Shown here: positions 1 to 64,000 of the stretch, piece by piece | Layout: each line of letters starts with the position of its first letter | Numbering within the stretch: the stretch's first letter is position 1 | Assembly: GCA_038881895.1 (NCBI GenBank) | Contig: JAVZOV010000001.1 | Coordinates: forward strand, 62,001-126,000 | Direction: 5' to 3' | From: Thermoprotei archaeon | GTDB taxonomy: Archaea; Thermoproteota; Thermoprotei; Gearchaeales; WAQG01 | DNA: 64,000 nucleotides | Position numbers and translations under genes: made by a program | The notes under the pieces: model-generated | Seen by the model: the letters and a program-made list of their open reading frames with translations, nothing else | Databases searched by the model: none | What the model was told of the DNA's origin: nothing

Positions 1-2
1 GG

Positions 3-446
3 GACATAAATAAAAGTGTATGGGATGATGTATTTTCTGTTGATCTCTGGGGGGCTTTCCTTTGCTCCAAGGAAGCATCTAGAATTATGCTCAATCATGG
101 TCATGGTAGTATAGTGAATATAACCTCTACACCTGGTATTGCTGGTGGTAGTGATGGAATTGTTTATGCAATCGCAAAATCTGGTGTTATAGGGTTAACA
201 AGAACACTTGCTAATGTATTAGCACCAAAAATAAGGGTCAACGCTGTAGCGCTTGGAAGCATTAAGACTGATTGGTTACAGTGGATTAGTAGTAAAGATA
301 TCGAGGAACTTATTAATCGTATTCCGTTAAAAAGATTTGGGGAACCAGAAGAAGTAGCAAAAGTAGTATTGTTTCTTGCATCACAGGACTCAAGTTATAT
401 AACCGGGCAGATAATTATTATCGACGGAGGTGTAGTGACTTGTTGA
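3..446 (+). CDS. SDR-family oxidoreductase, C-terminal part (5' end outside window)
   Basis: The reading frame is open from base 3, so the N-terminal Rossmann half lies upstream of the window. The visible part has the SDR core: an N-I-T-S strand, the catalytic Y-A-I-A-K (YxxxK), and the usual C-terminal T-G-Q-x-I-x-x-D-G-G. This indicates an NAD(P)H-dependent short-chain dehydrogenase/reductase; the substrate cannot be told. The last residues and the stop codon (444-446) lie at or inside the right end of a miniature transposon that begins at 443, so the native C-terminus has been replaced, though only after the conserved D-G-G. Confidence 0.85.
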   Translation, partial: DINKSVWDDVFSVDLWGAFLCSKEASRIMLNHGHGSIVNITSTPGIAGGSDGIVYAIAKSGVIGLTRTLANVLAPKIRVNAVALGSIKTDWLQWISSKDIEELINRIPLKRFGEPEEVAKVVLFLASQDSSYITGQIIIIDGGVVTC

Positions 447-732
447 CACTCTCCACGGCTGAAGCCGGGAGATTCTCGGTTTGTCGTGGGGCTTCCACTC
501 ATTCTACCGAGTTCGGGCTGTGTCAAACCAGCCCCTGCCATGAGCATATAGCCCATAGCCCGCTCGCTGGAACCACCCCCGCCTTTCTCGGTTCGGAGCC
601 TTATTCCAGCTTTCGGACGTCCGAACTACATGCGAGCGACCCGCTCAAGGAGATGGTGGAATTGGAGGAATATAAACTTAACGGCGATTCATCTCCACGA
701 CCGAAGTCGGAAGCCTTCTCGCCGAAAGAATG
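443..732 (-). mobile_element. Miniature IS605/IS1341-type element, family A, copy 1
   Basis: About 290 bp with no complete gene. Read on the minus strand it has a left end with a hairpin (around 690-715), the conserved start of a family A tnpB (TTGAGCGGGTCGCTC, 632-648), then a jump to the tnpB 3' tail and the right end that finishes ...GAGAGTGTCAA at 443. The same tail and end occur in the full-size elements at 38829 and 61630, and the whole arrangement recurs at 40656 and 57834. It appears to be an internally deleted, non-autonomous copy that keeps the region expected to encode the TnpB guide-RNA scaffold. The left boundary is approximate and lacks the TTAC flank seen at other copies. Confidence 0.75.
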
Positions 733-784
733 GGTTGGTGAGCAGTTTTTGAATAGATAGATTTTTATAGACGTTTTGAGTTGA

Positions 785-915
785 TTTTTTATGCCGATAT
801 GGGTCCTGCTTCCAATGCGAATAGGACGACAGGCAGGCGGGGGAACTTCCAATGTGCCGTCCTTCACCGTTGGCGGCGAAGGCCCTCGAAAGCGTTTGCC
901 GATAGAGGGAAGGGA
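785..915 (-). mobile_element. Right-end remnant of another TnpB element family
   Basis: A GC-rich island in AT-rich surroundings, just upstream of the QueD-like gene. On the minus strand it reads like a tnpB C-terminal tail (K-D-G-T-L-E-V-P-P-P-A-C) running into an end with the repeated ATTGGAAG(T/C) motifs typical of IS200/IS605 right ends. No complete gene is present. A structured leader RNA for the downstream gene is an alternative, but the reading-frame resemblance favours a transposon end. Boundaries are approximate. Confidence 0.45.
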
Positions 916-924
916 CGAAAATCC

Positions 925-1416
925 ATGAATACCACAACGGTAAGAGCTAAGATAAAAAAAGATAGTCCAGGGATATTCGTAGAGGCCGATTTCGATTACT
1001 CACATTTCATACCTGAACATCGAAAATGTTACCCCCTACATGGACACACATCCAAAGTAATAGTTTATCTTTATGGAAAACTAGTTGAATTAGACATGGT
1101 GCTAGATTTTGCTGAAGCAAAGAAGCTAGTTAAAGATGCAATAAGTATTATTGACCATAAACTAGTGACAGGAAAAAAGTACGTAATCCAAGAATCCGAT
1201 GATATAGTGACTATAAAATACGGTAAATTTCGATTTGAACTACCAAAGGATAATGTATTCATAATAGATGGAGAAGCAACATCAGAGAACGTAGCAAAAG
1301 CAATAGCAAACTACATAATGACCAAAGCTCCAGAAAATATACATGAGGTTCAAGTTCAAGTATATGAGGGAGTTAATAAAGGAGCTGTAGCAACAATCTC
1401 AAGGAACTCAATTTGA
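925..1416 (+). CDS. 6-pyruvoyl-tetrahydropterin synthase / QueD-like protein
   Basis: 163 aa, T-fold PTPS/QueD family. The zinc ligands are visible as an early His (F-D-Y-S-H-F) and the C-x4-H-G-H motif. A later D-H-K-L matches the conserved D-H region, and the tail has the family's T-S-E-N-V-A. In archaea this family makes 6-carboxytetrahydropterin for archaeosine/queuosine-type tRNA modification, or acts in pterin synthesis; the sequence does not decide which. The frame stays open upstream to 781, but that part is the GC-rich transposon remnant, so ATG 925, at the start of homology, is taken. Confidence 0.8.
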   Translation: MNTTTVRAKIKKDSPGIFVEADFDYSHFIPEHRKCYPLHGHTSKVIVYLYGKLVELDMVLDFAEAKKLVKDAISIIDHKLVTGKKYVIQESDDIVTIKYGKFRFELPKDNVFIIDGEATSENVAKAIANYIMTKAPENIHEVQVQVYEGVNKGAVATISRNSI

Positions 1417-1454
1417 CATCATCCCCTACTTCAAAAAGACAATCTTTTTCTAAA

Positions 1455-1493
1455 AGTCTCAATAACTCTAAACACTCGTAATTCATTGAGACT
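1455..1493. terminator. Hairpin between convergent genes
   Basis: Perfect 9-bp inverted repeat AGTCTCAAT ... ATTGAGACT with a 21-nt loop, lying between the 3' ends of the convergent QueD-like and hyuB genes. A T-run precedes it at 1444. It could act as a shared terminator or RNA-stabilising 3' hairpin; function is inferred from position only. Confidence 0.35.
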
Positions 1494-1640
1494 CACTCCC
1501 TGGACTTATTTCAGAAGATCCACCAATTCGCTTTTCAGTATTATGGATATTCTGGTTGGGCATACTGCAACACTCCTGAGAGTGTCAAACTTAAAAAGCT
1601 TATAAAAGGGAAGTTTAAGAGAGTTAAGATTATCATGAGC

Positions 1641-3212
1641 TTATTGAGCATCTTGACCCCATCCTCCCCCTCCTGGTGTTTCTATTATTACTTCATCTTC
1701 AGGGTTTAGATCTATTGTGAATTTGCTAGGCATCTCCTCTATTCTACCATTTACTCTCTTAATTATTACTCTTCCTGGTTTTCCCGGCTCCCCACCTCTT
1801 AGTCCGTATGGTCTTCTTCTAAACCTATCTGCAAGTATTGATAGTCTTGCTGGTTTTAGCACTTTAAATGCTCTTATTATACCGTCTCCTCCTCTATATA
1901 ATCCTTTTCCTCCACTATCATCTCTCATCATGTACATAGTGTACATTATTGGATAGCTTCTCTCAGCCACCTCTATGGGGGTGTTTAGAGTGTTAGTCAT
2001 GTTTACGTGAACTCCACTTACACCATTCTTTCCGGGTCTTCCACCAGTTCCTCCACCTATAGTCTCATAGTAGGCCCAGTAATCTCTCTCCTTATCATAG
2101 CCTCCTATCATAACATTCATCATAGTCCCAGAGCCTGCTGCGGGAATTCTATCAGGAACTAATTCTGCTAGAGCTCTTAGAACTACATCAGCTATTCTCT
2201 GGCTAGTCTCAACATTACCACCAGCTACTGGGGCTGGCTTAATAGGATTTACTATAGTACTCTCTGGGGCTATAACTTCAATTATACTATAGAATCCTTC
2301 ATTAATAGGTACATCAACACTCATGGCAACCCTTATAGCATATGATGTAGCTGAGAATGTAACCCCATAGACAGCATTTAAAGGCGCATCTACCTGTCTA
2401 GACGATCCTGTATAGTCAGCTTTTATACCATCATCTCTAACCTCTAATAATACTCTTATAGTGATATCTTCATCACCCAACTCTATATAATCCTCAGCTT
2501 TAGAATACCCTTTCATCCAGTTTTTTAAATCAAGAAGTGATAAGCTTCTACCATACTCTATAGCCTTAGACCACCCCTTAGTAACCTCTTCTAGACCGTA
2601 CTTACCTATAAGCTCTAAAACTCTTCTAATCCCCATCCTATTAGCTGCTATTTGTGCATTCAAATCTCCAAGAGTTACTTTAGGAGTTTTACTATTCTCT
2701 ACTATAAGCCTCATAACATCACTATCTACTTTACTTTCTCTTACGAGCTTAACAGGAGGAATTATTAAACCCTCCTCATATATAGTTCTAGCATTTGGAT
2801 TCATACTACCTGGTATGGGTCCTCCTACATCTACTTGATGCGCTTTATTAACTACGTATGCTATAATCTCTCCCTTATAGTAGATTGGAGCTAACATCAT
2901 AACATCATTCAGGTGAGTTCCAGAGATATAGGGATCATTGAGTACAATCATGTCTCCTTCATCAAGGCTAACACTATTATCCTTAAGCCATCTTAAAACG
3001 TTTGAGACTCCAACTCTAAATGATCCTAGATGTACAGGTATATGCTCAGCTTGAGCAACTATAAGCCCTCTAGAGTCTAAGACTGCACAGCTGTGATCCA
3101 TTCTCTCCTTAATATTAGGTGAGAACGCTGATCTCTTAAGAGCTACACCCATCTCCTCCGCTATGAATACTGAAGCTTTATATACAATCTCCCATGAGAC
3201 CACAGAGTTCAC
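1641..3212 (-). CDS. hyuB: Hydantoinase B / oxoprolinase family protein (HyuB-like)
   Basis: 523 aa, full length for the HyuB subunit. Family features are the N-terminal S-x-N-I-K-E-R-x-D-H-S-C-A region, H-V-G-S/L-G-S-F segments, the I-V-L-N-D-P-Y stretch, and a glycine-rich C-terminus ending in E-T-P-G-G-G-G-W-G. With HyuA it forms an ATP-dependent cyclic-amide hydrolase (hydantoin or 5-oxoproline type); acetophenone/acetone carboxylases share the fold. Its start codon overlaps the hyuA stop by 4 bp, so the two are translationally coupled. The divergent sodium symporter suggests import and cleavage of a cyclic amide; the substrate is not determined by the sequence. Confidence 0.88.
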
Positions 3213-5182
3213 CTCTCAATTCTAAGCTCTCCAAACTCCCCAACAGTAAGCCTCCATCCATCTAGTAGTACCGTTGTTGAGTCATATTCTTCAATTAAAG
3301 CTGGACCTTCTATTACAGCCCCTACTGGTATATCATCCCTCCAGTATACAGGAACCTCTATCATCTCATCGCGGAGATGCATAAGCCTACTACCTCTAGC
3401 CTTAAACTCTCCTAAATGCTTTGGAGGCTCTATTTTAGGCTTAACCCTCGTGATTACTGCAAATACTCTAGCCACTACAACTTCAATATCTCTGTCTAGA
3501 TTGAATCCGAATGTTGCTAGATGTTTTTCCTCGAAAGCTCTCCTAACATCATCTATTACAGCAGGCCTACCCACAGGGACTGTAAGCTCCCACCCTTGGC
3601 CCTCATATCTAACATCAGCATATCTAACATAGTAGTCTACTTTTCTAATCTTCTTAGCCAACTTATCTTCAAGGGCACTGTAAGCATCCTCTAGGTTAGC
3701 AGGGAAAGCCGTTCTAGCCTCAAACCTCCAATCGGCCATGAGTAAGCCTAGGGCGCTAAAAACACCTGGATGAGGTGATATTATCACTCTTCTTATGCCA
3801 AGCTCCTCAGCAATATCTAGAGCATGCTGAGGTCCAGCGCCACCAAATGCTATAAGAATGAACCCTTCGAGATCTAAGCCTCTCTCTACAGTAACGAGCC
3901 TTATAGCTCTAGCCATTTCAAGATTAGCTAAGCTTATAGCTTCTCTCGATACATCATAGGGATCTCCAAGTTTAGATAATGCTTTAATAGATGCTTCTCT
4001 CTCAAGCCTCATAGACCCTCCTAGAAGATACTCCCCAAGTCTTCCAAGTACTAGATTAGCGTCTGTTAATGTAGGCTCAACGCCACCTCTACCATAACAT
4101 ACGGGGCCTGGATCAGCTCCAGCACTAATAGGTCCTACTTTTAAGGCTCCAACCTCATCTCTCCATATTATTGTTCCGCCACCAGCTGAAACCTCAGCTA
4201 AATCTATGAATGGAAACCTAACAGGGTACCCTGAACCCTTAACTATTCTACCATGGTGAGACTCTCCCCCAACCTCATACTCACTTGTAATTTCAAACTC
4301 AAAGTTAACAACAGTACCTGCCTTGGCCGTCGTACCACCCATATCAAAGCTTATCACGTTAGGCTCTCTAAGCATTTTAGCAAGCTCAGCTGACGCCACA
4401 ACTCCAGCTGCAGGTCCACTTTCAATAAATTGAACAGGTCTATCAATAACCTCATTAACGTCTATTAAGCCACCAGAGCTAGACATGAGGTGAACTCTTT
4501 CAACACCAAGACTCTTAAGGCCATCGCTAAGCCTACTAATATATCTGGATACTAGAGGTGTTAGTGCAGCATTAACTACGGTTGTTGAAACCCTCTCATA
4601 CTCTCTAGGTTCAGGCACTACACGATGTGATAGAGAGATGAAGCTTATCATCTTACTCAGCACACTACCAGCTATAACTTCATAAATAGGGTTAATATAT
4701 GAGTGAAGGAAGGTCACAGCAACACTCTCAACACCAAGCTCTTGAAGCTTTAAACCTAAAGCCTCAAGTTCATCAACACTAAGAGGTTTCACAATACCGC
4801 CTCTATAGTCGATCCTCACATCAACTTCAAACCTTAAACTTCTAGGCACTAAAGGCTTAGGCTTCTCAAAGAAAGGATCATATAGTCTAGGCCTATTCTG
4901 CCTACCAATCTCAAGAACATCGCGAAAACCTTTAGTCGTAATAAGTGCGACCCTAGGAAGCTCTAAGCCAACCTGACCTCTTAAAGCATTAGTAGCTATG
5001 GTAGATGCGTGGATAACCTCCCTAACATCACCAATAAACTTTAAACCCTCAATAACAGCAACCTCAGGGCTCCTAGGAGTTGAAAGAACCTTAAAATAAC
5101 CTAGAGATCCATCACTCTTAACATATATAAAGTCCGTAAAAGTCCCCCCAACGTCTACAGCAACAATGCTCAATAGTATCAC
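3209..5182 (-). CDS. hyuA: Hydantoinase A / oxoprolinase family protein (HyuA-like)
   Basis: 657 aa. The N-terminal V-D-V-G-G-T-F-T-D is the phosphate-binding loop of the HyuA ASKHA-type ATPase, the internal F-D-M-G-G-T-T-A-K is the second loop, and [10 protein letters not shown] is the conserved C-terminal motif. This subunit couples ATP use to ring opening by HyuB. It is first in a two-gene minus-strand operon and divergent from the symporter genes across a ~100-bp promoter region. Start taken at the ATG giving four residues before the conserved strand. Confidence 0.9.
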
Positions 5183-5283
5183 CTAGCTTTAACATTTACT
5201 TGAGGGTTTTAAATTTTTAAAAGTTCTCTGAAGAGTAAAAATTATATATTTTATCTGTCGCTAACATATTTAGATAAGGTGAC

Positions 5284-5511
5284 ATGCATATGAGCTTAGA
5301 GGAGGAGCTTAGAATAAGTTTTAAGAACCCTCTATCTCTAATTCTCACTGTAATAGCTGCATTAGTTTATATACTCTTACTTGCCATATACCAGTTTAAT
5401 AAACCTGACCCTATAGCATTCGGGATGAGCGCTCCTCTAGTCTATGCGCTCACTCTGTGGATTATACTAGTTATTATTGTAATAGTATCCGCAATTAAGG
5501 TGTGGGGGTGA
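5284..5511 (+). CDS. Small two-helix membrane protein, partner of the SSF symporter
   Basis: 75 aa with two hydrophobic segments (about residues 15-36 and 48-72) and a charged N-terminus. It lies 6 bp upstream of a sodium:solute symporter. Small two-TM proteins of this kind are commonly found next to pantothenate/proline-type symporters and are thought to be accessory subunits. A good Shine-Dalgarno (AAGGTGA) precedes two closely spaced ATGs (5284 and 5290); either could be used. Confidence 0.6.
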   Translation: MHMSLEEELRISFKNPLSLILTVIAALVYILLLAIYQFNKPDPIAFGMSAPLVYALTLWIILVIIVIVSAIKVWG

Positions 5512-5517
5512 TAAAGT

Positions 5518-7017
5518 TTGGTTGAAGCATGGCAGATAACTACTAGCATTCTCTTCCTCTACGTGATATTTATGATACTTATAAGTTACTATTCAACAAA
5601 GATCTTAAGAAAGTCTCTAGAAGACTTTTACCTTTTAAGTAGGAGAGCTGGATTAATAGTCCTTTTCTTAGCAATAGCCTCTACATACCATAGTGCTTTT
5701 GCGTTCCTTACTAGTGTTGCTACCTTTGCTACTACTGGAGTAACCTTCTGGATTGGATCGTTTGCTTGGACCATTCTTGCCGGTATAGTAAGTTACATCA
5801 TTGGGAAGAGGGTATATATTCTAGGTAAAAATAGAGGGTATATATCACCCTCAGATCTTCTAGCTGATAGGTATAATAGTGAACTTCTCAGAGTCATAAC
5901 AGCTATAGTATGGGCAATATTCGTAATAGGATACATTACAGTTCAAGCTATAGGTTTGGGAATAATAATGAGTATCGGGAGTGGTGGTAGAATATCCTAT
6001 GAGATTGGTGCATTAATATTTACATTAGCAACAGCGTTATATGTAGCTATAGGAGGTCTTAGAGCAGCATACTGGACTGATGTAGCTCAAGGTATATGGA
6101 TGTACCTAGGGGTATGGCTTGCTGGTTTAATAATAATGTATAAGTTCTTCCCAGGAGTCTCTGACTTATTTATAGCAGTTAGGGAGGTTAAACCCGAACT
6201 CCTAACATTGAATTGGCCTTGGCAGCTACTAGCTGGAAATATTATAGTCTTCGGAGTTGGTGTTATGATTCTCCCACACTTATGGATTAAGTTTTACGCT
6301 GCAAGAGACACATATACTCTTAAATGGTCTTCAGCTCTAACAGGTCTCTACCTTAGCAGCTATTACATACCAGCAATGTTTGTAGGTTTAACAGCTGCAG
6401 TATTAAATGTTAAAGGCGTTCCAGGAATTCTCGAGCCCGGTTTTATAAGCACGCTTACTAAAGCTTATGGATCTGCTGATGCTGTTATGGCTTACATGAT
6501 ATATACTCTCACACATCCAATAGTAGCTGGATTCTTACTTGCGGGAGCTGCTGCGGCAGCTATGAGCACATTAGATAGCTTTATAGGGAGCATATCAATG
6601 ATACTAACGAGAGATATATACCAGAAGATTAATCCTAAAGCTAGCGAATCCTCTTTAGTTCTTATCTCAAGAATACTAATAATATTATTCGCTCTAATAG
6701 GCTGGGCTCTAGCAGTTCAGAAACCAGGCTTAATATTTGATATAACAGCTATAGCTGCAGGAGGCGGTCTCCAAGTTCTACCAGCCCTGCTACAGGCAAT
6801 AATACCAAGTAAGAGACAATGGATAAATAAGTACGGAGCTATAACTGGTCTAGTAATAGGGGCTCTCACAGTGCTAATGTTTACAGTTCAAACTGCGAAA
6901 TACTTTGGTATACCATCTGCGTGGGCTAAACCAGCTGGAGAAATCTCACTATATGCTCTCATAGTAAACTTCATAGTAGCAGCAATAGTATCACAAATAA
7001 CCAGGAAATCTTCTTAA
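5518..7017 (+). CDS. Sodium:solute symporter (SSF family)
   Basis: 499 aa, about 13 predicted transmembrane segments, normal family length. The SSF signature G-G-L-R-A-A-Y-W-T-D-x-x-Q is present near residue 180, and a further conserved A-A-A-A-A-M-S-T-L-D-S segment near residue 345 matches the sodium-site helix. It begins with TTG directly after its small partner. The divergent hyuAB operon suggests the solute is a hydantoin-like or other cyclic amide, but the family also carries pantothenate, proline and sugars. Confidence 0.88.
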   Translation: MVEAWQITTSILFLYVIFMILISYYSTKILRKSLEDFYLLSRRAGLIVLFLAIASTYHSAFAFLTSVATFATTGVTFWIGSFAWTILAGIVSYIIGKRVYILGKNRGYISPSDLLADRYNSELLRVITAIVWAIFVIGYITVQAIGLGIIMSIGSGGRISYEIGALIFTLATALYVAIGGLRAAYWTDVAQGIWMYLGVWLAGLIIMYKFFPGVSDLFIAVREVKPELLTLNWPWQLLAGNIIVFGVGVMILPHLWIKFYAARDTYTLKWSSALTGLYLSSYYIPAMFVGLTAAVLNVKGVPGILEPGFISTLTKAYGSADAVMAYMIYTLTHPIVAGFLLAGAAAAAMSTLDSFIGSISMILTRDIYQKINPKASESSLVLISRILIILFALIGWALAVQKPGLIFDITAIAAGGGLQVLPALLQAIIPSKRQWINKYGAITGLVIGALTVLMFTVQTAKYFGIPSAWAKPAGEISLYALIVNFIVAAIVSQITRKSS

Positions 7018-7271
7018 CACGTGTCAATCTTAGCCTGAATACGTAAGATGGGTGCTCAGATTAGTAGTAGCGGCTACAATAAGTTAAGACCTCCTAATTT
7101 ATCTTTAAACAACATATCTCTTACTTCTACGCTTATCTTCAGATGCCGTTTCTGAAGCGGAAAATTGTGTTCTTGATGTAAACGTTTTTCCTTATTATCT
7201 TGGTCTTGTTAATAGCTATTTCTTCTGTATTTACCAATATTTAAACATATCTATTTTGAAATCGTTAACAA

Positions 7272-7362
7272 TGGCGCTGGGGGCGGGATTCGAACCCGCG
7301 CGACGGTTTTACCGTCACCGGCTTAGCAAGCCGGCGCCTTAACCAGACTTGGCTACCCCAGC
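7272..7362 (-). tRNA. tRNA-Ser (anticodon GCT)
   Basis: Read on the minus strand: acceptor GCTGGGG pairs with CCCCAGC, the anticodon stem CCGGC/GCCGG encloses TTGCTAA (anticodon GCT), and the long variable arm (GACGG/CCGTC) identifies a class II tRNA. The T-loop is GGTTCGAATCC. The discriminator is G and CCA is encoded (7272-7274). Confidence 0.95.
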
Positions 7363-7751
7363 GTACCTTCATCTTATTCATCTATAGAGGAAGTATTTAA
7401 AGTTAAATTAATAATACTTAGAAAGAAGCTACATGGGCTCATCTTTTTAGGCTCTCACTTCGTCTCATCTTAGGAGTAAAAGGATATCAGTTTTCAGTGA
7501 AGTAGCAGTTGAGCATCCCTCTAAGTCATCAAAGGATTTATAACTTGCAGGTCTTAAGAGCCAGATGTATGCAGTATAAAGTTAAGTCTCAGGCTGTTGT
7601 GCATAGAGGTTTTTTTAACCTTTAGATAAGGTATGAAGCTCCAAACCAATAAGTACCTAGAACTATCGTTCTCCAGGATGGGGAGGAGGTTCGTGAAATA
7701 AGGAGTATTTTTAAGTGAGTTTTTAATATAATTCTATTGTAGGGGCTGGTC
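7363..7751. other. Intergenic region with a decayed TnpB-element right end
   Basis: No credible gene. Around 7660-7695 is a short GC-rich stretch (CCAGGATGGGGAGGAGGT) resembling right-end fragments at 36684 and 57722, so it is probably another IS605-type remnant. The rest is featureless AT-rich sequence and the XPD promoter. Confidence 0.4.
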
Positions 7752-9644
7752 TTGCAGATAGAAAAGTATTTTCCTTATTCATCGTTTAGAAGGGGACAGA
7801 AGGAAATTGCGGTTTCAGTGTATCAGACTATAGAAGAGAGGGGTCATTTGATAATTGAAGGGCCAAGTGGACTAGGTAAGACTGCTGCAGTGTTGGCTGG
7901 TGCTTTACCTCATGTTATAGAAAACAATGTTAGGCTTCTTTTCTTGGCTAGAACTCATCGGGAGCTTGAGAGGATTATTGATGAATTGAGATTAGTAAGC
8001 ACTAAGGTTCCTGTATCAGGTGTATCATTGAGAGGTAAGCTTGAGATGTGCACGAATCTTCAAGTTATAGAGAGCAGTTTTGATCATCGATCGCATATAG
8101 AGCTTTGCAATTTGGCTGTGAAGAGTGGTAGATGTGAGTATTATACTCATACTTATGAGAAGAGTGTAGTAGATGATTTTGTTCGTAGAGCAACCGAGTT
8201 TCCTGTAAAGGCTTCTGATGCTTATGAAATGGGTAAGTTGCAAAATGCATGTCCGTATGAATTAATCAGAATTTTGTTACCGAGTAGTAAGATTATTGCT
8301 GTTAGTTATATGTATCTTGTGAGCCCAATTGTGATAAAGAATTTCATAAAAAATTTGGGTCAGGACCTCGGTAATTTTGTTGTAGTCATTGATGAGGCAC
8401 ACAATTTGCCAGATTTTTCACTATCCGTATTAAGTGATGTTTTGTCGATGAGAAGTTTAAGGGAAGCTATTAATGAAGCAGAACGATATAATCAAAGAGA
8501 GCTGAAAGAGTATCTGCAGTTTATTACTAATTTTCTTGAGAGTATAAGCAATAAAAATGATGAAGAATTGTTTAATACAAAATTATTCATGGATGAGGTT
8601 TATGCAGAGTTTGGGCTTCCACTTAATGTTATAGCTGATCAATGTAGAATGTATGGTGAGGAGATTAAGTATCAGTTATTAATTAGTGGGAAACATCCAA
8701 GGTCGTATATGCATCGTGTTGGTGAGTTTTTGTTGAAATTGTATGATACTGTTGATCAAAAAAATTATATCCATATTATTAATGGAAAGGCTGAAAAAAG
8801 AGCAATTGAGATCACAGCATTAGACCCAAGAGAAGCTGTTGAGCATATTTTTAAGGAAGCATTAGCCACAATAAGCATGTCAGGAACAATGAAACCTTTA
8901 GAAGCGTACACAAGTGTGGTCGGTATACCTAAAGGCATAAAATTTGTTGAAGCACCATCGCCATTTCCAGAGGAACAAGTATTAACTATCATAATAAAGG
9001 ATGTCACAACTAAATATGAACTGAGGGAGACTGAAATGTATGAAAGAATGTCACGATTGATTGCTCAGATTGCTATTAATACTCCTGGTAATACTGGAGT
9101 TTTTGCAGCTTCATACGAAGTCCAGCAAGGCCTTTTAGATGGAGGATTAAGGAGTTTTCTTTCTAAACCATTATTTATAGAATTGCAAGAAATGAGTTCT
9201 AAAGATAATGATAGAATGTTGCAAGAATTTAAAATGATGGGAGATAGGGGTGGGGCTGTACTGCTTAGTGTTCAAGGCGGCCGTAATTCAGAGGGGGAGG
9301 ATTATCCTGGTAGTCAAATGGACACTGTTATTGTAGTTGGAGTCCCCTTCGCTAAACCAAGCATTAAGTTAAAAGCACAGATTGATTACTATGATGGATT
9401 ATTTCCAGGTAAGGGAAAATCGTTGGCATATCTTTATCCTGCAATAAGAAAAGCTGCCCAAGCTGCTGGAAGACCCTTTAGATTACTCAGTGATAGAGGA
9501 GTGATCATACTTATGGACTCAAGGTTTCTTTGGAAAGAAATCAAAGAGAATATGCCAAGTTGGATTATGAAAAACGCGAAAATAGTCAGCGCTTTATCTG
9601 AGGAGAAAATAACTCGCATGGTCAGATCATTCTATAAAGATTAA
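7752..9644 (+). CDS. xpd: XPD/Rad3-family DNA helicase (Fe-S SF2 helicase)
   Basis: 630 aa, usual length for archaeal XPD. Walker A is at residues 37-44 (G-P-S-G-L-G-K-T) and the DEAH box at 214-217 (I-D-E-A-H). Four cysteines at about 100, 119, 128 and 167 fit the Fe-S cluster ligands between motifs I and II. The C-terminal half carries Q-A-A-G-R-P-F-R (motif VI). XPD unwinds DNA 5' to 3' in repair. It starts at TTG 7752 and is followed 54 bp later by a short XPF nuclease on the same strand, suggesting a nucleotide-excision-repair-like pair. Confidence 0.93.
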   Translation: MQIEKYFPYSSFRRGQKEIAVSVYQTIEERGHLIIEGPSGLGKTAAVLAGALPHVIENNVRLLFLARTHRELERIIDELRLVSTKVPVSGVSLRGKLEMCTNLQVIESSFDHRSHIELCNLAVKSGRCEYYTHTYEKSVVDDFVRRATEFPVKASDAYEMGKLQNACPYELIRILLPSSKIIAVSYMYLVSPIVIKNFIKNLGQDLGNFVVVIDEAHNLPDFSLSVLSDVLSMRSLREAINEAERYNQRELKEYLQFITNFLESISNKNDEELFNTKLFMDEVYAEFGLPLNVIADQCRMYGEEIKYQLLISGKHPRSYMHRVGEFLLKLYDTVDQKNYIHIINGKAEKRAIEITALDPREAVEHIFKEALATISMSGTMKPLEAYTSVVGIPKGIKFVEAPSPFPEEQVLTIIIKDVTTKYELRETEMYERMSRLIAQIAINTPGNTGVFAASYEVQQGLLDGGLRSFLSKPLFIELQEMSSKDNDRMLQEFKMMGDRGGAVLLSVQGGRNSEGEDYPGSQMDTVIVVGVPFAKPSIKLKAQIDYYDGLFPGKGKSLAYLYPAIRKAAQAAGRPFRLLSDRGVIILMDSRFLWKEIKENMPSWIMKNAKIVSALSEEKITRMVRSFYKD

Positions 9645-9698
9645 AATTTCTTCTATAATAATATAAGCACGCATACCATTATTAGTATAGGAGAATCT

Positions 9699-10367
9699 AT
9701 GGTTGTGGTAATTGCAGATAGTAGGGAGCGCAATAGCGGCGTTCCTGAAATATTATCTAGTATGAACATTACAGTTGCCTTTAAACAATTAGACGTGGCT
9801 GATTATATAATTTCTGATGCAGTGGCGATAGAAAGAAAGAGCGCTTCTGATTTTATTTCTTCAATATTTGATGGAAGACTTTTTGATCAAGCATACCGGC
9901 TATCTAATACTTATGAACGTGCAATTATAATAGTTGAAAAAGAATTAGCAGGATTAGAAACTTTAGTAAAAAATCCTCAAATCATACGTGGTGCAATAAT
10001 TTCACTTACAATTAGACATGGTGTCAATGTGATCTTTTCAAAATCGATAGAAGAAACTGCAGAGCTCATCAAATTAGCTGCAGAACATGAACAGAAAACT
10101 GGAAAAAAAATCATAATTAAGCATAAACCAAAACTATCAACAACTAAAGATTGGCAGATAAATATAATTGGAAGTTTACCAGGAATAGGGCCAAAATTAG
10201 CAGAGAGACTACTATTAAAATTTACTACTGTAAGATCAGTATTCCAAGCAAAATCCTCCGAGTTAGAAGCAATATTGGGAAGTGAACGAACAAAGAAAAT
10301 ATTAGAAATCATAGATGCACCATACACATCAGAATTAGGATTAAACAAAAAACTTTTAGAATTATAG
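9699..10367 (+). CDS. xpf: Short XPF/Mus81-family nuclease (crenarchaeal type)
   Basis: 222 aa with an ERCC4 nuclease domain (residues 1-135) and a C-terminal helix-hairpin-helix pair (about 165-215, L-P-G-I-G-P-K-L-A). The active-site E-R-K-x3-D is at 45-51 with an upstream acid (A-D-S-R-E at 6-10). There is no helicase domain, as in the crenarchaeal XPF that works with PCNA, but I do not see a clear PCNA-binding motif at the C-terminus. It lies directly behind XPD. A second XPF-type nuclease, Hef, is encoded at 16993. The stop codon abuts a decayed transposon end. Confidence 0.92.
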   Translation: MVVVIADSRERNSGVPEILSSMNITVAFKQLDVADYIISDAVAIERKSASDFISSIFDGRLFDQAYRLSNTYERAIIIVEKELAGLETLVKNPQIIRGAIISLTIRHGVNVIFSKSIEETAELIKLAAEHEQKTGKKIIIKHKPKLSTTKDWQINIIGSLPGIGPKLAERLLLKFTTVRSVFQAKSSELEAILGSERTKKILEIIDAPYTSELGLNKKLLEL

Positions 10368-10630
10368 TGAGCTACCTCACAGCTGAAGCGGGAGTGCTTC
10401 CAGTGTCCAGGGCAGAGCTTTAGTCTTAACTCCTCATCTGCTGGTTTTGGGAGATTCACTATCTCCTATATCACGACCCTCATTAAGGCATGGACTATGT
10501 TTATACATGCGTTCAAATCTCTGTTTTCTGCATGAGAACCCGAATTTAGCAAGCGAGTTTCACATTTAAACTTTGCCCGTTCATCCCAGCAAAGCTCTAG
10601 GTTTTCTGGACATCCATTAGATAAAGAGCA
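10368..10630 (-). pseudogene. tnpB 3' remnant, family C
   Basis: Reading the minus strand from about 10625 downward gives a recognisable TnpB C-terminus: C-P-E-N-L-E-L-C-W, then K-F-K-C-E-T-R and A-E-N-R-D-L-N-A-C-I-N-I (RuvC-III motif), broken by an in-frame stop. It then runs to a right end, whose outer edge abuts the XPF stop codon. A matching right end occurs on the plus strand at 53197-53234. The 5' part is missing, cut off where the next element begins. Confidence 0.7.
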
Positions 10631-10705
10631 AACTTGACCATTGCCGTGGTCAACAGTTTTGGGATAGATAGGTTTAAATATTTGTTTAACTCTATTAACT
10701 CTTTG

Positions 10706-10891
10706 ATGGAAGAAGAACTACTTAGACCAAAGGATGTTGCAAAGAAGTTCGGTATCTCAGTTAAAACGCTTTGGAAGTGGCAAAGGAAAGGCATTATTAG
10801 AGCAGTTAGGCTCCCAACTGGCAAGCTCCGCTATCCTAAGAGCGAGGTTGAGAGATTATGGAGGCAGTTAAAAGCTACAGGATCCCAGTAG
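10706..10891 (+). CDS. MerR-type HTH protein (IS607 TnpA N-terminal domain only)
   Basis: 61 aa from ATG 10706 (the frame is open to 10634). The sequence L-R-P-K-D-V-A-K-K-F-G-I-S ... W-Q-R-K-G-I-I is the MerR/excisionase DNA-binding domain found at the N-terminus of IS607 serine transposases. The ~130-residue serine-recombinase domain that should follow is absent; the protein ends 34 bp inside tnpB. The same HTH-only form occurs with a very different TnpB at 50528, which argues against simple decay. Likely role: binding the element's left end or its promoter. Confidence 0.75.
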   Translation: MEEELLRPKDVAKKFGISVKTLWKWQRKGIIRAVRLPTGKLRYPKSEVERLWRQLKATGSQ

Positions 10892-12006
10892 AGATTCCGA
10901 AGGATTTAATCGAAGAATACTTCAAAGTTAAGCAGAAGGCTTTAGACGCAATATTCTCGCACGTTAAAATTTCCAAGAAGGCTCACCTCGAATTCGATAG
11001 AGAGGATAGGAGAGAGCTTAGAGATGAATTGCTACGGGAGTGGAAATACTCAAAGCATTACGTTGATTCAACAATGAACTCTGTCGTAGGACTTGTTAAA
11101 GGCTGGATAACATTATATAACAAGGGGAAAGCTGAAGGTAAGCCTGAGATAACTAAGAGGACAGTCTACATTAAGAGCACGCTCTTCAGCTTCAGAAACG
11201 GCATATTGAGGGTAAGCGTAGAACCTAGTAAGCGGTATCTTGAGGTTGACTTGAGTAAGTGTTCGTGGATTCCGAGAGACTTTGATAAAGTCGGTGGACT
11301 ACTTATGACTGAGAGGGAGCTTATAGTAACGGTTAAGAAGAGGGTTGAGCCGAAGGCGGAAAAGTGGGCATCATTTGACGTTAACTTAACGAACATAACG
11401 GCGTTCATAGGTGGCGAAATCAAGCGCTATGACTTAAGAGAGCTCTACCATATTCACAGAGTCTATGAAACTAAGCTGCAGAGGATACAAAAGTTATCTA
11501 AGATTAAGCCCAATACATCAAAGAGACTATTAGAGAAGTACTCTAGACGTGAGGGGAGTAGAGCCAAGGACTTCATGCACAAACTAACCACGCAGGTTGC
11601 GGGGGAGCTCAAGGAGAAGAGCTGCGGAGCAATACTTGAAAACCTGAAAGGTGTAAAGAGGCGAATCCTCAACAAGTCTAAAGACATGAACAGAAAGCTC
11701 TCGAAGTGGAGCGCAAGGACGTTTCAGCTCATGCTTGAATATAAGCTGAAGTGGCTTAACCTACCAGTAAAATACGTTAACCCAGCCAACTCATCTAAAA
11801 CTTGCCCAGCCTGCTCAGGAAGCATGGCTTCCTATCTGGGCAGGATGATGAAATGCGAAGAATGCGGGTTAACAATGGATAGAGATATCATAGCGGTGTT
11901 GAACCTTCAGATGCGGGGAGAAGGGTTCCCCCAGAGAGACCCCGATGAGCTAATCGAGGGGGAAGGGTTAAGTAGGAATAAAAGCAACATATGCATTCCT
12001 ACTTAA
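10858..12006 (+). CDS. tnpB: TnpB-family RNA-guided nuclease (IS607-associated)
   Basis: 382 aa, intact. RuvC-I Asp is in S-F-D-V-N-L, RuvC-II Glu in A-I-L-E-N-L-K-G, RuvC-III in M-D-R-D-I-I-A-V-L-N. The zinc finger is C-P-A-C ... C-E-E-C. The usual Asn after the RuvC-III Asp is Ile. TnpB proteins cut DNA using a guide RNA from the element's 3' end. It overlaps the HTH gene by 34 bp. With the catalytic residues present, it is a candidate active nuclease rather than a TldR-type repressor. Confidence 0.88.
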   Translation: MEAVKSYRIPVEIPKDLIEEYFKVKQKALDAIFSHVKISKKAHLEFDREDRRELRDELLREWKYSKHYVDSTMNSVVGLVKGWITLYNKGKAEGKPEITKRTVYIKSTLFSFRNGILRVSVEPSKRYLEVDLSKCSWIPRDFDKVGGLLMTERELIVTVKKRVEPKAEKWASFDVNLTNITAFIGGEIKRYDLRELYHIHRVYETKLQRIQKLSKIKPNTSKRLLEKYSRREGSRAKDFMHKLTTQVAGELKEKSCGAILENLKGVKRRILNKSKDMNRKLSKWSARTFQLMLEYKLKWLNLPVKYVNPANSSKTCPACSGSMASYLGRMMKCEECGLTMDRDIIAVLNLQMRGEGFPQRDPDELIEGEGLSRNKSNICIPT

Positions 12007-12071
12007 TCCAGAACCCATGAGGCAGAGAATTTTATACCTTGTTTTTATTAAGATGGTGTGGTGTAATAACA

Positions 12072-13433
12072 ATGCATCATACATTCAGAGATTTTATAAC
12101 AGAAAACAGGAAAAGAGGTGAGGTAATTGACATTGAAAATCGTATTTCAAGAGATTATGAGGCTGCTGCTATATTAAAAAAACTAGATGGTGGTCCAATA
12201 GTATTTTTTCATAATCTAGATGGATATAAGGCAGTTGGTAATGTTGTAAGTACACGAGAAAGGTTATATAGATCAATAGGGGTAAATGAAGAAAATTATC
12301 ATAAAAAATTAAGTGACGCTATGGATTCACCGATTTCTCCTGAAGTTACGGGGAAGCCAAACGAATTATCTTTAAGAAACATTACTCTTAGGGATTTACC
12401 AGTGTTGAGACATTTTAAGGAGGATGCTGGATACTATATAACATCTGGAGTTGTTACTGCAAAAAGTGTGAAACATGGTTTTCTTAATTCATCGATACAC
12501 AGGCTTCTCATACTCGATGAGAAACGAATGGCAATTAGAGTTGTTCCTAGGCATCTTTATACTATGATTAATGAAGCTAGAGAAAAAAATCAGAAATTAC
12601 CTATATCAGTGGTTATTGGTGTTCATCCAGCAGTAATGATAGCTGCCAGTTCATCCCCTTCTTATGGTATAGATCATTTCAGTGTTGCTAATAAATTATT
12701 GAACGGAATGTTAAAGGTTTTTGAGTTGCCTAATGGTTCTAGAGCACCAATTGATTCTGAAATTGTTATTGAAGGTTATATAGATCCAAATGAAGTTGTT
12801 GACGAGGGTCCTTTTACTGATCTTACTGGAACGCCAGACATCGTTAGGAAACAACCAGTTGTTTACGTTACATCTATTTACACAAGAGACGATCCATGGT
12901 ATTATGCATTAGTACCTAGTAGTCGTGATCATATGTTTTTTATGGGTTTTTCAAGAGAAGCACAAATTAAGAATTATATAGAAAAAATTGTACCAAGCGT
13001 AAAGAAGGTAAGACTTACTGAGGGAGGATGCGGCTGGTTAATTTGCGTGGCATCAATAATTAAAATTCGTGAAGGTGATGGAAAAAATGTTTTAATGGCT
13101 TGTTTTGCTGCTCATCCATCATTGAAGATAGCTATAGTTGTTGATGATGATATTGATCCTGATGATCCAAAACAGGTTGAATGGGCGTTAGCTACACGTT
13201 TACAACCATCAACAGGAACTATAGTAATTCCTTCAGCCACAGTCTCGTCTCTGGATCCTTCAAGTAATCAAGAACAGTCAGTAGGTAGCAAGTTAGGTCT
13301 GGATGCTACAAGGACATTATTAAAACCTAAAGAGAAATTTATGAGGTCTACAATACCTATAAATGATGAACAACTTAATAAATTAATAGGTGATAGTATT
13401 GTATCTTACAAAAGAAGAAGAGAGCATACTTAA
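12072..13433 (+). CDS. UbiD-family decarboxylase, probable anhydromevalonate phosphate decarboxylase
   Basis: 453 aa, full length for UbiD. Conserved segments include V-V-I-G-V-H-P-A, the E-G-Y-I-D-P region and E-G-P-F-T-D-L-T-G where UbiD proteins have E-G-P-F. These enzymes use prenylated FMN. The two following genes encode both parts of an aconitase-X dehydratase, the exact partner set of the archaeal mevalonate pathway (phosphomevalonate dehydratase plus this decarboxylase giving isopentenyl phosphate). Start set at ATG 12072, preceded by a GGTG ribosome site, rather than the upstream frame opening at 12039. Confidence 0.83.
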   Translation: MHHTFRDFITENRKRGEVIDIENRISRDYEAAAILKKLDGGPIVFFHNLDGYKAVGNVVSTRERLYRSIGVNEENYHKKLSDAMDSPISPEVTGKPNELSLRNITLRDLPVLRHFKEDAGYYITSGVVTAKSVKHGFLNSSIHRLLILDEKRMAIRVVPRHLYTMINEAREKNQKLPISVVIGVHPAVMIAASSSPSYGIDHFSVANKLLNGMLKVFELPNGSRAPIDSEIVIEGYIDPNEVVDEGPFTDLTGTPDIVRKQPVVYVTSIYTRDDPWYYALVPSSRDHMFFMGFSREAQIKNYIEKIVPSVKKVRLTEGGCGWLICVASIIKIREGDGKNVLMACFAAHPSLKIAIVVDDDIDPDDPKQVEWALATRLQPSTGTIVIPSATVSSLDPSSNQEQSVGSKLGLDATRTLLKPKEKFMRSTIPINDEQLNKLIGDSIVSYKRRREHT

Positions 13434-14568
13434 CGGTGAAAAAGGTGAAGGATTACGCAAAATGATGAAACTAGTTATCGGACTGGCAACTGTAGCAGGC
13501 GCTGAAAGATTAATTAAAATAGAAAGTGCGCATGTCTCAGGTATATCTTATGAGAACATTGGTGATGAAGGACTGTCATTTTTGGAATGGCTTATGAAAG
13601 AAAATGTCCACGTATCGGTTCCTACTACAATAAATCCAGGCGCCATCGATCTACAACAATGGAAATCTACTGGTGTTAGTGAAGATTATTATGAGAAACA
13701 AAAAAGAATTGTAGATGCATATATAAAATTGGGTGCGAAACCTACATTAAGCTGTACACCGTATTTTTTGGATAATGTGCCGTCCCCTGGTTCTCATTTA
13801 GCTTGGGCTGAATCGTCGGCAGTGATCTATGCAAACACGTTCCTTAATGTTTACACTAATAAAGAGAGTGGGCTTTCAGCTCTTGCTGCAGCCGTAATTG
13901 GCAAGACTGGATATTATGGACTTCATTTAGATGAGAACAGAAAACCGAAAGTTATCGTTAAGGTCAAAGTTGATCTTTCCTCTTCACTTGATTTTGGTAT
14001 TTTAGGTTATAGAATAGGTGAATTGGTTGGCGATAGCATTCCTGCCATAATAGGAGCAATGCCTAAGTCAATTTCTGATCAAAAACAATTTTCTGCTGGG
14101 CTTTCCGCATCAGGAACTATAGGTATGGTTAAGTTTTTAGATAATACGGTGGAAGCTGAGGATAAAATTGAAATTGATGAGAAAGAGATGATGAATGTTA
14201 GAGCTAGGTTTACTTCGTTAGATATTGACGCTGTGTATCTTGGTTGTCCACATTTATCGCTTCTGGAGCTAAGAGAACTAGCAAGTTTGTTGGGTAAAAG
14301 AAGAGTAAAACAAGGAAAATCACTACTATTATATACATCGATTTCTGCCTATAAGATCGCTTATGAAGAAGGTTTTATAAAAGTTATAGAAAAGAGTGGA
14401 GCAAAGGTTTTTGCAGGAGCTTGTCCTGTTTTTAATCCGAAAAAATCAAATGGTGTTATAGGAACTGATGCAATAAAGACAGCACACTATCTTAACGTAT
14501 CAAAAGGTGCACGGATATGTATCACGGAGAATATGTCTCTTATCGAATCAGTGACTGAAGTGATATAA
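13399..14568 (+). CDS. Phosphomevalonate dehydratase large subunit (aconitase X)
   Basis: 389 aa from TTG 13399 (M-Y-L-T-K-E-E-E, the family's usual start); GTG 13390 is also in frame. The aconitase-X catalytic domain is recognisable from A-H-V-S-G-I-S-Y, the K-P-T-x-S-C-T-P-Y-F-L cysteine region, G-C-P-H-L-S and A-G-A-C-P-V-F. These cysteines bind an Fe-S cluster in the characterised enzyme. It overlaps the UbiD gene by about 35 bp and is 1 bp from the small-subunit gene, so all three should be one transcript. Confidence 0.88.
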   Translation: MYLTKEEESILNGEKGEGLRKMMKLVIGLATVAGAERLIKIESAHVSGISYENIGDEGLSFLEWLMKENVHVSVPTTINPGAIDLQQWKSTGVSEDYYEKQKRIVDAYIKLGAKPTLSCTPYFLDNVPSPGSHLAWAESSAVIYANTFLNVYTNKESGLSALAAAVIGKTGYYGLHLDENRKPKVIVKVKVDLSSSLDFGILGYRIGELVGDSIPAIIGAMPKSISDQKQFSAGLSASGTIGMVKFLDNTVEAEDKIEIDEKEMMNVRARFTSLDIDAVYLGCPHLSLLELRELASLLGKRRVKQGKSLLLYTSISAYKIAYEEGFIKVIEKSGAKVFAGACPVFNPKKSNGVIGTDAIKTAHYLNVSKGARICITENMSLIESVTEVI

Positions 14569-14569
14569 A

Positions 14570-14968
14570 ATGATTTTGAAAGGTAGAGTAATAAATTCTG
14601 GTAATGCTGAAGGCCTTGCATTAGTCTCTCAGAAGCCTATTTCATTTTTAGGCGACGTAAATAAGGAAAATGGGTTTGTGGTTAACAAAGAAAGTGATAT
14701 TTATGGTGAGATGCTAAAAGATAGGGTTTTAGTTGTTCCACTAGGACGAGGTTCTACTGTTGGATCATGGATAATTTATGCGTTAAAGAAAAAGGGATTA
14801 GCGCCAAGTGCAATACTGATGGAGAGATCGGATTTAATAATTGCGTCAGGATGCATAGTATCGGATATTCCATTGCTTGATAATTTTAACATACCAATAC
14901 ACAAAATTATTAGGACTGGTGATAGACTACGAATATTAGATGATGGAACTGTTATTGTGAATCCTTAA
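14570..14968 (+). CDS. Phosphomevalonate dehydratase small subunit (aconitase X swivel domain)
   Basis: 132 aa, DUF126/aconitase-X swivel family. Hallmarks are the N-terminal G-N-A-E-G, the V-P-L-G-R-G-S-T-V-G-S loop and the A-P-S-A-I segment. It completes the dehydratase that makes trans-anhydromevalonate 5-phosphate. The 3' end overlaps the convergent HD-domain gene by 4 bp. Confidence 0.88.
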   Translation: MILKGRVINSGNAEGLALVSQKPISFLGDVNKENGFVVNKESDIYGEMLKDRVLVVPLGRGSTVGSWIIYALKKKGLAPSAILMERSDLIIASGCIVSDIPLLDNFNIPIHKIIRTGDRLRILDDGTVIVNP

Positions 14969-16263
14969 ACGGATATCCTACCTGATACTGTTGGTGATCC
15001 GAACAACTTTGAACATGCTTGATGCACCGCTTCTCTATTTTCTTTATCAGTGTATACTCTTAAGATATTTAAGTACCCTTTTAAAACATCTATTACACGA
15101 GAAACTTCTGAAACATAGTATGTGCGTAATTCACCGTCAGTTTTTACAATAGGGATTTCAGTTGGATCGGCTTCAAAACTGCCATGATAAGGTACTGATG
15201 GAAGTGAAGGAGCATCAATATAAATGGATTCCGGGCTCACACCTGCCATGCTTGATATTTCTTCTGTAGTTTTGCGCATAATATTTTCGTTAGACAGTAT
15301 TTTTACTATGAACTCGTCCCCTATTATGTACTTCTTTTCATATGCCATTTTTATCAAATCTCTAGACTGAATCCTTTTTAGCATCTGACCCCCTTTGGTG
15401 CTTTCTGAAATTATAGACCATAATGTGTAATCATCCAACTTAAGATATTCTTCTGGCATATCAAATTTTAAAAGTCCATTTTCCTCCACAGCCATTTCTA
15501 GTGCTCGTATGAACATTAACTGGGCACCTCTAATAGTCTTGTGATAATAAATAGATTCAAATGATTTTACTCTTGATATTATAACCATCTCAAGCACTGA
15601 AAGAGCTGTCATATTCACTGCTAATTTATCATCAATTATCTCCATAGTATAAATAAGGCGTTCAACATCTATGCTACCATAACCTGCGCCTGTATGGTAG
15701 TTATCTCTTCTTATAAAATCAAGTTTATCAGCGTCCACGGCGCTTCTTATGATTTGTTTCATATAAGCTGGTTTATTACTCTTACCTCTTAGTGCTAATC
15801 CTGCAATCTCTTTTGGATCATATCCTAATTTCGATATTATGTCGGCTAATTCAGACTTTAGTATAATCCATTCACCAATATTTTCGTGATCTTTTTTTAA
15901 GTATTTTTCCAAGTAGTGCTCAAAAAGATGGGAAAACGGACCATGCCCGATATCATGTAAAAGTGCAGAATATCTTATCAGGGAGCCATCATCCTTAGAC
16001 ACTTCAATAGGTAAGTTTTTAGCAATTTCAGTAGCCACATGCATGACTCCTAAAGAATGCTCGAATCGTGTGTGAACTGCTCCAGGATATACTATATCTG
16101 CTAAAGAAAGCTGCTTTAACCTTCTTAATCTTTGAACTGGAAAACTATCAATGAGAAGCCTATCCTCGTTAGTAATTTTGATATAACCCCATATCGGATC
16201 TTTTATATAACTCCAATAATCTCTAACCATTCTAATCAATAATTCTAATATTTTTAGCCACAA
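14965..16263 (-). CDS. HD-superfamily phosphohydrolase (dGTPase/SAMHD1-like)
   Basis: 432 aa. Metal-binding HD motifs are visible at residues 64-69 (H-T-R-F-E-H) and 103-107 (H-D-I-G-H), followed by G-P-F-S-H and a later D-A-D-K-L-D. This arrangement is typical of dNTP triphosphohydrolase-like archaeal HD proteins. It is 6 bp downstream of thymidylate kinase on the same strand, consistent with a nucleotide-pool role. ATG at residue 12 (M-V-R-D-Y-W) is an alternative start. Confidence 0.85.
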   Translation of the reverse strand: MWLKILELLIRMVRDYWSYIKDPIWGYIKITNEDRLLIDSFPVQRLRRLKQLSLADIVYPGAVHTRFEHSLGVMHVATEIAKNLPIEVSKDDGSLIRYSALLHDIGHGPFSHLFEHYLEKYLKKDHENIGEWIILKSELADIISKLGYDPKEIAGLALRGKSNKPAYMKQIIRSAVDADKLDFIRRDNYHTGAGYGSIDVERLIYTMEIIDDKLAVNMTALSVLEMVIISRVKSFESIYYHKTIRGAQLMFIRALEMAVEENGLLKFDMPEEYLKLDDYTLWSIISESTKGGQMLKRIQSRDLIKMAYEKKYIIGDEFIVKILSNENIMRKTTEEISSMAGVSPESIYIDAPSLPSVPYHGSFEADPTEIPIVKTDGELRTYYVSEVSRVIDVLKGYLNILRVYTDKENREAVHQACSKLFGSPTVSGRISV

Positions 16264-16269
16264 ATAAAT

Positions 16270-16881
16270 TTATTTTAAGATATAACCTCTCTGTTCCAAA
16301 AGAAGTTTGATCAAGTTAACTATTCTATTGTGTGATTCCTCCACGCTATCACCTGTATATATAACTGGGTATCCTTTCTCTATAGCTCTTTCTAATAATT
16401 TTCTACGTACTTTCTTAAGAAAATTCTTCGTTTCATAACGATCTGTAAGATTGGGTTTTCTAGTAAGCGAAATTTCTGGTTCTACATCAAGAATTATAGT
16501 TAGGTCAGGTTCTATAGCATATTTATTTAAAATATGAATCCATTTTTGACTTAATCCTTGCGCTGACTGATAGGCCATGCTTGATTCTTTGTATCTATCT
16601 GAAACAACAAAGATACCATCGTTAAGAGCAGGCATTATCATATCGTAAACATGTTCAACACGATCTGCGGCAAATAGTAATGCATCGACTGCCGGGTGAG
16701 AAACAGTGGGTGATTTAAGTTTTTTCTTTATAAGGACTCCTATTTCACCTGTTGTTGGTTCTTTGGTTAGTAGTACTCGAAACCCCTGTTTCTCAAGCCA
16801 TTGTGCTAAAAGATTAGACTGGGTCGTGTTACCAGCACCATCAATACCTTCAAACACAATAAATAATCCTTTTCGAGACAT
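16270..16881 (-). CDS. tmk: Thymidylate kinase (dTMP kinase), variant P-loop
   Basis: 203 aa, normal length. The fold is clear from F-E-G-I-D-G-A-G, the D-R-Y region (S-D-R-Y-K-E-S) and L-D-V-E-P-E. The P-loop reads G-x-D-G-A-G-N-T-T: the universally used Walker A lysine (residue 18) is asparagine, from codon AAC. Other active-site segments look intact. It probably still phosphorylates dTMP, or has shifted in activity. It is co-transcribed with the downstream HD hydrolase. Confidence 0.85.
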   Translation of the reverse strand: MSRKGLFIVFEGIDGAGNTTQSNLLAQWLEKQGFRVLLTKEPTTGEIGVLIKKKLKSPTVSHPAVDALLFAADRVEHVYDMIMPALNDGIFVVSDRYKESSMAYQSAQGLSQKWIHILNKYAIEPDLTIILDVEPEISLTRKPNLTDRYETKNFLKKVRRKLLERAIEKGYPVIYTGDSVEESHNRIVNLIKLLLEQRGYILK

Positions 16882-16992
16882 GAACTAATCCCATTACAAA
16901 GTATTTTGTAATGCTTTTAAATCCTTCCTTAAGAATAGTGAAACGTAAGAATATTCAATGTTATATAGTTTTTCGCATATATTATTTGTGGT

Positions 16993-19311
16993 GTGAAAAC
17001 ACTACAAAGTATTTATGATTCTAGATTATTGAGGTCTGAGCTTATCGAGCGTAGATTATATCAAGAAAACATAGCACAAACATGTATCAATCACGATACT
17101 TTAGTCATACTACCTACTGGGTTAGGAAAAACGTTAATAGCAGTCTTAATTGCGGCAAGGATTCTTGAAGAAAATCCCGAATCACAAATCTTAATTATGG
17201 CTCCAACTAAACCTTTGGTTGAACAGCACGCACGAGTTTTTAGTGATTTGCTGAAGATTGATTGGAAAAAAATAGTCGTGATGACTGGTGAGGTTCTTCC
17301 AGAAAAACGTTCCAAAATGTGGCGAAATGCTGTAATAATTTCAGCAACACCTCAGGTCGTTCAAAATGATGTAATTGCTGGTAGATGTGATGTGAGACGC
17401 TTGTCTTTAGTAGTTTTTGATGAAGCTCACAGGGCGCTCGGAGACTATCCTTATGTTTTTATTGCTAAGTACATTCGCTCAAGGAATCCTAAAGCACGCC
17501 TAGTTGGTTTAACAGCATCACCGGGATCTACAAAGGAACAAATACTAGAGGTTATGAATAACCTTATTATAAATCGAATAGAAGCACGAAGTGAACGTGA
17601 TCCTGACGTTTTACCTTACGTTAAGCCTGTAGATATAGAATGGCTAACGTGTGAAATGACCCCAATAATGCAGAAAGCTAGAACATTAATTTTAAACATG
17701 ATGAACGAATTAAGAGAAAAACTCCTGTCATTGGGCATAACACTTCCACCAGCCTCTGAACTAAAAAAGCGTGAACTGTTAGAATTAAAAACTAAAGTGA
17801 TTGAACATGAAAACGAATTAGGAGAGAATATAAAGTTAGTTTATGCTATCGTTAATAATTTAATTAGGCTTGAACACATGCTAGAGTTATTAGAAATACA
17901 GGGTATAAAACCTCTTAGAGAATTTATAGTAAACATAGAAACATTAGCTTCTAGAAGTGGTGCAACAGGAGCCATAAAAATGTTAGTCAAAAATAGGAAT
18001 TGGATGGAACTCTCTAATTTGGTTAAATTACCTGGCAATGAAGAGCATCCTAAGGTTAATTTATTAAAAAATCTGCTTAAGGAAATATACACATCAAATC
18101 CAAACGTACGAGGTATTGTGTTTACTACGATCAGAAGTGGTGTTAAAATGATTCTGGATGCTATCTCAGATATTCTCAACATTAAGGCTGAACGATTTGT
18201 AGGACAAGCTGATAAACTAGATAAGGGAATGAGCCAAAAAGAACAAATAAGAGTATTAGAGGAATTTAAAAATGGAGAAATAAATTTACTCATAGCGACA
18301 AACGTAGGTGAAGAAGGATTAGACGTGTCTGAATGTAACTTTGTCATTTTCTATGATAACCCTCCAAGTGCCATAAGAATAGTTCAACGTATGGGCCGCA
18401 CGGGGAGAAAATTTCCAGGCAGAGTTTACGTACTCCTAACTAAAGGTACACGCGATGAACGTTACTATTGGGCTGGATTACAAAGAAAACGCACAATGAG
18501 AACTCTTATAAGAGAGCTTAGTAATAATAAAAATGTAATTATGGGAAAAATTGAGCAAACAAACATTGAAAAAACTAAAACCACGAGCCAAGAGCTTATC
18601 CGAGCTACACAACCTCAGACTACAATACAATCTAAGGTTTCTTTGCAAACTCAGTCACAGGAAGAACAACTTACCATATATGTGGATAACAGAGAACTAC
18701 AATCAGATATAGCTAAAGAATTGATACTACGCGGTGTTGATGTGAGACCTGTAAATCTTGAAATAGGTGATTATGTATTATCAGATGAAGTTGTGGTTGA
18801 AAGAAAAACAGCTGAAGATTTCGCGAAATCAATAATAGATAAAAGAATTTTTAACCAAATAATCAATATGCGTGATGCGTATTCAAAACCGGTATTATTA
18901 ATTGAGGGGTCAACATTATACGCTCCTATCATAAACGCTGAGGCTGTAAGAGGAGCCATTGCGAGTATAATTGTCGATTTCGGTGTACCAGTTATAAATG
19001 TAAAAGATGCCAATGAAGCCGCATCATTGTTCATTTCAATAGCCAAGCGTGAACAGATGGAAAAGCGCAAACAACCAACGATCAAAAGTGGAAAAAGACC
19101 AATCACACTAAAAGAACAACAAGAAACAGTTGTAGCTAGCTTACCCAATATAGACCTTACATTAGCAAAACGACTTTTAAAAAGATTCAGATCTGTAATA
19201 AACGTTTTTAATGCTTCAAAAGAAGAGCTTATGAAAGTTGAAGGGATAGGTGAGAAGATTTCCAATAAGATCAGAGAAGTCTTGGATTCAGAATACAAAA
19301 ATGAAGATTAA
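16993..19311 (+). CDS. hef: Hef-type helicase-nuclease (FANCM/XPF-like)
   Basis: 772 aa from GTG 16993. The SF2 helicase half has Walker A at residues 41-47 (P-T-G-L-G-K-T), F-D-E-A-H near 145 and Q-R-M-G-R-T-G-R near 470. The XPF nuclease half (about 560-700) carries V-E-R-K-T-A-E-D, and helix-hairpin-helix repeats follow (about 715-765). Hef processes stalled forks and branched DNA. It is the classic euryarchaeal arrangement; here it coexists with a short XPF at 9699. A decayed family A transposon end begins 25 bp after its stop codon. Confidence 0.93.
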   Translation: MKTLQSIYDSRLLRSELIERRLYQENIAQTCINHDTLVILPTGLGKTLIAVLIAARILEENPESQILIMAPTKPLVEQHARVFSDLLKIDWKKIVVMTGEVLPEKRSKMWRNAVIISATPQVVQNDVIAGRCDVRRLSLVVFDEAHRALGDYPYVFIAKYIRSRNPKARLVGLTASPGSTKEQILEVMNNLIINRIEARSERDPDVLPYVKPVDIEWLTCEMTPIMQKARTLILNMMNELREKLLSLGITLPPASELKKRELLELKTKVIEHENELGENIKLVYAIVNNLIRLEHMLELLEIQGIKPLREFIVNIETLASRSGATGAIKMLVKNRNWMELSNLVKLPGNEEHPKVNLLKNLLKEIYTSNPNVRGIVFTTIRSGVKMILDAISDILNIKAERFVGQADKLDKGMSQKEQIRVLEEFKNGEINLLIATNVGEEGLDVSECNFVIFYDNPPSAIRIVQRMGRTGRKFPGRVYVLLTKGTRDERYYWAGLQRKRTMRTLIRELSNNKNVIMGKIEQTNIEKTKTTSQELIRATQPQTTIQSKVSLQTQSQEEQLTIYVDNRELQSDIAKELILRGVDVRPVNLEIGDYVLSDEVVVERKTAEDFAKSIIDKRIFNQIINMRDAYSKPVLLIEGSTLYAPIINAEAVRGAIASIIVDFGVPVINVKDANEAASLFISIAKREQMEKRKQPTIKSGKRPITLKEQQETVVASLPNIDLTLAKRLLKRFRSVINVFNASKEELMKVEGIGEKISNKIREVLDSEYKNED

Positions 19312-19336
19312 AGATAAAAACGTTCATGCTTTATTA

Positions 19337-19440
19337 ATACTCTCTGCTAAAGTGGGGAGATTCTCGGTTTTCAATCTAGTGTTTCATCATACCGGTCATG
19401 CATACTGTTGAAGATGGCACCTGCTATGGAGGTAAGCACG
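19337..19440 (-). repeat. Decayed family A right end
   Basis: The stretch ACTCTCTGCT-AAAGTGGGGAGATTCTCGG aligns with the family A right end on the minus strand, and the match continues weakly through the CATCATACCG block to GCACCTGCTATGGA. No left end is recognisable. The remainder of the 260-bp gap between hef and the next gene shows nothing else. Confidence 0.55.
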
Positions 19441-19571
19441 ATATTCCGCTTACACGTGTTCTATCTCCATTTATTGAGTGACACGCTTAAATTAAGAAAC
19501 ACCAAGAGTTGATTAAGCTTATCAACAATTCATCTACTAAAGGACTAAGCTTTCAGAAATAAAGCTTCTTA

Positions 19572-19949
19572 TTAACTTTTTTTCGATGATAATTTTTCTA
19601 ATCTTTCCAAAGCTTCTAATAGTGCAAGAAGAAGCTTAGTTTCTTCATAAAGTTGATTAGTATCTTGTTCCATAGATATTGATATATTCAATTGTGATAA
19701 TTTGGATGTTATTGTTTTCCTGAGGTTCTCTAAGGTTATCATAGTCTCTACTACATATTCTTCACCTTCTTTTACATAGAAGGCTCGCTTATTGCAAGAG
19801 GGACATATTATTTGTCCATCTCTTAATTTAAATAATGGTACGTGACAATCTGGACAATAATCATTAAGCATTATAGCTCCAGCCTTTAGTAACTCCGCCA
19901 TACGTTTGCTCAAAACATCTGAACTCTTTTTTATACTCATGATTTTCAC
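19572..19949 (-). CDS. SSSCA1/Auto-anti-p27-like zinc protein
   Basis: 125 aa. The N-terminal half has the family pattern S-K-R-M-A-E-L-L-x-x-G-A-x-M-L followed by a zinc ribbon C-P-D-C ... C-P-S-C, as in archaeal relatives of Sjogren-syndrome autoantigen 1. A helical C-terminus follows. The molecular role in archaea is not known. ATG 19940 (M-S-I-K-K) is an equally good start. Confidence 0.75.
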   Translation of the reverse strand: MKIMSIKKSSDVLSKRMAELLKAGAIMLNDYCPDCHVPLFKLRDGQIICPSCNKRAFYVKEGEEYVVETMITLENLRKTITSKLSQLNISISMEQDTNQLYEETKLLLALLEALERLEKLSSKKS

Positions 19950-20008
19950 CCTAGATACTTATATATAAGATATTAGATGTAGCAAAAATAGTTAGCGGGG
20001 TGTAAAAA

Positions 20009-20278
20009 ATGGCGATAACTGCAAACGAAGAAAGAATAAAACTTGCTATAACATATTTAACTCAAGTTGCAAATGATACTGATGTTCCTAGAAATATTAG
20101 AGAAGCTTGCAAAAGAGCCATCAGTTCATTAAATGACAAGAAGATTCCGTCACTAGCTGCAAGAGCTGCGAACGCTATAAATACTCTTGATGAATTGATG
20201 CAAGAACCAACAATGCCTATTTTCGCTCGTACTACAATATGGAAAGCGATATCACTACTAGAACAAATTAGAGATTAA
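20009..20278 (+). CDS. UPF0147 family protein
   Basis: 89 aa, all-helical, matching the small archaeal UPF0147 family by D-x-x-V-P-R-N-I-R and the repeated helical A-R-A-A-N-A-I segments. Function unknown; often near translation and repair genes. A GGGGTG ribosome site precedes the ATG. Confidence 0.85.
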   Translation: MAITANEERIKLAITYLTQVANDTDVPRNIREACKRAISSLNDKKIPSLAARAANAINTLDELMQEPTMPIFARTTIWKAISLLEQIRD

Positions 20279-20350
20279 AGGGGAATAAAGTGTACAACGT
20301 TTGCAAAAGTATAAGAAAAAGGTGAACTAGTCTAAAGTAGGTGAGAAAAA

Positions 20351-21739
20351 ATGAAAGTCTTAACAAGAGGCATCTACTCCACAGCCCTCGCTAAATTTCT
20401 ACTTGATAATGGATTTGTGCTCACACAACCATCTAAAAGAATTATAGAACGTCTCAAGATCGAAGCAATAAAAGAACCATGGGATGTAGCGATTGAGGCA
20501 AGACCATGGATCTATGGCATCACAGTATATGGTACAAAGGAAGGAGTAGAAAGAATCATAGAATCATTTCAAAAATTAGGTAAAATAACAATAAATCCCT
20601 CCATAATTCCGATCGGATCAGTATATTCTGGAGAAGTCATTGAGGCTAATTACAATACATCGATAGTTAACATAGGTTCTCATAAAGTATTTTTAAGAGG
20701 AAAGAAAAACGTCGGAGAACGTGTAATCGTTTCAATCATAAAGCCGGTCTATTCTGGTATGCCAGAAGCAACAGAAGGTATAGCTATAGCTGGAAAAACT
20801 ATAATCATTTCAAAAAACTTGACTGCTGACGTATGGGGTTATGTAGAACCGCATGTTAAAGAGAACCTACTAAACTTTGTAAAAAACATAACAAAAAGTG
20901 GTTGGGGAATACTTTTACTAGATCTAGCACAATATGTAGAACCCATTTCTATACTTGAAGAATATAACTCATTAGTACGCGAAGGCAACACACTCCTCGA
21001 AAAAAGTCTCTCATTAACTCAAAAGGTTGGACAAATAAGGGATGGAATACATATCGCAAAAGTTAATTTCTCTTATGATGTAAAACAAACATTAGATAAA
21101 ATCCGAAGCTCAGTGCTCCCAACAGTTTCAGGTCATCATTACATGAGGTCATTAGGCAAAGACACCCAATTGCTTGTAGACTTTGCAGAGAACTTAGTTA
21201 CTAATGGTTATAATCCAGAAGATATTGGTGCGCATATGATAAAATCGTTCATAATGAACCGATTTTCAATAGGTAGTCTAGTGAAAATTAGACACTATAA
21301 ACCAAACGGTGAAAGAATAGAACTTACACCCGGAAAAGTGATAAATATAGACGCAGGGAACTTTGAGGTATCCATTAGACGACAATTTTCAGAAAGTGAA
21401 GGCATATATGATGGAATTGGCGCACCAAAAGAAAAAGGAGATTATGCAATATCAACATATAAAATGGGCAGCATGATCTCTAGACATACTTATTATAATC
21501 GCAGCGGTGTAATGAAGGGTATATACATCAATATTTCAACACCTATAGAATTCACATGGGATGGAATACAATATATAGATTTGTTAGTAGATATTGTAAG
21601 AAACTATGCAGATCAGGTGGAAATAATTGATGTAAATGAGCTTAAAAAATATGTAGAAAGCGGCTATGTAAGCAAATCTTTGGCAGAGGAAGTTCTCAAA
21701 ATAGCAAAAGAACAAGCCGAATTATTAAAAATAAAATAA
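20351..21739 (+). CDS. FAU-1-like RNA-binding protein (RNase E/G-related, DUF402)
   Basis: 462 aa, full length. The N-terminal half is an S1-like RNA-binding region (P-I-G-S-V-Y-S-G-E-V-I-E-A near residues 91-103), and the C-terminal half holds the DUF402 domain with G-I-Y-I-N-I-S-T-P-I-E and D-L-L-V-D-I. FAU-1 of Pyrococcus binds AU-rich RNA and has RNase activity. A role in rRNA or mRNA maturation is inferred from that family. Confidence 0.85.
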   Translation: MKVLTRGIYSTALAKFLLDNGFVLTQPSKRIIERLKIEAIKEPWDVAIEARPWIYGITVYGTKEGVERIIESFQKLGKITINPSIIPIGSVYSGEVIEANYNTSIVNIGSHKVFLRGKKNVGERVIVSIIKPVYSGMPEATEGIAIAGKTIIISKNLTADVWGYVEPHVKENLLNFVKNITKSGWGILLLDLAQYVEPISILEEYNSLVREGNTLLEKSLSLTQKVGQIRDGIHIAKVNFSYDVKQTLDKIRSSVLPTVSGHHYMRSLGKDTQLLVDFAENLVTNGYNPEDIGAHMIKSFIMNRFSIGSLVKIRHYKPNGERIELTPGKVINIDAGNFEVSIRRQFSESEGIYDGIGAPKEKGDYAISTYKMGSMISRHTYYNRSGVMKGIYINISTPIEFTWDGIQYIDLLVDIVRNYADQVEIIDVNELKKYVESGYVSKSLAEEVLKIAKEQAELLKIK

Positions 21740-21874
21740 ACCTAATTAAAGATATTTATAGAAATTCATAATATTGAACTTTAATAAATATTATTGTATT
21801 GCACGTTCATATTACTGATTTGTATAATTTAGAAAAGTATATATCTATCTAAAAGATATACATACTGAGGCAAA

Positions 21875-22288
21875 ATGACTGGAAAACTTTCAATAATAGT
21901 TTTCTCTGGAACTGTAGATAAATTACTACCAGTAGGAGTCTTGGCAACAGCTGCTGCAGCATCAGGATATGAAGTGAACTTATTCTTTACATTCTGGGGT
22001 TTGAACGCAATCAGAAAAGATATGATGAAAACTCCGCCAAGAATAAGCAAAGACTTTGAAGATATGGGTCAAATGATGATGAAAATGATGTCGGAAAAGA
22101 AAGTTCCATCATGGTATGAAATGGTACTACAGGCACGTGAAATAGGTAATGTTAAGATTTATGCATGCTCGCAAACAATGGATATAATGAACCTAAAAAA
22201 GGAAGATCTAATAGATGCAGTTGATGACGTAGTAGGCGCAGTAACATTTCTAGAAATAGCTCAGGGTGGAATCACACTTTTTATTTAG
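21875..22288 (+). CDS. DsrE/DsrF-like sulfur-relay protein
   Basis: 137 aa DsrE2-type protein: starts with K-L-S-I-I-V-F-S-G-T-V-D-K, has an F-F-T-F-W-G-L strand, and a single conserved cysteine in Y-A-C-S-Q-T-M-D. This Cys is the likely persulfide carrier. It is 10 bp upstream of a TusA-like gene, so the two probably pass sulfur to each other, for example for tRNA thiolation or cofactor synthesis. Confidence 0.85.
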   Translation: MTGKLSIIVFSGTVDKLLPVGVLATAAAASGYEVNLFFTFWGLNAIRKDMMKTPPRISKDFEDMGQMMMKMMSEKKVPSWYEMVLQAREIGNVKIYACSQTMDIMNLKKEDLIDAVDDVVGAVTFLEIAQGGITLFI

Positions 22289-22298
22289 GTGATGAGAC

Positions 22299-22535
22299 AT
22301 GGAAATAAAAGCTGATAGAGTTGTTGACGCACGAGGCACGGCATGTCCAGGACCCTTAATGGAGGCGGTTCGTGTAATTAAAAAAATGAATATAGGAGAA
22401 ATTGTTGAAATCCTCTCTACGGATCCTGGTTCAAAAAATGATATACCAGCATGGGCTAAAAAAGCAGGACAAGAGGTAGTAGGAATCATAGAAGAACATG
22501 GTTATTGGAGAATATTCTTAAAGAAAGTAAAATAA
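22299..22535 (+). CDS. TusA/SirA-like sulfur carrier
   Basis: 78 aa with the TusA motif R-G-x-A-C-P-G-P near residues 13-20; the Cys is the sulfur-accepting residue. The rest (E-I-L-S-T-D-P-G-S, W-A-K-K-A-G-Q-E) is typical. Paired with the DsrE-like gene upstream; ribosome site GGTGA. Confidence 0.9.
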   Translation: MEIKADRVVDARGTACPGPLMEAVRVIKKMNIGEIVEILSTDPGSKNDIPAWAKKAGQEVVGIIEEHGYWRIFLKKVK

Positions 22536-22549
22536 CAACATTCCTCTAA

Positions 22550-22873
22550 TTAAATTATTTTTTTCCATAATATTACTGCAGTGGGATCTATCTTTCTAAT
22601 TTCTTCAACAATGTCTGGACCTTTTACCTCAACCACATCCGTGGGTATGTGCTCAATTTGCTCAGGTATAATCTCGATAGGATAGAGTTTTTCTTTAGGT
22701 ATCTTCTTCCAAACATATATTCTAATACATTTAATTTCTGAATAGACTTTACCATTCTTAATTTTAGGCTGAAGTGTCCGACTCCAACCCACTACGTATG
22801 GTTGTCTATCCACAGCAGCTTTAAGTACAAGCCAGGTTGGATCAATATCACTATCACTCATGATCATCACCAT
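22550..22873 (-). CDS. Small protein of unknown function, like the N-terminal domain of some trypsin-like proteases
   Basis: 107 aa. The pattern Y-V-V-G-W ... I-R-I-Y-V-W-K-K-I-P-K-E-K-L ... I-P-T-D-V-V-E-V resembles a domain found in front of trypsin-like proteases in bacteria and phages, from memory of that domain; here no protease follows. Start codon ATG at 22873 or at 22861 (M-S-D-S-D). Function unknown. Confidence 0.5.
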   Translation of the reverse strand: MVMIMSDSDIDPTWLVLKAAVDRQPYVVGWSRTLQPKIKNGKVYSEIKCIRIYVWKKIPKEKLYPIEIIPEQIEHIPTDVVEVKGPDIVEEIRKIDPTAVILWKKII

Positions 22874-22915
22874 AACTCTTATAAAAATATGAAAAATAAA
22901 GTTATTGTTGTGAAA

Positions 22916-22985
22916 TTGACACTCTCCGCGATTAAAGTCAGGAGATTCTTAGTCGAATCATCCGATCACCTCAAGGAAACCCACG
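22916..22985 (-). repeat. Decayed family A right end
   Basis: TTGACACTCTCCGCGATTAA followed by AGTCAGGAGATTCTTAG matches the family A right end (minus strand) with several substitutions. No left end or gene. It lies just outside the 3' end of the truncated nuclease-like gene. Confidence 0.6.
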
Positions 22986-22989
22986 AGCT

Positions 22990-23442
22990 TCAGATAACAT
23001 ATATATCACCTTGTTTATAATGATATTCAACTCTATATTGTTTGGGATTGCTTTTAATTAGAAAATACTGAGTTAAATCTAGTTTTACGAAAAACATAAG
23101 AAGAGGAAGTTTAAAGAACTCAAGAAACTGTCGACTATAAACTTTTAATGTTTTCCTTTGATGAGTATTAACTTCGATGACATATATTTCTCCATTCTTT
23201 TTAGCTAAGCAGTCGAAATAGAAATTTTTAGTTGGTCTAAAAACTTCTTTAAACCCGAGACTAGGTAAAATTTTCTCGATTACTAAATTTTCAGCAAGTT
23301 GAGAAGCATTAGAAACCTCGTTTGCATGCCAAAATTGTCGTTCTTTCTCGTAAATCTTTCTCTTATATTCCTGAAGTTTATCTTTATGTTTGATTCGGTA
23401 TTCCTGCTTCCATCTTTTGATTCTTTCTTTATGCTTTTGATA
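22990..23442 (-). pseudogene. PD-(D/E)XK-like nuclease gene, 5' end removed by IS607-like insertion
   Basis: A 150-codon open frame on the minus strand with no start codon, running up to the edge of element B2. It begins with a basic coiled region (K-H-K-E-R-I-K-R-W-K-Q-E-Y-R), as in many homing-endonuclease-like proteins, followed by F-D-C-L-A-K-K-N-G-E-I-Y-V-I-E-V-N, which resembles the D ... E-x-K core of restriction-like nucleases with Asn at the Lys position. I could not find a convincing 5' part beyond the element. Probably inactive now. Confidence 0.55.
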
Positions 23443-23444
23443 AT

Positions 23445-24535
23445 ATTGCCGTGGTCAACAGTTTTGAGATAGATAGGTTTAAATATTTGTTTAACTCTAT
23501 TAACTCTTTGATGGAAGAAGAACTACTTAGACCAAAGGATGTTGCTAAGAAGTTCGGTATCTCAGTTAAAACGCTTTGGAGGTGGCAGAGGAAAGGCATT
23601 ATTAGAGCAGTTAAACTTCCGACTGGCAAGCTGAGATATCCCAAGAGCGAAGTTGAGAGGCTATGGAAGCAATTAATTAAGAGCACGCTTTTCAGCTTCA
23701 GAGATGGCATACTGAGGGTAAGCGTAGAACCAAATAAGCGGTATCTTGAGGTTGACTTAAGTAAGTGTTCGTGGATTCCAAAAGACTTTGATAAAGTCGG
23801 TGGACTACTTATGACTGAAAGTGAGTTGATAATTACAGTTAAGAAGAGGGTTGAGCCCAAAAGCTGATAAGTGGGCATCATTTGATGTGAACTTAACGAA
23901 CGTGATGGCGTTCATAGGTGGCGAGATCAAGCGCTATGACTTAAGAGAGCTCTACCACATTCACAGAGTTTATGAGGTTAAAAGACAGAGGATGCAAAAG
24001 TTATCTAAAATTAAGCCCAATACATCAAAGAGACTATTAGAGAAGTACTCTAAGCGTGAGAAGAATAGGGCTAAAGACTTCATGCACAAGTTAACCACGC
24101 AGATCGCGGGGGAGTTCAGGGAGAAGAACTGCGGAGCGATACTTGAAAACCTGAAAGGTGTAAAGAGGCGAATCCTCAACAAGTCTAAAGACATGAACAG
24201 AAAGCTCTCAAAGTGGAACGCAAGAACATTCCAACTCATGCTTGAATACAAGCTGAAGTGGCTTAATTTACCAACAAAATACGTTAGCCCAGCTAACTCA
24301 TCTAAAACCTGCCCAGCCTGCTCTGGAAGCATGGCTTCCTATCTGGGCAGGATAATGAGATGCGAAGAATGCGGGTTAACAATGGATAGAGATATCATAG
24401 CGGTGTTGAACCTTCAGATGCGGGGAATTGGGTTCTCCCCGAGAGCCCTCAACGAATTAATCGAGGGGGAAGGGTTAAGTAGGAATAAAAGCAACAATTC
24501 ACTATGTATTCCTACTCAACTCAGAACCCGTGGGT
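23445..24535 (+). mobile_element. IS607-like element B2, decayed
   Basis: Nearly identical to B1 at both ends (ATTGCCGTGGTCAACAG at the left, CAGAACCC at the right). About 300 bp are missing from the 5' part of tnpB. It interrupts a nuclease-like gene. Confidence 0.8.
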
Positions 24536-24537
24536 AG
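23517..24537 (+). pseudogene. HTH-tnpB fusion with internal deletion and frameshift
   Basis: The MerR-type HTH domain is intact, but at about 23670 the sequence jumps from the end of the HTH gene to the middle of tnpB (short shared AATTAA at the joint), removing roughly the first 100 TnpB residues. A one-base insertion near 23863 (GAGCCCAAAAGCTGA against GAGCCGAAGGCG in B1) then breaks the frame; the remainder reads on to 24537 with RuvC-I Asp, RuvC-II Glu, zinc finger and RuvC-III still recognisable. Not a functional TnpB. Confidence 0.85.
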
Positions 24538-24712
24538 TTGACCTATAAATCTATTGACAATTCATTCCACAGTTGAAACTGTAAGCTTTCTTGCCAAGTT
24601 TTTATGTAATTTTGTTGTTTTATTTGAAAATATCTGATTTTTAGCTATTAAATTGTATCTGTAAAATATCTGTAAAATAACTTTTAACAGTTTCTCAATA
24701 CAATTATGAAGG

Positions 24713-25597
24713 TTAATCGAGTACTTCTATTGATATAGCGTTTTCTGGAAATCGTTGGAATATTTCTTTTATTAGTTTATAGATGTCAATCTTTCTTAGT
24801 GGTATCTGGTGTGGTATTAATTTTACTGTGAATGTTACTGAATCTTTACTGATGCTTTTTAGTATTGTTGATTGTTCATCTATTCTAAATTGTGAGGTTG
24901 ATAGCGTTTGGGAGAGTATTCGCTGTATTATATAATAAATATCATAGGAGTAGAGCGTAGTATCTGCTGGAAGATCTTTAATTGATTTAAATATTTCACT
25001 ATTGTTTAGAATCTCTTTTGGTATTATGGTTATTTTTAATTGTATGTTGGGTCTGTATTCTCGTATTAATGAATGTAGTAAAATAGAGTTAGCTATGAGC
25101 ATTTTGTTTCCGTAAATGTCCTCTATTATTGATGAGAAAGGTTGCACTTCAATTATCTTGCCTCTTATTACATTGTTTGAATTTGGTGGATAAATTTCTA
25201 TCCATGTTTTCAATGCTCGTCTTTCAAGTTGCAGAGCTATAAACGCAGTAAACTCTTTGATCTCATAATAGAACAAAACAAATACAAAAAGGCCTATGGC
25301 TAGAGCTATGATGTACTGAGTGAGCTCAGCTGTTATTATTTGGACTGTTACTATCGTTATAGATATGATAATAACTGTATCGAAAATTCGTGTAATCAAT
25401 GCTCTCGTTGTAATAGTTATGATATTACGTTTTTCAAGTGTATGCAAGAATCTGATAAAAAGATATCTTATAACTATAGCTATCAATATTACAATTGCAA
25501 TAAGTATAATTGTTTCTATCCTTATTTGTAATAATGAAGTAAATATATTAGATTGAGCTGTTGGTTTGTAGCTCATAACACTCCCTCTTTGTATCAT
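24713..25597 (-). CDS. MscS-like small-conductance channel protein
   Basis: 294 aa. Three to four hydrophobic segments fill residues 20-135, followed by a beta-type domain with I-R-G-K-I-I-E-V-Q-P-F-S-S-I-I-E-D and L-I-A-N-S-I-L, the MscS signature region. The C-terminal part looks like the mixed alpha/beta cytoplasmic domain. It would release ions on osmotic downshift. It precedes trkA and trkH on the same strand but with a ~370-bp gap, so probably separate transcription. ATG 25573 (M-S-Y-K) is a possible later start. Confidence 0.65.
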   Translation of the reverse strand: MIQRGSVMSYKPTAQSNIFTSLLQIRIETIILIAIVILIAIVIRYLFIRFLHTLEKRNIITITTRALITRIFDTVIIISITIVTVQIITAELTQYIIALAIGLFVFVLFYYEIKEFTAFIALQLERRALKTWIEIYPPNSNNVIRGKIIEVQPFSSIIEDIYGNKMLIANSILLHSLIREYRPNIQLKITIIPKEILNNSEIFKSIKDLPADTTLYSYDIYYIIQRILSQTLSTSQFRIDEQSTILKSISKDSVTFTVKLIPHQIPLRKIDIYKLIKEIFQRFPENAISIEVLD

Positions 25598-25968
25598 TAT
25601 ATTGAAGTAGTGAATATTTCATTTTATAAGCCTCACAAATTCTCTTAAGCGATAGTTCATTCATAAACAAATCACACTCATCAGTTATCCTTATCATGTT
25701 AATGTGGTTAAAACATCCTAATAAAGATATTCTTACCTAAAGTTTAATTCTTAGGAATTTGACTCTCTCCACGATCAAGGTCAAGGATTTTCAGTTCGTT
25801 TACTTGAGGTTTCATCCTATCGGGTTCTGGGATGCAGTGTTAATATACTTCTGCCCTATGGAAAGCTTTCACACCTCTTTAATATAGTGGAAATTTTCTT
25901 GAGAAAAGTTCATAAAAGGAGTATTAGTACAGGTTTATATCTTTGGAAGTTTAAAAGCAACAGTAACT
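25598..25968. other. Intergenic region with a decayed family A element (25759-25865)
   Basis: From 25759 the sequence TTGACTCTCTCCACGATCAA aligns with the family A right end, and similarity continues through CATCCTATCGGGTTCTGGG and CTGCCCTATGGA, so about 105 bp of a minus-strand copy survive. Otherwise only AT-rich sequence and the promoter of the MscS-like gene. Confidence 0.55.
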
Positions 25969-26631
25969 TTAACCTTTCAGTATTTTTGTTATTTCTTCTA
26001 CATCAGTGTGTTCTGATAGAATTAATAGCTGATATCCATTGTTCAATATGTCGCTAGGTGAGGGGGCTTTTATAGTATTTCCATCAAATATGAGCAGAAT
26101 CTTTACATCATCCGGTAATCCTAGTTCGTCGATTCGTTTACCTATGGCTCTATCAATGCCTATTAATGTTAACCAATATAGTTTCATATTGTTAAATGCA
26201 GCTACAAGATTTGCTTCTCTTAATGAATCAATGAAATATTTTATCATAGTACTGAACATTAAAGAGAACGTAAAAGGAATGCCTAGATCAAGCTTGGTCA
26301 TTAATTCTGCGATACTAGTATTTTTAACTCTTGCTAATCTAAAGGGAATGTTGTACAATTTTGCGATTGTTAGAACAAACGTATTTACTTCGTCTTTGTC
26401 TGTTAGCGCAATGACAGCATCTAATATTGTCATATCTATATCTTTTGTGTAAACGGTTACATCTGTTGCATCTTTATTTATAACTAACACATCATATTTT
26501 TCGCTTATTTCAGAGCATCTACTTTGATCTTTTTCGACGATTATGACCTCATGTTGTTTAAGATCAATAATGTTCAATAATTCTTTAGTAACAACACCAC
26601 CACCGACTATTAAAATTTTCAAACTATACAC
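25969..26631 (-). CDS. trkA: TrkA-type potassium-uptake regulator (RCK/NAD-binding)
   Basis: 220 aa. N-terminal RCK_N Rossmann domain: I-L-I-V-G-G-G-V-V-T-K-E-L, then the acidic residue ending strand 2 (V-E-K-D) and G/N-K-D-A-T-D. It should bind NAD(H) or ATP and gate the membrane subunit TrkH, encoded next on the same strand 260 bp upstream. The C-terminal 80 residues resemble a reduced RCK_C domain. Confidence 0.85.
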   Translation of the reverse strand: MYSLKILIVGGGVVTKELLNIIDLKQHEVIIVEKDQSRCSEISEKYDVLVINKDATDVTVYTKDIDMTILDAVIALTDKDEVNTFVLTIAKLYNIPFRLARVKNTSIAELMTKLDLGIPFTFSLMFSTMIKYFIDSLREANLVAAFNNMKLYWLTLIGIDRAIGKRIDELGLPDDVKILLIFDGNTIKAPSPSDILNNGYQLLILSEHTDVEEITKILKG

Positions 26632-26891
26632 CTCCCTTATTCAATAAGGAGTGCCAGCACTAATATTTTTTAGATAACATGTTTTATTAAGCGATGTAAT
26701 TATATCAGGATCATTTTTATTGATGCGATTGTTCATAAAGGTCTCCTAATTAGATTTTAGTGATAACTCTATATAACGTTTATTATGATCAAATTAGTAA
26801 TACTGATTGTTTTATTCCTAGATGCAAATCTTAATGTTAACTAATTAAAAATTTCTTATTGAAGCTATTTCAAGTTTATAACTCTTTTATG

Positions 26892-28325
26892 TTATTTTCT
26901 TTTTATTATTTTTTCTCTGAACATTAACGATAAGGCTAGGAAAAGTGGTAGGTATTCTAGTCTTCCAAGTATCATGAGAATTATCAATGTTATTTTTACT
27001 GTGAATGGGTCTGTCATAGAAACTATGCCAGAGCTCAATCCTACATTGCTTGCTGCTGAGGTCGCTTCAAATAACGAATCTGTGAAATTGTTGCCGTATG
27101 CCGATACTATTAATGCTCCAATGATAATCATTAGTGCATGCATTATGATTATAAAAAGAACTTGAGAAAACTCTGCCTCACTTACTGTCTTCTCGTCGAA
27201 TTTTACAGGTTTAATTACAGAGGAAGGTAACACTATAGATTGGGCATAATGCTTTATTTTCTTTAAAAATAGAAGTAAACGGAAAGTTTTAATTCCACCT
27301 GCTGTAGAGAACGACATACCACCTATAAACATTGAGATAACTAAGAGGATTTTTGTTGTATCCCTTAGTTTCGAAATTAAACCTAAATTAAATCCCGTTG
27401 TCGTATATCCTGAAATTGTGTTGAATAGTGCAAATGGGATAACATTGTCAGTCTTTATGTTATCTACAAATAGATATGATAGATATACTAATGATGAAAG
27501 TATCATTAGCATTATCAAGTAAAACATAAATTCCTCTGATTTCAATAACTCTTTAAATTTTCCTGTGACTAAATTGTTAAGATCCTGAAAGTTCATTCCT
27601 CCTAGTATCATGAATATGACCATTGGAATATAAGTAAAAGGTGCGCGAAGGAATATTAATTGGTATCCTTGATCATATATTGACATACCGCCTGTCGCTA
27701 TTGTTGTCATAATGTGATTTATGGCTTCAAATCCAGACATACCAGTTATGATATATGCTACAGCGCCTATAAACGTGAGAGAACCATAAATTATTAATAA
27801 ACGAATAGCTGTTTTATAAAATGTGATCTCGATTTTTACAGGTCTTTCTACACCGTATACTTCTCTGGCTACATAATAGAAATAGGGAAGTATTAAAATG
27901 GCAAATACAGTAAACCCAAGTTCGCCAATCCATTGCATGAGAGATCTCCATAAAATAATAGAGTATTTCATATTTTTTAACACAAACACTGAGAAACCAG
28001 TTCCAGTAAACCCGCTCACTGATTCAAATAAAGTATCTATAAACGCATATTTAGTTTCGATACACATATCTATCGCACTTATTACAGACATCATTATCCA
28101 TGAGATCACAGCAACAACTGCAGCCTCAAAAGATGTAAGAGACTGTGTTTTCATCCTAGATAAGAGATATCCAATCACTATGAGCACTAATCCAGAGAAT
28201 AAAAATGAAAAACTTATCGTATCATCGTATATTAAATCAACTAACGGAACAATTAGCATGAACATACCAACGACAGTACCTACACCGAAAGTTGCTCGTA
28301 ATATACCACGAAGATTTAATGTCAC
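26892..28325 (-). CDS. trkH: TrkH/KtrB-family potassium transporter
   Basis: 477 aa, about 10 transmembrane segments. Selectivity-filter-like loops are visible as S-V-S-G-F-T-G-T-G-F, T-I-A-T-G-G-M-S, T-I-S-G-Y-T-T-T-G-F and T-S-A-A-S-N-V-G-L, the four-repeat K+ pore arrangement of the family, plus the conserved F-I-G-G-M-S-F-S-T-A-G-G. Works with TrkA. Confidence 0.92.
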   Translation of the reverse strand: MTLNLRGILRATFGVGTVVGMFMLIVPLVDLIYDDTISFSFLFSGLVLIVIGYLLSRMKTQSLTSFEAAVVAVISWIMMSVISAIDMCIETKYAFIDTLFESVSGFTGTGFSVFVLKNMKYSIILWRSLMQWIGELGFTVFAILILPYFYYVAREVYGVERPVKIEITFYKTAIRLLIIYGSLTFIGAVAYIITGMSGFEAINHIMTTIATGGMSIYDQGYQLIFLRAPFTYIPMVIFMILGGMNFQDLNNLVTGKFKELLKSEEFMFYLIMLMILSSLVYLSYLFVDNIKTDNVIPFALFNTISGYTTTGFNLGLISKLRDTTKILLVISMFIGGMSFSTAGGIKTFRLLLFLKKIKHYAQSIVLPSSVIKPVKFDEKTVSEAEFSQVLFIIIMHALMIIIGALIVSAYGNNFTDSLFEATSAASNVGLSSGIVSMTDPFTVKITLIILMILGRLEYLPLFLALSLMFREKIIKRK

Positions 28326-28923
28326 AGTGATTAGTTATTTTTAGTATAATTTATATTTTTACGCAAACCTTGTTAATATCTTTCTCACCATACAGAGCAT
28401 TTTTCTCTCAAGATTTGATAAGTATTCATAGGTTTTAAACCTAAACGTTATGAGCATAGTGTCCATCGCAAACTTACGCAATCGTGCTTAAAGTATTGAT
28501 GATGCACGGGATTTATCCTTTCTCATCGCTAATCCTTATAATCTTTCAGGAATAATTTTGATGTCTGAATCTATGTGGATTCTGTTCAAACGATGAAATG
28601 ATTTTCAGAAATTTAAGTCCCATACTGTTAAAACTCGAAAGAAAAGCGGTAACCACTGCGAGATTCAATAGTTTTCATCTATTCCCTCTATCGATTTTTG
28701 AGGGTTTTCACTGCTCAACAGTGAAGAACAACACAGTGAGAGTTTTAATCCGTCGCCTGATGAGCTCGTATCGAACATCCAACAGTATCAGAATCAAAAC
28801 ATCAATAAAAATCCATTTCCAGAAACTGTAGAACAATCCACTAAGCTGAGACTAAGTCTTTATCGATTCTGTGTCTCAAATAATAGAATGAGACTAGAAG
28901 AATAAGCAGTCATTCTTCAAAGT
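28326..28923. other. 600-bp region without a recognisable gene
   Basis: Short open frames here have no family features and atypical composition. There is an 11-bp near-palindrome TTTTCACTGCTCAACAGTGAAG near 28697-28718. The region may be decayed sequence, but I cannot assign its origin. Confidence 0.3.
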
Positions 28924-29601
28924 TTAGTTTTTTATATGACTTCCAATTTTAGAGAGATTGTCAATAATATTTTTTGCTCTTTCTATAGCGTTAATAATGT
29001 ACCATTCTTTTTTAAAACTTTCTATCCTTTTAATGAATATAATAATTTCTTCATACATTTTTGTTAGTTGCATAGCTTTAACATTGTCATTTATAGGTTT
29101 TTCAGCTTGAAGTTTCACATTTCCTTCCATGAATCCTTCTGGAAAATACCAATTTTTAAACCATGAAAAACCTAAAGCGAATAACTTGTATCCAAGACGA
29201 GAAACAGCAGGAGGAAAATCCAAATCAAGTTGCTTTTTAGTTTCTATATCACTGTAGTATTCCACATAAATGCTTTCACCGTTTTCTAACATGTGTGAAA
29301 AAGTTAAAAGCATAGTATTTTCAAGATTAGAGTTAAAATAAACGATTTTTTCATTATTAATTTTTGGCTCATTGTTGATGTTGAAAACTTCTATCCACGG
29401 TCGATAGTAAGGTTTTCGTCCATGAAAGACTTTTACTGATAAAAGGAATGCTTCTTGATCGTGTTTCTTTAAATAAAAATCAAGATTCATCTCCTCAGAA
29501 AACCTGCCCTTAGTAATGTTTTTAGCATAAATGCAAAAATCATTGATATAGACACCATTGATTATCTTTAGAACGGCATCCTTTAAGATAATTCTCACCA
29601 T
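28924..29601 (-). CDS. DUF1122-like archaeal protein
   Basis: 225 aa, soluble. The segment P-P-A-V-S-R-L-G-Y-K-L-F followed by W-F-K-N-W-Y-F-P-E-G-F-M-E-G matches what I recall of the archaeal DUF1122 family. No catalytic motif is obvious and the function is unknown. Between trkH and feoB but separated from both by clear gaps. Confidence 0.6.
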   Translation of the reverse strand: MVRIILKDAVLKIINGVYINDFCIYAKNITKGRFSEEMNLDFYLKKHDQEAFLLSVKVFHGRKPYYRPWIEVFNINNEPKINNEKIVYFNSNLENTMLLTFSHMLENGESIYVEYYSDIETKKQLDLDFPPAVSRLGYKLFALGFSWFKNWYFPEGFMEGNVKLQAEKPINDNVKAMQLTKMYEEIIIFIKRIESFKKEWYIINAIERAKNIIDNLSKIGSHIKN

Positions 29602-29678
29602 TTTTTAATACTCAGTGAATAATAAATTTCTTTTTAATCGTGAATCGAAAACATGTAAGAATTATGTTAACTTTTGTT

Positions 29679-31772
29679 TCAGAGAAAAGTTATGAGCGCA
29701 TAAATAAAATATGCGGATAGGAGTGCTATAGAGAGTTGCATTGTTAAATTTATCAAAACAAATTTTAGACTTTTTGTTTCTGAATAGATTGCTGATAGTG
29801 TTGCAATACATGGTGTGTAAAGCATTATGAATGTAAGTATTGAAAGTGCTTGAGGTATTGTTAAATTTAATGCTTTAACTGCTTCTAAGGGATTTTCAGT
29901 AGTAAAAGCGATAGCTAACGTCTCTATTACAATTTCTTTTGCCATGATTCCTGCCAGGAGTGCTAGACCTATTTCCCAGCTATTAATTCCGACTGGGTTA
30001 AAGAATTTAGTTATCACATTCCCAATCATATATCCAAATGATTTCTCTGGGGTTTGCGTGTAGCCATTTAATCCCACATGCATTGCCATCCAAATTACTA
30101 TGCTTGCTGGGAGGATTATTTTCCATGTCTTTGTTATAAAATGTTTACTTCTTTCCCAAGATGTCCACGAAATGACTCTCAGACTAGGAATGTGATATGG
30201 TGGCAATTCTAGTATAAGCTCCTGGTCTTGACCTTTAAAAGCTCCCATATTAGAGAGTACTTTTGAGGAGAGTAAAAACATTGCGATAGATAATCCGTAA
30301 AGAAGTAGAACAGTTCCTGTTTGAATGATAGGTGATATGAAAAATGCTGAGAGAAGGAACATCATTACTATTAATCTAGCTTGACAAATGATGAATGGCA
30401 GTGTTAAAATTACTTTGTATCGTTCTTTGTCGTCTTCTAAAATTCTAGTCGCTAATACTCCTGGGACGTTGCAAGCAAGACCTATTCCTAATGGAAAGAA
30501 CGATTTACCAGTAAGTCCAGCAAATCGTGTAACTTTATTAAAAATCACAGCCATTCTAGCCATAAACCCACTATCTTCTATAGAAGACATGGCTACGTTC
30601 ACTATGAATATTAATGGCAAAAAGCTTAGCACTGTACTTATACCAGATATTATACCGTTAACTGTTAAATCAGTAAGCCATGCAGGAGCATTAGCGTCTT
30701 CCATAAGAATTTGGACTATGTTAGAAACTATTGAAAATGCTGTGGAAATTATTCCTCCAAGACTGTAATTTTCTATTAAGTTAGCTAATTCTGATAAACC
30801 AAAACTTCTGAAGATCAGATTTAGAGGAAAACCAGTATTTATCGTGAACGATATAAAGAGTGCTGCCAACATAATAGATAATGATATGACTGCGCCGATA
30901 GCCCAATTATTTAATATCACCTTATCAATTTTTTCTTCAAAACTTTTTTCTGCAACGTTTACTTTAGTGATAACATCTTGCATAAGTTCTTCGACAACCT
31001 TATAACGAGACATTGCAATTAACTCCTCAGGTTGGAAGCCATATTTTTCTCTGATTTCGTTCCTGATTTTTACAACTTCTTCTTTTTCTTCTTTGCCTAG
31101 TATTTCAAGCAAATAATTATCACCTTCGAGAATACGAACAGCTAATCCTCTATTTTTAACAATTTTCTGAGCACGTTCTATGTACTCCTCAAGCGACCCA
31201 TAATTTATCCTTAAGGTATACTCATCTTTACCTTTTTTCTCAATAATATCCATAACTCTGTCCATAAGTGGTCCAATACCAATCTTTTTTAATGCGCTTA
31301 TAGTAACAATGGGGGCGCCCAGTTTTGCCTCAAGTTTAGCAACATTTATATGGATACCCCTCTTTTCAGCAACATCAAATTTATTTATAGCAACGACCAC
31401 CTTACTTGTTAGTTCAAGAATCTGTAGGACGAAATACAGAGATCTATAAAGGGACTCAGCATTAACCAATAGTATTATTGCATCAAACTTCTTTTCCAAT
31501 ATGAATTCTTTCGTTAATGTCTCCTCCTTACTCAATGTATGAAGACTTTGGATGCCCGGTAAATCTATTATACTCAACTTCTTTCCATGATGTTCAATGT
31601 TTCCTGAAAATATTTCAACAGTCTTTCCAGGCCAGTTGGCAACATACCCCCTTGCATTAGTCAATGTATTGAATAATGTTGTCTTGCCCGCGTTGGGTTG
31701 CGCAACCAAGCCTACAACGTAACCTCCATTATCATTCAAAGAATTAAAACTTTTATAATCATGACAGCTCAT
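29679..31772 (-). CDS. feoB: Ferrous iron transporter FeoB
   Basis: 697 aa, full length. G-protein domain: G1 at residues 24-34 (P-N-A-G-K-T-T-L-F-N), T-V-E switch region, G3 D-L-P-G-I, G4 N-K-F-D. The membrane part (about 280-697) contains the two Gate regions, including the conserved L-A-C-N-V-P-G and Y-T-P-C-I-A-T cysteine motifs. Imports Fe2+ using GTP. Start overlaps the feoA stop by 4 bp; part of feoC-feoA-feoB. Confidence 0.95.
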   Translation of the reverse strand: MSCHDYKSFNSLNDNGGYVVGLVAQPNAGKTTLFNTLTNARGYVANWPGKTVEIFSGNIEHHGKKLSIIDLPGIQSLHTLSKEETLTKEFILEKKFDAIILLVNAESLYRSLYFVLQILELTSKVVVAINKFDVAEKRGIHINVAKLEAKLGAPIVTISALKKIGIGPLMDRVMDIIEKKGKDEYTLRINYGSLEEYIERAQKIVKNRGLAVRILEGDNYLLEILGKEEKEEVVKIRNEIREKYGFQPEELIAMSRYKVVEELMQDVITKVNVAEKSFEEKIDKVILNNWAIGAVISLSIMLAALFISFTINTGFPLNLIFRSFGLSELANLIENYSLGGIISTAFSIVSNIVQILMEDANAPAWLTDLTVNGIISGISTVLSFLPLIFIVNVAMSSIEDSGFMARMAVIFNKVTRFAGLTGKSFFPLGIGLACNVPGVLATRILEDDKERYKVILTLPFIICQARLIVMMFLLSAFFISPIIQTGTVLLLYGLSIAMFLLSSKVLSNMGAFKGQDQELILELPPYHIPSLRVISWTSWERSKHFITKTWKIILPASIVIWMAMHVGLNGYTQTPEKSFGYMIGNVITKFFNPVGINSWEIGLALLAGIMAKEIVIETLAIAFTTENPLEAVKALNLTIPQALSILTFIMLYTPCIATLSAIYSETKSLKFVLINLTMQLSIALLSAYFIYALITFL

Positions 31773-31990
31773 AACACCTCCTCCACTAATATCTTTTTAG
31801 CCACACCCCTACCTATAACAATAGTAGAATCCCCAAACTTAACAATTATAGGACCCTGATTATTAACGATAAAAAGTTCAATACCTATAGTAAGACCAAT
31901 ACGTAATAACCTCCTAACCAGCCCATGTCCCCCGAGTATTTTTGTAATTTTCACTTTCTTACCCTCCTCAATCTCTGCTAAACTTTTCAT
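31769..31990 (-). CDS. feoA: FeoA-family SH3-like protein
   Basis: 73 aa beta-rich domain: K-I-T-K-I-L-G-G-H-G-L-V-R-R-L-L-R-I-G-L and an ending I-G-R-G-V-A-K-K-I typical of FeoA. It regulates or stabilises FeoB. Overlaps feoC by 23 bp and feoB by 4 bp. Confidence 0.9.
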   Translation of the reverse strand: MKSLAEIEEGKKVKITKILGGHGLVRRLLRIGLTIGIELFIVNNQGPIIVKFGDSTIVIGRGVAKKILVEEVL

Positions 31991-32243
31991 TACTCTTCAC
32001 CTTGTAAAACCTTGTCCCTGAATTAACGAACGGACAGGATTTATTTATTGGACATGTATCACATAACTTTAATGAACAGTTGTTAGATGCGTACTCTAAA
32101 TATCCCAATTCAATAAGTTGTTGCAAGATAAGCTCAATCTTATCAAGTGGTTCATTAAATGCTTTAGAAATTTCTCTCACATTAACATACCCCTTTTTTC
32201 TAACGAAAATAAGCACATCATCATGCAACATGCTCTCACACAT
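31968..32243 (-). CDS. FeoC-like winged-helix protein with four-Cys cluster site
   Basis: 91 aa: an N-terminal winged-helix (V-N-V-R-E-I-S-K-A-F-N ... L-G-Y-L-E-Y), then C-x4-C-x2-C-x5-C (C-S-L-K-L-C-D-T-C-P-I-N-K-S-C), as expected for an Fe-S-binding FeoC. First gene of the iron-uptake operon, so it may sense iron or oxygen and control the operon or FeoB. TATA-like AT-rich sequence lies just upstream (32250-32285). Confidence 0.75.
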   Translation of the reverse strand: MCESMLHDDVLIFVRKKGYVNVREISKAFNEPLDKIELILQQLIELGYLEYASNNCSLKLCDTCPINKSCPFVNSGTRFYKVKSNEKFSRD

Positions 32244-32693
32244 ACGTATTCAAATGAGATATATTTTAAGATATTTATATTCTTTATCACTTAAGTTATA
32301 ATGTAATAACAACAGAGAATAAAATTATTCAAAAGACTCAGTATAATAACTATATAAATATTAAAGAAACAAGTATTTAGATATAGATAAAATATTAATA
32401 AAACTTTACCTAAATCCAATAGAAAATCTTAAGGTTTTAACTTGTCGGATGAATCGTCAATGAGCTTAAATACAAATTATTTTGAACTGTAATGAATATG
32501 CCTCCACGGAAGCAAGACCAACGAGACAGTGACACACCTCTTACCTCTAAGATGGAATGGGATGGTGAAAGTAGAAGCTTCATGAACAGCTAGCTGATGA
32601 GAGTTTTAGAAGCAAGAATCTACTGACTTCAGCTGCAGAGAGTGTTAACAATAAATATAAATTATTGTTAAAGTAATTATTTAGTGAAGAATT
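32244..32693. other. Intergenic region with a decayed family A right end (32613-32650)
   Basis: On the plus strand AAGAATCTACTGACTTCAGC followed by TGCAGAGAGTGTTAA aligns with the family A end GAGAATCTCCCGGCTTTAGC-CGTGGAGAGTGTCAA. The preceding 80 bp (GACACACCTC... GATGGAATGGGATGG) may be the degraded tnpB tail. No gene. Confidence 0.5.
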
Positions 32694-33089
32694 ATGAGCA
32701 TTGAAGGTTTAAAGACCCTTTTTGCATTATTGGAACTTCGACCTGGTGATGTAGTAAAATGTATAATGGGATTGGAAAGTGCTGAGTTAGAAGCATATTA
32801 TATACTATTGAGAGATGGTCCAGCTACTGTTAAAATTATGACCGAAAAATTAAGGAAGAGTAGGCCGGCTGTACAAAAGATTCTTCATGATCTAGTGATT
32901 AAAGGACTTGCAGTTAGAACTGAACGTTTTATCGGTAAGGGAGGATATATGTATGAATATAAAGCTGTTCCACCTGATGTATTGCGCAACACACTTAAGC
33001 AGAGATTAACTCAATGGTATGAAGCTGTTCAAAAGCTTTTAGATAGCATGCCTGAAGATATAATTAAGGAGATCACTAAGAAACAATAA
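32694..33089 (+). CDS. TrmB-like winged-helix transcriptional regulator
   Basis: 131 aa. The central winged helix reads A-E-L-E-A-Y-Y-I-L-L-R-D-G-P-A-T-V ... R-K-S-R-P-A-V-Q-K-I-L-H-D-L, close to the TrmB type, with a helical C-terminus. No ligand domain. It precedes, by about 40 bp, a convergent PadR gene. Target unknown. Confidence 0.7.
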   Translation: MSIEGLKTLFALLELRPGDVVKCIMGLESAELEAYYILLRDGPATVKIMTEKLRKSRPAVQKILHDLVIKGLAVRTERFIGKGGYMYEYKAVPPDVLRNTLKQRLTQWYEAVQKLLDSMPEDIIKEITKKQ

Positions 33090-33127
33090 ATTTTCTCAAA
33101 ATTAATATTGAAAGTCCTTACTCATTA

Positions 33128-33490
33128 CTAAGTATCGAGATTATTCATATTCTTTAGCAGATAATCTATTATTTGTTTTATGGAAGTAATGGATTTTAGC
33201 CTTAATATTAAATATTCCCTACCATCATCAGTTAGTTTGTAAATTTTTCTGGCTGGGCCACTTGTGGTCATCTCCCAAGTATATGTTACTAATCCTCTCA
33301 TTTCTAATCTTCTAAGTAATCCGTATATAAAACCCTCTGGTATTTGGCGACCTAAAATTTTCGATAGATCTTCCTCAAGCTGATAGCCGTGTCTAGGCTT
33401 ATCATACAACATGCGAAGAACTAGTAGTGGTAAAAGGCCGCCTACGGGCATCATCCAGTGATGGAATTTGTGGTGCATGGAGTTTGGCAT
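33128..33490 (-). CDS. PadR-family transcriptional regulator
   Basis: 120 aa. PadR fold: L-L-V-L-R-M-L-Y-D-K-P-R-H-G-Y-Q-L-E-E-D-L and E-G-F-I-Y-G-L-L-R-R-L-E-M-R-G-L, then Y-K-L-T-D-D-G-R-E-Y-L. The N-terminus is His-rich (H-H-K-F-H-H-W), echoing the His/Trp-rich peptide encoded divergently. Together with the operator-like repeat between them this suggests autoregulation of a divergent pair, possibly in response to a metal. Confidence 0.88.
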   Translation of the reverse strand: MPNSMHHKFHHWMMPVGGLLPLLVLRMLYDKPRHGYQLEEDLSKILGRQIPEGFIYGLLRRLEMRGLVTYTWEMTTSGPARKIYKLTDDGREYLILRLKSITSIKQIIDYLLKNMNNLDT

Positions 33491-33529
33491 GTTTTATATA
33501 ATTTTTGGAGTCTAATATTTTTATGTTAG

Positions 33530-33561
33530 GGTATCAAAGATACCTTTATATATTAGATACC
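33530..33561. promoter_or_regulatory. Probable PadR operator over a divergent promoter
   Basis: Inverted repeat GGTATC-AAA-GATACC (33530-33544) followed by TATA box TTTATATA (33545-33552) and a further GATACC half-site (33556-33561). It sits between padR and the small His/Trp-rich gene, at the right distance to control the plus-strand start at 33585. Confidence 0.6.
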
Positions 33562-33584
33562 TGTATAAGTATGTGGCGATAAAA

Positions 33585-33755
33585 ATGTGGTGGCATGGAT
33601 ACTGGCATCATGGCCCGTGGTATTATCACAAACACTATTTAACTGCTGAAGAGGAACTCGAAATTCTTAAGGACTACAAAAAACACTTAGAACTCGAACT
33701 ACAATATATTAACGAGAAAATAGCAGAGCTCGAGAAAGAGCTTAGAAAGCAATAG
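33585..33755 (+). CDS. Small His/Trp/Tyr-rich protein with coiled coil (DUF5320-like)
   Basis: 56 aa from ATG 33585 (GTG 33573 would add four residues). The N-terminal M-W-W-H-G-Y-W-H-H-G-P-W-Y-Y-H-K-H is remarkably rich in His and aromatic residues, followed by a charged coiled coil (E-L-E-I-L-K-D-Y ... E-K-E-L-R-K-Q). Similar small proteins accompany PadR genes in archaea. The TATA box 33 bp upstream supports the ATG start with a very short leader. Metal or haem binding by the His-rich end is possible but unproven. Confidence 0.7.
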   Translation: MWWHGYWHHGPWYYHKHYLTAEEELEILKDYKKHLELELQYINEKIAELEKELRKQ

Positions 33756-33884
33756 AGTGTTATCTTTAAATCATATATTTTTATTTTTTGTATAATAGTT
33801 ATATAATTAAGAGTATGTTAATATGAGTTATTATAATTTTCGATAAATTTAAAACTGTTAGGATTATTATTGACATTGGTAATA

Positions 33885-34136
33885 ATGATTTTGCAATCAG
33901 AAATTTTTCAGTCTGGAAAGCAGGTTTTTGACGTTGTAGTAATTAGAGATCGGTGTAAAGAATGTGGCCTTTGTATAGAATTGTGTCCAACAAAGGTTTT
34001 GGATAGAGAGAATACATATAATGTCTATGGATATCGGCCCACATATTTAAAAGATAGAGCACGTTGTATAGGATGTAAGATTTGTGAAAATATTTGTCCT
34101 GAGTTTGCGATTTTTGTGAGGAGGGTAGGTAAATGA
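33885..34136 (+). CDS. korD: 2-oxoacid:ferredoxin oxidoreductase delta subunit (2x[4Fe-4S])
   Basis: 83 aa from ATG 33885; the frame is open from TTG 33870. Two cluster motifs: C-K-E-C-G-L-C-I-E-L-C-P and C-I-G-C-K-I-C-E-N-I-C-P. It relays electrons from the TPP enzyme to ferredoxin. First of four overlapping genes; its stop overlaps the korA start (ATGA). Confidence 0.88.
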   Translation: MILQSEIFQSGKQVFDVVVIRDRCKECGLCIELCPTKVLDRENTYNVYGYRPTYLKDRARCIGCKICENICPEFAIFVRRVGK

Positions 34137-35278
34137 TAGATGAAAATAAAGTTCTTTTTACTCACGGTAATCAGGCTGTTGTTGAAGGTGCTTTGGTTGC
34201 AGGTTGCAGGTTTTACGCAGGATACCCGATCACACCATCATCAGAGATAGCAGAGGAGATGTCGAGAAGATTGCCTAGGCTTGGTGGTATTTATGTTCAA
34301 GGTGAGGATGAACTAGCTTCTATAAACATGATTATTGGTGCTTCAATGGCTGGGATGAAATCCATGACAGCTACTTCTGGGCCTGGATACAGTCTTATGC
34401 AAGAAGGGATAGGTCTTGCTGTAGCTACAGAAACTCCAATAGTTATAGTGAATGTCATGAGAGCAGGTCCCAGTACTGGAATTGCCAGTAAGCCTTGGCA
34501 GGGTGATATAATGCAGACTAAATTTGGTTCTCATTCTGATTATGAGATTATTACTCTTTATCCGTGGAGTGTTCAGGAGGCTTTTGATCTCACTATAGAA
34601 GCTTTTAATCTAGCAGAGAAGTACATGACACCTGTTATTTTATTGAGTGATGGTATGTTAGCCAGAATGCGAGAACGCTTGTATGTAAAATCACCTGATG
34701 AAGTTGAAATCATAGAACGCCGAAAGCCTACAGTGCCGCCAGAAGTATACAGACCGTATTCACGTGATGAAAATTTGATTCCAACAATAGCTTCGTTTGG
34801 TGACGGTTATTTCATTATAAGGGATAGTCTATCTCACGACGAACGTGGATATTATCTTGAAAAACCTGAGGTTCAGGCTCTTTATGTTTGGGTTTTAAAT
34901 GAAAAAATTAGGCGGAATACGGATAAAATTCAAAAATGGGATGAAAAGTTTACTGATGATTCAGAGGTTGTTTTTGTGGCTGCAGGTCCCATAGCCAGAA
35001 TTGTTTTATCGATGGTAAGGGAAGCTCGTAAAGAAGGACTGAAGTGGGGTTTCTTTAGACCTATTACTATCTGGCCTTTTCCAGAAAATCAACTTAACAA
35101 GGCTATAAAGCATGCTTCTCATGTGATCGTTGTTGAGATGAGTTATGGAAAATTAATCTACCCTGTGCGTTGGAGTGTTAAAAGTAATGTAGAAATTGGA
35201 CATATACCATGGCTAAGTTATGTTGCCCCCTCACCTAATGATATCAGACAAATAGCTGAAAGGGAGGTGCTAGTTTAA
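34133..35278 (+). CDS. korA: 2-oxoacid:ferredoxin oxidoreductase alpha subunit (KorA-type)
   Basis: 381 aa. Typical features are G-N-Q-A-V-V-E-G-A, A-G-Y-P-I-T-P-S-S-E, Q-G-E-D-E-L-A-S and T-S-G-P-G-Y-S-L-M-Q-E, then V-N-V-M-R-A-G-P-S-T-G. The separate alpha subunit and korDABC order fit 2-oxoglutarate:ferredoxin oxidoreductase, though other 2-oxoacids are possible. Ribosome site GAGGAGGG. Joined to korB by overlap of one base. Confidence 0.9.
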   Translation: MIDENKVLFTHGNQAVVEGALVAGCRFYAGYPITPSSEIAEEMSRRLPRLGGIYVQGEDELASINMIIGASMAGMKSMTATSGPGYSLMQEGIGLAVATETPIVIVNVMRAGPSTGIASKPWQGDIMQTKFGSHSDYEIITLYPWSVQEAFDLTIEAFNLAEKYMTPVILLSDGMLARMRERLYVKSPDEVEIIERRKPTVPPEVYRPYSRDENLIPTIASFGDGYFIIRDSLSHDERGYYLEKPEVQALYVWVLNEKIRRNTDKIQKWDEKFTDDSEVVFVAAGPIARIVLSMVREARKEGLKWGFFRPITIWPFPENQLNKAIKHASHVIVVEMSYGKLIYPVRWSVKSNVEIGHIPWLSYVAPSPNDIRQIAEREVLV

Positions 35279-36120
35279 TGCAAGAAGCAGTGTTGCATCC
35301 ACTTGAACAATACTTAAGAAGTGATAGGCTTCCTCATACTTGGTGTCCTGGTTGTGGAATAGGGACTGTAATGCAAGCATTTTTAAGAGCAGTTGATGAG
35401 CTTAAAATAGATTCTAAAAAAATAGCTGCTATAAGCGGAATAGGTTGCAGTGGTAGAATACCATTGTATCTGAAGTTTGATGGGGCACATGTACTACATG
35501 GCAGAGCAATTCCAGTAGCTCTTGGCATTAAATTAGCAAGACCAGATTTAAAAGTTGTAGTATTTGGAGGTGATGGGGATATAGTATCTATTGGGGGTAA
35601 TCATCTAATACATGCAGCAAGAAGAAATGCGGATATAACTGTCATTATGATTAATAACTTTATTTACGGTTTAACTGGTGGACAAGTTGCACCAACAACA
35701 CCAAAAGAAGTCTTCACTTACACATCGCCTTACAATCCTGATAGCAAACCATTTAACGTTGTACAACTAGTTGCGGCATCTGGAGCAACGTATGTTGCTA
35801 GATGGTCAACAGCATATCCTGTTCTTTTAAAGGAGAGCATTAAAAAAGCATTGTTACATCGCGGTTTTTCATTCATAGAAGTTATTTCACAATGTCCTGA
35901 AATTTTTGGCAGATTAAATGAATTCAAGACACCTTATGATCTTCTTAAGAAAATTAAGGATGTGGGAAGAATTAGAAAAGACATTGGACCTTTTGAAGCT
36001 AAGTATGACTGGAATAGTGAAATTACCCTGGGTGAGTTTGTCAACAGGGATGAGCCAACATATTTAGATCAGTTAAATCAAATTAGGGAAAAAGCAAAAG
36101 GTCAGGGTGATAAGAAATGA
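35278..36120 (+). CDS. korB: 2-oxoacid:ferredoxin oxidoreductase beta subunit (TPP-binding)
   Basis: 280 aa. C-P-G-C-G-I-G near the N-terminus, G-I-G-C-S-G-R-I, and the TPP motif G-G-D-G-D-I ... N-N-F-I-Y-G-L-T-G-G-Q. Holds thiamine diphosphate and the catalytic centre with KorA. Translationally coupled to korA and korC. Confidence 0.92.
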   Translation: MQEAVLHPLEQYLRSDRLPHTWCPGCGIGTVMQAFLRAVDELKIDSKKIAAISGIGCSGRIPLYLKFDGAHVLHGRAIPVALGIKLARPDLKVVVFGGDGDIVSIGGNHLIHAARRNADITVIMINNFIYGLTGGQVAPTTPKEVFTYTSPYNPDSKPFNVVQLVAASGATYVARWSTAYPVLLKESIKKALLHRGFSFIEVISQCPEIFGRLNEFKTPYDLLKKIKDVGRIRKDIGPFEAKYDWNSEITLGEFVNRDEPTYLDQLNQIREKAKGQGDKK

Positions 36121-36662
36121 GGACCGAAATTTTAATTGCTGGAAGAGGAGGACAAGGTATACAGCTAATGGGTTATCTGTTAGGATATGCTTTTACAAAA
36201 TATGGTGAGAAATATGCAGTTCAAACTGAAGAATACGGAGCATCCACGCGAGGTGGAGAATCCTATGCAGAACTGATCGTAAGTGATAGTCAAGATGAAC
36301 TGGAGTATTTTAAAGTTCGCAAAGCCGATATAGCAATATTCATGTTTCAACAGGCATGGGATTCTTTAATAAATAAAATAAATGAAAACACTATAATTAT
36401 TTTTGATAGCACGCTGGTAAAACCTTCAAAAGGTATCAAGTATGGAATAGCTGCAAGTGATATTGCAAGGAATGAATTCAAAATATCCACAGTAGCAAAC
36501 ATGATAATGTTAGGTGCGTTTTCAGCAATAACAAAACTTATTACGCCTGATGTCCTTGAAAAAGTAATAGATTTAGAGGTAAATCCAAGATGGCGTGAAA
36601 TAAATAAAAAAGCATTACGCAAAGGTTATGAAATAAGTTATACTAAAAGTCCTACTCCTTAG
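36117..36662 (+). CDS. korC: 2-oxoacid:ferredoxin oxidoreductase gamma subunit
   Basis: 181 aa. R-G-G-Q-G-I-Q-L-M-G near residues 9-18 and the E-Y-G-A-S-T-R-G-G-E-S loop are standard for the gamma subunit. Last gene of korDABC; overlaps korB by 4 bp. Together the complex oxidatively decarboxylates a 2-oxoacid to an acyl-CoA with ferredoxin reduction, or runs in reverse. Confidence 0.92.
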   Translation: MRTEILIAGRGGQGIQLMGYLLGYAFTKYGEKYAVQTEEYGASTRGGESYAELIVSDSQDELEYFKVRKADIAIFMFQQAWDSLINKINENTIIIFDSTLVKPSKGIKYGIAASDIARNEFKISTVANMIMLGAFSAITKLITPDVLEKVIDLEVNPRWREINKKALRKGYEISYTKSPTP

Positions 36663-36683
36663 GATTAATGAGAACTTTACAAT

Positions 36684-36722
36684 CGAAGGCCTCTTGGTCC
36701 TTCAGGACGGGGAAGACGTCAG
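36684..36722 (+). repeat. TnpB-element right-end fragment, family D
   Basis: GAAGGCCTCTTGGTCCTTCA followed by GGACGGGGAAGACGTC resembles the end at 57722 (GCCTCCCTCTTTAGGGCGGG) and one near 7660. It is GC-rich amid AT-rich intergenic DNA and can fold on itself. No gene in the 289-bp gap between korC and the next gene. Confidence 0.4.
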
Positions 36723-36951
36723 AAAAATAAAACTTTCATGAATGGAAGTTTCTCTACTTAAATTTATGTAATTGTTTCTAGATTAACGTTTTATAAAAAG
36801 TGGAGAAAGATAAGAAAGTCAATGAAACTTTTAGGGAATTCTTGTTCTTTAAAATTGTGAGAAAATCCACTTATTATTCTTCAAATTGAGTACCTCGCAA
36901 GAATGTATCAAGAAAAGTTAAATAAGTCTAATTTTTTATTGAACGTGGTGT

Positions 36952-37362
36952 TTGGAAGTGTGGCAGGTTGTCGCAATATTATCTTTAATTATGTGGGGAC
37001 TTTGGGGTTTTATTTTAAAATTTGTTTCAAAGAATGTAGAATGGCATCAAATATATGTTATAGGAAGTTTAATCACTATAGTAATTTCAAGCCTTACTGC
37101 AATGATTTATAAAGATCGTTTATTAGTAAGTCAAAGAGATGCTTTTATAATCTTAGTCTCAAGTACTGCTGGAGCTTTAGGGTACATATTTTTCATAATG
37201 GCTCTTAAGGATGGAAAAGCATCAATTGTTGTTCCGTTAACGGCGCTATATCCTGCCATCGCTGTAGTACTTTCATATATTATATTGCATGAAGAGATAA
37301 CACCATTGCAGTTGATAGGCATTATATTAGGAATCATTGCTGCAGTTTTGTTGTCTACATGA
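36952..37362 (+). CDS. Single-domain EamA/DMT-type transporter
   Basis: 136 aa, five hydrophobic segments, one EamA repeat rather than the usual two. Typical endings: G-K-A-S-I-V-V-P-L-T-A-L-Y-P-A and the E-E-I-T-P-L-Q-L-I-G-I-I-L-G motif. It should act as a dimer, as small DMT proteins do. Starts at TTG 36952. Substrate unknown. Confidence 0.8.
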   Translation: MEVWQVVAILSLIMWGLWGFILKFVSKNVEWHQIYVIGSLITIVISSLTAMIYKDRLLVSQRDAFIILVSSTAGALGYIFFIMALKDGKASIVVPLTALYPAIAVVLSYIILHEEITPLQLIGIILGIIAAVLLST

Positions 37363-37393
37363 TTTTAAAATGGTTTAAAATAGTGAAGTACGA

Positions 37394-38776
37394 CTACTTT
37401 AGTAATTTTTCTTCATATTCTTTAATGTATTTTACCGAATGTGTGATATCGAAGAATAAATTCTTTACATAATCTACATCGTCTCCAGACACAGAATCTC
37501 TACCTTTTGACTTAGCTGCTATATTTGCTGGAGTAATAAGTTGTACAGCATAGCGCAAGCTCATCTCTGCACCAATTTTAGTTAATTTTTCAAGAGCATC
37601 TTCACTTAATTTTACGTTCTCCTCTTTAGCTCTGATTTTTAATATTTCTCTTACCTCATCTGGTTGATACTGTCTTGTTGAGATTATGAGCAATCTATCT
37701 AAAAGGTCTAGTGGCAGACCGTGTGGAGCTTCTAGATCGGTTCCTCTTATTTTCGTCATTCCTCTATTTGTTGCCAGTATTACTATTGGTGAAAATTCAC
37801 TCTCAATAGTTCTGCTCATAAAACTTAATGCTTCTATATCTAACATATGAACATCATCTATAAAAAGAACACCAGGTAAAAGTTCACCCTTACCTTCCTC
37901 GATTAATTTCTTTACCTCTTCATCAACCTTTTGCCTGACATCTGATGATATCTCTCTTTCTACCGTGCCAAAGAATATACTGATTAAGCCTCCTCCTCTT
38001 TGTGCATAGTACTCATCTAAGTCATGAAGTGTTAACGTATAAACAAATTCTTTATCCTTGTATATAGGACCGGCTGGAACTTCTACTCTTTTGGTAGAGG
38101 TCACATCATAATCTTCACCTATTGGAATTTCTACTGAAGTGTCCTTAGCTCTGCCTACCTTAGTCACTCTTCCAGTCTCCGCATCCAACCATATCACATC
38201 ACCAATTTCAACACCTTTGGTTACTAATTCTTCAGCAATCTCAGGACCAACTCTCAACGCACGCTCTTCGGACTTTGTTTTTAATGTTATTCTAGCACCT
38301 TTAGGCACCTGTTGGTACGGATTATAAGGATTAGTACCCATCTGAAAATCGAGATGCTTGACTACACCTTCATAGATTTTACGCATTTCTTTTATCCTAA
38401 TACCAATTGCCTTTCTCGTAGCTTGCATTAAAACTTCAGTCTTTTTCATCTCGGTAGAATAGATTTCAGAACCATTAAGTATCATGAAAGGCACATCAGA
38501 TCCGAGTTCTCTGGCTATAGCTACAGCTATAGCTGTCTTACCTGTTCCACTAGGACCTATAATCAATACTCCCCTTCCAGCCATTTTTCCCTCTTTAACT
38601 AATTTTACGATAAAACCGGCGGCTTCCCTAGCCTCAGTTTGACCAACCATACCATCTGCTACTTTTAACGCCTTACCATTGGAATCTAAGCCTAAACCTT
38701 TAATATGACTATGCGCGCCTATACGCTCAAAACGTTTTACACCGGCGGGCTCAATAGGCACTATTGATGCAGACAT
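37394..38776 (-). CDS. TIP49/RuvB-like AAA+ ATPase (archaeal RUVBL)
   Basis: 460 aa, full length. Walker A is at residues 74-81 (G-P-S-G-T-G-K-T); an OB-like insertion lies between about 130 and 290; Walker B near 305-309 reads F-I-D-D-V-H-M-L-D, where RUVBL proteins have D-E-V-H: the catalytic Glu is Asp. Sensor regions (A-T-N-R-G, L-D-R-L-L-I-I) follow. Eukaryotic relatives act in chromatin and snoRNP assembly; archaeal roles are little known. No operon partner. Confidence 0.9.
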   Translation of the reverse strand: MSASIVPIEPAGVKRFERIGAHSHIKGLGLDSNGKALKVADGMVGQTEAREAAGFIVKLVKEGKMAGRGVLIIGPSGTGKTAIAVAIARELGSDVPFMILNGSEIYSTEMKKTEVLMQATRKAIGIRIKEMRKIYEGVVKHLDFQMGTNPYNPYQQVPKGARITLKTKSEERALRVGPEIAEELVTKGVEIGDVIWLDAETGRVTKVGRAKDTSVEIPIGEDYDVTSTKRVEVPAGPIYKDKEFVYTLTLHDLDEYYAQRGGGLISIFFGTVEREISSDVRQKVDEEVKKLIEEGKGELLPGVLFIDDVHMLDIEALSFMSRTIESEFSPIVILATNRGMTKIRGTDLEAPHGLPLDLLDRLLIISTRQYQPDEVREILKIRAKEENVKLSEDALEKLTKIGAEMSLRYAVQLITPANIAAKSKGRDSVSGDDVDYVKNLFFDITHSVKYIKEYEEKLLK

Positions 38777-38828
38777 GATTATTCACCCGATAGCATTAAT
38801 GTCAAAGTAAAATATAGCTTTTTCTTAC

Positions 38829-39970
38829 AGGAGTAAGCAGAGAAAGCCCATATTTTTAAATATGGGATGAATGCTATATATAATTGAGCGAGTCGCTCAT
38901 GAAGGCTAAGAAAACCATTAAGGCAAAGATTCTTGAACTACGCAAAGGCAAGGAAGAGCTTCTTAGAAGGGAATACGAGAATTGGCAACGCTATTTGCAT
39001 GGAGACAAGTTTGTTCCACTTTATTCTGCTACTCGACAGCAAGCCGATAGACTTCTGAGGCGAATTGGCAAGCCAAAGGAAGGAAAAGAATACCCGCTAA
39101 TCCTGAGGAGAGATGTCTATAGGGCTGACACCAAGCTGACGCCTTATTGGCTCAAGATTCCAATTTATGGGGTTAGAGGCGGAATAAACGTCCCTATAAA
39201 GACCCATGAACCAATAACTGATGACATGGTTTGCAAAGAAGCTAAAATCGTAAAGAAAGGTAATGAGTGGTTCATCTACATAACTGTCGAGAGGGAAGTC
39301 AAGGAGAGAAACCCTAAGTCGGCTTTAGCTATAGATGGGGATACGATGGATAGCCACAACAGTCAACTCAAGCAATCCAAAACCGAAGTTCTATGAGAGG
39401 GAGCTTAGGAGGGTTAAGGGGCATTTCTTCTGGCTTAGGAGAACCTTAGCCCTGAAGAAGTCATATAAAGCGATAAAGAAGATTGGGCGTAAAGAGAGAA
39501 GAGTTGTCAACGATATTCTCCATAAGATCAGCAGAGCCATAGTAAACGAAGCTTTGGCGAACGACTCCATGATAGTTCTTGGAAAACTCAAGGGCATAAG
39601 ACGAAACGGCGAGAGCAGGACTTTCAAAAGAAAGCTCAACAACGGATTCCCATACCATAGGCTAAGCCAATTCATAGAGTATAAGGCGAGATGGCACGGA
39701 ATCAAAGTTGTTAAGATAAGCGAAAGAAACACTTCAAAACTGTGCCATAAATGCGGTCACATGAGCATCCGAGTCGGAAGCCTGTTCAAATGTCAAAACT
39801 GCGGAATCCAATGCAACGCAGACTATAATGGAGCAACGAACATCCTTAAGCGGGCTATGGGCTACATGTCCATGGCAGGGACTGGTTTGACACAGCCCGG
39901 AACTCGGTATGATGAAGGCTTAAGCCTGAGGAACCGAGAATCTCCCGGCTTTAGTCGAGGAGAGTGTCAA
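38829..39970 (+). mobile_element. IS605/IS1341-type element A1, family A
   Basis: 1142 bp preceded by TTAC (38825-38828). The left end has a perfect hairpin CCCATATTT-TT-AAATATGGG; the right end finishes GAGAGTGTCAA at 39970. Encodes tnpB only, without tnpA. Boundaries are those supported by comparison with A2 at 61630. Confidence 0.85.
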
Positions 39971-39976
39971 TTTTAA
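38884..39976 (+). pseudogene. tnpB of element A1, 2-bp frameshift in RuvC-I
   Basis: Aligned with the intact copy at 61703, this gene has lost two bases: GATGGGGATACG here against GATATGGGGATACG. The first frame ends at 39396 and the rest reads from 39335 to 39976. The lesion falls right after the RuvC-I Asp. Start TTG 38884 corresponds to ATG 61703 in the intact copy. The remainder (zinc finger C-H-K-C ... C-Q-N-C, N-A-D-Y-N-G-A) is well preserved, so decay is recent. The stop codon lies in host DNA beyond the right end. Confidence 0.88.
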
Positions 39977-40052
39977 TCGCTTAAATATAATATAAAATCT
40001 TGATTTATCACAACAGAAATTTCTATATACAGGATTGTGCATAACTAAAGTA

Positions 40053-40652
40053 ATGAAATATTACCTGGGCATTGATTTGGCAGGCAGTCCTAAAAGACCA
40101 ACAGGAATATGTATACTAGATGATAACATGATCGCTAAAGCATTCATAGTGTACTCTGATGATGATATTATTAGATTAGTTAAGAAAATTAAACCAACAG
40201 TCATAGCCATAGACGCACCACTTTTCTTGCCTAAAGAAAGGAAAAGTTTGGATACAAAAGAACCTGTTCATTTGCGGGAATGTGATAAAGAATTATTAAG
40301 AATGGGTATTAAATTCTTTCCAATAACTTTAGGTCCAATGAGAATACTAACAAAAAGGGGAATAAAACTACGAACAATATTAGAAACGTCAGGATATAAA
40401 GTAATAGAAACATATCCAGGTGCGGCGCAAGACATATTAAACATTCCTAGGAGAAAAGATCTTATAGGTTTGAAAAATGGATTAATAAAAATTGGTGTAA
40501 AAATAAATTCGAAAAAATTGAGTAAAGATGAACTTGATGCAATAACTTGTGCATTAGTTGCAAAAATGTATTCTGAAAATAACTACAGCGCGTTAGGAAC
40601 AAGTAGCGAAGGTTACATGATACTACCTCCAGTACAACGTCCTCAGTCTTGA
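40053..40652 (+). CDS. DUF429-family protein
   Basis: 199 aa from ATG 40053 (K-Y-Y-L-G-I-D-L-A-G-S); upstream in-frame residues are unlikely. RNase-H-like fold features: G-I-D-L-A-G-S, V-I-A-I-D-A-P-L and the late D-E-L-D-A-I-T-C-A-L. Predicted nuclease-like fold of unknown function, widespread in archaea. A miniature element begins 3 bp after the stop codon. Confidence 0.78.
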   Translation: MKYYLGIDLAGSPKRPTGICILDDNMIAKAFIVYSDDDIIRLVKKIKPTVIAIDAPLFLPKERKSLDTKEPVHLRECDKELLRMGIKFFPITLGPMRILTKRGIKLRTILETSGYKVIETYPGAAQDILNIPRRKDLIGLKNGLIKIGVKINSKKLSKDELDAITCALVAKMYSENNYSALGTSSEGYMILPPVQRPQS

Positions 40653-40655
40653 AAA

Positions 40656-40946
40656 TTGACACTCTCCACGGCTGAAGCCGGGAGATTCTCGGTTTGTCGT
40701 GGGGCCTCCACTCATTCTACCGAGTTCTGGGCTGTGTCAAGGCAGCCCCTGCCATGAGCATATAGCCCATGGCCCGCTTGCTGGAACCACCCCCACCCGT
40801 CTTGGATGGGAGTCTTACTCCAGCTTTCGGGCGTCCCATCCACATCCGAGCGACCCGCTCAAGGAGCTGATGGAATTGGATGAATATAAAGTTAACGGCG
40901 ATTCATCTCCACGACTGAGGTCGGATGCCTTCTCGCCGAAAGAGTG
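40656..40946 (-). mobile_element. Miniature family A element, copy 2
   Basis: 291 bp. The minus strand reads TTTTAC (flank) then left end with short hairpin, TATA-like tract, tnpB start fragment (TTGAGCGGGTCGCTC), an inner stem GCTGGA/TCCAGC, tnpB tail and right end ending GAGAGTGTCAA. Same internal junction as the copies at 443 and 57834, so they descend from one deleted ancestor. Lies tail-to-tail with the DUF429 gene. Confidence 0.82.
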
Positions 40947-41017
40947 GTAAAACTCAATTGTAAAAGTTTAATTTATGCAAAGATACTATTTATAAGCTAG
41001 AAATTGTTTTAGCTTTT

Positions 41018-42763
41018 ATGGATGGGATGGGCACTGATAGTATTTTATTTCAATTGGGTATTTTAGTAGGTTTTTCAGGACTATTTGCGTATATTTTAAA
41101 GAAGATTCGTATGCCAAGCATAATAGGGTACATAGTTGGGGGCATCATACTCGGGCCTCTTACTGGGATTATTAATCCGAAGTCTGATTTTATATCATTT
41201 ATGGCTGAGTTAGGTATTATATTGATTATTTTTGAGATAGGTGTATCGATAAAAGTTAAGTTTTTAAGAAGAGAGGTTTTAAGTGTCAGTTCAATACTTA
41301 TCACGGAGTTAATCGTAGTAATATTACTCTCATATCTGGCGGGATTAATAATTAATTTATCTTGGGCAAATACTGTTATCTTAGCTTTAATAGCCATTAA
41401 TACGAGTACTGCAATGTCTTTTAAAATAATGGAAGAAACTGGTATTAGCAAAAAATATCCCAACGAAGTTAGAACATTATTAGGTGTGGCTACACTTGAG
41501 GATTTATTAGCTATAATTAGTCTTGCTATTTTGCCAGCATTATTATCTACCCATGAGATACTAATTTATGATCTTTTCAAAATAATTCTACGTGTTATTA
41601 TAGTAATGATTGCAGTGATTGGACTTGGTTTAATCTTTGTTAAACAATTTATTGATAAGCTTTACATATTTAGTGAAGAACTTGTATTATTAATTGGATT
41701 GGCCACTGCTATGATATTTTCATGGTTAGGTGCTGAGCTAGAATTATCAGATACCTTAGGAGCATTTATAGGAGGTTTAATTTTTGCCGAAACAAAAATA
41801 GGGGAAGAATTTATAACAAAAGGTAAGTGGATGCGTGATCTTTTTGCTTTTATGTTTTTTTCATCAATAGGATTAATGTTCCCAGTTAATGTTAATCTTG
41901 AACTAGTCATAATAGGAGTATTAATTAGCATAATAATAGTTTTCATTAAGTTTATTGCGTTCTCATTTGCGTTCTGGAGTAATGGTATTACAACATTAGA
42001 AAATGCCATAAACTTTGGATTTTACATGATTACGATCAGCGAATTCTCAGTAATCATATCAAATAAAGGTGTTGCATTAGGTATTATAGGTAATGAAATG
42101 TTAGTTGTCAGCATCATCGTAATGATAATCTCCTCTTTAATCTCGTCGATATTGACTGCATACAGTAGCACTATAACCCCTAAATTAATCTCAATAATTC
42201 CAAAAGCATTTGTGCAAAATTTAGAATACATCTTTAACATTTTGAGACGTACATCAGCAAGTAGTAAATATCAATCTAAAAATGTGCGAAAAATAATAAC
42301 AGATTTAATAATATATGCTTCATTAATTTTTATCGCATCGACATTAACAATCTCTGCGTTGAGCTACTTGATCACGCTTAGTATTTCGAGTTTCTTATTA
42401 TATTTAACGATTTATTTAGTAATAGCGGGCTTTCTTACTTTTATGATATCAGCTTTAAGTCTTTTACGTAAAGATATTGAGAATATCATGACAGAAATAT
42501 TTAATGAATTACATATTAAAATTACTCGATCATTATCACGAACACTTATCAACATGATATACACCATAATTGTCTTGATTATCATTTTATTTATTTTGAC
42601 GCAAATATATTTTATGGTGTTGAAGGTTTTTGAGAGCATACTATCAATAAGTATTGTATTTAGAGCTTATGCAGCATTAACGATAGTACTAATAGTCATC
42701 ATGCTTTACAGATATGTGAAAAAGTTCATAATTACATTTCAAAATATTATCAAAGGTGCTTAG
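41018..42763 (+). CDS. CPA2-type Na+/H+ (or K+/H+) antiporter
   Basis: 581 aa. About 12 transmembrane segments in residues 1-385 with G-Y-I-V-G-G-I-I-L-G-P, E-I-G-V-S-I-K and the A-N-T ... S-T-A-M-S-F region, then a second hydrophobic block (about 430-560) with no recognisable TrkA domain. KefB/NapA-like exchange of Na+ or K+ for H+ is likely. TATA box TTTATAAG lies 27 bp upstream, so the leader is very short. Confidence 0.82.
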   Translation: MDGMGTDSILFQLGILVGFSGLFAYILKKIRMPSIIGYIVGGIILGPLTGIINPKSDFISFMAELGIILIIFEIGVSIKVKFLRREVLSVSSILITELIVVILLSYLAGLIINLSWANTVILALIAINTSTAMSFKIMEETGISKKYPNEVRTLLGVATLEDLLAIISLAILPALLSTHEILIYDLFKIILRVIIVMIAVIGLGLIFVKQFIDKLYIFSEELVLLIGLATAMIFSWLGAELELSDTLGAFIGGLIFAETKIGEEFITKGKWMRDLFAFMFFSSIGLMFPVNVNLELVIIGVLISIIIVFIKFIAFSFAFWSNGITTLENAINFGFYMITISEFSVIISNKGVALGIIGNEMLVVSIIVMIISSLISSILTAYSSTITPKLISIIPKAFVQNLEYIFNILRRTSASSKYQSKNVRKIITDLIIYASLIFIASTLTISALSYLITLSISSFLLYLTIYLVIAGFLTFMISALSLLRKDIENIMTEIFNELHIKITRSLSRTLINMIYTIIVLIIILFILTQIYFMVLKVFESILSISIVFRAYAALTIVLIVIMLYRYVKKFIITFQNIIKGA

Positions 42764-42791
42764 GAAGTATTTTTAGTATTTTGTTATCTAT

Positions 42792-43328
42792 TTACTTTAA
42801 AGGGTGCAAATCTGGTTTTGGTAATGTAACGCCTCGCTGTCCTTGATACTTTCCAGAATATGGTTTTTCAACCGGACTAGTAAGTTTGGCAAAGATTAAA
42901 TGTAAAAATCTTTCGCTGGCATAGAGTTTAACTGGGAATGGCCCTCCTATAAGTTCTATAGTAAGTTGTCCTTTAAAATTAGCATCCACTATAGTTGGTG
43001 GTATAAAAAGTCCAAGTCTAGCGAATGTGCTCCTTAACTCAACGAAAGCCATTACATCCGTGGGTAACTCTAAATACTCCATTGTAACAGTAAGAACGTG
43101 TTCATATGGGTTTATTATAAAGCTTTCAGCGTTTTCTACTACATAATAATCACTAATATTGCTTGGATGTTTAGTATCAAATGGTACGTGAACATTTTTC
43201 ATCCGTGCTAGTTGATTACCTAATCTAAGATCGAGACCGTTTTCTCTAATGATCTCAGGTACAAACGGTTCTATAATAATTCGTTTAGACATTATGTAAT
43301 TCCTTAAATCGAAATCACTGAGGATCAT
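42792..43328 (-). CDS. dcd: dCTP deaminase (Dcd/Dut family)
   Basis: 178 aa. Trimer-fold motifs: I-x-P-F-V-P-E ... G-L-D-L-R-L-G, E-L-R-S-T-F-A-R-L-G and V-D-A-N-F-K-G-Q-L-T-I-E-L with the catalytic Glu. Converts dCTP to dUTP, or both deaminates and hydrolyses as in some archaea. A second nucleotide-metabolism gene set (tmk/HD) is at 15-17 kb. Confidence 0.88.
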   Translation of the reverse strand: MILSDFDLRNYIMSKRIIIEPFVPEIIRENGLDLRLGNQLARMKNVHVPFDTKHPSNISDYYVVENAESFIINPYEHVLTVTMEYLELPTDVMAFVELRSTFARLGLFIPPTIVDANFKGQLTIELIGGPFPVKLYASERFLHLIFAKLTSPVEKPYSGKYQGQRGVTLPKPDLHPLK

Positions 43329-43454
43329 GGTGTCTCAATACTAATCACGCAATAGAGTATATAAGAATTGCTGAGTTTGCATGATTCTTTAAAATGATTA
43401 TGAAAACCATAAATATTAATTACTGTTTTTATATTTAATTAAATGGTGAGGTAA

Positions 43455-44549
43455 TTGTTAGGATTTGATGTACCATTAATTCATGTTCACAAAAGTTTAG
43501 GTGCTGTCATTGGAGATTTTGCAGGCTGGAATGTAGCTATGAACTATGGAAGCGTTATTAATGAACATAAATTAGTAAGATCTCGTGTAGGGCTTTTTGA
43601 TATAAGCCACATGGGTAGAATATTAGTGCAAGGAAAAGATGCCGCCGTATTTCTTGATAGATTAATCGCAAAAAATGTTATGAAACTGAAGCCCGGGAAA
43701 GCTATAATGCCTACTGCAATGCTAAATGAGCATGGAGGTTTTATCGATGATGTAACAGTATATATGATAGACCAATTTAATTATCTTATAGTATGCAATG
43801 CTATAAATAGGGATAAAGTCATAAAATGGATGAAAGATCATAGTAATGGATTTAATATTAATATTAACGACATCACGTTTGATACAGTAATGCTAGCCAT
43901 ACAGGGACCGAAAGCACCAGAATTCATGTCAAAGTATATTAGTAATATAGAAAAACTTGGCATAGGAGACTTTATACTGAATATAAACATGCTGGGCACC
44001 GAAGTTTTTATGTTATCAGGTGGTGGATGGACTGGTGAAAAAGGTTATGAACTCATAATAAAGAAAGAGCATAGTGAAAAATTGTATATGTTACTGATTA
44101 ATGAAGGATTAAATCCTGTCGGTATCATTTCGAGAGACACGTTAAGACTAGAAGCTGGGTTCTTACTCTATGGTTCTGATATAGATGAAAACACAACACC
44201 ACTTGAGGCTAGATACTGGGTTTTCACTCTTAAAAAACCTGATTACATAGGAAAGCAAGCGCTTGAAAAGCAATTAAAAAATGGTGTACAAAAAATTAGG
44301 GTGGGTCTAATTATGAAAGATAAAGGTCCAATACCTAGACACGGGTCTAAGGTACTAGTCAGCGATGTAGAAGTAGGTTATGTAACGAGTGGAGGATATT
44401 CACCTATACTAGATAAAAACATTGCAATGGCATACATGAAGCCTACCCATGCATTAATAGGAGGCACTGCTGATATTGAGATACGTGAAAAAACATTTGA
44501 GGCAAAAATAGTAGATTTTCCATTTGTTCGTGGAAGCTTATTCCAGTAA
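43455..44549 (+). CDS. gcvT: Glycine cleavage T-protein (aminomethyltransferase)
   Basis: 364 aa, full length, from TTG 43455 with GGTGAGG ribosome site. Conserved: F-A-G-W-N-V-A-M-N-Y, V-G-L-F-D-I-S-H-M-G-R, I-D-D-V-T-V-Y, T-G-E-K-G-Y-E and the R-D-T-L-R-L-E-A-G segment. Moves the aminomethyl group to a folate-like carrier. The other glycine-cleavage genes are not adjacent. Followed 2 bp later by the nucleotidyltransferase-like gene. Confidence 0.92.
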   Translation: MLGFDVPLIHVHKSLGAVIGDFAGWNVAMNYGSVINEHKLVRSRVGLFDISHMGRILVQGKDAAVFLDRLIAKNVMKLKPGKAIMPTAMLNEHGGFIDDVTVYMIDQFNYLIVCNAINRDKVIKWMKDHSNGFNININDITFDTVMLAIQGPKAPEFMSKYISNIEKLGIGDFILNINMLGTEVFMLSGGGWTGEKGYELIIKKEHSEKLYMLLINEGLNPVGIISRDTLRLEAGFLLYGSDIDENTTPLEARYWVFTLKKPDYIGKQALEKQLKNGVQKIRVGLIMKDKGPIPRHGSKVLVSDVEVGYVTSGGYSPILDKNIAMAYMKPTHALIGGTADIEIREKTFEAKIVDFPFVRGSLFQ

Positions 44550-44551
44550 AC

Positions 44552-45502
44552 ATGGAACTGTTAGACGGATACGCAGTAATGGATGGCTTAGATATCATTT
44601 ATTATGTAGTAGGTTTACCTAAAAATAATGGAATATGGGCATATCCAAAATATATTCCTGATCCGTTTGGAGACCGCATAATTAATAATAGAAAATATAA
44701 AAAACTTCCAAACCCCATAATCGCCATCGATCACTTAAGGAAACTAAAACCAGATGTTATCGAAAAAATTGGAGAAACAGAATTCCCGCTATTAAAATAT
44801 AATGATATAAAACATATTTTTAATCCAAAAACAACATTGCAGGATATGATAAAAAGAGACCCAGTAATTAAGGAATTAGTTTATTTAATCTCAGGTAACG
44901 ATAATAGGATACTCCAAAATCTGGGCATCACAGGATCAAGATTACTTAATGCAAATACGATTGATTCTGACATTGATCTCATATTTTATGGTGATCATGA
45001 AACCTCGAAACGTATATATCAACACCTTAAGGAGCTAAGAAAAAATAATCTCACAAAGCCAGTTTATGGGGAAAAAATCAAAGAACTATGGAAAGAAAGA
45101 AGTGACACACCCATAAACTACAAATTATTCAAATTAATCGAACAAAGAAAAATTGTACAAGGAATGTTTAAAAGATACATGTACTCAATAAAATTATTTG
45201 ATTATACCGCATGGAGCCTGGGATTACCATTGGGCAGAACTAGATTTAAAGGCATAATATTGGACGATTCAACATCTATGCTTTTTCCACCAAGTTACAT
45301 AATAAAACCAACAAAAATAATAGAAGGCCCACTAGAATTACATACACCAATCAAAGTAATTTCATACCGCTCGAGATTCTGGGAAATAGCCTCAAAAGGA
45401 TCACTGATAAAAGTGCAAGGAATTTTACAAAATATAAACAACAACAAGCTAGTAATAATAAATTATAAGTATGGTAATATTATACCGTTGTTGAATTCAT
45501 AG
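44552..45502 (+). CDS. Nucleotidyltransferase-fold protein
   Basis: 316 aa. Residues about 128-150 contain G-S-R-L-L-N and, 10 residues later, S-D-I-D-L-I-F-Y-G, the Pol-beta nucleotidyltransferase motif (G-S ... D-x-D). The N-terminal 110 residues and the C-terminal beta-rich third are not familiar. An archaeal conserved family; it might add nucleotides to RNA or small molecules. It appears co-transcribed with gcvT. Confidence 0.65.
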   Translation: MELLDGYAVMDGLDIIYYVVGLPKNNGIWAYPKYIPDPFGDRIINNRKYKKLPNPIIAIDHLRKLKPDVIEKIGETEFPLLKYNDIKHIFNPKTTLQDMIKRDPVIKELVYLISGNDNRILQNLGITGSRLLNANTIDSDIDLIFYGDHETSKRIYQHLKELRKNNLTKPVYGEKIKELWKERSDTPINYKLFKLIEQRKIVQGMFKRYMYSIKLFDYTAWSLGLPLGRTRFKGIILDDSTSMLFPPSYIIKPTKIIEGPLELHTPIKVISYRSRFWEIASKGSLIKVQGILQNINNNKLVIINYKYGNIIPLLNS

Positions 45503-45579
45503 ACATTCATCACTTCCTTCTCATCTATTGTTAGAGGTTCATGAAGGAATTTCACTGTCAACGATATATAAGTATAATT

Positions 45580-46077
45580 TTAAACACTTTCACCTAGTAT
45601 TTTCTTAACACACTCATGCAATTTAACATACCATGGAGGCAATTTGATTTCTCTTACAATTCTGTCCGACGAATATGGTTTAATATCTAGCACAGGAGTC
45701 CCATTGAATAAGTCTAAATTTTTAACATAAAGGAACCTATCCTCCCGTTTAATTAGCTGAACGATAGTCAAAGCTATTGGATTAGGACGATGCGGAGAAT
45801 CACTACAAAAAACACCCACTTCAGGTAGATCATTAATAGGTATCCCAAGTTTCTGAAATCTACGATGCCTAATTTTTAGAACACTCCTATCCTCACTTGT
45901 AACCTTATGCAAGTATGCAATCAAAATTATATGAGAAAATCCGTCAATGCCGATTAAACCTTCAGCATATTCGGGAAAGATTTCTATAATGCCATCAACA
46001 CCTTTGAACGCATTTTTTATCATATCGTCAGATAGAGTGGTATGAACAATACCTATTGGATTAAGTTTGATCTCCAT
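45580..46077 (-). CDS. TrmO/TsaA-family tRNA N6-methyltransferase-like protein
   Basis: 165 aa, the YaeB/TsaA fold: N-terminal I-G-I-V-H-T, central R-P-N-P-I-A-L-T-I-V and L-D-I-K-P-Y. In bacteria TrmO methylates t6A37 of tRNA-Thr using SAM. The archaeal homologue probably does related chemistry. Confidence 0.85.
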   Translation of the reverse strand: MEIKLNPIGIVHTTLSDDMIKNAFKGVDGIIEIFPEYAEGLIGIDGFSHIILIAYLHKVTSEDRSVLKIRHRRFQKLGIPINDLPEVGVFCSDSPHRPNPIALTIVQLIKREDRFLYVKNLDLFNGTPVLDIKPYSSDRIVREIKLPPWYVKLHECVKKILGESV

Positions 46078-46239
46078 ATAAACTCCTCATCTAAAAACAC
46101 TGTATCATCTTATATCTTTTTTGTAAAATTCATTCGTTGAACCTTTACTTATATAAGAATTCATGAGAGATGGATGGAGTATGATAACAAGCTAACTGAC
46201 TTTTAAGATGATGAAGAGGTCATTTTAGTTAACGCTTCA

Positions 46240-46881
46240 CTATTTTTCTATTACTAAATTCTTGTAGTAATCGCTTAATATTCGTTTTAGTCCTCTTCGA
46301 ATTATCTCTGAAACTGTAGATGGTGATAAATCAAGTTTTTGTGCAATTTCATTCACTGATATTCTGCGTGGATAATCAAAGAGTCCACTTTCCAAAGCAT
46401 ATTTAATAATCATCTTCTGTTTCATTGTTATTCTCCCATCATTGTTTTTATGTTCAATAGCGTATAAAGATTTTATCATTACATTTACATTATTCTTCTT
46501 TAACTTTTCCACCAATGGTTTCAGCGGATGTTTGCTATCAATTACCAAAGTGATTTGAAGCTTTCCATCATTGCTTATTCTTGCTTTTAAAATATGATAT
46601 CTTAACAATCCTACAATTCTACAGGTACATTTTTTGGACTCTATAATACCATATAATGTATTTTCATTGATCCGAAAAAGTTCAACATTTTTTACTGATG
46701 GATTTTCATGTATCTGACGGATAATGTCCTCCATATTGTCACACTTCACCTCTACCAACGCTTCAGCGCCCATACTATCCTTAGGATATATGCAACTGTA
46801 TATTTTCACATCAGCCCTCGATTTTATAACAGGTATAGCCCATGGACATGGAGGATTCATTAGGAGTGTTACTATCCTCAT
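46240..46881 (-). CDS. Bacterio-opsin-activator-type HTH regulator (HTH_10)
   Basis: 213 aa. The C-terminal helix-turn-helix reads S-V-N-E-I-A-Q-K-L-D-L-S-P-S-T-V-S-E-I-I-R-R, the HTH_10 type. The N-terminal 150 residues form an uncharacterised sensor-like region with several cysteines (C-P-W; S-C-I; C-T-C). It is divergent from the cytochrome bd genes with only ~100 bp between, so it is the obvious candidate regulator of those genes, perhaps by redox. Confidence 0.78.
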   Translation of the reverse strand: MRIVTLLMNPPCPWAIPVIKSRADVKIYSCIYPKDSMGAEALVEVKCDNMEDIIRQIHENPSVKNVELFRINENTLYGIIESKKCTCRIVGLLRYHILKARISNDGKLQITLVIDSKHPLKPLVEKLKKNNVNVMIKSLYAIEHKNNDGRITMKQKMIIKYALESGLFDYPRRISVNEIAQKLDLSPSTVSEIIRRGLKRILSDYYKNLVIEK

Positions 46882-46929
46882 AACATATTAAGATATGTAT
46901 CAGCTCTCTTATATTATTTTCCTTCAAAC

Positions 46930-46945
46930 CCCGTATAAATACGGG
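46930..46945. promoter_or_regulatory. Palindromic operator candidate upstream of cytochrome bd genes
   Basis: CCCGTAT-AA-ATACGGG, 7-bp arms with a 2-nt spacer. It lies in the divergent gap between the HTH regulator and cydA, with TTTATATA (46952-46959) just downstream. GC-rich ends in AT-rich DNA make chance less likely. Confidence 0.55.
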
Positions 46946-46984
46946 ATTAATTTTATATACTTTAACCTGGAAATCCTTAACGAG

Positions 46985-48463
46985 ATGATTGAGTTGGATA
47001 GTTTAGTGAATGCAAATGCTGCTATACCTATGACGATTTTAGGAATATATATTCATGGGTTCTTCTTAATACTTGCAGTAGGTTTACCATACCTAGTACT
47101 TATTTATGAAGCACTGGGAATATTACGTAAAGATAAAGAATATATGGAGGCTGCAAAAAGAACCTCAATTGTCTGGGCCATCTCATTCGGTTTCGGAGCT
47201 GTAACTGGTACATTAGTTGAGTTTGGTCTTGTACAGATATGGTCAGGAACAATTTTAGCGATCGGAAGTTTCTTCTTCATACCGTTATATTTTGAATTGT
47301 TCGCTTTTCTAATCGAGGTTACTTTTCTAGCAGCATACCTATACACATGGAATAAATTTAAAAATCCATGGACACATTGGGCTTTAGGACTTGGCATTCT
47401 TATTGGCTCCAATGCATCAGCATGGCTAATACTTACAGTTAATTCATGGATGCAAACGCCATGGGGAACTGGCGCATTAGTTCAAAACATCTTACCATGG
47501 ATGCCAGAATTAGGCCCCTCTAAAGTAAACGCGACAGCGTTAGTCACGATATATAATGTGTTACCAAAGACAGGGTCTATAGTTCTTGCAGATCCGAAGA
47601 CAATTCAAGCTTTAGGTTACTTACTTTATGATCCATCTATCGTCTTATTTAACCCAAATGCTCTTGCAACAGTTATTCACACAATACTTGCAACCATAAT
47701 AATAGCAGCATTTGAAACTGCTAGTATATATTCATTCTTTTATCTGAGAGGTTCTAGGATCGATCTCAAGAATTTCTACTTCAAAGCTGCAAAAATAGCT
47801 TATGGTGTTGGGGGTGTCGTATCAATAATTATGCCACTAGCTGGAGATTTCATGGCTAGAATTGTATACGGATTCCAGTATGTAAAGTTCTTGGCTATGG
47901 AAGGATTTAATGGTGGTAGAGACCCATTAATAGGATTCTTAACAGAATTTAATCCGTCGTATAATTTCCCAGGGTTTAAAGATCTTATGACATTTACTAA
48001 CAAGTCTATCGATCCTAATGCTGTTATTCAAACTATTACAGAAGCACAACAAATGCAACCGTTACTCACCCTATTCTATTATTCCATGGTTATTTCTGGT
48101 ATTATTTTATTCCTATTTGGTATAGCGTTCTTCGGAGCATACAGTAAAAAGATAGACAAACTTGTTAGAACAATCACCAGAATGTCTACAGAGAAGTTCA
48201 TTGTTTATAGTTCATTTATTGCAATGTTCCTTGGGTTAGTAGCAGCTTCTGCAGGATGGGCTGTTAGAGAAATTGGGAGACATCCATGGACGATTTATGG
48301 TCTCATTCAATATCAACAGGTTATAACACCTAATCCAATCACTCCTGAATTCAGCTTGATGATAATAATTATTGAAATATTAATTCTCATTGGCGGTCTA
48401 ATAGCACTATATTATGTGCCCACTAAGTCTCTTAATGAAATTGAAATTGTGAGGGGAGGTTAG
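46985..48463 (+). CDS. cydA: Cytochrome bd-type oxidase subunit I (CydA)
   Basis: 492 aa from ATG 46985; the frame is open to 46895 but the extra 30 residues run through the operator. About nine transmembrane segments. Haem-ligand regions: Y-I-H-G-F-F (His near residue 21) and A-T-V-I-H-T-I-L. Also S-W-M-Q-T-P. The quinol-site signature usually G-R-Q-P-W reads G-R-H-P-W here. Reduces O2 with quinol. The next gene encodes a related protein instead of a classical CydB. Confidence 0.85.
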   Translation: MIELDSLVNANAAIPMTILGIYIHGFFLILAVGLPYLVLIYEALGILRKDKEYMEAAKRTSIVWAISFGFGAVTGTLVEFGLVQIWSGTILAIGSFFFIPLYFELFAFLIEVTFLAAYLYTWNKFKNPWTHWALGLGILIGSNASAWLILTVNSWMQTPWGTGALVQNILPWMPELGPSKVNATALVTIYNVLPKTGSIVLADPKTIQALGYLLYDPSIVLFNPNALATVIHTILATIIIAAFETASIYSFFYLRGSRIDLKNFYFKAAKIAYGVGGVVSIIMPLAGDFMARIVYGFQYVKFLAMEGFNGGRDPLIGFLTEFNPSYNFPGFKDLMTFTNKSIDPNAVIQTITEAQQMQPLLTLFYYSMVISGIILFLFGIAFFGAYSKKIDKLVRTITRMSTEKFIVYSSFIAMFLGLVAASAGWAVREIGRHPWTIYGLIQYQQVITPNPITPEFSLMIIIIEILILIGGLIALYYVPTKSLNEIEIVRGG

Positions 48464-49609
48464 ATGGATACCTTCACACCTGTGACATGGATGAGTTTTA
48501 TGTTACTTGGGATTTCAGTACTAGTTCACGTAACTCTAGTAAATCTTGTGCTTGGTTTTTCAGTTATTATACCCTTCGTTGAATATCTGTCTTATAAGAG
48601 GAAGGATAAAGAATTAGAGGATGTTGCAAAACGTCTTTTTAGGTATTTAGTGATTTCAGATCTAGTGGCTGGTGTGTGGGGTACATGGATTACTGTCGTA
48701 CTAGCTGGTCTTTGGCCAACTTTAACGTACATTGCTACAACAGTGTTGTTTATTCCAATAACGATCGCTATCATTGGGATCTTGATTTCAATACCTACAA
48801 TTGCTGTATATTGGTATACATGGGGTAAAATTTCTCAAAAAGTACACTTAACACTAGGCGTACTGATGGCGATAGGAGCATTAATGGTACCTGCTGGTTT
48901 TAGAATGATATTCTCATTTATAAACAACCCAGTAGGATTAAATGAAGCACTGGCGGGCAATTTATATGCAGTTTTTAATAATCCGATATACCCAGCGATA
49001 CTTTTGAAAAGTTGGTTTGGCGGACTGACAATGTCCGCGTTAATGGCTGCAGGAATATACTCATTAAAAAATAGTAAAAAACTTGAAGTCAAAGAAAGCA
49101 TGAAAGCTGCAAAAATAATGATAAAGTTTGGGATCGTATTCTTACTTGTTCAATCAATTTTTGGCGTCTACTATTTCTATGTACTAAATCAGGATGCACC
49201 TTATATTTATTCTGCAATAGTAGGAAATACAAACATAGCTCATTATAATTTCTTACCATTATTCTTAGCACATATAGGGCTAGTTGTTTTCATGTGGATT
49301 TCAGCTTTGATACTTTTTGTTCAATTACGTTCAGGGTCATCATCTAGATTTCTCTCTCTCGTTTTAATATCTGCAACATTTTTTGCCCTTCCAATAGGTG
49401 AAGCCATGAATGATGCATCAAGAGCACCATACATGGTTATTAGTGGAGCTAGCGGATTACCGGCTAATAACTTTGCGAACACTATGTTTCCAATATCCTG
49501 GTCAATCGCATACTTAGCAGTTATAGTTGCCGTAATAGTAATGGTAATATTTGCAGGATCACTCTACGTAATTTATTTTGGAAGACCTGTAGAGCAGCCT
49601 TCTGGATGA
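48464..49609 (+). CDS. Cytochrome bd-type oxidase second subunit, CydA-like (CydA')
   Basis: 381 aa, about nine transmembrane segments, starting at the base after the cydA stop. The start (W-M-S-F-M-L-L-G-I-S-V-L-V-H) and G-F-R-M-I-F-S-F-I-N-N-P-V-G resemble CydA's haem region and W-M-Q-T-P-x-G segment, not CydB. That matches the archaeal CydAA' arrangement known from the literature, in which both subunits derive from CydA. It lacks the G-R-Q-P-W signature. Confidence 0.75.
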   Translation: MDTFTPVTWMSFMLLGISVLVHVTLVNLVLGFSVIIPFVEYLSYKRKDKELEDVAKRLFRYLVISDLVAGVWGTWITVVLAGLWPTLTYIATTVLFIPITIAIIGILISIPTIAVYWYTWGKISQKVHLTLGVLMAIGALMVPAGFRMIFSFINNPVGLNEALAGNLYAVFNNPIYPAILLKSWFGGLTMSALMAAGIYSLKNSKKLEVKESMKAAKIMIKFGIVFLLVQSIFGVYYFYVLNQDAPYIYSAIVGNTNIAHYNFLPLFLAHIGLVVFMWISALILFVQLRSGSSSRFLSLVLISATFFALPIGEAMNDASRAPYMVISGASGLPANNFANTMFPISWSIAYLAVIVAVIVMVIFAGSLYVIYFGRPVEQPSG

Positions 49610-49751
49610 AACAAACCGGTGATAAATTGAGAATAATCTTTTTTATAATACTTTTTGTTTCTTTAATGTATGAGTTTAAGAAGAATGTTTATAAGTGAAC
49701 ACAAAGTATAAAGTATGTTAGTAATTGTATGTCTTTTTGGGAGGTTAGTTC

Positions 49752-50306
49752 ATGATAACCCAAAATTGGGTTAAGAGGTTAAGGTCAAGGCTCAGCTTAA
49801 AAATAGAACCTGTAGATGAAAATTGTAAGTGTGCTGCTGTAAGTGTTATGTTGACCGGCGATAATGATATAGAGACTCTTATGATTAAAAGACTTGTTAA
49901 GCATGATGATCCATGGTCTGGTCAAATAGCTTTTCCTGGTGGCCGTTTTAAAGCTGGTGATGGAAACTTGCTCTCAACAATGATCAGGGAAGTCTACGAA
50001 GAACTTGGAATAAACTTAGCAGGACAAGGAGAGATAATTGGTTCTCTTAGTATAGTATCTCCAGGAAATGTGCCTGATTTGAAAGTTACTCCTTACGTAG
50101 TTGCATTAAAGAAAAAGCCTATGATAATACCTTCCCATGAGGAAGTTGAGAAAGCGTTTTGGGTAAAACTAAATGAGTTAAGACCAGGTGAATCTGAAGT
50201 TATCACAGTTTTAGGTCCTCGAGTGGTCTCAGGCTTTTTTTATAAAAATTATTTTATATGGGGAATGACCAGTAGAATTCTGAAAGAATTGCTCGCATTG
50301 TTATAA
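49752..50306 (+). CDS. Nudix hydrolase (CoA pyrophosphatase-like)
   Basis: 184 aa. Nudix box: G-G-R-F-K-A-G-D-G-N-L-L-S-T-M-I-R-E-V-Y then E-E-L-G-I, with Asp where the first Glu often is; preceded by the S-G-Q-I-A-F-P-G-G characteristic of CoA-pyrophosphatase relatives. Hydrolyses a nucleoside-diphosphate-linked substrate, possibly CoA derivatives. Ribosome site GGGAGG. Confidence 0.88.
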   Translation: MITQNWVKRLRSRLSLKIEPVDENCKCAAVSVMLTGDNDIETLMIKRLVKHDDPWSGQIAFPGGRFKAGDGNLLSTMIREVYEELGINLAGQGEIIGSLSIVSPGNVPDLKVTPYVVALKKKPMIIPSHEEVEKAFWVKLNELRPGESEVITVLGPRVVSGFFYKNYFIWGMTSRILKELLALL

Positions 50307-50527
50307 ATATATTACATTAACCTTATTTAACCTGTATTCTTATGAATATTGATGATAACGGAAGTATTGGAAAAATCCTAATGAGGCGGTAGATTTTTCT
50401 CTTCGTTTGTAAGTTGAACTGGTTCGGAATTAAGCAGTAATGTATCATACAGCCATTGTTCAACAGGATCGCCTTAAGAGCAGTTTCAAAATAGATGTGT
50501 TTAAATATTGGTGGGTATAGAAGAATG

Positions 50528-50773
50528 TTGATGTCTGAAAAGCTCTATACGATCAAGGAGGCGAAGAAGCTTCTTGGAGTCACCACCTGGACCATTCAGC
50601 AATGGGATAGGCAGGGCAAGATTAGGTGTGTTAAAACCCTTAGAGGACGCAGGAGGATCCCTGAAAGTGAAATAAAACGAATTCTCGGTTTAAGAGAGGA
50701 AAGAATTATCGTAGGCATGAGAAGCCGTAAGTATAGGGAGGTTGTCGAAGGTGTCAAGAAGCTTGTTGGTTAA
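50528..50773 (+). CDS. MerR-type HTH protein (IS607 TnpA N-terminal domain only)
   Basis: About 81 aa from ATG 50531 region (open to 50495). Y-T-I-K-E-A-K-K-L-L-G-V-T-T-W-T-I-Q-Q-W-D and G-R-R-R-I-P-E-S-E-I form the DNA-binding domain. In complete IS607 transposases the next segment begins R-E-E-R-x-x-V-I-Y-A-R-V-S; here G-L-R-E-E-R-I-I-V-G-M-R-S-R-K-Y runs to a stop with no catalytic Ser domain. Overlaps tnpB by 32 bp. Confidence 0.75.
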   Translation: MMSEKLYTIKEAKKLLGVTTWTIQQWDRQGKIRCVKTLRGRRRIPESEIKRILGLREERIIVGMRSRKYREVVEGVKKLVG

Positions 50774-51953
50774 GGCATACTCAATACCGCATAACCTTGA
50801 GGTAAACGAGCTTATAGAGGATTACATGCGTGTCCTCAACGCTATCTTGGAGGATCTATGGAGGAACATGGTATGGGAGAGGAGGGGCAAGAGGCTTATA
50901 CCGTTTCCTAGGAAGGACAAGGCTTTTAGGAAGGAGCTTAGGGACAAGTACCTTAAAGGTTGGGTTTACTCCAAGCATTACGTGGACTCAGCGATAAAAC
51001 AGGCTTATTCCGTGCTCGAGTCCTGGAGGAAAAGATATCTACGTGGGCGGGCTGGAAGAAATAGGCCTGAGTTGAAGAGGAAGTTCGTCAGGGTCAAGGA
51101 AACCCTCTACAGTTACAGGGACGGGGTTCTCAGGATTTCAGTGAAACCTTACGAAGAAAACTTAACCGTAGATTTGAGGAAGACGTGGTGCTGGGATAGG
51201 ATAAGGGGATTGGAGCTCGGCGAGCTCATACTCAAGCAGGACAAGCTTACGGTAACCGTTAGAAAGGATGTGGAACTGAAGATTAAAGACCCGATAGCAT
51301 GGGACGTAAACCTCTTGACTTTGGACGGCTTTGATGGTGAAAAGCATTACTCGATAAGCTTGAAGGAAATTTACACTATCCACAGGACGTACGAGCTGAA
51401 GAGGAGGGTCATTCAGAAGCTCCCAGAGAAAACGAGGAAGAAACTCCTGAAGAAGTACGGTTCAAGGGAGAAGAACAGGGTTAACGATGCATTACATAAA
51501 CTTGCAAAACAGTTATCGGATAGGACAAATGTGTTCGAGGATTTAAGAAACTTCAAGGAAAGAATAGCTAGGACAAAGAGTAGGAGCATGAACAGGCAGA
51601 ACAGCAAGCACAATTACATCAAACTACAAAAGTACGTGGAATACAAATCTGCGTGGAACGGTTATGCTACCATATATGTGAAAGCGAAGGGCACTTCGAA
51701 GACCTGCTCCAGATGCGGGTACTACAACAAAGACCTAAGAGGAGGGGTCTTCAAATGTCCCAGATGCGGTTTTATAATCGATAGGCAGAGGAATGCATCA
51801 ATAAACATATGGAACGAATTCCTTAGGATGTGGGGATTCATGGGTTCACCCCGAAAGGAGCTAACCCCGATGTGCCCTCCAATGAACCCTGAGGAGGACG
51901 AGAGGGATGAAGCTCAAGGACTAAGTATGGATTCCATACGTATTCACACTTAG
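50742..51953 (+). CDS. tnpB: TnpB-family nuclease, RuvC-III variant
   Basis: 403 aa, uninterrupted. RuvC-I Asp in A-W-D-V-N-L, RuvC-II Glu in V-F-E-D-L-R, zinc finger C-S-R-C ... C-P-R-C. RuvC-III reads I-D-R-Q-R-N-A-S-I-N-I: where most TnpBs have D-R-D-x-N-A, the second Asp is Gln (codon CAG). The first Asp might substitute; otherwise cleavage would be lost while binding remains. Starts at GTG inside the HTH gene. Higher GC than its neighbours, suggesting recent arrival. Confidence 0.85.
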   Translation: MSKVSRSLLVKAYSIPHNLEVNELIEDYMRVLNAILEDLWRNMVWERRGKRLIPFPRKDKAFRKELRDKYLKGWVYSKHYVDSAIKQAYSVLESWRKRYLRGRAGRNRPELKRKFVRVKETLYSYRDGVLRISVKPYEENLTVDLRKTWCWDRIRGLELGELILKQDKLTVTVRKDVELKIKDPIAWDVNLLTLDGFDGEKHYSISLKEIYTIHRTYELKRRVIQKLPEKTRKKLLKKYGSREKNRVNDALHKLAKQLSDRTNVFEDLRNFKERIARTKSRSMNRQNSKHNYIKLQKYVEYKSAWNGYATIYVKAKGTSKTCSRCGYYNKDLRGGVFKCPRCGFIIDRQRNASINIWNEFLRMWGFMGSPRKELTPMCPPMNPEEDERDEAQGLSMDSIRIHT

Positions 51954-51995
51954 TTCAGAACCCCTACACCAAATCTCACCTCAGGAGAACATAGT

Positions 51996-52439
51996 GTGCT
52001 AGTTGTAAAGCCTATAAGCGAGAAAGTTTTGAAAATAATAACAAAAGTTAATACAGACTTCAGATTAAGGATGATAGAGACATTACATGACATCTATTTT
52101 GAATTAAACCCAAGATTAGCTTACATGCTCATTTCCCAAGGATTAGAGAGTGTGAAGATCACTCTATCAAAATCACAGGCAATTCGGTTAAAAGGTTTTA
52201 TAGAAGGAAGGTTAACTTACGAAGTCTCCGCTGACGCAATAAGTACGTTTTTCAAACTTTTTCTGTTAGACAAATCATCAGATAAACCAAGCCTGGATAT
52301 AAACGATGGCGCTTTACTAGTAGCAAAAACATTACAAGGAAAACCATGGAAACAGATTGAGAATGAGACAAAAATTAATAAACCTAAAGACCATGTGAGA
52401 ACTTTAATAAGAAAATTAGCATCATATTATGAAATATAG
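51996..52439 (+). CDS. Conserved hypothetical protein
   Basis: 147 aa, GTG start with AGGAG ribosome site. Predicted mostly helical; no family recognised. The C-terminal K-P-K-D-H-V-R-T-L-I-R-K-L could be a helix-turn-helix. Its stop overlaps the start of the ASCH gene by one base, so they are probably functionally linked. Confidence 0.6.
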   Translation: MLVVKPISEKVLKIITKVNTDFRLRMIETLHDIYFELNPRLAYMLISQGLESVKITLSKSQAIRLKGFIEGRLTYEVSADAISTFFKLFLLDKSSDKPSLDINDGALLVAKTLQGKPWKQIENETKINKPKDHVRTLIRKLASYYEI

Positions 52440-52765
52440 TGGTGGTCATAACAATCCAAAAGTCATTAAAATTTAGGTCAGAATTTAAGGATCAAATAAT
52501 TTCTGGAAAAAAGACAACAACAATAAGACTAAATAAAGACTTTAACGAAGGTGATGAAGTTAATATAATAGTAGGTAATGAAATCATAGGAAAAGCAATG
52601 ATAACCAAAATAATAAGTACAACACTCGATAAAATAACAGATGCAGATGCAATAAAGGATGGCCTTAGAAATAAAACAGAACTAGTACATATTTTGAAGG
52701 AAATTTATGGTAATAAAATAAATGATCGTACATTATATATCATAGAGTACCTTATTAAAAAATAA
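52439..52765 (+). CDS. ASCH-domain protein
   Basis: 108 aa. L-K-F-R-S-E-F-K-D-Q-I-I-S-G-K-K-T-T-T-I-R is the ASCH pattern, followed by the beta-barrel G-D-E-V-N-I. ASCH domains resemble PUA/EVE and are thought to bind RNA or modified nucleotides; some are amidohydrolases acting on N4-acetylcytidine. Coupled to the upstream gene. GTG start. Confidence 0.82.
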   Translation: MVVITIQKSLKFRSEFKDQIISGKKTTTIRLNKDFNEGDEVNIIVGNEIIGKAMITKIISTTLDKITDADAIKDGLRNKTELVHILKEIYGNKINDRTLYIIEYLIKK

Positions 52766-52783
52766 AAATATCCTTCACAAATT

Positions 52784-52954
52784 TTACGCAACTTTCTCAG
52801 CTTCTGGTTTTAACACTCCCTCTTCAATTAACTTCTTCTCAAGGAGTTCTAATGCTTGCTCAATAGTTTTCGTGTTACTGATTTTTAATGCTGCAGATAC
52901 TCTCTGCAACCTCTCCCATGCTTTCTTATTAAAGTAAAATGTCGTACGTGGCAT
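52784..52954 (-). CDS. Small ribbon-helix-helix-like protein
   Basis: 56 aa: M-P-R-T-T-F-Y-F-N-K-K-A-W-E-R-L-Q-R, then two helices (A-A-L-K-I-S-N-T-K-T and I-E-Q-A-L-E-L-L-E-K-K). The short N-terminal strand followed by two helices is the RHH/MetJ-Arc form. A DNA-binding regulator is likely, but no partner toxin is visible. Convergent with the ASCH gene. Confidence 0.6.
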   Translation of the reverse strand: MPRTTFYFNKKAWERLQRVSAALKISNTKTIEQALELLEKKLIEEGVLKPEAEKVA

Positions 52955-53196
52955 TTACATCATCTTATAATTATAAACACTTATATAAATACTTTTCGTA
53001 ACCTCCTTTTATAAAGATGAGTACTCAGAAAGCTTAGAGCTTTATTGGGATGAATGAGCAAAGTTTAAACATAATGTTAGCCTATTAAATTTGTTCCAGT
53101 AAACATAGGTCCATAGGGTAATGAGCTCTATGAGATAGTGGAGCTGCGAGCACCTCAAACCAACAAATGAGGGAACGAGCGTAAAACCTTATCCTA

Positions 53197-53234
53197 AACG
53201 CTGGAAACCCCTCTTCAGCTGTGGAGCAGCTCAC
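53197..53234 (+). repeat. Family C TnpB-element right end (solo)
   Basis: CGCTGGAAACCCCTCTTCAG followed by CTGTGGAGCAGCTCA matches the family C end on the minus strand at 10368 (CTTCAGCTGTGAGGTAGCTCA). The preceding 190 bp in this 330-bp gap may be degraded element sequence but shows no coding content. Confidence 0.5.
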
Positions 53235-53286
53235 AGCATATAGAGCATTTTAAATTAGAACGTTTTTAAATCCACAATAAAAATTT

Positions 53287-53637
53287 CTAAGATGTTAATG
53301 CGTATTGAATGAATCTTTTTGCAAATTCATCGGCATACTTTTCAGTTCCTTTATGCTTGCCTCCTATTGACCTAATTACATGATAAAACTCATGGAGCAC
53401 AATATAGGGGTTACGAAATGATTCAGAATCTCGAAAATAAATTGTATGCTTTGATGGAACGTAACATGCGTAGGCCTTAAAACATTTATTTCGCGGTAAT
53501 CCAATAGCACTTTTAGGCGGATCTACATGATAAAAAGTTGATATAAGTTTGAGTGCACCATCAGTATCACCGTTAATTATCATCCTTATTATCATCATCG
53601 CTTCATGATTGCTTAGTGGAAACGAATTCTTAGACAT
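53287..53637 (-). CDS. Small HExxH metallopeptidase-like protein
   Basis: 116 aa. V-L-H-E-F-Y-H-V-I-R contains HExxH, and G-T-E-K-Y-A-D-E-F-A gives a downstream acidic third ligand, as in ImmA/IrrE or SprT-like minigluzincins. Conserved-looking A-C-Y-V-P and I-Y-F-R-D precede it. Divergent, 86 bp away, from a STAND ATPase; whether they cooperate is unknown. Confidence 0.7.
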   Translation of the reverse strand: MSKNSFPLSNHEAMMIIRMIINGDTDGALKLISTFYHVDPPKSAIGLPRNKCFKAYACYVPSKHTIYFRDSESFRNPYIVLHEFYHVIRSIGGKHKGTEKYADEFAKRFIQYALTS

Positions 53638-53723
53638 TTCTATATTCTATATTAAGAATCATATTTTATTTTTATCTAATTTTAACATTAAATGGATAAG
53701 TTTTTAACTTTTATTATTTTTCT

Positions 53724-56234
53724 ATGCCTAGAATGCAGATGATGGACGATCTCATAGCAAGACAAGAAGAACTTAATGCCCTCAGAGAAATTTTTAAGGA
53801 TTCCATCGAAAGTGGAAAGATTGCTCTCATTTCAGGAAAACCTGGAATTGGAAAAACTGCATTAGTAAACAAATTCCTCAATGATGTGAGTAATGATTCT
53901 ATCACAATATTTTTGGATTCAAGATTTTACAACGTGCTCGAGCCCTTCATAACAATCTTTTCAAATATTAAAGATTGGTTACAAAAATCTCAGCTCAGAG
54001 TAACAAAACCTATAGATGAGATATTAGATTTGCTCAATGTAATAAATAAAGAATTAGATATGTCTGAAATCAGAGGAGATGCCCCTCATGATATTTTTAG
54101 CCCAATTTTAAATTACACACCGTTATTTAATGGTTTAACGATAAAGGAGACACAATTATCAAACAGGATTAAAGAATTCTTAGTAAGTATAAGTGATTTG
54201 TTGTCATTGGTAAATCTAAGATTGGTAATTGCGTTGGATCACTCGGAAGTTCTGAATGAATTAGTCATAAAACTCCTAACAAGCCTTATAGATAATTTAC
54301 CACCAAGAATAATGTTAATACTTATCTATGAATTAACCAACGAAACAAGAGAATTGTATGAAAGGTTGGGTGATAAATTAATTAATTATGAAATGGGAAT
54401 CGTTGAATTATCACCTTTCACAAACGATGACATATTAGAACTTTTCAATAAAGAAAACATTACTATCAATCCTATTATTGCAACAAACATAAAAGAAAAA
54501 TTAAAAGGAAGTCCACTCCACATCATGCGTCTTATTAAGTTAATAAAAGATAATGAAATACAATTATCAGAAAACAACATCCCTACTATCGATGAACTCT
54601 ATAAACTATTCTTCAAAAACCTTAATAAAAATGACATAGAATCACTAAGCCTAATAGCGTCATTAAAAGACCCTTTCACTGAGACGGAAATAGACGATGT
54701 AATAGGCAGAGAACAACTAAAACGTTTTCTTGACAATAATATTATAAGACACGATAACGGGTTATATGGATTCTTACACATAGATGATAAGGAGTTCTTC
54801 TCATCACTTCTTCCTAGCGAGAATCGACGTAAGCTTCATGAAAAAATTATCGGGAAATTAAAAACTAGAGTCGAAAATGGCCCAAAAGTAAGTTTTGAGT
54901 TAGTTTCGCGAATGTGTTGGTATAATCTGAGGTCTTTTCCTGATGAAAATTCACTAAGACTTTGTATACTTACAGCACGCATAGCCCACGATAAAGCACT
55001 ATTCTTAACAGCTCTAAAGATTCATAATGAGGCTCTCTTACTACTACAAACACTCACACTACAAAGCTCTCGTTTAATATTAGCATTACTCTACTATTGG
55101 CAAGGAGTAGAATATTTAATGATAGACAATAAAAAACATGCAGCAAGAAGCTTTGAAAAAGCCTTAAAGAATTTTGAACGTCTTGGAAACATCGAGGGTG
55201 TTGGAGCCACATTATACATGGAGGGTCTCCTTAACGAGAAAAAAGGTGATTACAAAGATGCAATAAAATCATTCAATGATGCAATAAAAATGTTCGATTC
55301 AATGCGACACAATGAAATCAGCAAACACCTAAAAGCACACACATTATTAAGACTAGCCAGAGTCAACTTAAACCTAAATAATATTAATGAAGCAATTGAG
55401 CTCATCAACGCAGCGTTAACCCTATCACATGATATTAATAATAAACAACTAATAATTCATTCACTATATGAACTTGGTCTAATAAAATATGCGAAAGGTG
55501 ATTTTGATGAAACTATAAAAATACTTAATGAAGCACTTAACCTATCATACACTACAGAAAATTTATACACAATGCCACAAATATTTCTTTATTTAGGGCT
55601 AACATACATAGGTCGTAATGAAATTGAAAATGCATCAACATACTTTAGAAAATCCGTAGAATTAGCGAGGGAAATTGGTGATAAGGAGACGGAAGGATTA
55701 GCATTGGCCCAACTGGGCATATTAAACTCTAGCACAGGCTCATATGACACGGCACTTAACTTATTAAAAGAAGCACATAAAATATTATTAAATACAGAAA
55801 ATTGGAAAGACATCACAAAAGTAGATTATATGATCGCGACAGTACTAATATCATTAGGTGACATCGATGGGGCATTCGATGCACTATTAGATATGTTAGA
55901 CTCAGCAGCAAAAGCAGGCAACGACATAATATTCTTTCGTTCGTTTAACATGGTACTAGAAACACTTGAAGAAATGATGCAAAAAGATCTCTGGGCACAC
56001 TTATCCAGAGGAATAGATAAATTTATCAACGCATACTCAGAAACTGAAGTAATAGAACTAGAAAACTTCTTCAGAACATTAAAGGAAATAACAGTATTTA
56101 AGATAGCCAAATCTAACAAAAACTTAGTAACGAAATATTACAATTTAATAAATAACCGTGAACTCAGCAAAATAATTGAATCAATAATATCAAGGCACGC
56201 ACCAGAATTGACAGATGCTCTAAAGAAAAATTAA
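53724..56234 (+). CDS. STAND-type ATPase with TPR repeats
   Basis: 836 aa. Residues 36-50 hold the P-loop G-K-P-G-I-G-K-T-A; a weak Walker B is L-V-I-A-L-D-H-S near 168; the winged-helix region of STAND proteins fits about 290-380. From about 430 to 740 there are tandem TPR-like repeats (for example A-R-S-F-E-K-A-L-K-N-F; A-I-K-S-F-N-D-A-I-K-M). There is no recognisable effector or DNA-binding domain. Such proteins are signalling switches and some defend against viruses; here the role is unknown. Confidence 0.72.
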   Translation: MPRMQMMDDLIARQEELNALREIFKDSIESGKIALISGKPGIGKTALVNKFLNDVSNDSITIFLDSRFYNVLEPFITIFSNIKDWLQKSQLRVTKPIDEILDLLNVINKELDMSEIRGDAPHDIFSPILNYTPLFNGLTIKETQLSNRIKEFLVSISDLLSLVNLRLVIALDHSEVLNELVIKLLTSLIDNLPPRIMLILIYELTNETRELYERLGDKLINYEMGIVELSPFTNDDILELFNKENITINPIIATNIKEKLKGSPLHIMRLIKLIKDNEIQLSENNIPTIDELYKLFFKNLNKNDIESLSLIASLKDPFTETEIDDVIGREQLKRFLDNNIIRHDNGLYGFLHIDDKEFFSSLLPSENRRKLHEKIIGKLKTRVENGPKVSFELVSRMCWYNLRSFPDENSLRLCILTARIAHDKALFLTALKIHNEALLLLQTLTLQSSRLILALLYYWQGVEYLMIDNKKHAARSFEKALKNFERLGNIEGVGATLYMEGLLNEKKGDYKDAIKSFNDAIKMFDSMRHNEISKHLKAHTLLRLARVNLNLNNINEAIELINAALTLSHDINNKQLIIHSLYELGLIKYAKGDFDETIKILNEALNLSYTTENLYTMPQIFLYLGLTYIGRNEIENASTYFRKSVELAREIGDKETEGLALAQLGILNSSTGSYDTALNLLKEAHKILLNTENWKDITKVDYMIATVLISLGDIDGAFDALLDMLDSAAKAGNDIIFFRSFNMVLETLEEMMQKDLWAHLSRGIDKFINAYSETEVIELENFFRTLKEITVFKIAKSNKNLVTKYYNLINNRELSKIIESIISRHAPELTDALKKN

Positions 56235-56440
56235 CAGAAAACATTTTTATAACTAAAAGCCTCACTTCAGAACAAGAAGTTCACGAAGATTCTTAACAAA
56301 TCCTGAAAAATAATATCAGCATTTTCTTAACATAGTTAAGATAACTGAGAAACTGATTAAAGGTTAGCTGTTTTCACTTTCGATGATTTAATAATACTAA
56401 GGATACTCTAAAGTCAAGCCATCGCAAATTAACTTAAAAA

Positions 56441-56899
56441 TTATATCACATCAAAGGAAATTTCAAGCAGTTGTTTCGCAGGCCTAAATCTGACTTTCTC
56501 TATCTTAATACCTCCAATCTCACCGGTCGTCTTACAGTGATTGGATTTACACGCATTAACATTCCAATCTTTTATATGAAGGATCTTAACACGAATAACG
56601 CCAGGAGGTAAGGGAAATAAATCGTATATCCTATCACCCCAAACACGTTCAGCTTCAGAACGATCTATTTCAAGTTCTTCAATAGACTGATTTTCTAAAA
56701 TTTTTTTATTGGCCAGCTCCTCAATCCTGGAAATTTCTTCATCAGTAGGTTTTCTATCAAACTGCACAGTTAATCTACCATGTTTTCCCTCAACATACAC
56801 ACTAGCGGTCCATTTTGCTCCTAAAACCACCTGCACAGCACCCTTTAATACATGAAGAGCAGTATGCGTACGAACATTATCATCAACCATAGCACTCAC
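56441..56899 (-). CDS. AlaX-like alanyl-tRNA editing protein
   Basis: 152 aa, a free-standing editing domain. The H-x3-H at residues 12-16 (H-T-A-L-H) and the late C-x3-H (C-K-S-N-H-C, about 118) are the four zinc/active-site ligands, followed by T-G-E-I-G-G-I. It clears mischarged Ser-tRNA-Ala or Gly-tRNA-Ala. Starts at M-S-A-M; the later M-V-D-D is an alternative. Confidence 0.88.
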
Positions 56900-57046
56900 A
56901 ATGTCAATAAAAGCAACAATAGATAAATTTTTTCAAGCCCAAAAACTGTTTAATAATACATAATAATTAGACATTGAAGAACAGAACTTCGTGGAGTTGC
57001 TTTACTAAAACTAAAAATTTTTATTCTTCGAATACAGTAAGGTAAT

Positions 57047-57598
57047 GTGAAGACTATGAATCAAGATACTGATGAATCCAAAGAATTATTGGTCTACAAA
57101 ATTGTTGCACTACTCAGTGGCATAGTTATGGCTTTTTCCTTTGGTTACGGAATTTATGAAATGTTCCTAGAATATATAACCACTGGTAGTTTTGTGATTG
57201 GTGCAGCAATGGTCTCCATAGAATTTCCTTATAAATACTTTGCAAAACCCGTAACGTATTTTGCCATTTCCCTGGTTGTTTTCTGGTATAGTGTGATGCA
57301 TGTTATCCATAAAAAAATTATTTCCTTAGATAAAGAAATTAAAGCACTTCTATCAATCATAGCACTCGGAGCAGCATATGCTAGTGGATACGAACTACTT
57401 TATAACTTCATGGTATGGAACGCAATAGTTGTGACACAAATATTTAAAGGTAATTTAAACATTGACCAAGCTATAATAGGATATCCAGACCCCCATCTAC
57501 CATGGAATTTAGTCTTTGCTACCAAATTATTCTCAGCCCTGTTCGTTATTGCATTATATACGTTCTATTACCTATCAAAGAATACTAAAACTGAATAA
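57047..57598 (+). CDS. Four-helix membrane protein of unknown function
   Basis: 183 aa with four clear hydrophobic segments (about 20-40, 68-88, 104-130, 158-178) and a polar N-terminus. Several aromatic-rich loops (F-G-Y-G-I-Y-E-M-F) but no motif I recognise. No neighbours that suggest a role. Confidence 0.55.
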   Translation: MKTMNQDTDESKELLVYKIVALLSGIVMAFSFGYGIYEMFLEYITTGSFVIGAAMVSIEFPYKYFAKPVTYFAISLVVFWYSVMHVIHKKIISLDKEIKALLSIIALGAAYASGYELLYNFMVWNAIVVTQIFKGNLNIDQAIIGYPDPHLPWNLVFATKLFSALFVIALYTFYYLSKNTKTE

Positions 57599-57721
57599 AC
57601 AAATATTTAAAAAACAAAACACATCCTAATTAAGTGAAAAATTAAATCCCAAAAATTGCATATGGATATATTTGTATGCTGTTTCAGAAATAATTCCTCT
57701 TCAAACTTAGAGAACTAGATT

Positions 57722-57763
57722 TACAACCTGAAAGCCTCCCTCTTTAGGGCGGGGAGGAGGTCA
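57722..57763 (+). repeat. TnpB-element right-end fragment, family D
   Basis: GCCTCCCTCTTTAGGGCGGG followed by GAGGAGGTCA is the right-end form typical of archaeal IS200/IS605 elements, with the hairpin-like CCCTCTTTAGGG. No attached gene remains in the 650-bp gap 57599-58252. Confidence 0.55.
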
Positions 57764-57833
57764 GCTATCGATAGGTGATTAACTGCATTAAAAATATTTA
57801 AGAACGCTTCATCTGTCAATAAGTACTGCACAG

Positions 57834-58120
57834 TTGACATTCTCCACGGCTGAAGCCGGGAGATTCTCGGTTCCTCAAGGCTAAGCCTTCATCATACCGA
57901 GTTCCGGGCTGTGTCAAGCAGCCCCTGCTATGGACGTGTAGTCCATGGCCCGCTTGCTGGAATCATCCCCACTCTTCTCGGTTCGGAGCCTTATTCCAGC
58001 CTTCGGACGTCCCATCCACATCCGAGCGACCCGCTCAAGAAAACATTGTTTAAGCACTTATTTAAGCCTATCGACGATTCATCCCAGAACAGAAGCTCTA
58101 GGCTTTCTCGTTGCATTTTT
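57834..58120 (-). mobile_element. Miniature family A element, copy 3
   Basis: 287 bp. The minus strand shows flank ATTAC, left end A-rich then GAGAAAGCCTAGAG... with a partial hairpin, tnpB start fragment, inner stem GCTGGAA/TTCCAGC, tnpB tail and right end ...GAGAATGTCAA. Of the three copies, its left end is closest to those of the full elements. Confidence 0.82.
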
Positions 58121-58252
58121 GTAATTTTCTTTTATTGTTAAATATTTTTCAATTATACCGAAAACTTTGTCTTTGAAGGGAATGATGCTAACTTAACATG
58201 TGTCAAGCTAGTTGAGGGCATACTTGATGATACGTTTGTTGTTATTCCTAGT

Positions 58253-58456
58253 TTATTCTGGACTTTGCTCTTGGTCAGCCTCTAAAATTAAATAGCCTCT
58301 ATAACCACATTTCGTACAGACGTATCGTGAAGGATAAAGCCATCCGAAACTATGCTCGATTTTTATAGAAGAACTACCACAAACAGGGCATAGATATTTT
58401 CTTCGTTTACTGTTATGCTTCACGTGCCTTAATACTTCTCTTAAGTTGTTTAGCAT
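58253..58456 (-). CDS. Small zinc-ribbon protein
   Basis: 67 aa with one zinc ribbon: C-P-V-C-G-S ... C-T-K-C-G-Y. Basic N-terminus. It starts 5 bp after the eIF1 gene, so it is co-transcribed with it, an association common in archaea. Function unknown. Confidence 0.8.
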   Translation of the reverse strand: MLNNLREVLRHVKHNSKRRKYLCPVCGSSSIKIEHSFGWLYPSRYVCTKCGYRGYLILEADQEQSPE

Positions 58457-58461
58457 CTTGA

Positions 58462-58794
58462 TTACTCCACTACTATATTCTCTTTTGAGTATCCAATGCT
58501 TATCAGAATTTCTTTAACTCGATTTCTATGATCACCTTGCAGTTCAATGCGTTCATCTTTATAAGTGCCGCCACATGCTAGTTTGTTTTTTAAGAGTTTT
58601 GCTGTCCGTTCTAGTTCTGAATTTTCTAATCCTTCTATTATTGTAACCTCCCTTCCCCAACGGCGTTTCTCTAAACGTATCTTAATGCGTTTTTCCTCCT
58701 TCTCTAAGATTTTTACCACAGATTCTACGTCCAAGCTTAGATCTAGGTTAAGATCCGTGTTATCCTCATTTAACTGATCCTTCACCATGCTCAT
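58462..58794 (-). CDS. Translation initiation factor eIF1 (SUI1 family)
   Basis: 110 aa: an acidic N-terminal extension of about 35 residues followed by the SUI1 fold, with K-R-R-W-G-R-E-V-T-I-I-E-G-L, L-K-N-K-L-A-C-G-G-T-Y-K-D and I-E-L-Q-G-D-H-R. Archaeal aIF1 promotes start-site selection on the small subunit. Followed by a zinc-ribbon gene. Confidence 0.92.
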   Translation of the reverse strand: MSMVKDQLNEDNTDLNLDLSLDVESVVKILEKEEKRIKIRLEKRRWGREVTIIEGLENSELERTAKLLKNKLACGGTYKDERIELQGDHRNRVKEILISIGYSKENIVVE

Positions 58795-58925
58795 ATCTAC
58801 ATGTAAATAGTTACGTAAATACTTTTTGGTTTAAACTTTGAACAATTCATAGAAAAAATAAAATAGTTGTTTACTGTAATAGCTAAAGTTATATACTTCT
58901 GAAACAAATTTCTAGTGAGGATGTC

Positions 58926-59312
58926 ATGAAATACAGGCTCATGGATTTACTTGCATGCCCTATATGCAAACACTGGCCATTAGAACTAATACCTTTTACA
59001 GAAAATCATTACAATTATGAAAACTTACCAAACAAAATACCATATTGTAAAGATTATTGCGGTCTCAATAAAGCAAAAATATCCGAATTAAAGATAGACC
59101 AACTTAATTGTAAGGAATGTGTTACACACGAAATAGCCGAAGGAATCCTAATCTGCAACCAATGCGGACGCTGGTATCCCATAACAGAAGAAATACCAAT
59201 AATGCTACCAGATCCACTACGAAACGGAAAAGAAGACCTGGATTTTCTTAAAAAATGGTCAGAAAAGATACATGAAAAAGTACTCAAAGAAGGGAAACCA
59301 ATACACTTGTAA
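58926..59312 (+). CDS. Trm112-like zinc protein
   Basis: 128 aa. M-K-Y-R-L-M-D-L-L-A-C-P-I-C opens the Trm112 fold; further cysteines are C-K-E-C and C-N-Q-C-G-R-W-Y-P-I, with I-P-I-M-L-P-D near the end. It is longer than bacterial YcaR because of the insertion between zinc pairs, as in archaeal Trm112. It would activate class I methyltransferases for tRNA, rRNA or release factor. Confidence 0.87.
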   Translation: MKYRLMDLLACPICKHWPLELIPFTENHYNYENLPNKIPYCKDYCGLNKAKISELKIDQLNCKECVTHEIAEGILICNQCGRWYPITEEIPIMLPDPLRNGKEDLDFLKKWSEKIHEKVLKEGKPIHL

Positions 59313-59407
59313 ACAGCATCTCGAAAGAATGAGAACCTCAATTAAAAATTATGAAATTAACATCAGAATCTTTAAAAATCCCCACACATATGATAAATGT
59401 GGTGAAA

Positions 59408-59481
59408 GCCGAGGTAGCTCAGCTAGGTAGAGCACCCGGCTGTTAACCGGGTGGTCGTGGGTTCAACTCCCACCCTCGGCG
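59408..59481 (+). tRNA. tRNA-Asn (anticodon GTT)
   Basis: Acceptor GCCGAGG/CCTCGGC, D-arm GCTC...GAGC, anticodon stem CCCGG/CCGGG around CTGTTAA (anticodon GTT), T-arm GTGGG-TTCAACT-CCCAC. Discriminator G; CCA not encoded. No intron. A TTTAAA box lies about 35 bp upstream. Confidence 0.95.
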
Positions 59482-59496
59482 TCTCTATCCTTTTAA

Positions 59497-59775
59497 CTTT
59501 GACGGCGGGGAGTCTCCATCCGTAGGGGTGGGGATGAAGGCCGATAAGCTTATATTTTTTCTCGTTGTATTTATCATTGTCTGCTTGGCTGGCAGACCTA
59601 GTAGGCATGGGACAGGCTGAAAGAGAAGACTGCTGAGGGCAAGACCTCCGTAACCCACCTTCCACACGGGATTCCCGAAACGGTCTCACCTGCCGAGACC
59701 TCCGCTGTGGGTGAGTGGAGATCGAGTCTGTCCGTGGAAGCAGGAAGCCACCTGCGAAAGCTGGTGGTAGTTCAC
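59497..59775 (+). mobile_element. Miniature element, family E (IS1341-type ends)
   Basis: About 280 bp starting 15 bp after tRNA-Asn. The left part has hairpin CCATCC-GTAG-GGGTGG followed by GGATGAAGGCC and a TATA tract; the right part has a degenerate tnpB tail reading L-S-V-E-A-G-S-H-L-R-K-L and the end GTGGAAGCAGGAAGCCACCT ... GGTAGTTCAC, very like bacterial IS605/IS1341 right ends. There is no complete tnpB. Built like the family A miniatures but unrelated in sequence. Confidence 0.65.
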
Positions 59776-59869
59776 ACACCCAACTTAAACTATGCTAACT
59801 TTTGAATCAACATTAAAACTAATTCAATACGATAATAAAAAATATATGGAAAAAAGAAATTATAACACC

Positions 59870-60274
59870 ATGTCAATAAAAGGCATAAATCATATAGCAA
59901 TTGCAGTCTCAAACCTCAACGAGGCATTAAAAATCTACAACGAAATACTTGGTCTTAAAATAAAAAACATCCTAGAAATAAAAGAGCAGGGTGTAAAAAT
60001 AGCCATACTTGAAACAGGCTCAACATTAATTGAACTCCTTGAACCCCTTAACGAAAATACTCCAGTAGGCAAGTTCATTAAAGAAAAAGGAGAAGGCATA
60101 CACCACATTGCACTAACAGTCGACAATATAGAATCATTCACATCAAAAATAAAAGAAAAAGGACTAAAACTAACAAATGAAAAACCACAAAAAGGTGCCG
60201 AGGGCCTTATAATTTTCATTCATCCATCATCAACAAGACGAACACTCATAGAAATCGTAGAACCGTACAAGTAA
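59870..60274 (+). CDS. mce: Methylmalonyl-CoA epimerase-like protein (VOC fold)
   Basis: 134 aa from ATG 59870; upstream in-frame sequence runs into the miniature element. Two VOC modules: G-I-N-H-I-A-I-A-V-S-N and G-I-H-H-I-A-L-T-V-D-N, with the metal-ligand His residues and a late E-I-V-E. I-E-L-L-E-P-L is typical of the epimerase. Interconverts R and S methylmalonyl-CoA. Mutase genes are not in the window. Confidence 0.85.
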   Translation: MSIKGINHIAIAVSNLNEALKIYNEILGLKIKNILEIKEQGVKIAILETGSTLIELLEPLNENTPVGKFIKEKGEGIHHIALTVDNIESFTSKIKEKGLKLTNEKPQKGAEGLIIFIHPSSTRRTLIEIVEPYK

Positions 60275-60308
60275 ACAAAAAATATTAAGAACTGAAATGT
60301 AAGAAGAA

Positions 60309-61629
60309 ATGAAAAACGAAATGTATCCTACAAAAACAAACAATACTGGAACAGGAGGCTCATCATTTTCTCACACATCTAAAATAATAGTCCTAATAGT
60401 TGCTACATTCGCATCATTCATGACACCATTCGACTCTAGCATAGTAAACCTAGCCATTCCTTCTATTGGAAAAGATTTGGGAGGAAATATAGAACTCCTA
60501 GGCTGGATCCCTATTGCTTATTTAATGGCACTATCGATATTTTTTATACCGTTTGGAAGACTCGCAGACATACATGGAAGAAAGTTAATATTTGTTTTAG
60601 GGATATCAACATTCGTAGAAGGTTCACTAGCATGCAGTTTATCACCATCCCTACCACTTCTAATAGCTTTTAGATTCATTCAAGGATTGGGATCAGCGAT
60701 GATGGGAGGCACCGCCATAGCATTAATAACATCAGTATTCCCACCAGGAGAAAGAGGCAAAGCACTGGGTATCAACACAGCAGCAGTATACGTAGGATTA
60801 TCACTGGGACCTCCTTTAGGTGGTTTTTTAGTGCAGTACTTAGGTTGGAGATCAATATTTTATGTAAACATTCCAATAGGTATTATAGTAATCATACTCA
60901 CATTAATCAAAATTCATGAAAAAAATTATATTAAAGATGAGAAATTTGACCACATTGGTTTCATGCTATATTTTCCTTCATTAACATTAATATTTTTAGG
61001 TCTCACACTATTACAACACACATTTGCAAATGAAATACTAATTATCGGTATCCTAATCTTACCGTTATTTTTTACCTATGAATATTATGTTTCCCATCCG
61101 CTAATAGATGTTGAATTGTTTAAGAACCTTACATTTACATTTTCCAACATTACCGCCCTTCTTAATTATAGCTCAACATATGCAATCTCCTTTATAATGT
61201 CTCTTTATCTGCAGCTAATCCTTAAACTTGATCCACAATACACCGGATTAATACTTTTATCTCAACCATTATTAATGGCTATATTCTCACCATTTGGCGG
61301 ATGGCTCTCTGATAAAATAGAACCCAGGATTATTGCATCAATAGGAATGGCATTAATATCCGTATCAATTTTAAGATTATCATTCTTAAATATTAACACA
61401 TCCATCCTAGATATAGTATCATGGTTAATGATACTAGGATTTGGATATGCCCTCTTTAGCTCGCCCAATACCAACGCAGTCATGAGTTCTGTAGAGAGAA
61501 CCAAATATGGTATCGCTTCAGGAATACTTGGAACCATGAGGTTCACAGGACAAGCACTCAGCTTAGCGATCACAGTGTCAATCTTCTCAACAATCACCAG
61601 AACAGTAATAACCACAACAGGCAATTTAC
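60309..61629 (+). pseudogene. MFS transporter (DHA2/14-TM drug-efflux type), 5' part, interrupted by element A2
   Basis: 440 codons before the insertion. Starts M-K-N-E-M-Y-P, about 13 transmembrane segments, with the DHA2 motifs D-S-S-I-V-N-L-A-I-P and L-A-D-I-H-G-R-K (motif A), and G-L-S-L-G-P-P-L-G-G (motif C). The element is inserted after TTTAC; without it the frame continues directly into 62795-62913 and gives 479 aa. The split protein lacks its last helix and instead reads into the transposon left end, stopping at 61670; partial function cannot be excluded. Confidence 0.85.
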
Positions 61630-62794
61630 AGAGACGTAGCAGAAAGCCCATGATTTTAATCATGGGATGAATGCGTTTAAATACTTGTCAGTTAATTTTT
61701 CTATGGGCGAGTCGCTCATGAAGGCTAAGAAAACCATTAAGGCAAAGATTCTTGAACTTCGCAAAGGCAAGGAAGAGCTTCTTAGAAGGGAATACGAGAA
61801 TTGGCAACGCTATTTGCATGGAGACAAGTCTGTTCCACTTTATTCCGCTACAAAGCAACAGGCTGACAGACTTCTAAAGAGGCTTGGAAATGTTAAGCCT
61901 AACAAGGAATACCCGCTAATTCTGAGGAGAGATGTCTATAGGGCTGACACCAAGCTGACGCCTTATTGGCTCAAGATTCCAATTTATGGGGTTAGAGGCG
62001 GAATAAACGTCCCTATAAAGACCCATGAACCAATAACTGATGACATGATTTGCAAAGAAGCTAAAATCGTAAAGAAAGGTAATGAGTGGTTCGTTCACAT
62101 AACTGTTGAAAAAGAAGTGGAAGAGAGAAACCCTAAATCAGCTCTAGCAGTTGATATGGGGATACGATGGATAGCCACAACAGTCAACTCAAGCAATCCG
62201 AGACCGAAGTTCTATGGGAGAGAGCTTAGGAGGGTTAAGGGGCATTTCTTCTGGCTTAGGAGAACCTTAGCCCTGAAGAAGGCACATAAAGCGATAAAGA
62301 AGATTGGGCGTAAAGAGAGAAAGGTGGTTAGCGACATCCTGCATAAGATTAGCAGAGCCATAGTAAACGAAGCTTTGGCGAACGACTCCATGATAGTTCT
62401 TGGAAAACTCAAGGGTATAAGACGAAACAGCAGAGGTAGGACCTTCAAAAGAAAGCTCAACAACGGATTTCCATATTATAGGCTAAGCCAACTCATAGAG
62501 TATAAGGCGAGATGGCGCGGAATCAAAGTTGTTAAGATAAGCGAAAGAAACACTTCAAAGCTGTGCCATAAATGCGGTCACATGGGCATCCGAGTCGGAA
62601 GCTCCTTCAAATGTCAAAACTGCGGAATCCAATGCAACGCAGACTATAATGGGGCAACGAACATCCTTAAGCGGGGCATGGGCTACATGCTCATGCCAGG
62701 GGGTGATTTGACACACCCCGAACTCGGTAGGATGAAGGTATACGAAAGCCCAACGAACCGAGAATCTCCCGGCTTTAGCCGTGGAGAGTGTCAA
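61630..62794 (+). mobile_element. IS605/IS1341-type element A2, family A, intact
   Basis: 1165 bp, inserted in an MFS gene immediately 3' of TTTAC (61625-61629). Left end hairpin CCCATGATT-TT-AATCATGGG (61649-61668); right end ...GAGAGTGTCAA at 62794. Removal of exactly this interval restores the host gene's frame (A-A-T-T-T-A-C then C-A-A-T-A-G-A), which fixes both borders. One gene, tnpB; no tnpA, so movement would need a transposase in trans. Confidence 0.9.
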
Positions 62795-62800
62795 CAATAG
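61703..62800 (+). CDS. tnpB: TnpB-family RNA-guided nuclease, RuvC-II variant (family A)
   Basis: 365 aa from ATG 61703 (frame open to 61667 through the left-end hairpin). RuvC-I Asp in A-V-D-M-G-I-R; zinc finger C-H-K-C ... C-Q-N-C; RuvC-III in C-N-A-D-Y-N-G-A-T-N. The RuvC-II position reads V-L-G-K-L-K-G-I-R: the usual Glu of E-D/N-L-K is Gly (codon GGA), as in the A1 copy. The Glu in I-S-E-R-N-T-S may take its place. The last two codons lie outside the element: the stop TAG is in MFS sequence. Confidence 0.88.
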   Translation: MGESLMKAKKTIKAKILELRKGKEELLRREYENWQRYLHGDKSVPLYSATKQQADRLLKRLGNVKPNKEYPLILRRDVYRADTKLTPYWLKIPIYGVRGGINVPIKTHEPITDDMICKEAKIVKKGNEWFVHITVEKEVEERNPKSALAVDMGIRWIATTVNSSNPRPKFYGRELRRVKGHFFWLRRTLALKKAHKAIKKIGRKERKVVSDILHKISRAIVNEALANDSMIVLGKLKGIRRNSRGRTFKRKLNNGFPYYRLSQLIEYKARWRGIKVVKISERNTSKLCHKCGHMGIRVGSSFKCQNCGIQCNADYNGATNILKRGMGYMLMPGGDLTHPELGRMKVYESPTNRESPGFSRGECQQ

Positions 62801-62913
62801 AACCACAGAAATTCTTAACAGGCATGAAACTAACATTAATCATCATGACCATCATATGCACTATTGGTATATTCACATCACTCATTAGAGGAAAAATAAA
62901 AATCAACAAATAA
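62795..62913 (+). pseudogene. MFS transporter, 3' fragment separated by element A2
   Basis: After the right end the frame beginning ATA 62797 reads I-E-P-Q-K-F-L-T-G-M-K-L-T-L-I-I-M and a hydrophobic helix, finishing R-G-K-I-K-I-N-K. This is the missing last transmembrane helix of the MFS protein that starts at 60309. It has no start of its own. Confidence 0.85.
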
Positions 62914-62983
62914 AAAACATAAAATAATTATCAATAATACCAATCTCCCACACTCAAGCATCATGCATAAACACAGCTAAAGA

Positions 62984-63958
62984 CTATGAAATGGAAACTT
63001 TTTGAATAATACTCCTTAACGAATCTTCCAACTTCTCACGTAACTCCTCCTTGGTATCACTTACGATAATTTGAGAATTATAAATCTTGACTATATTCCT
63101 AAGATAATCAGAGATTTTCCTAATCCTACTTGTAAGAATAATATTCCTCATCCCACAATCCGCAGCTTTTATAAGAAAGCTCATAACTTCGCTTTCATCA
63201 TCACTAAATATGAACATTATCGCTATATAGTTAGAATCCTTTTCTAATGCTAAATCAAACCTCTGAACAATACCTGAAGAACCCGTTCTCTCATAATTCT
63301 CAATCAGATTAATACCAAGCTTATCAACTACAGGTTTTATGAGATCTTTCAATATAAGACTTTTTATCACATTATCGTTTATCAAAACATCATAATTAAT
63401 ATTATAGGCAAAGATAGGAACATACTGCGCATCCGTTATTGAAAACTCACTATCGCATACATTACACTTTAATGTTATGCTAGGATCGTTAGTCCTGTAT
63501 GAACAACTTTGACACTCATACAACCTACCTAACTCCTTATAATCACTACTACTTAAAGAAAACAATCCCTTACACTTTGGGCACTCATATATAATCTCCT
63601 TTCTTCTATCAACAATCCTAAAAGCACTTTCGACGTCCGTAAAACCACAGACTCTGTGCTGCATCACCAACTTCCTCTCAAGATTATATGAATCACACTT
63701 TGGGCACTTTAACCTTGCACGAACACTATTACTTCCACACTTAGGACAACTAATAAACCTGTTAACAATAACAGGCTTAAAAACATTAACAGCAACAAGC
63801 TCATCAAATACAGACGCATCCACCGCCACGGAACTTGAAACAGAATAACTAATACCAGAAAAACTAACATGCGGCTCAATGCTCTTGACATTTGAAAATA
63901 GAAGATACTCCAAAAGATCCATAGCTTGACGACTCAACTTGATATGGATTTCTTCCAT
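62984..63958 (-). CDS. TackOD1-like zinc-ribbon protein with nuclease-like C-terminus
   Basis: 324 aa. Residues 65-110 have C-P-K-C-G-S ... C-P-K-C-D-S followed by L-V-M-Q-H-R-V-C-G, which resembles TackOD1, an output domain of TACK-archaeal signalling proteins, from memory. Two more cysteine pairs follow (C-P-K-C; C-Q-S-C) and C-N-V-C. The last 130 residues have alternating beta/alpha segments with F-D-L-A-L-E and I-A-I-M-F, resembling a Rossmann or PD-(D/E)XK-like core but without a firm catalytic set. A signalling or DNA-binding role is inferred. Confidence 0.55.
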   Translation of the reverse strand: MEEIHIKLSRQAMDLLEYLLFSNVKSIEPHVSFSGISYSVSSSVAVDASVFDELVAVNVFKPVIVNRFISCPKCGSNSVRARLKCPKCDSYNLERKLVMQHRVCGFTDVESAFRIVDRRKEIIYECPKCKGLFSLSSSDYKELGRLYECQSCSYRTNDPSITLKCNVCDSEFSITDAQYVPIFAYNINYDVLINDNVIKSLILKDLIKPVVDKLGINLIENYERTGSSGIVQRFDLALEKDSNYIAIMFIFSDDESEVMSFLIKAADCGMRNIILTSRIRKISDYLRNIVKIYNSQIIVSDTKEELREKLEDSLRSIIQKVSIS

Positions 63959-64000
63959 TTTATCTATATTATGTATAGAACCGCGAATTAATATTTGTTT

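Follow-up and report, generated by a model that had tools for sequence, protein, structure and literature searches.

Background

The prevailing view is that a TnpB serves chiefly its own element. Guide RNAs located away from a nuclease gene are represented by the stand-alone IscB omegaRNAs of Ktedonobacter and by IS605-family elements of Geobacillus that have no protein genes; neither is known to have a conserved leader domain of the type reported below. In TnpB systems such as ISDra2, the omegaRNA (reRNA) has a 3′ scaffold that runs to the right end of the element, with stems and a near-terminal pseudoknot, and takes its guide from the flank (PMC8612924, PMC10097598); omegaRNAs have also been described from archaea (PMC12817955, PMC12558985). 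The PATEs of Haloquadratum and Halanaerobium constitute a structural class marked by the lack of a transposase gene (PMC3119063, PMC7290912), near-terminal palindromes, IS605-type ends and multiple copies in archaea, some members keeping C-terminal tnpB sequence together with the right end. In the literature collection searched for guide-only TnpB elements, PATEs alone were found.

The elements of about 290 bp described here, from a Thermoprotei archaeon, share these characters, including a 3′ part of the kind kept by some PATEs, and are tnpB-less IS200/IS605 elements of the PATE class. They differ from PATEs, which the portions consulted of those two reports treat as DNA elements lacking structure of this sort, by a predicted promoter, a covarying leader, a complete omegaRNA-like scaffold and a spread over 11 families. 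Their RNA would resemble a TnpB omegaRNA in its 3′ scaffold, stems, near-terminal pseudoknot and flank-derived guide, but has no overlap with tnpB, its own predicted promoter and an extra 5′ pseudoknot domain. We consider it probable (roughly 0.6) that these miniatures are stand-alone guide-RNA genes, mobilised in trans, which guide a shared TnpB to the sites they have vacated.

Sequences and searches

The window, i.e. the whole stretch of 64,000 nt that was analysed, comprises positions 62,001-126,000 (forward strand) of contig JAVZOV010000001.1 in assembly GCA_038881895.1 (Table 1). Searches covered the entire genome (1,752,405 bases in 7 contigs) and, at the DNA level, 60 relatives, with matches in the source genome only. 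Structure models were run on a phylum sample of 398 genomes from 163 genera; the other genomes with matches were reached by the structure model alone. Scaffold loci were counted with a covariance model at cut-offs of 100 and 70 bits, and presence of the TnpB family in other genomes was scored at E <= 1e-40.

Table 1. Miniature elements, their parts and related tnpB elements in the window.
Feature	Position	Strand	Remarks
Miniature element 1 (L007)	443..732	-	type A left end; TTAC target lost, reads CAAC
Miniature element 2 (L001), 291 bp	40656..40946	-	right end ...GTGTCAA at 40656
L001 omegaRNA-like scaffold, 124 nt	40656..40779	-	helices H1-H4 and pseudoknot
L001 right-end hairpin	40664..40684	-	helix H4, CTCC..GGAG with bulged T
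L001 leader domain	40780..40841	-	helix a/a′ GGATGGGA/TCCCATCC interlocked with b/b′ GCTGGAG/TTCCAGC
L001 5′ hairpin GAGCGGGTCGCTC	40848..40860	-	common to leader of tnpB copies
L001 TATA-like box TTTATATT	40883..40890	-	28 nt before hairpin block; predicted archaeal promoter
L001 left-end hairpin (type A)	40904..40928	-	
L001 target TTAC	40947-40950		just outside left end; GTAA on + strand
Miniature element 3 (L016)	57834..58120	-	left end of type B, TTAC directly outside it; right end TCAA; mosaic copy with mismatches between arms a and a′
Second full-length copy of tnpB element (L036/L038)	38829..39970	+	frameshifted
Full-length cognate element	61630..62794	+	after TTTAC, inside MFS gene; joined flanks restore frame
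Leader hairpin GGGCGAGTCGCTC	61705..61717	+	directly before tnpB start codon
Window tnpB	61718..62800	+	likely start 61718; RuvC-II position G; alternative Glu in S-E-R-N-T-S-K-L-C

Anatomy of the miniature elements

A sequence-only reading of the window had recognised three copies of about 290 bp, and all three are present where it placed them, on the minus strand, at a similarity that excludes chance (E down to 2e-150). The family is far larger, with 42 matches to the 40656 copy in a DNA search of the whole genome and 28 genome copies by a miniature-specific RNA model. In oriented copies, the TTAC target is followed by the left end with its hairpin; a spacer leads from there to the palindrome GAGCGnnTCGCTC, beyond which come a middle of about 62 nt and a 3′ part of 124 nt that finishes in GTGTCAA, insertion being after TTAC and the end at TCAA. 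The left and right hairpins are common to miniatures and the tnpB elements L031-L038, as in PATEs. At 291 bp the miniatures are too short for a transposase and hold no conserved frame.

As the sequence-only reading had it, a single junction leads into the middle in all three window copies, and their 3′ part, scaffold and right end alike, is shared; they also have a single 5′ block in common. The left ends, held to be identical as well, are so in the copies at 443 and 40656 only, that of the 57834 copy being the one present on the tnpB copies L033 and L034. Type A ends have the 6-bp CACTCT in common, and copies are mosaic, with left ends swapped between them. What had been taken for 17 bp of tnpB is really the palindrome GAGCGnnTCGCTC, which precedes the probable tnpB start codon (61718) and falls within the predicted transcript leader, and the middle, interpreted as a tnpB remnant, matches none of the tnpB copies checked and recurs in other archaeal families. 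Descent from one deleted tnpB ancestor is therefore not upheld, since the miniatures carry a leader domain that is absent from the tnpB copies checked and spread over 11 families; a single recent deletion is rejected on the same grounds. A coding function of the middle was also considered and discarded, as its frames are broken between copies and early stops occur, with ATG directly before TAG in L007, L009 and L134.

Several variant structures were encountered. In L014 (G000:C2:353123-353409), the hairpin and the start of the leader domain are inverted internally. L028 and L030 are independent simple tnpB deletions without the leader domain, in which the hairpin (GTCGCTC/GTCGTTC) is joined straight to the scaffold at nearly one point in both. 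A tiny element of fused ends at 57721-57764 of the window (TTAC, then AACCTGAAAGCC...GGGCGGGGAGGAGGTCAG) resembles the ends of a tnpA-bearing IS605 element on contig C6, and can be likened to the 52-bp terminal-only PATEs of Haloquadratum. Beside miniature 1, at 733-900, about 110 bp recur almost unchanged next to another tnpB element, L040; this repeat adjoins a PTPS-family ORF at 781-1416, and the miniature 1 and L040 elements are both joined to it at CTCACCAACCC.

An omegaRNA-like scaffold

The 3′ part had been proposed to encode guide RNA, and this proposal gained support from the structure common to full and miniature copies. The scaffold of 124 nt combines four helices with a near-terminal pseudoknot and a terminus at the right end, as omegaRNAs with their scaffolds of about 116 nt do; the pseudoknot is formed by the H2 loop, TTGACA, and the terminal six nucleotides, TGTCAA. 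In 23 miniatures, 96.5% of 802 alignment cells fit the pairing, a level reached by 0/500 shuffles, and 16 cells are changed on both sides (shuffle mean 7.4, 0/500). With the addition of full copies, some of them taken from four other MAGs, both partners differ in 11 pairs (mean of 4.6 in shuffles, 0/500), so that the covariance analysis which the sequence-only reading had set as its own test found the structure conserved across full and miniature copies. The nested part of the scaffold was recovered unaided by RNAalifold. Rfam searches with miniature and full copies yielded nothing at E <= 1, and only tRNAs at gathering score within the window.

Neutral simulations along a tree, without constraint on pairing, keep 78.6% or 89.4% of cells paired, compared with the 96.5% observed (0/500 and 1/500, respectively). 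Selection is only one possible cause of this excess, to which separate tnpB sources and recombination could contribute. The idea that the scaffold is more conserved than the leader is ruled out by their divergences, 13.0% and 12.2%, respectively.

A leader domain in place of tnpB

Between the 5′ hairpin and the scaffold lies a leader domain of about 62 nt, in which two interlocked helices form a pseudoknot. The stem GCTGGAA/TTCCAGC, reported earlier as a conserved inner stem, has its arms in all three window copies and is one helix, b, of this pseudoknot. Helix b occurs in covarying variants (GCTGGAA/TTCCAGC, GCCCGAA/TTCGGGC and GCTCGAA/TTCGAGC; 0/2000 shuffles), and this covariation is independent of the alignment fit, helix b/b′ being outside the model used. 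Helix a is likewise found as GGATGGGA/TCCCATCC, GGTTCGGA/TCCGAACC and GGCCTAGA/TCTAGGCT; over 34 sequences, in an alignment fitted to helix a, double changes affect 115 cells of the leader, compared with 34.8 in shuffles. The a/a′ arms are unpaired in 3 of 20 of the genome's own copies (L011, L012 and L016, the last being that at 57834). None of the tnpB copies checked contains the leader domain, and the miniature model matches tnpB loci chiefly via helix H1. In the minimum-energy fold of the L001 leader, arm a′ is paired to the G-rich linker that helix b encloses, and arm a stays single-stranded; this alternative nested fold is a possible second state of the leader.

An archaeal TATA box is expected 25-30 nt upstream of the start of transcription. 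Of 35 sequences, 26 have their best TATA-like box at this distance upstream of the hairpin, and its spacing is kept while the left ends and surrounding spacers diverge, which suggests that transcription would start at the hairpin.

These observations bear on whether the interior matters at all. The miniatures might be hitch-hiking PATEs, of which only the DNA ends count, with TnpA acting in trans, the RNA-like interior being a legacy of tnpB parents whose similarity among copies is maintained by recent spread and recombination. The mosaic copies with their swapped left ends and the simple deletion miniatures L028 and L030 are compatible with such a history, as are known PATEs that contain part of the tnpB C-terminal region (PMC3119063, PMC7290912). 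It does not explain why helices of a leader that is not derived from tnpB covary across 11 families, why pairing exceeds that of unconstrained simulation, or why the spacing of the TATA-like box is constant while the spacer diverges, and we regard it as rather unlikely.

Elements of the IS200/IS605 type transpose as single strands whose ends are hairpins, and left and right hairpins are seen here; the interior could thus also act as DNA, its hairpins serving single-strand transposition. However, published IS605 transposition requires only the ends and TnpA, the leader domain is missing from the full-length copies checked, which also transposed, and the G-U changes in the pseudoknot and the fixed offset of the TATA-like box point to RNA. 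A DNA role of the interior is accordingly given very little credence.

TnpB and mobility

The window TnpB is a Cas12f1/OrfB-type protein, intact as the sequence-only reading had assumed. Among the cognate TnpBs of the genome, those of L031, L032 and L033 look intact; the L034, L035/L037 and L036/L038 copies are frameshifted. The catalytic residues of the window TnpB are present as D/Ealt/D. Every copy, like a sister family of 47% identity, has G at the position of the canonical RuvC-II Glu, and an alternative Glu (ExxxxxxCxxC) stands six residues before the zinc finger in both families, which rules out a nuclease-dead, TldR-like protein. An alternative catalytic Glu is known from Fanzors and from TnpBs related to them (PMC10711439), which are like the window TnpB in having G at RuvC-II and E before the zinc finger; Fanzors have DPG at RuvC-I where the window TnpB has DMG, and the window element is archaeal and of the IS200/IS605 type. 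About 80 TnpB-like matches were counted in the 1.75 Mb genome, against a single Y1 TnpA.

Movement of the miniatures, claimed earlier, is borne out by copies at many sites, one of which, L003, is nested inside an older miniature-like copy; comparison of its flanks with L026 by eye indicates precise insertion at TTAC. An MFS gene is split by the full-length element at 61630-62794; once fused at TTTAC and behind TCAA, the flanks restore a frame of 479 aa with no base gained or lost, hence without target duplication, as in PATEs. The sole Y1 TnpA found belongs to a different element, on contig C6, with a TTTAC target and a TCAG right end; since that right end is not the miniatures' own, its role as their mobiliser is only putative.

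Distribution

The leader domain occurs in 15 of the 398 phylum genomes, in 12 of 163 genera and in 11 families, with middle motifs that are weak or partial by eye in two of the genomes (G232 and G133); searches of phages, plasmids and viral contigs gave no match to it. The TnpB family is present in 16 of the 398 genomes and the miniature in 15, both together in 6 as against about 0.6 expected (Fisher p = 6e-6, or 6e-5 without the source genome, kinship of the genomes being ignored). At E <= 1e-40, TnpB of the window family is absent from 8 of the 14 other miniature-bearing genomes, some of which may be incomplete MAGs or contain other TnpB families. Guide-only loci are in excess: the source genome has 28 leader copies, and genome G115 has 21 alongside one intact and one broken TnpB. 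Scaffold loci of the source genome number 6 with tnpB and 23 without at >=100 bits, and 6 and 30 (30:6) at >=70 bits.

In two genomes (G109 and G233), the leader precedes another type of scaffold, whose sequence (reading WEPKRAM...TLEAR) recurs in L088, where a TnpB frame of 413 aa has it at the 3′ end. The leader has thus become joined to scaffolds from two TnpB families or more.

A leader shared by two scaffold families suggests a function of its own, and this, together with guide-only loci far outnumbering tnpB loci, would suit a decoy or regulator, i.e. a leader and scaffold that titrate TnpB or bind another protein, shielding the host or the miniatures without any guiding. We hold this to be improbable, because the terminal pseudoknot and the guide-adjacent boundary at the right end are kept, as guiding needs and a decoy does not.

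A probable mobile guide-RNA gene

In the preferred reading, the miniatures are non-autonomous elements with TnpA-type hairpin ends and a predicted archaeal promoter that became stand-alone guide-RNA genes. The transcription unit would comprise the 5′ hairpin, the leader pseudoknot, the omegaRNA scaffold and the right end and then run into flanking DNA, so that 12-20 nt of the DNA to the right of each element would form the guide in its transcript. The miniature scaffold would be bound in trans by a TnpB that an intact copy, of which there are few, encodes; this TnpB would cut TTAC plus guide, which is the empty site left after excision of the miniature, and repair of the cut site would copy the miniature back in. 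The leader pseudoknot, in place of tnpB, most likely would be an independent, stable 5′ domain for a short RNA. That the TnpB at 61703 is guided in trans by the miniatures, as had been suggested from the sequence, appears plausible; a guide from the own flank predicts attack on the own empty site, which points to element retention more than to the general multi-guide set then envisaged.

This reading is argued for by a scaffold topology known from TnpB omegaRNA (ISDra2, PMC10097598) with pairing above shuffles and simulation, by leader covariation, TATA-box spacing and a non-coding middle, and by the 11-family spread, co-occurring intact TnpB, the guide-only excess and the one leader with two scaffold types. 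Counted against it are the TnpB-less genomes, a scaffold no more conserved than the leader, the unpaired a/a′ in L011, L012 and L016, the alternative L001 fold, and the location of the sole Y1 TnpA in another element.

In a wider form, for which we see about even chances, a dedicated RNA module of promoter, 5′ hairpin and covarying pseudoknot would convert the omegaRNAs belonging to two or more TnpB families, throughout the phylum, into guide genes that are mobile and independent of tnpB, many of them served in trans by few TnpBs, and the leader would have a distinct role in protein binding or stability. If the preferred reading is true, a TnpB could be a resource that numerous guide-only elements share and exploit, which would give the cell a counterpart of a CRISPR guide set, built through transposition. 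The persistence of short non-autonomous IS605 elements would become testable, and the miniatures would offer a natural design for a stand-alone omegaRNA, with a leader that lends itself to tests of stability or loading.

What the first reader, a model, noticed from the sequence alone, without database searches (positions are those of the whole stretch)
61625..62800. Exact excision reconstructs the host gene and defines element borders and TAM (5'-TTAC)
Deleting 61630-62794 joins AATTTAC to CAATAGAACC and restores an uninterrupted 479-aa MFS frame. The same right end and left-end spacing place A1 after CTTAC (38825), miniature copy 2 after TTTTAC and copy 3 after ATTAC. Four of five copies therefore follow TTAC, the expected target-adjacent motif for transposition and TnpB recognition. 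Copy 1 at 443 lacks it and borders another remnant.
Basis: seen in the sequence. Interest (0 to 1): 0.55.

Follow-up and report, generated by a model that had tools for sequence, protein, structure and literature searches.

The report
TnpB-only jumping gene with TTAC target

Summary
Deleting 61630-62794 joins TTTAC to CAATAGAACC and leaves a 479-codon DHA2-type MFS frame; the rejoined C-terminus matches the last helix of its closest homologues (11-15 of 34 residues, five closest). In the whole genome 41 right ends were found (a lower bound); 37 have a readable left end. TTAC lies at the hairpin-anchored position in 31 of 37, against 3.7% expected per copy; 33 of 37 end in TCAA.

The element carries IS608's published cleavage and guide tetranucleotides, TTAC/AAAG and TCAA/GAAT (PMC5934647). 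In relatives the right cleavage and guide sequences co-vary in 17 of 20 readable ends. It is a TnpB-only (IS1341-like) member of the IS200/IS605 group with about thirty miniature derivatives, presumably moved by a Y1 TnpA in trans; the only TnpA found belongs to another IS605.

TTAC as this TnpB's TAM is inferred, not tested; another TnpB with a tested TTAC TAM is published (PMC12781874). This TnpB lacks the canonical RuvC-II glutamate but has the published alternative one in 18 of 18 aligned homologues. No empty site in a close relative was available.

The parts
60309..61629 (+). 5' part of the host DHA2-type efflux MFS gene
   Evidence: TIGR00711, 241.1 bits, cut-off 230.2
61626..61629 (+). 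TTAC: left cleavage/target site (CL) and presumed TAM; host DNA
61630..62794 (+). the inserted TnpB-only element (1165 nt)
61643..61646 (+). left guide tetranucleotide AAAG (GL), 13 nt inside the left end
   Evidence: compared with IS608
61647..61666 (+). left-end hairpin CCCATGATT-TT-AATCATGGG
   Evidence: sequence
61667..62800 (+). tnpB ORF, 377 codons, running through the right end into host DNA; D163, E293 (alternative position), D326 and four zinc-finger cysteines present
62669..62794 (+). right end / omega-RNA scaffold with co-varying helices
62762..62765 (+). right guide tetranucleotide GAAT (GR)
   Evidence: compared with IS608
62766..62786 (+). right-end hairpin CTCC-CGGC-TTTA-GCCG-T-GGAG with one unpaired T
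   Evidence: sequence; pairs
62791..62794 (+). TCAA: right cleavage site (CR), last bases of the element
62795..62814 (+). predicted guide segment of the omega RNA (host flank)
   Evidence: inference from published TnpB biology; position
62795..62913 (+). 3' part of the host MFS gene with its stop codon (62911-62913)
38829..39970 (+). copy A1 after TTAC 38825-38828; tnpB frameshifted (ORFs 38884-39396 and 39335-39976)
40656..40946 (-). miniature copy 2, after TTAC (40947-40950)
57834..58120 (-). miniature copy 3, after TTAC (58121-58124)
443..734 (-). miniature copy 1, no TTAC; left border approximate

Best explanation
61630-62794 is a non-autonomous, TnpB-only IS200/IS605-group element (IS1341-like organisation) with IS608-type ends. 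Shown here: exact borders, TTAC at the left junction, TCAA at the right end, IS608's guide tetranucleotides 5' of each hairpin, a right-end RNA scaffold with compensatory changes, and a tnpB under purifying selection. Inferred: a Y1 TnpA acting in trans cuts one DNA strand after TTAC and TCAA, using AAAG and GAAT as DNA guides, seals the donor without a footprint and reinserts the circle 3' of another TTAC; TnpB with its right-end RNA then recognises TTAC plus the 3' flank in emptied sites and cuts them, so that repair restores the element. Miniature copies keep both ends and the RNA scaffold and probably depend on TnpA, and perhaps TnpB, supplied by others.
For: Frame and last helix restored. 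TTAC in 31 of 37 copies, TCAA in 33 of 37. IS608 uses CL TTAC, CR TCAA, GL AAAG, GR GAAT (PMC5934647 passages). CR-GR covariation in 17 of 20 relatives' right ends; on the left, AAAG with TTAC in 9 of 16 readable ends and AAGA with TTAT in 5. No gene other than tnpB seen in the six long copies. RNA helices: 14 of 31 pairs changed on both sides, 57 such cells against 19.0 in shuffles, 0 of 500 shuffles as high. TnpB families above cut-off in Pfam and NCBIfam; dN/dS 0.12-0.18 between the three intact copies.
Against: The only TnpA found in the genome (97% complete) belongs to a different, GC-richer IS605 whose right end is TCAG/GAAC, and 11 of 19 genome handles with homologous tnpB gave no TnpA match (many incomplete, at least one genome counted twice), so the mobiliser is not identified. 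Six of 37 copies lack TTAC at the expected spacing. Unlike IS608, which prefers C after TTAC in the target, the base after the right end shows no C preference here (T16 A11 C6 G4). Two of 16 relatives' left ends (L093, L095) do not clearly fit the guide rule and 3 of 20 right ends break it. The AlphaFold model of TnpB was unusable (mean pLDDT 40). The TAM was not tested.
Confidence: 0.9

Rival explanations
1. TTAC is only the transposase target, and this TnpB reads a different or looser motif or no longer cuts, so calling TTAC its TAM is wrong.
For: The residue at the canonical RuvC-II glutamate is glycine in 18 of 18 aligned proteins. Flanks define only where insertion happened; there are no cleavage data.
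Against: A glutamate occupies the alternative position (E293, six residues before the first zinc-finger cysteine) in the same 18 of 18, the layout called Ealt in PMC10711439. tnpB is under purifying selection. TAM and target coincide in ISDra2, and SfaTnpB has a tested TTAC TAM.
Confidence: 0.15
2. The TnpA of the IS605 on contig C6 now mobilises family A in trans.
For: It is the only Y1 TnpA found; its left end is also TTAC with AAAG before the hairpin.
Against: Its hairpins differ, its left spacing is 5 nt instead of 13-16 and its right end is TCAG/GAAC; its GC (0.49 against 0.32-0.33 in the flanks) suggests late arrival, while family A copies are diverged.
Confidence: 0.2
3. Chance: the in-frame length and TTAC are coincidences.
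For: An in-frame join alone has a 1-in-3 prior.
Against: 31 of 37 different flanks carry TTAC at fixed spacing, binomial tail about 1e-38; the same end types recur in other genomes.
Confidence: 0.005

Closest known systems
IS608 (Helicobacter pylori), IS200/IS605 family
   Same: Left cleavage site TTAC, right TCAA, guides AAAG and GAAT 5' of subterminal hairpins (PMC5934647, passages)
   Different: No tnpA in the element; other hairpins; 11 of 31 miniature copies have AAGG as left guide; no preference for C after the insertion site
IS1341-type TnpB-only elements (label recalled, no ISfinder comparison made)
   Same: tnpB as the only gene between IS605-type ends
   Different: About thirty miniature derivatives that keep the right-end RNA scaffold
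ISDra2 TnpB and its reRNA (PMC8612924, passages)
   Same: Right-end RNA plus flank as guide; target motif equal to insertion site
   Different: ISDra2 uses TTGAT; here TTAC, and the RuvC-II glutamate is moved
SfaTnpB of Savagea faecisuis (PMC12781874, passages)
   Same: TTAC motif, shown experimentally there (NTAC tolerated)
   Different: Bacterial protein; not aligned with this one here; TAM only inferred here
Ealt TnpBs / pro-Fanzors (PMC10711439, passages)
   Same: Glutamate six residues before the zinc finger
   Different: RuvC-I is DMG or DLG in the closest homologues here, not DPG; IS605-type, not IS607-type ends

Membership tests
IS200/IS605 group (IS608-like ends) | Subterminal hairpins with guide tetranucleotides, insertion 3' of a fixed short target, no target duplication | tested here: met
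   (no shared bases at the join)
IS200/IS605 group (IS608-like ends) | Y1 TnpA encoded by the element | tested here: not met
   no tnpA in the six long copies, hence non-autonomous; one TnpA elsewhere in the genome
IS1341-type (TnpB-only) | tnpB as only gene between IS605 ends | tested here: met
TnpB RNA-guided nuclease | OrfB/TNB domains, D-E-D RuvC residues and zinc finger | tested here: met
   Pfam and NCBIfam above cut-off; the E only at the alternative position
TnpB RNA-guided nuclease | Canonical RuvC-II glutamate | tested here: not met
   Gly246 in 18 of 18; Glu there in the six solved chains whose alignments were printed, five of them near-identical
Ealt TnpB | Glu six residues before the first zinc-finger Cys | tested here: met
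   Glu293-Cys300, 18 of 18; also in viral-contig homologue L115
TnpB RNA-guided nuclease | RNA-guided cleavage next to TTAC | not testable with these tools
   needs biochemistry
omega RNA | Structured right-end RNA with co-varying helices | tested here: met
   Rfam matched only two tRNAs in the window, nothing at the right end

The most novel reading that the evidence does not exclude
A few intact Ealt TnpBs act in trans with some thirty dispersed miniature elements, each providing its own guide RNA for its own TTAC-flanked site, so that one nuclease maintains a whole population of gene-less elements and the cutting of empty sites is distributed over the genome.
Probability: 0.3. Interest if true: 0.55.

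Novelty: new member of a known kind. Interest (0 to 1): 0.27.

Why it matters
It fixes the borders, insertion motif, RNA scaffold and guide rule of an archaeal TnpB family whose catalytic glutamate is moved, and gives 31 natural TTAC junctions plus co-varying end variants. Two questions become directly testable: whether TAM and transposase target stay coupled when the transposase gene is absent, and whether an Ealt TnpB can use guide RNAs from miniature copies.

Tried and rejected
Chance explanation of TTAC: rejected. Nuclease-dead (TldR-like) reading of the Gly at RuvC-II: considered, then disfavoured because Glu293 is invariant and fits the published Ealt layout. Relatives in viral contigs: none with the single protein, two with the alignment. 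Off-site guide targets: 41 guides of 16 nt against TTAC sites in the window and own-genome loci only (239 kb with overlaps, not the whole genome), up to 3 mismatches: one site, seen in two overlapping loci, with 2 mismatches to the guide of L027. Conservation along 24 miniature copies does not clearly single out the RNA scaffold: 15-column blocks of the scaffold outside its variable loop score 0.68-0.89, of the middle 0.58-0.73 with one block at 0.36, so selection on the RNA rests on covariation. Alignment A3 had misplaced coordinates for relatives and was replaced by A4 (21 of 41 own right ends plus 6 relatives). Whether the C6 insertion sits in an intact gene stayed unclear. Literature: nine searches answered; in the listings I saw no archaeal TnpB-only family with TTAC, but I read only listings there and most subscription papers are not held. 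PMC12558985 and PMC11870625 were looked at by passages and gave nothing on miniature copies.

Full report
Observation. The window lies in a 1.75 Mb, 7-contig assembly. That it is archaeal is inferred: a genome of the same phylum (G069) gives the same TnpA coordinates as the genome behind L085, a Bathyarchaeota record, and the closest tnpB homologues are in archaeal records. At 61630-62794 a 1165-nt segment interrupts a DHA2-type efflux MFS gene (TIGR00711). Joining the flanks gives 479 codons with no ambiguity at the join. Because an in-frame join is a 1-in-3 event, I aligned the rejoined C-terminus with 14 homologues: the part after the element matches their last helix with 11-15 of 34 identical residues in the five closest and 3-9 of 34-39 in the other nine. 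The best MFS match in 40 relatives is 42% identical, and none of the 40 gave a right-end DNA match, so no true empty site could be examined.

Flanks genome-wide. BLAST with the element gave 43 matches (40 of 70 first-look candidates were scored, so this is a lower bound). They resolve into 41 right ends and two left-end pieces of copies already counted. Six are near full length; the rest are miniature or fragmentary. Thirty-seven have a readable left end. Anchored on the left guide, TTAC lies 13-16 nt before it in 31 of 37; one more (L034) has TTAC at 3 nt; five have none. Background is 0.0047 per position, the binomial tail about 1e-38. The base before TTAC varies. The right end is TCAA in 33 of 37. 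A covariance model from 27 right ends finds five strong copies in the window (132-143 bits), four weaker matches (21-36 bits) and one at E 0.07.

Which mechanism. TTAC, TCAA, AAAG and GAAT are IS608's left and right cleavage sites and left and right guides (PMC5934647; passages seen). The contacts of T-4 and T-3 with A+17 and A+16, in my reading the second and first guide base, are in that paper; the pairing of position -1 with the fourth guide base is recalled. Applied to relatives' right ends, 17 of 20 satisfy all three pairs, as TCAA-GAAT, TCAC-GAAG and TCAG-GAAC; L092, L103 and L110 do not. On the left 16 ends were readable: ten TTAC (nine with AAAG; L093 unclear), one CTAC (L095, not fitting), five TTAT with AAGA. 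These were picked by eye from the 26 loci. The covariation argues that the ends are, or recently were, read by a Y1 transposase, although no long copy encodes one. The one TnpA found in the genome sits in a different IS605 on contig C6, with a TTAC/AAAG left end, a TCAG/GAAC right end and higher GC than its flanks. Of 19 genome handles with homologous tnpB, 8 have a TnpA match; G069 and G402 are evidently one genome, and G167 and G400 perhaps too, since L083 and L089 agree where shown. One difference from IS608: it prefers C after TTAC, whereas the base after the right end here is T16 A11 C6 G4.

TnpB. The window copy is a 377-codon ORF. Of six long copies three have an uninterrupted core (window, L002, L003) and three are frameshifted (L004, L005, L006). 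Pairwise dN/dS is 0.12-0.18 among the intact three and 0.04-0.12 in comparisons with or among four relatives, one pair being saturated. In an 18-sequence alignment Asp163 and Asp326 are invariant, the canonical RuvC-II position is Gly246 in all 18, and Glu293 is invariant. Printed alignments of six solved chains, five of them near-identical, have Glu at the first and Pro at the second position. A glutamate six residues before the zinc finger is the published alternative arrangement, Ealt (PMC10711439; passages seen). So the enzyme is probably active. TTAC as TAM is plausible: it has been shown for the bacterial SfaTnpB (PMC12781874; passages seen), but it is untested here.

Omega RNA. Twenty-seven right ends (21 own, 6 relatives) support five helices: 94.1% of cells paired, 14 of 31 pairs changed on both sides, covariation score 0.283 against 0.148 in shuffles and 0.06-0.08 when partners are slid. 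The structure was predicted from the same alignment, and related sequences can exceed shuffles without structure, so the figure is supportive, not a probability. Helix 5 is also the DNA hairpin that TnpA would need, and helices 1-2 overlap the tnpB end in long copies. Conservation alone does not clearly single out this region.

Verdict. It is a new member of a known kind. The more interesting open point is whether the miniature copies share the intact TnpBs.

Noticed in passing
window 57720-57764; L118 1490-1535; compare L031/L044: Two 40-nt units (TTTAC, then AACCTGAAAGCCTC..CTTTAGGGCGGGGAGGAGGTCAG) look like the left and right ends of the C6 IS605 fused into one hairpin; a pattern search of the own genome finds these two and the IS605 itself.
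   Followed up: partly
window 19334-19451 (-), 22916-23016 (-), 25759-25879 (-), 32569-32648 (+): Weaker right-end RNA-model matches (21-36 bits), probably decayed relics of the family; the last has TTTAC at 32405-32409 before a recognisable left end, 239 nt from TTAC to the right end.
   Followed up: partly
window 10858-12006 and 23451-24537: A second TnpB family in two copies about 88-93% alike in the matched blocks; the second lies next to an ORF with weak IS607-transposase similarity, below the model's cut-off.
   Followed up: no
L040, L043; relatives L098-L101, L106, L108, L111: A subfamily with right end TCAC; guide GAAG in the relatives and L043, GAAT in L040. Five of the relatives have TTAT/AAGA left ends.
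   Followed up: partly
L009-L026 (miniature copies): 11 of 31 miniature copies with a readable left end have guide AAGG and another hairpin; left-end type and right-end loop type occur in several combinations (for example L010/L017 and L022/L024), suggesting exchange between ends.
   Followed up: no
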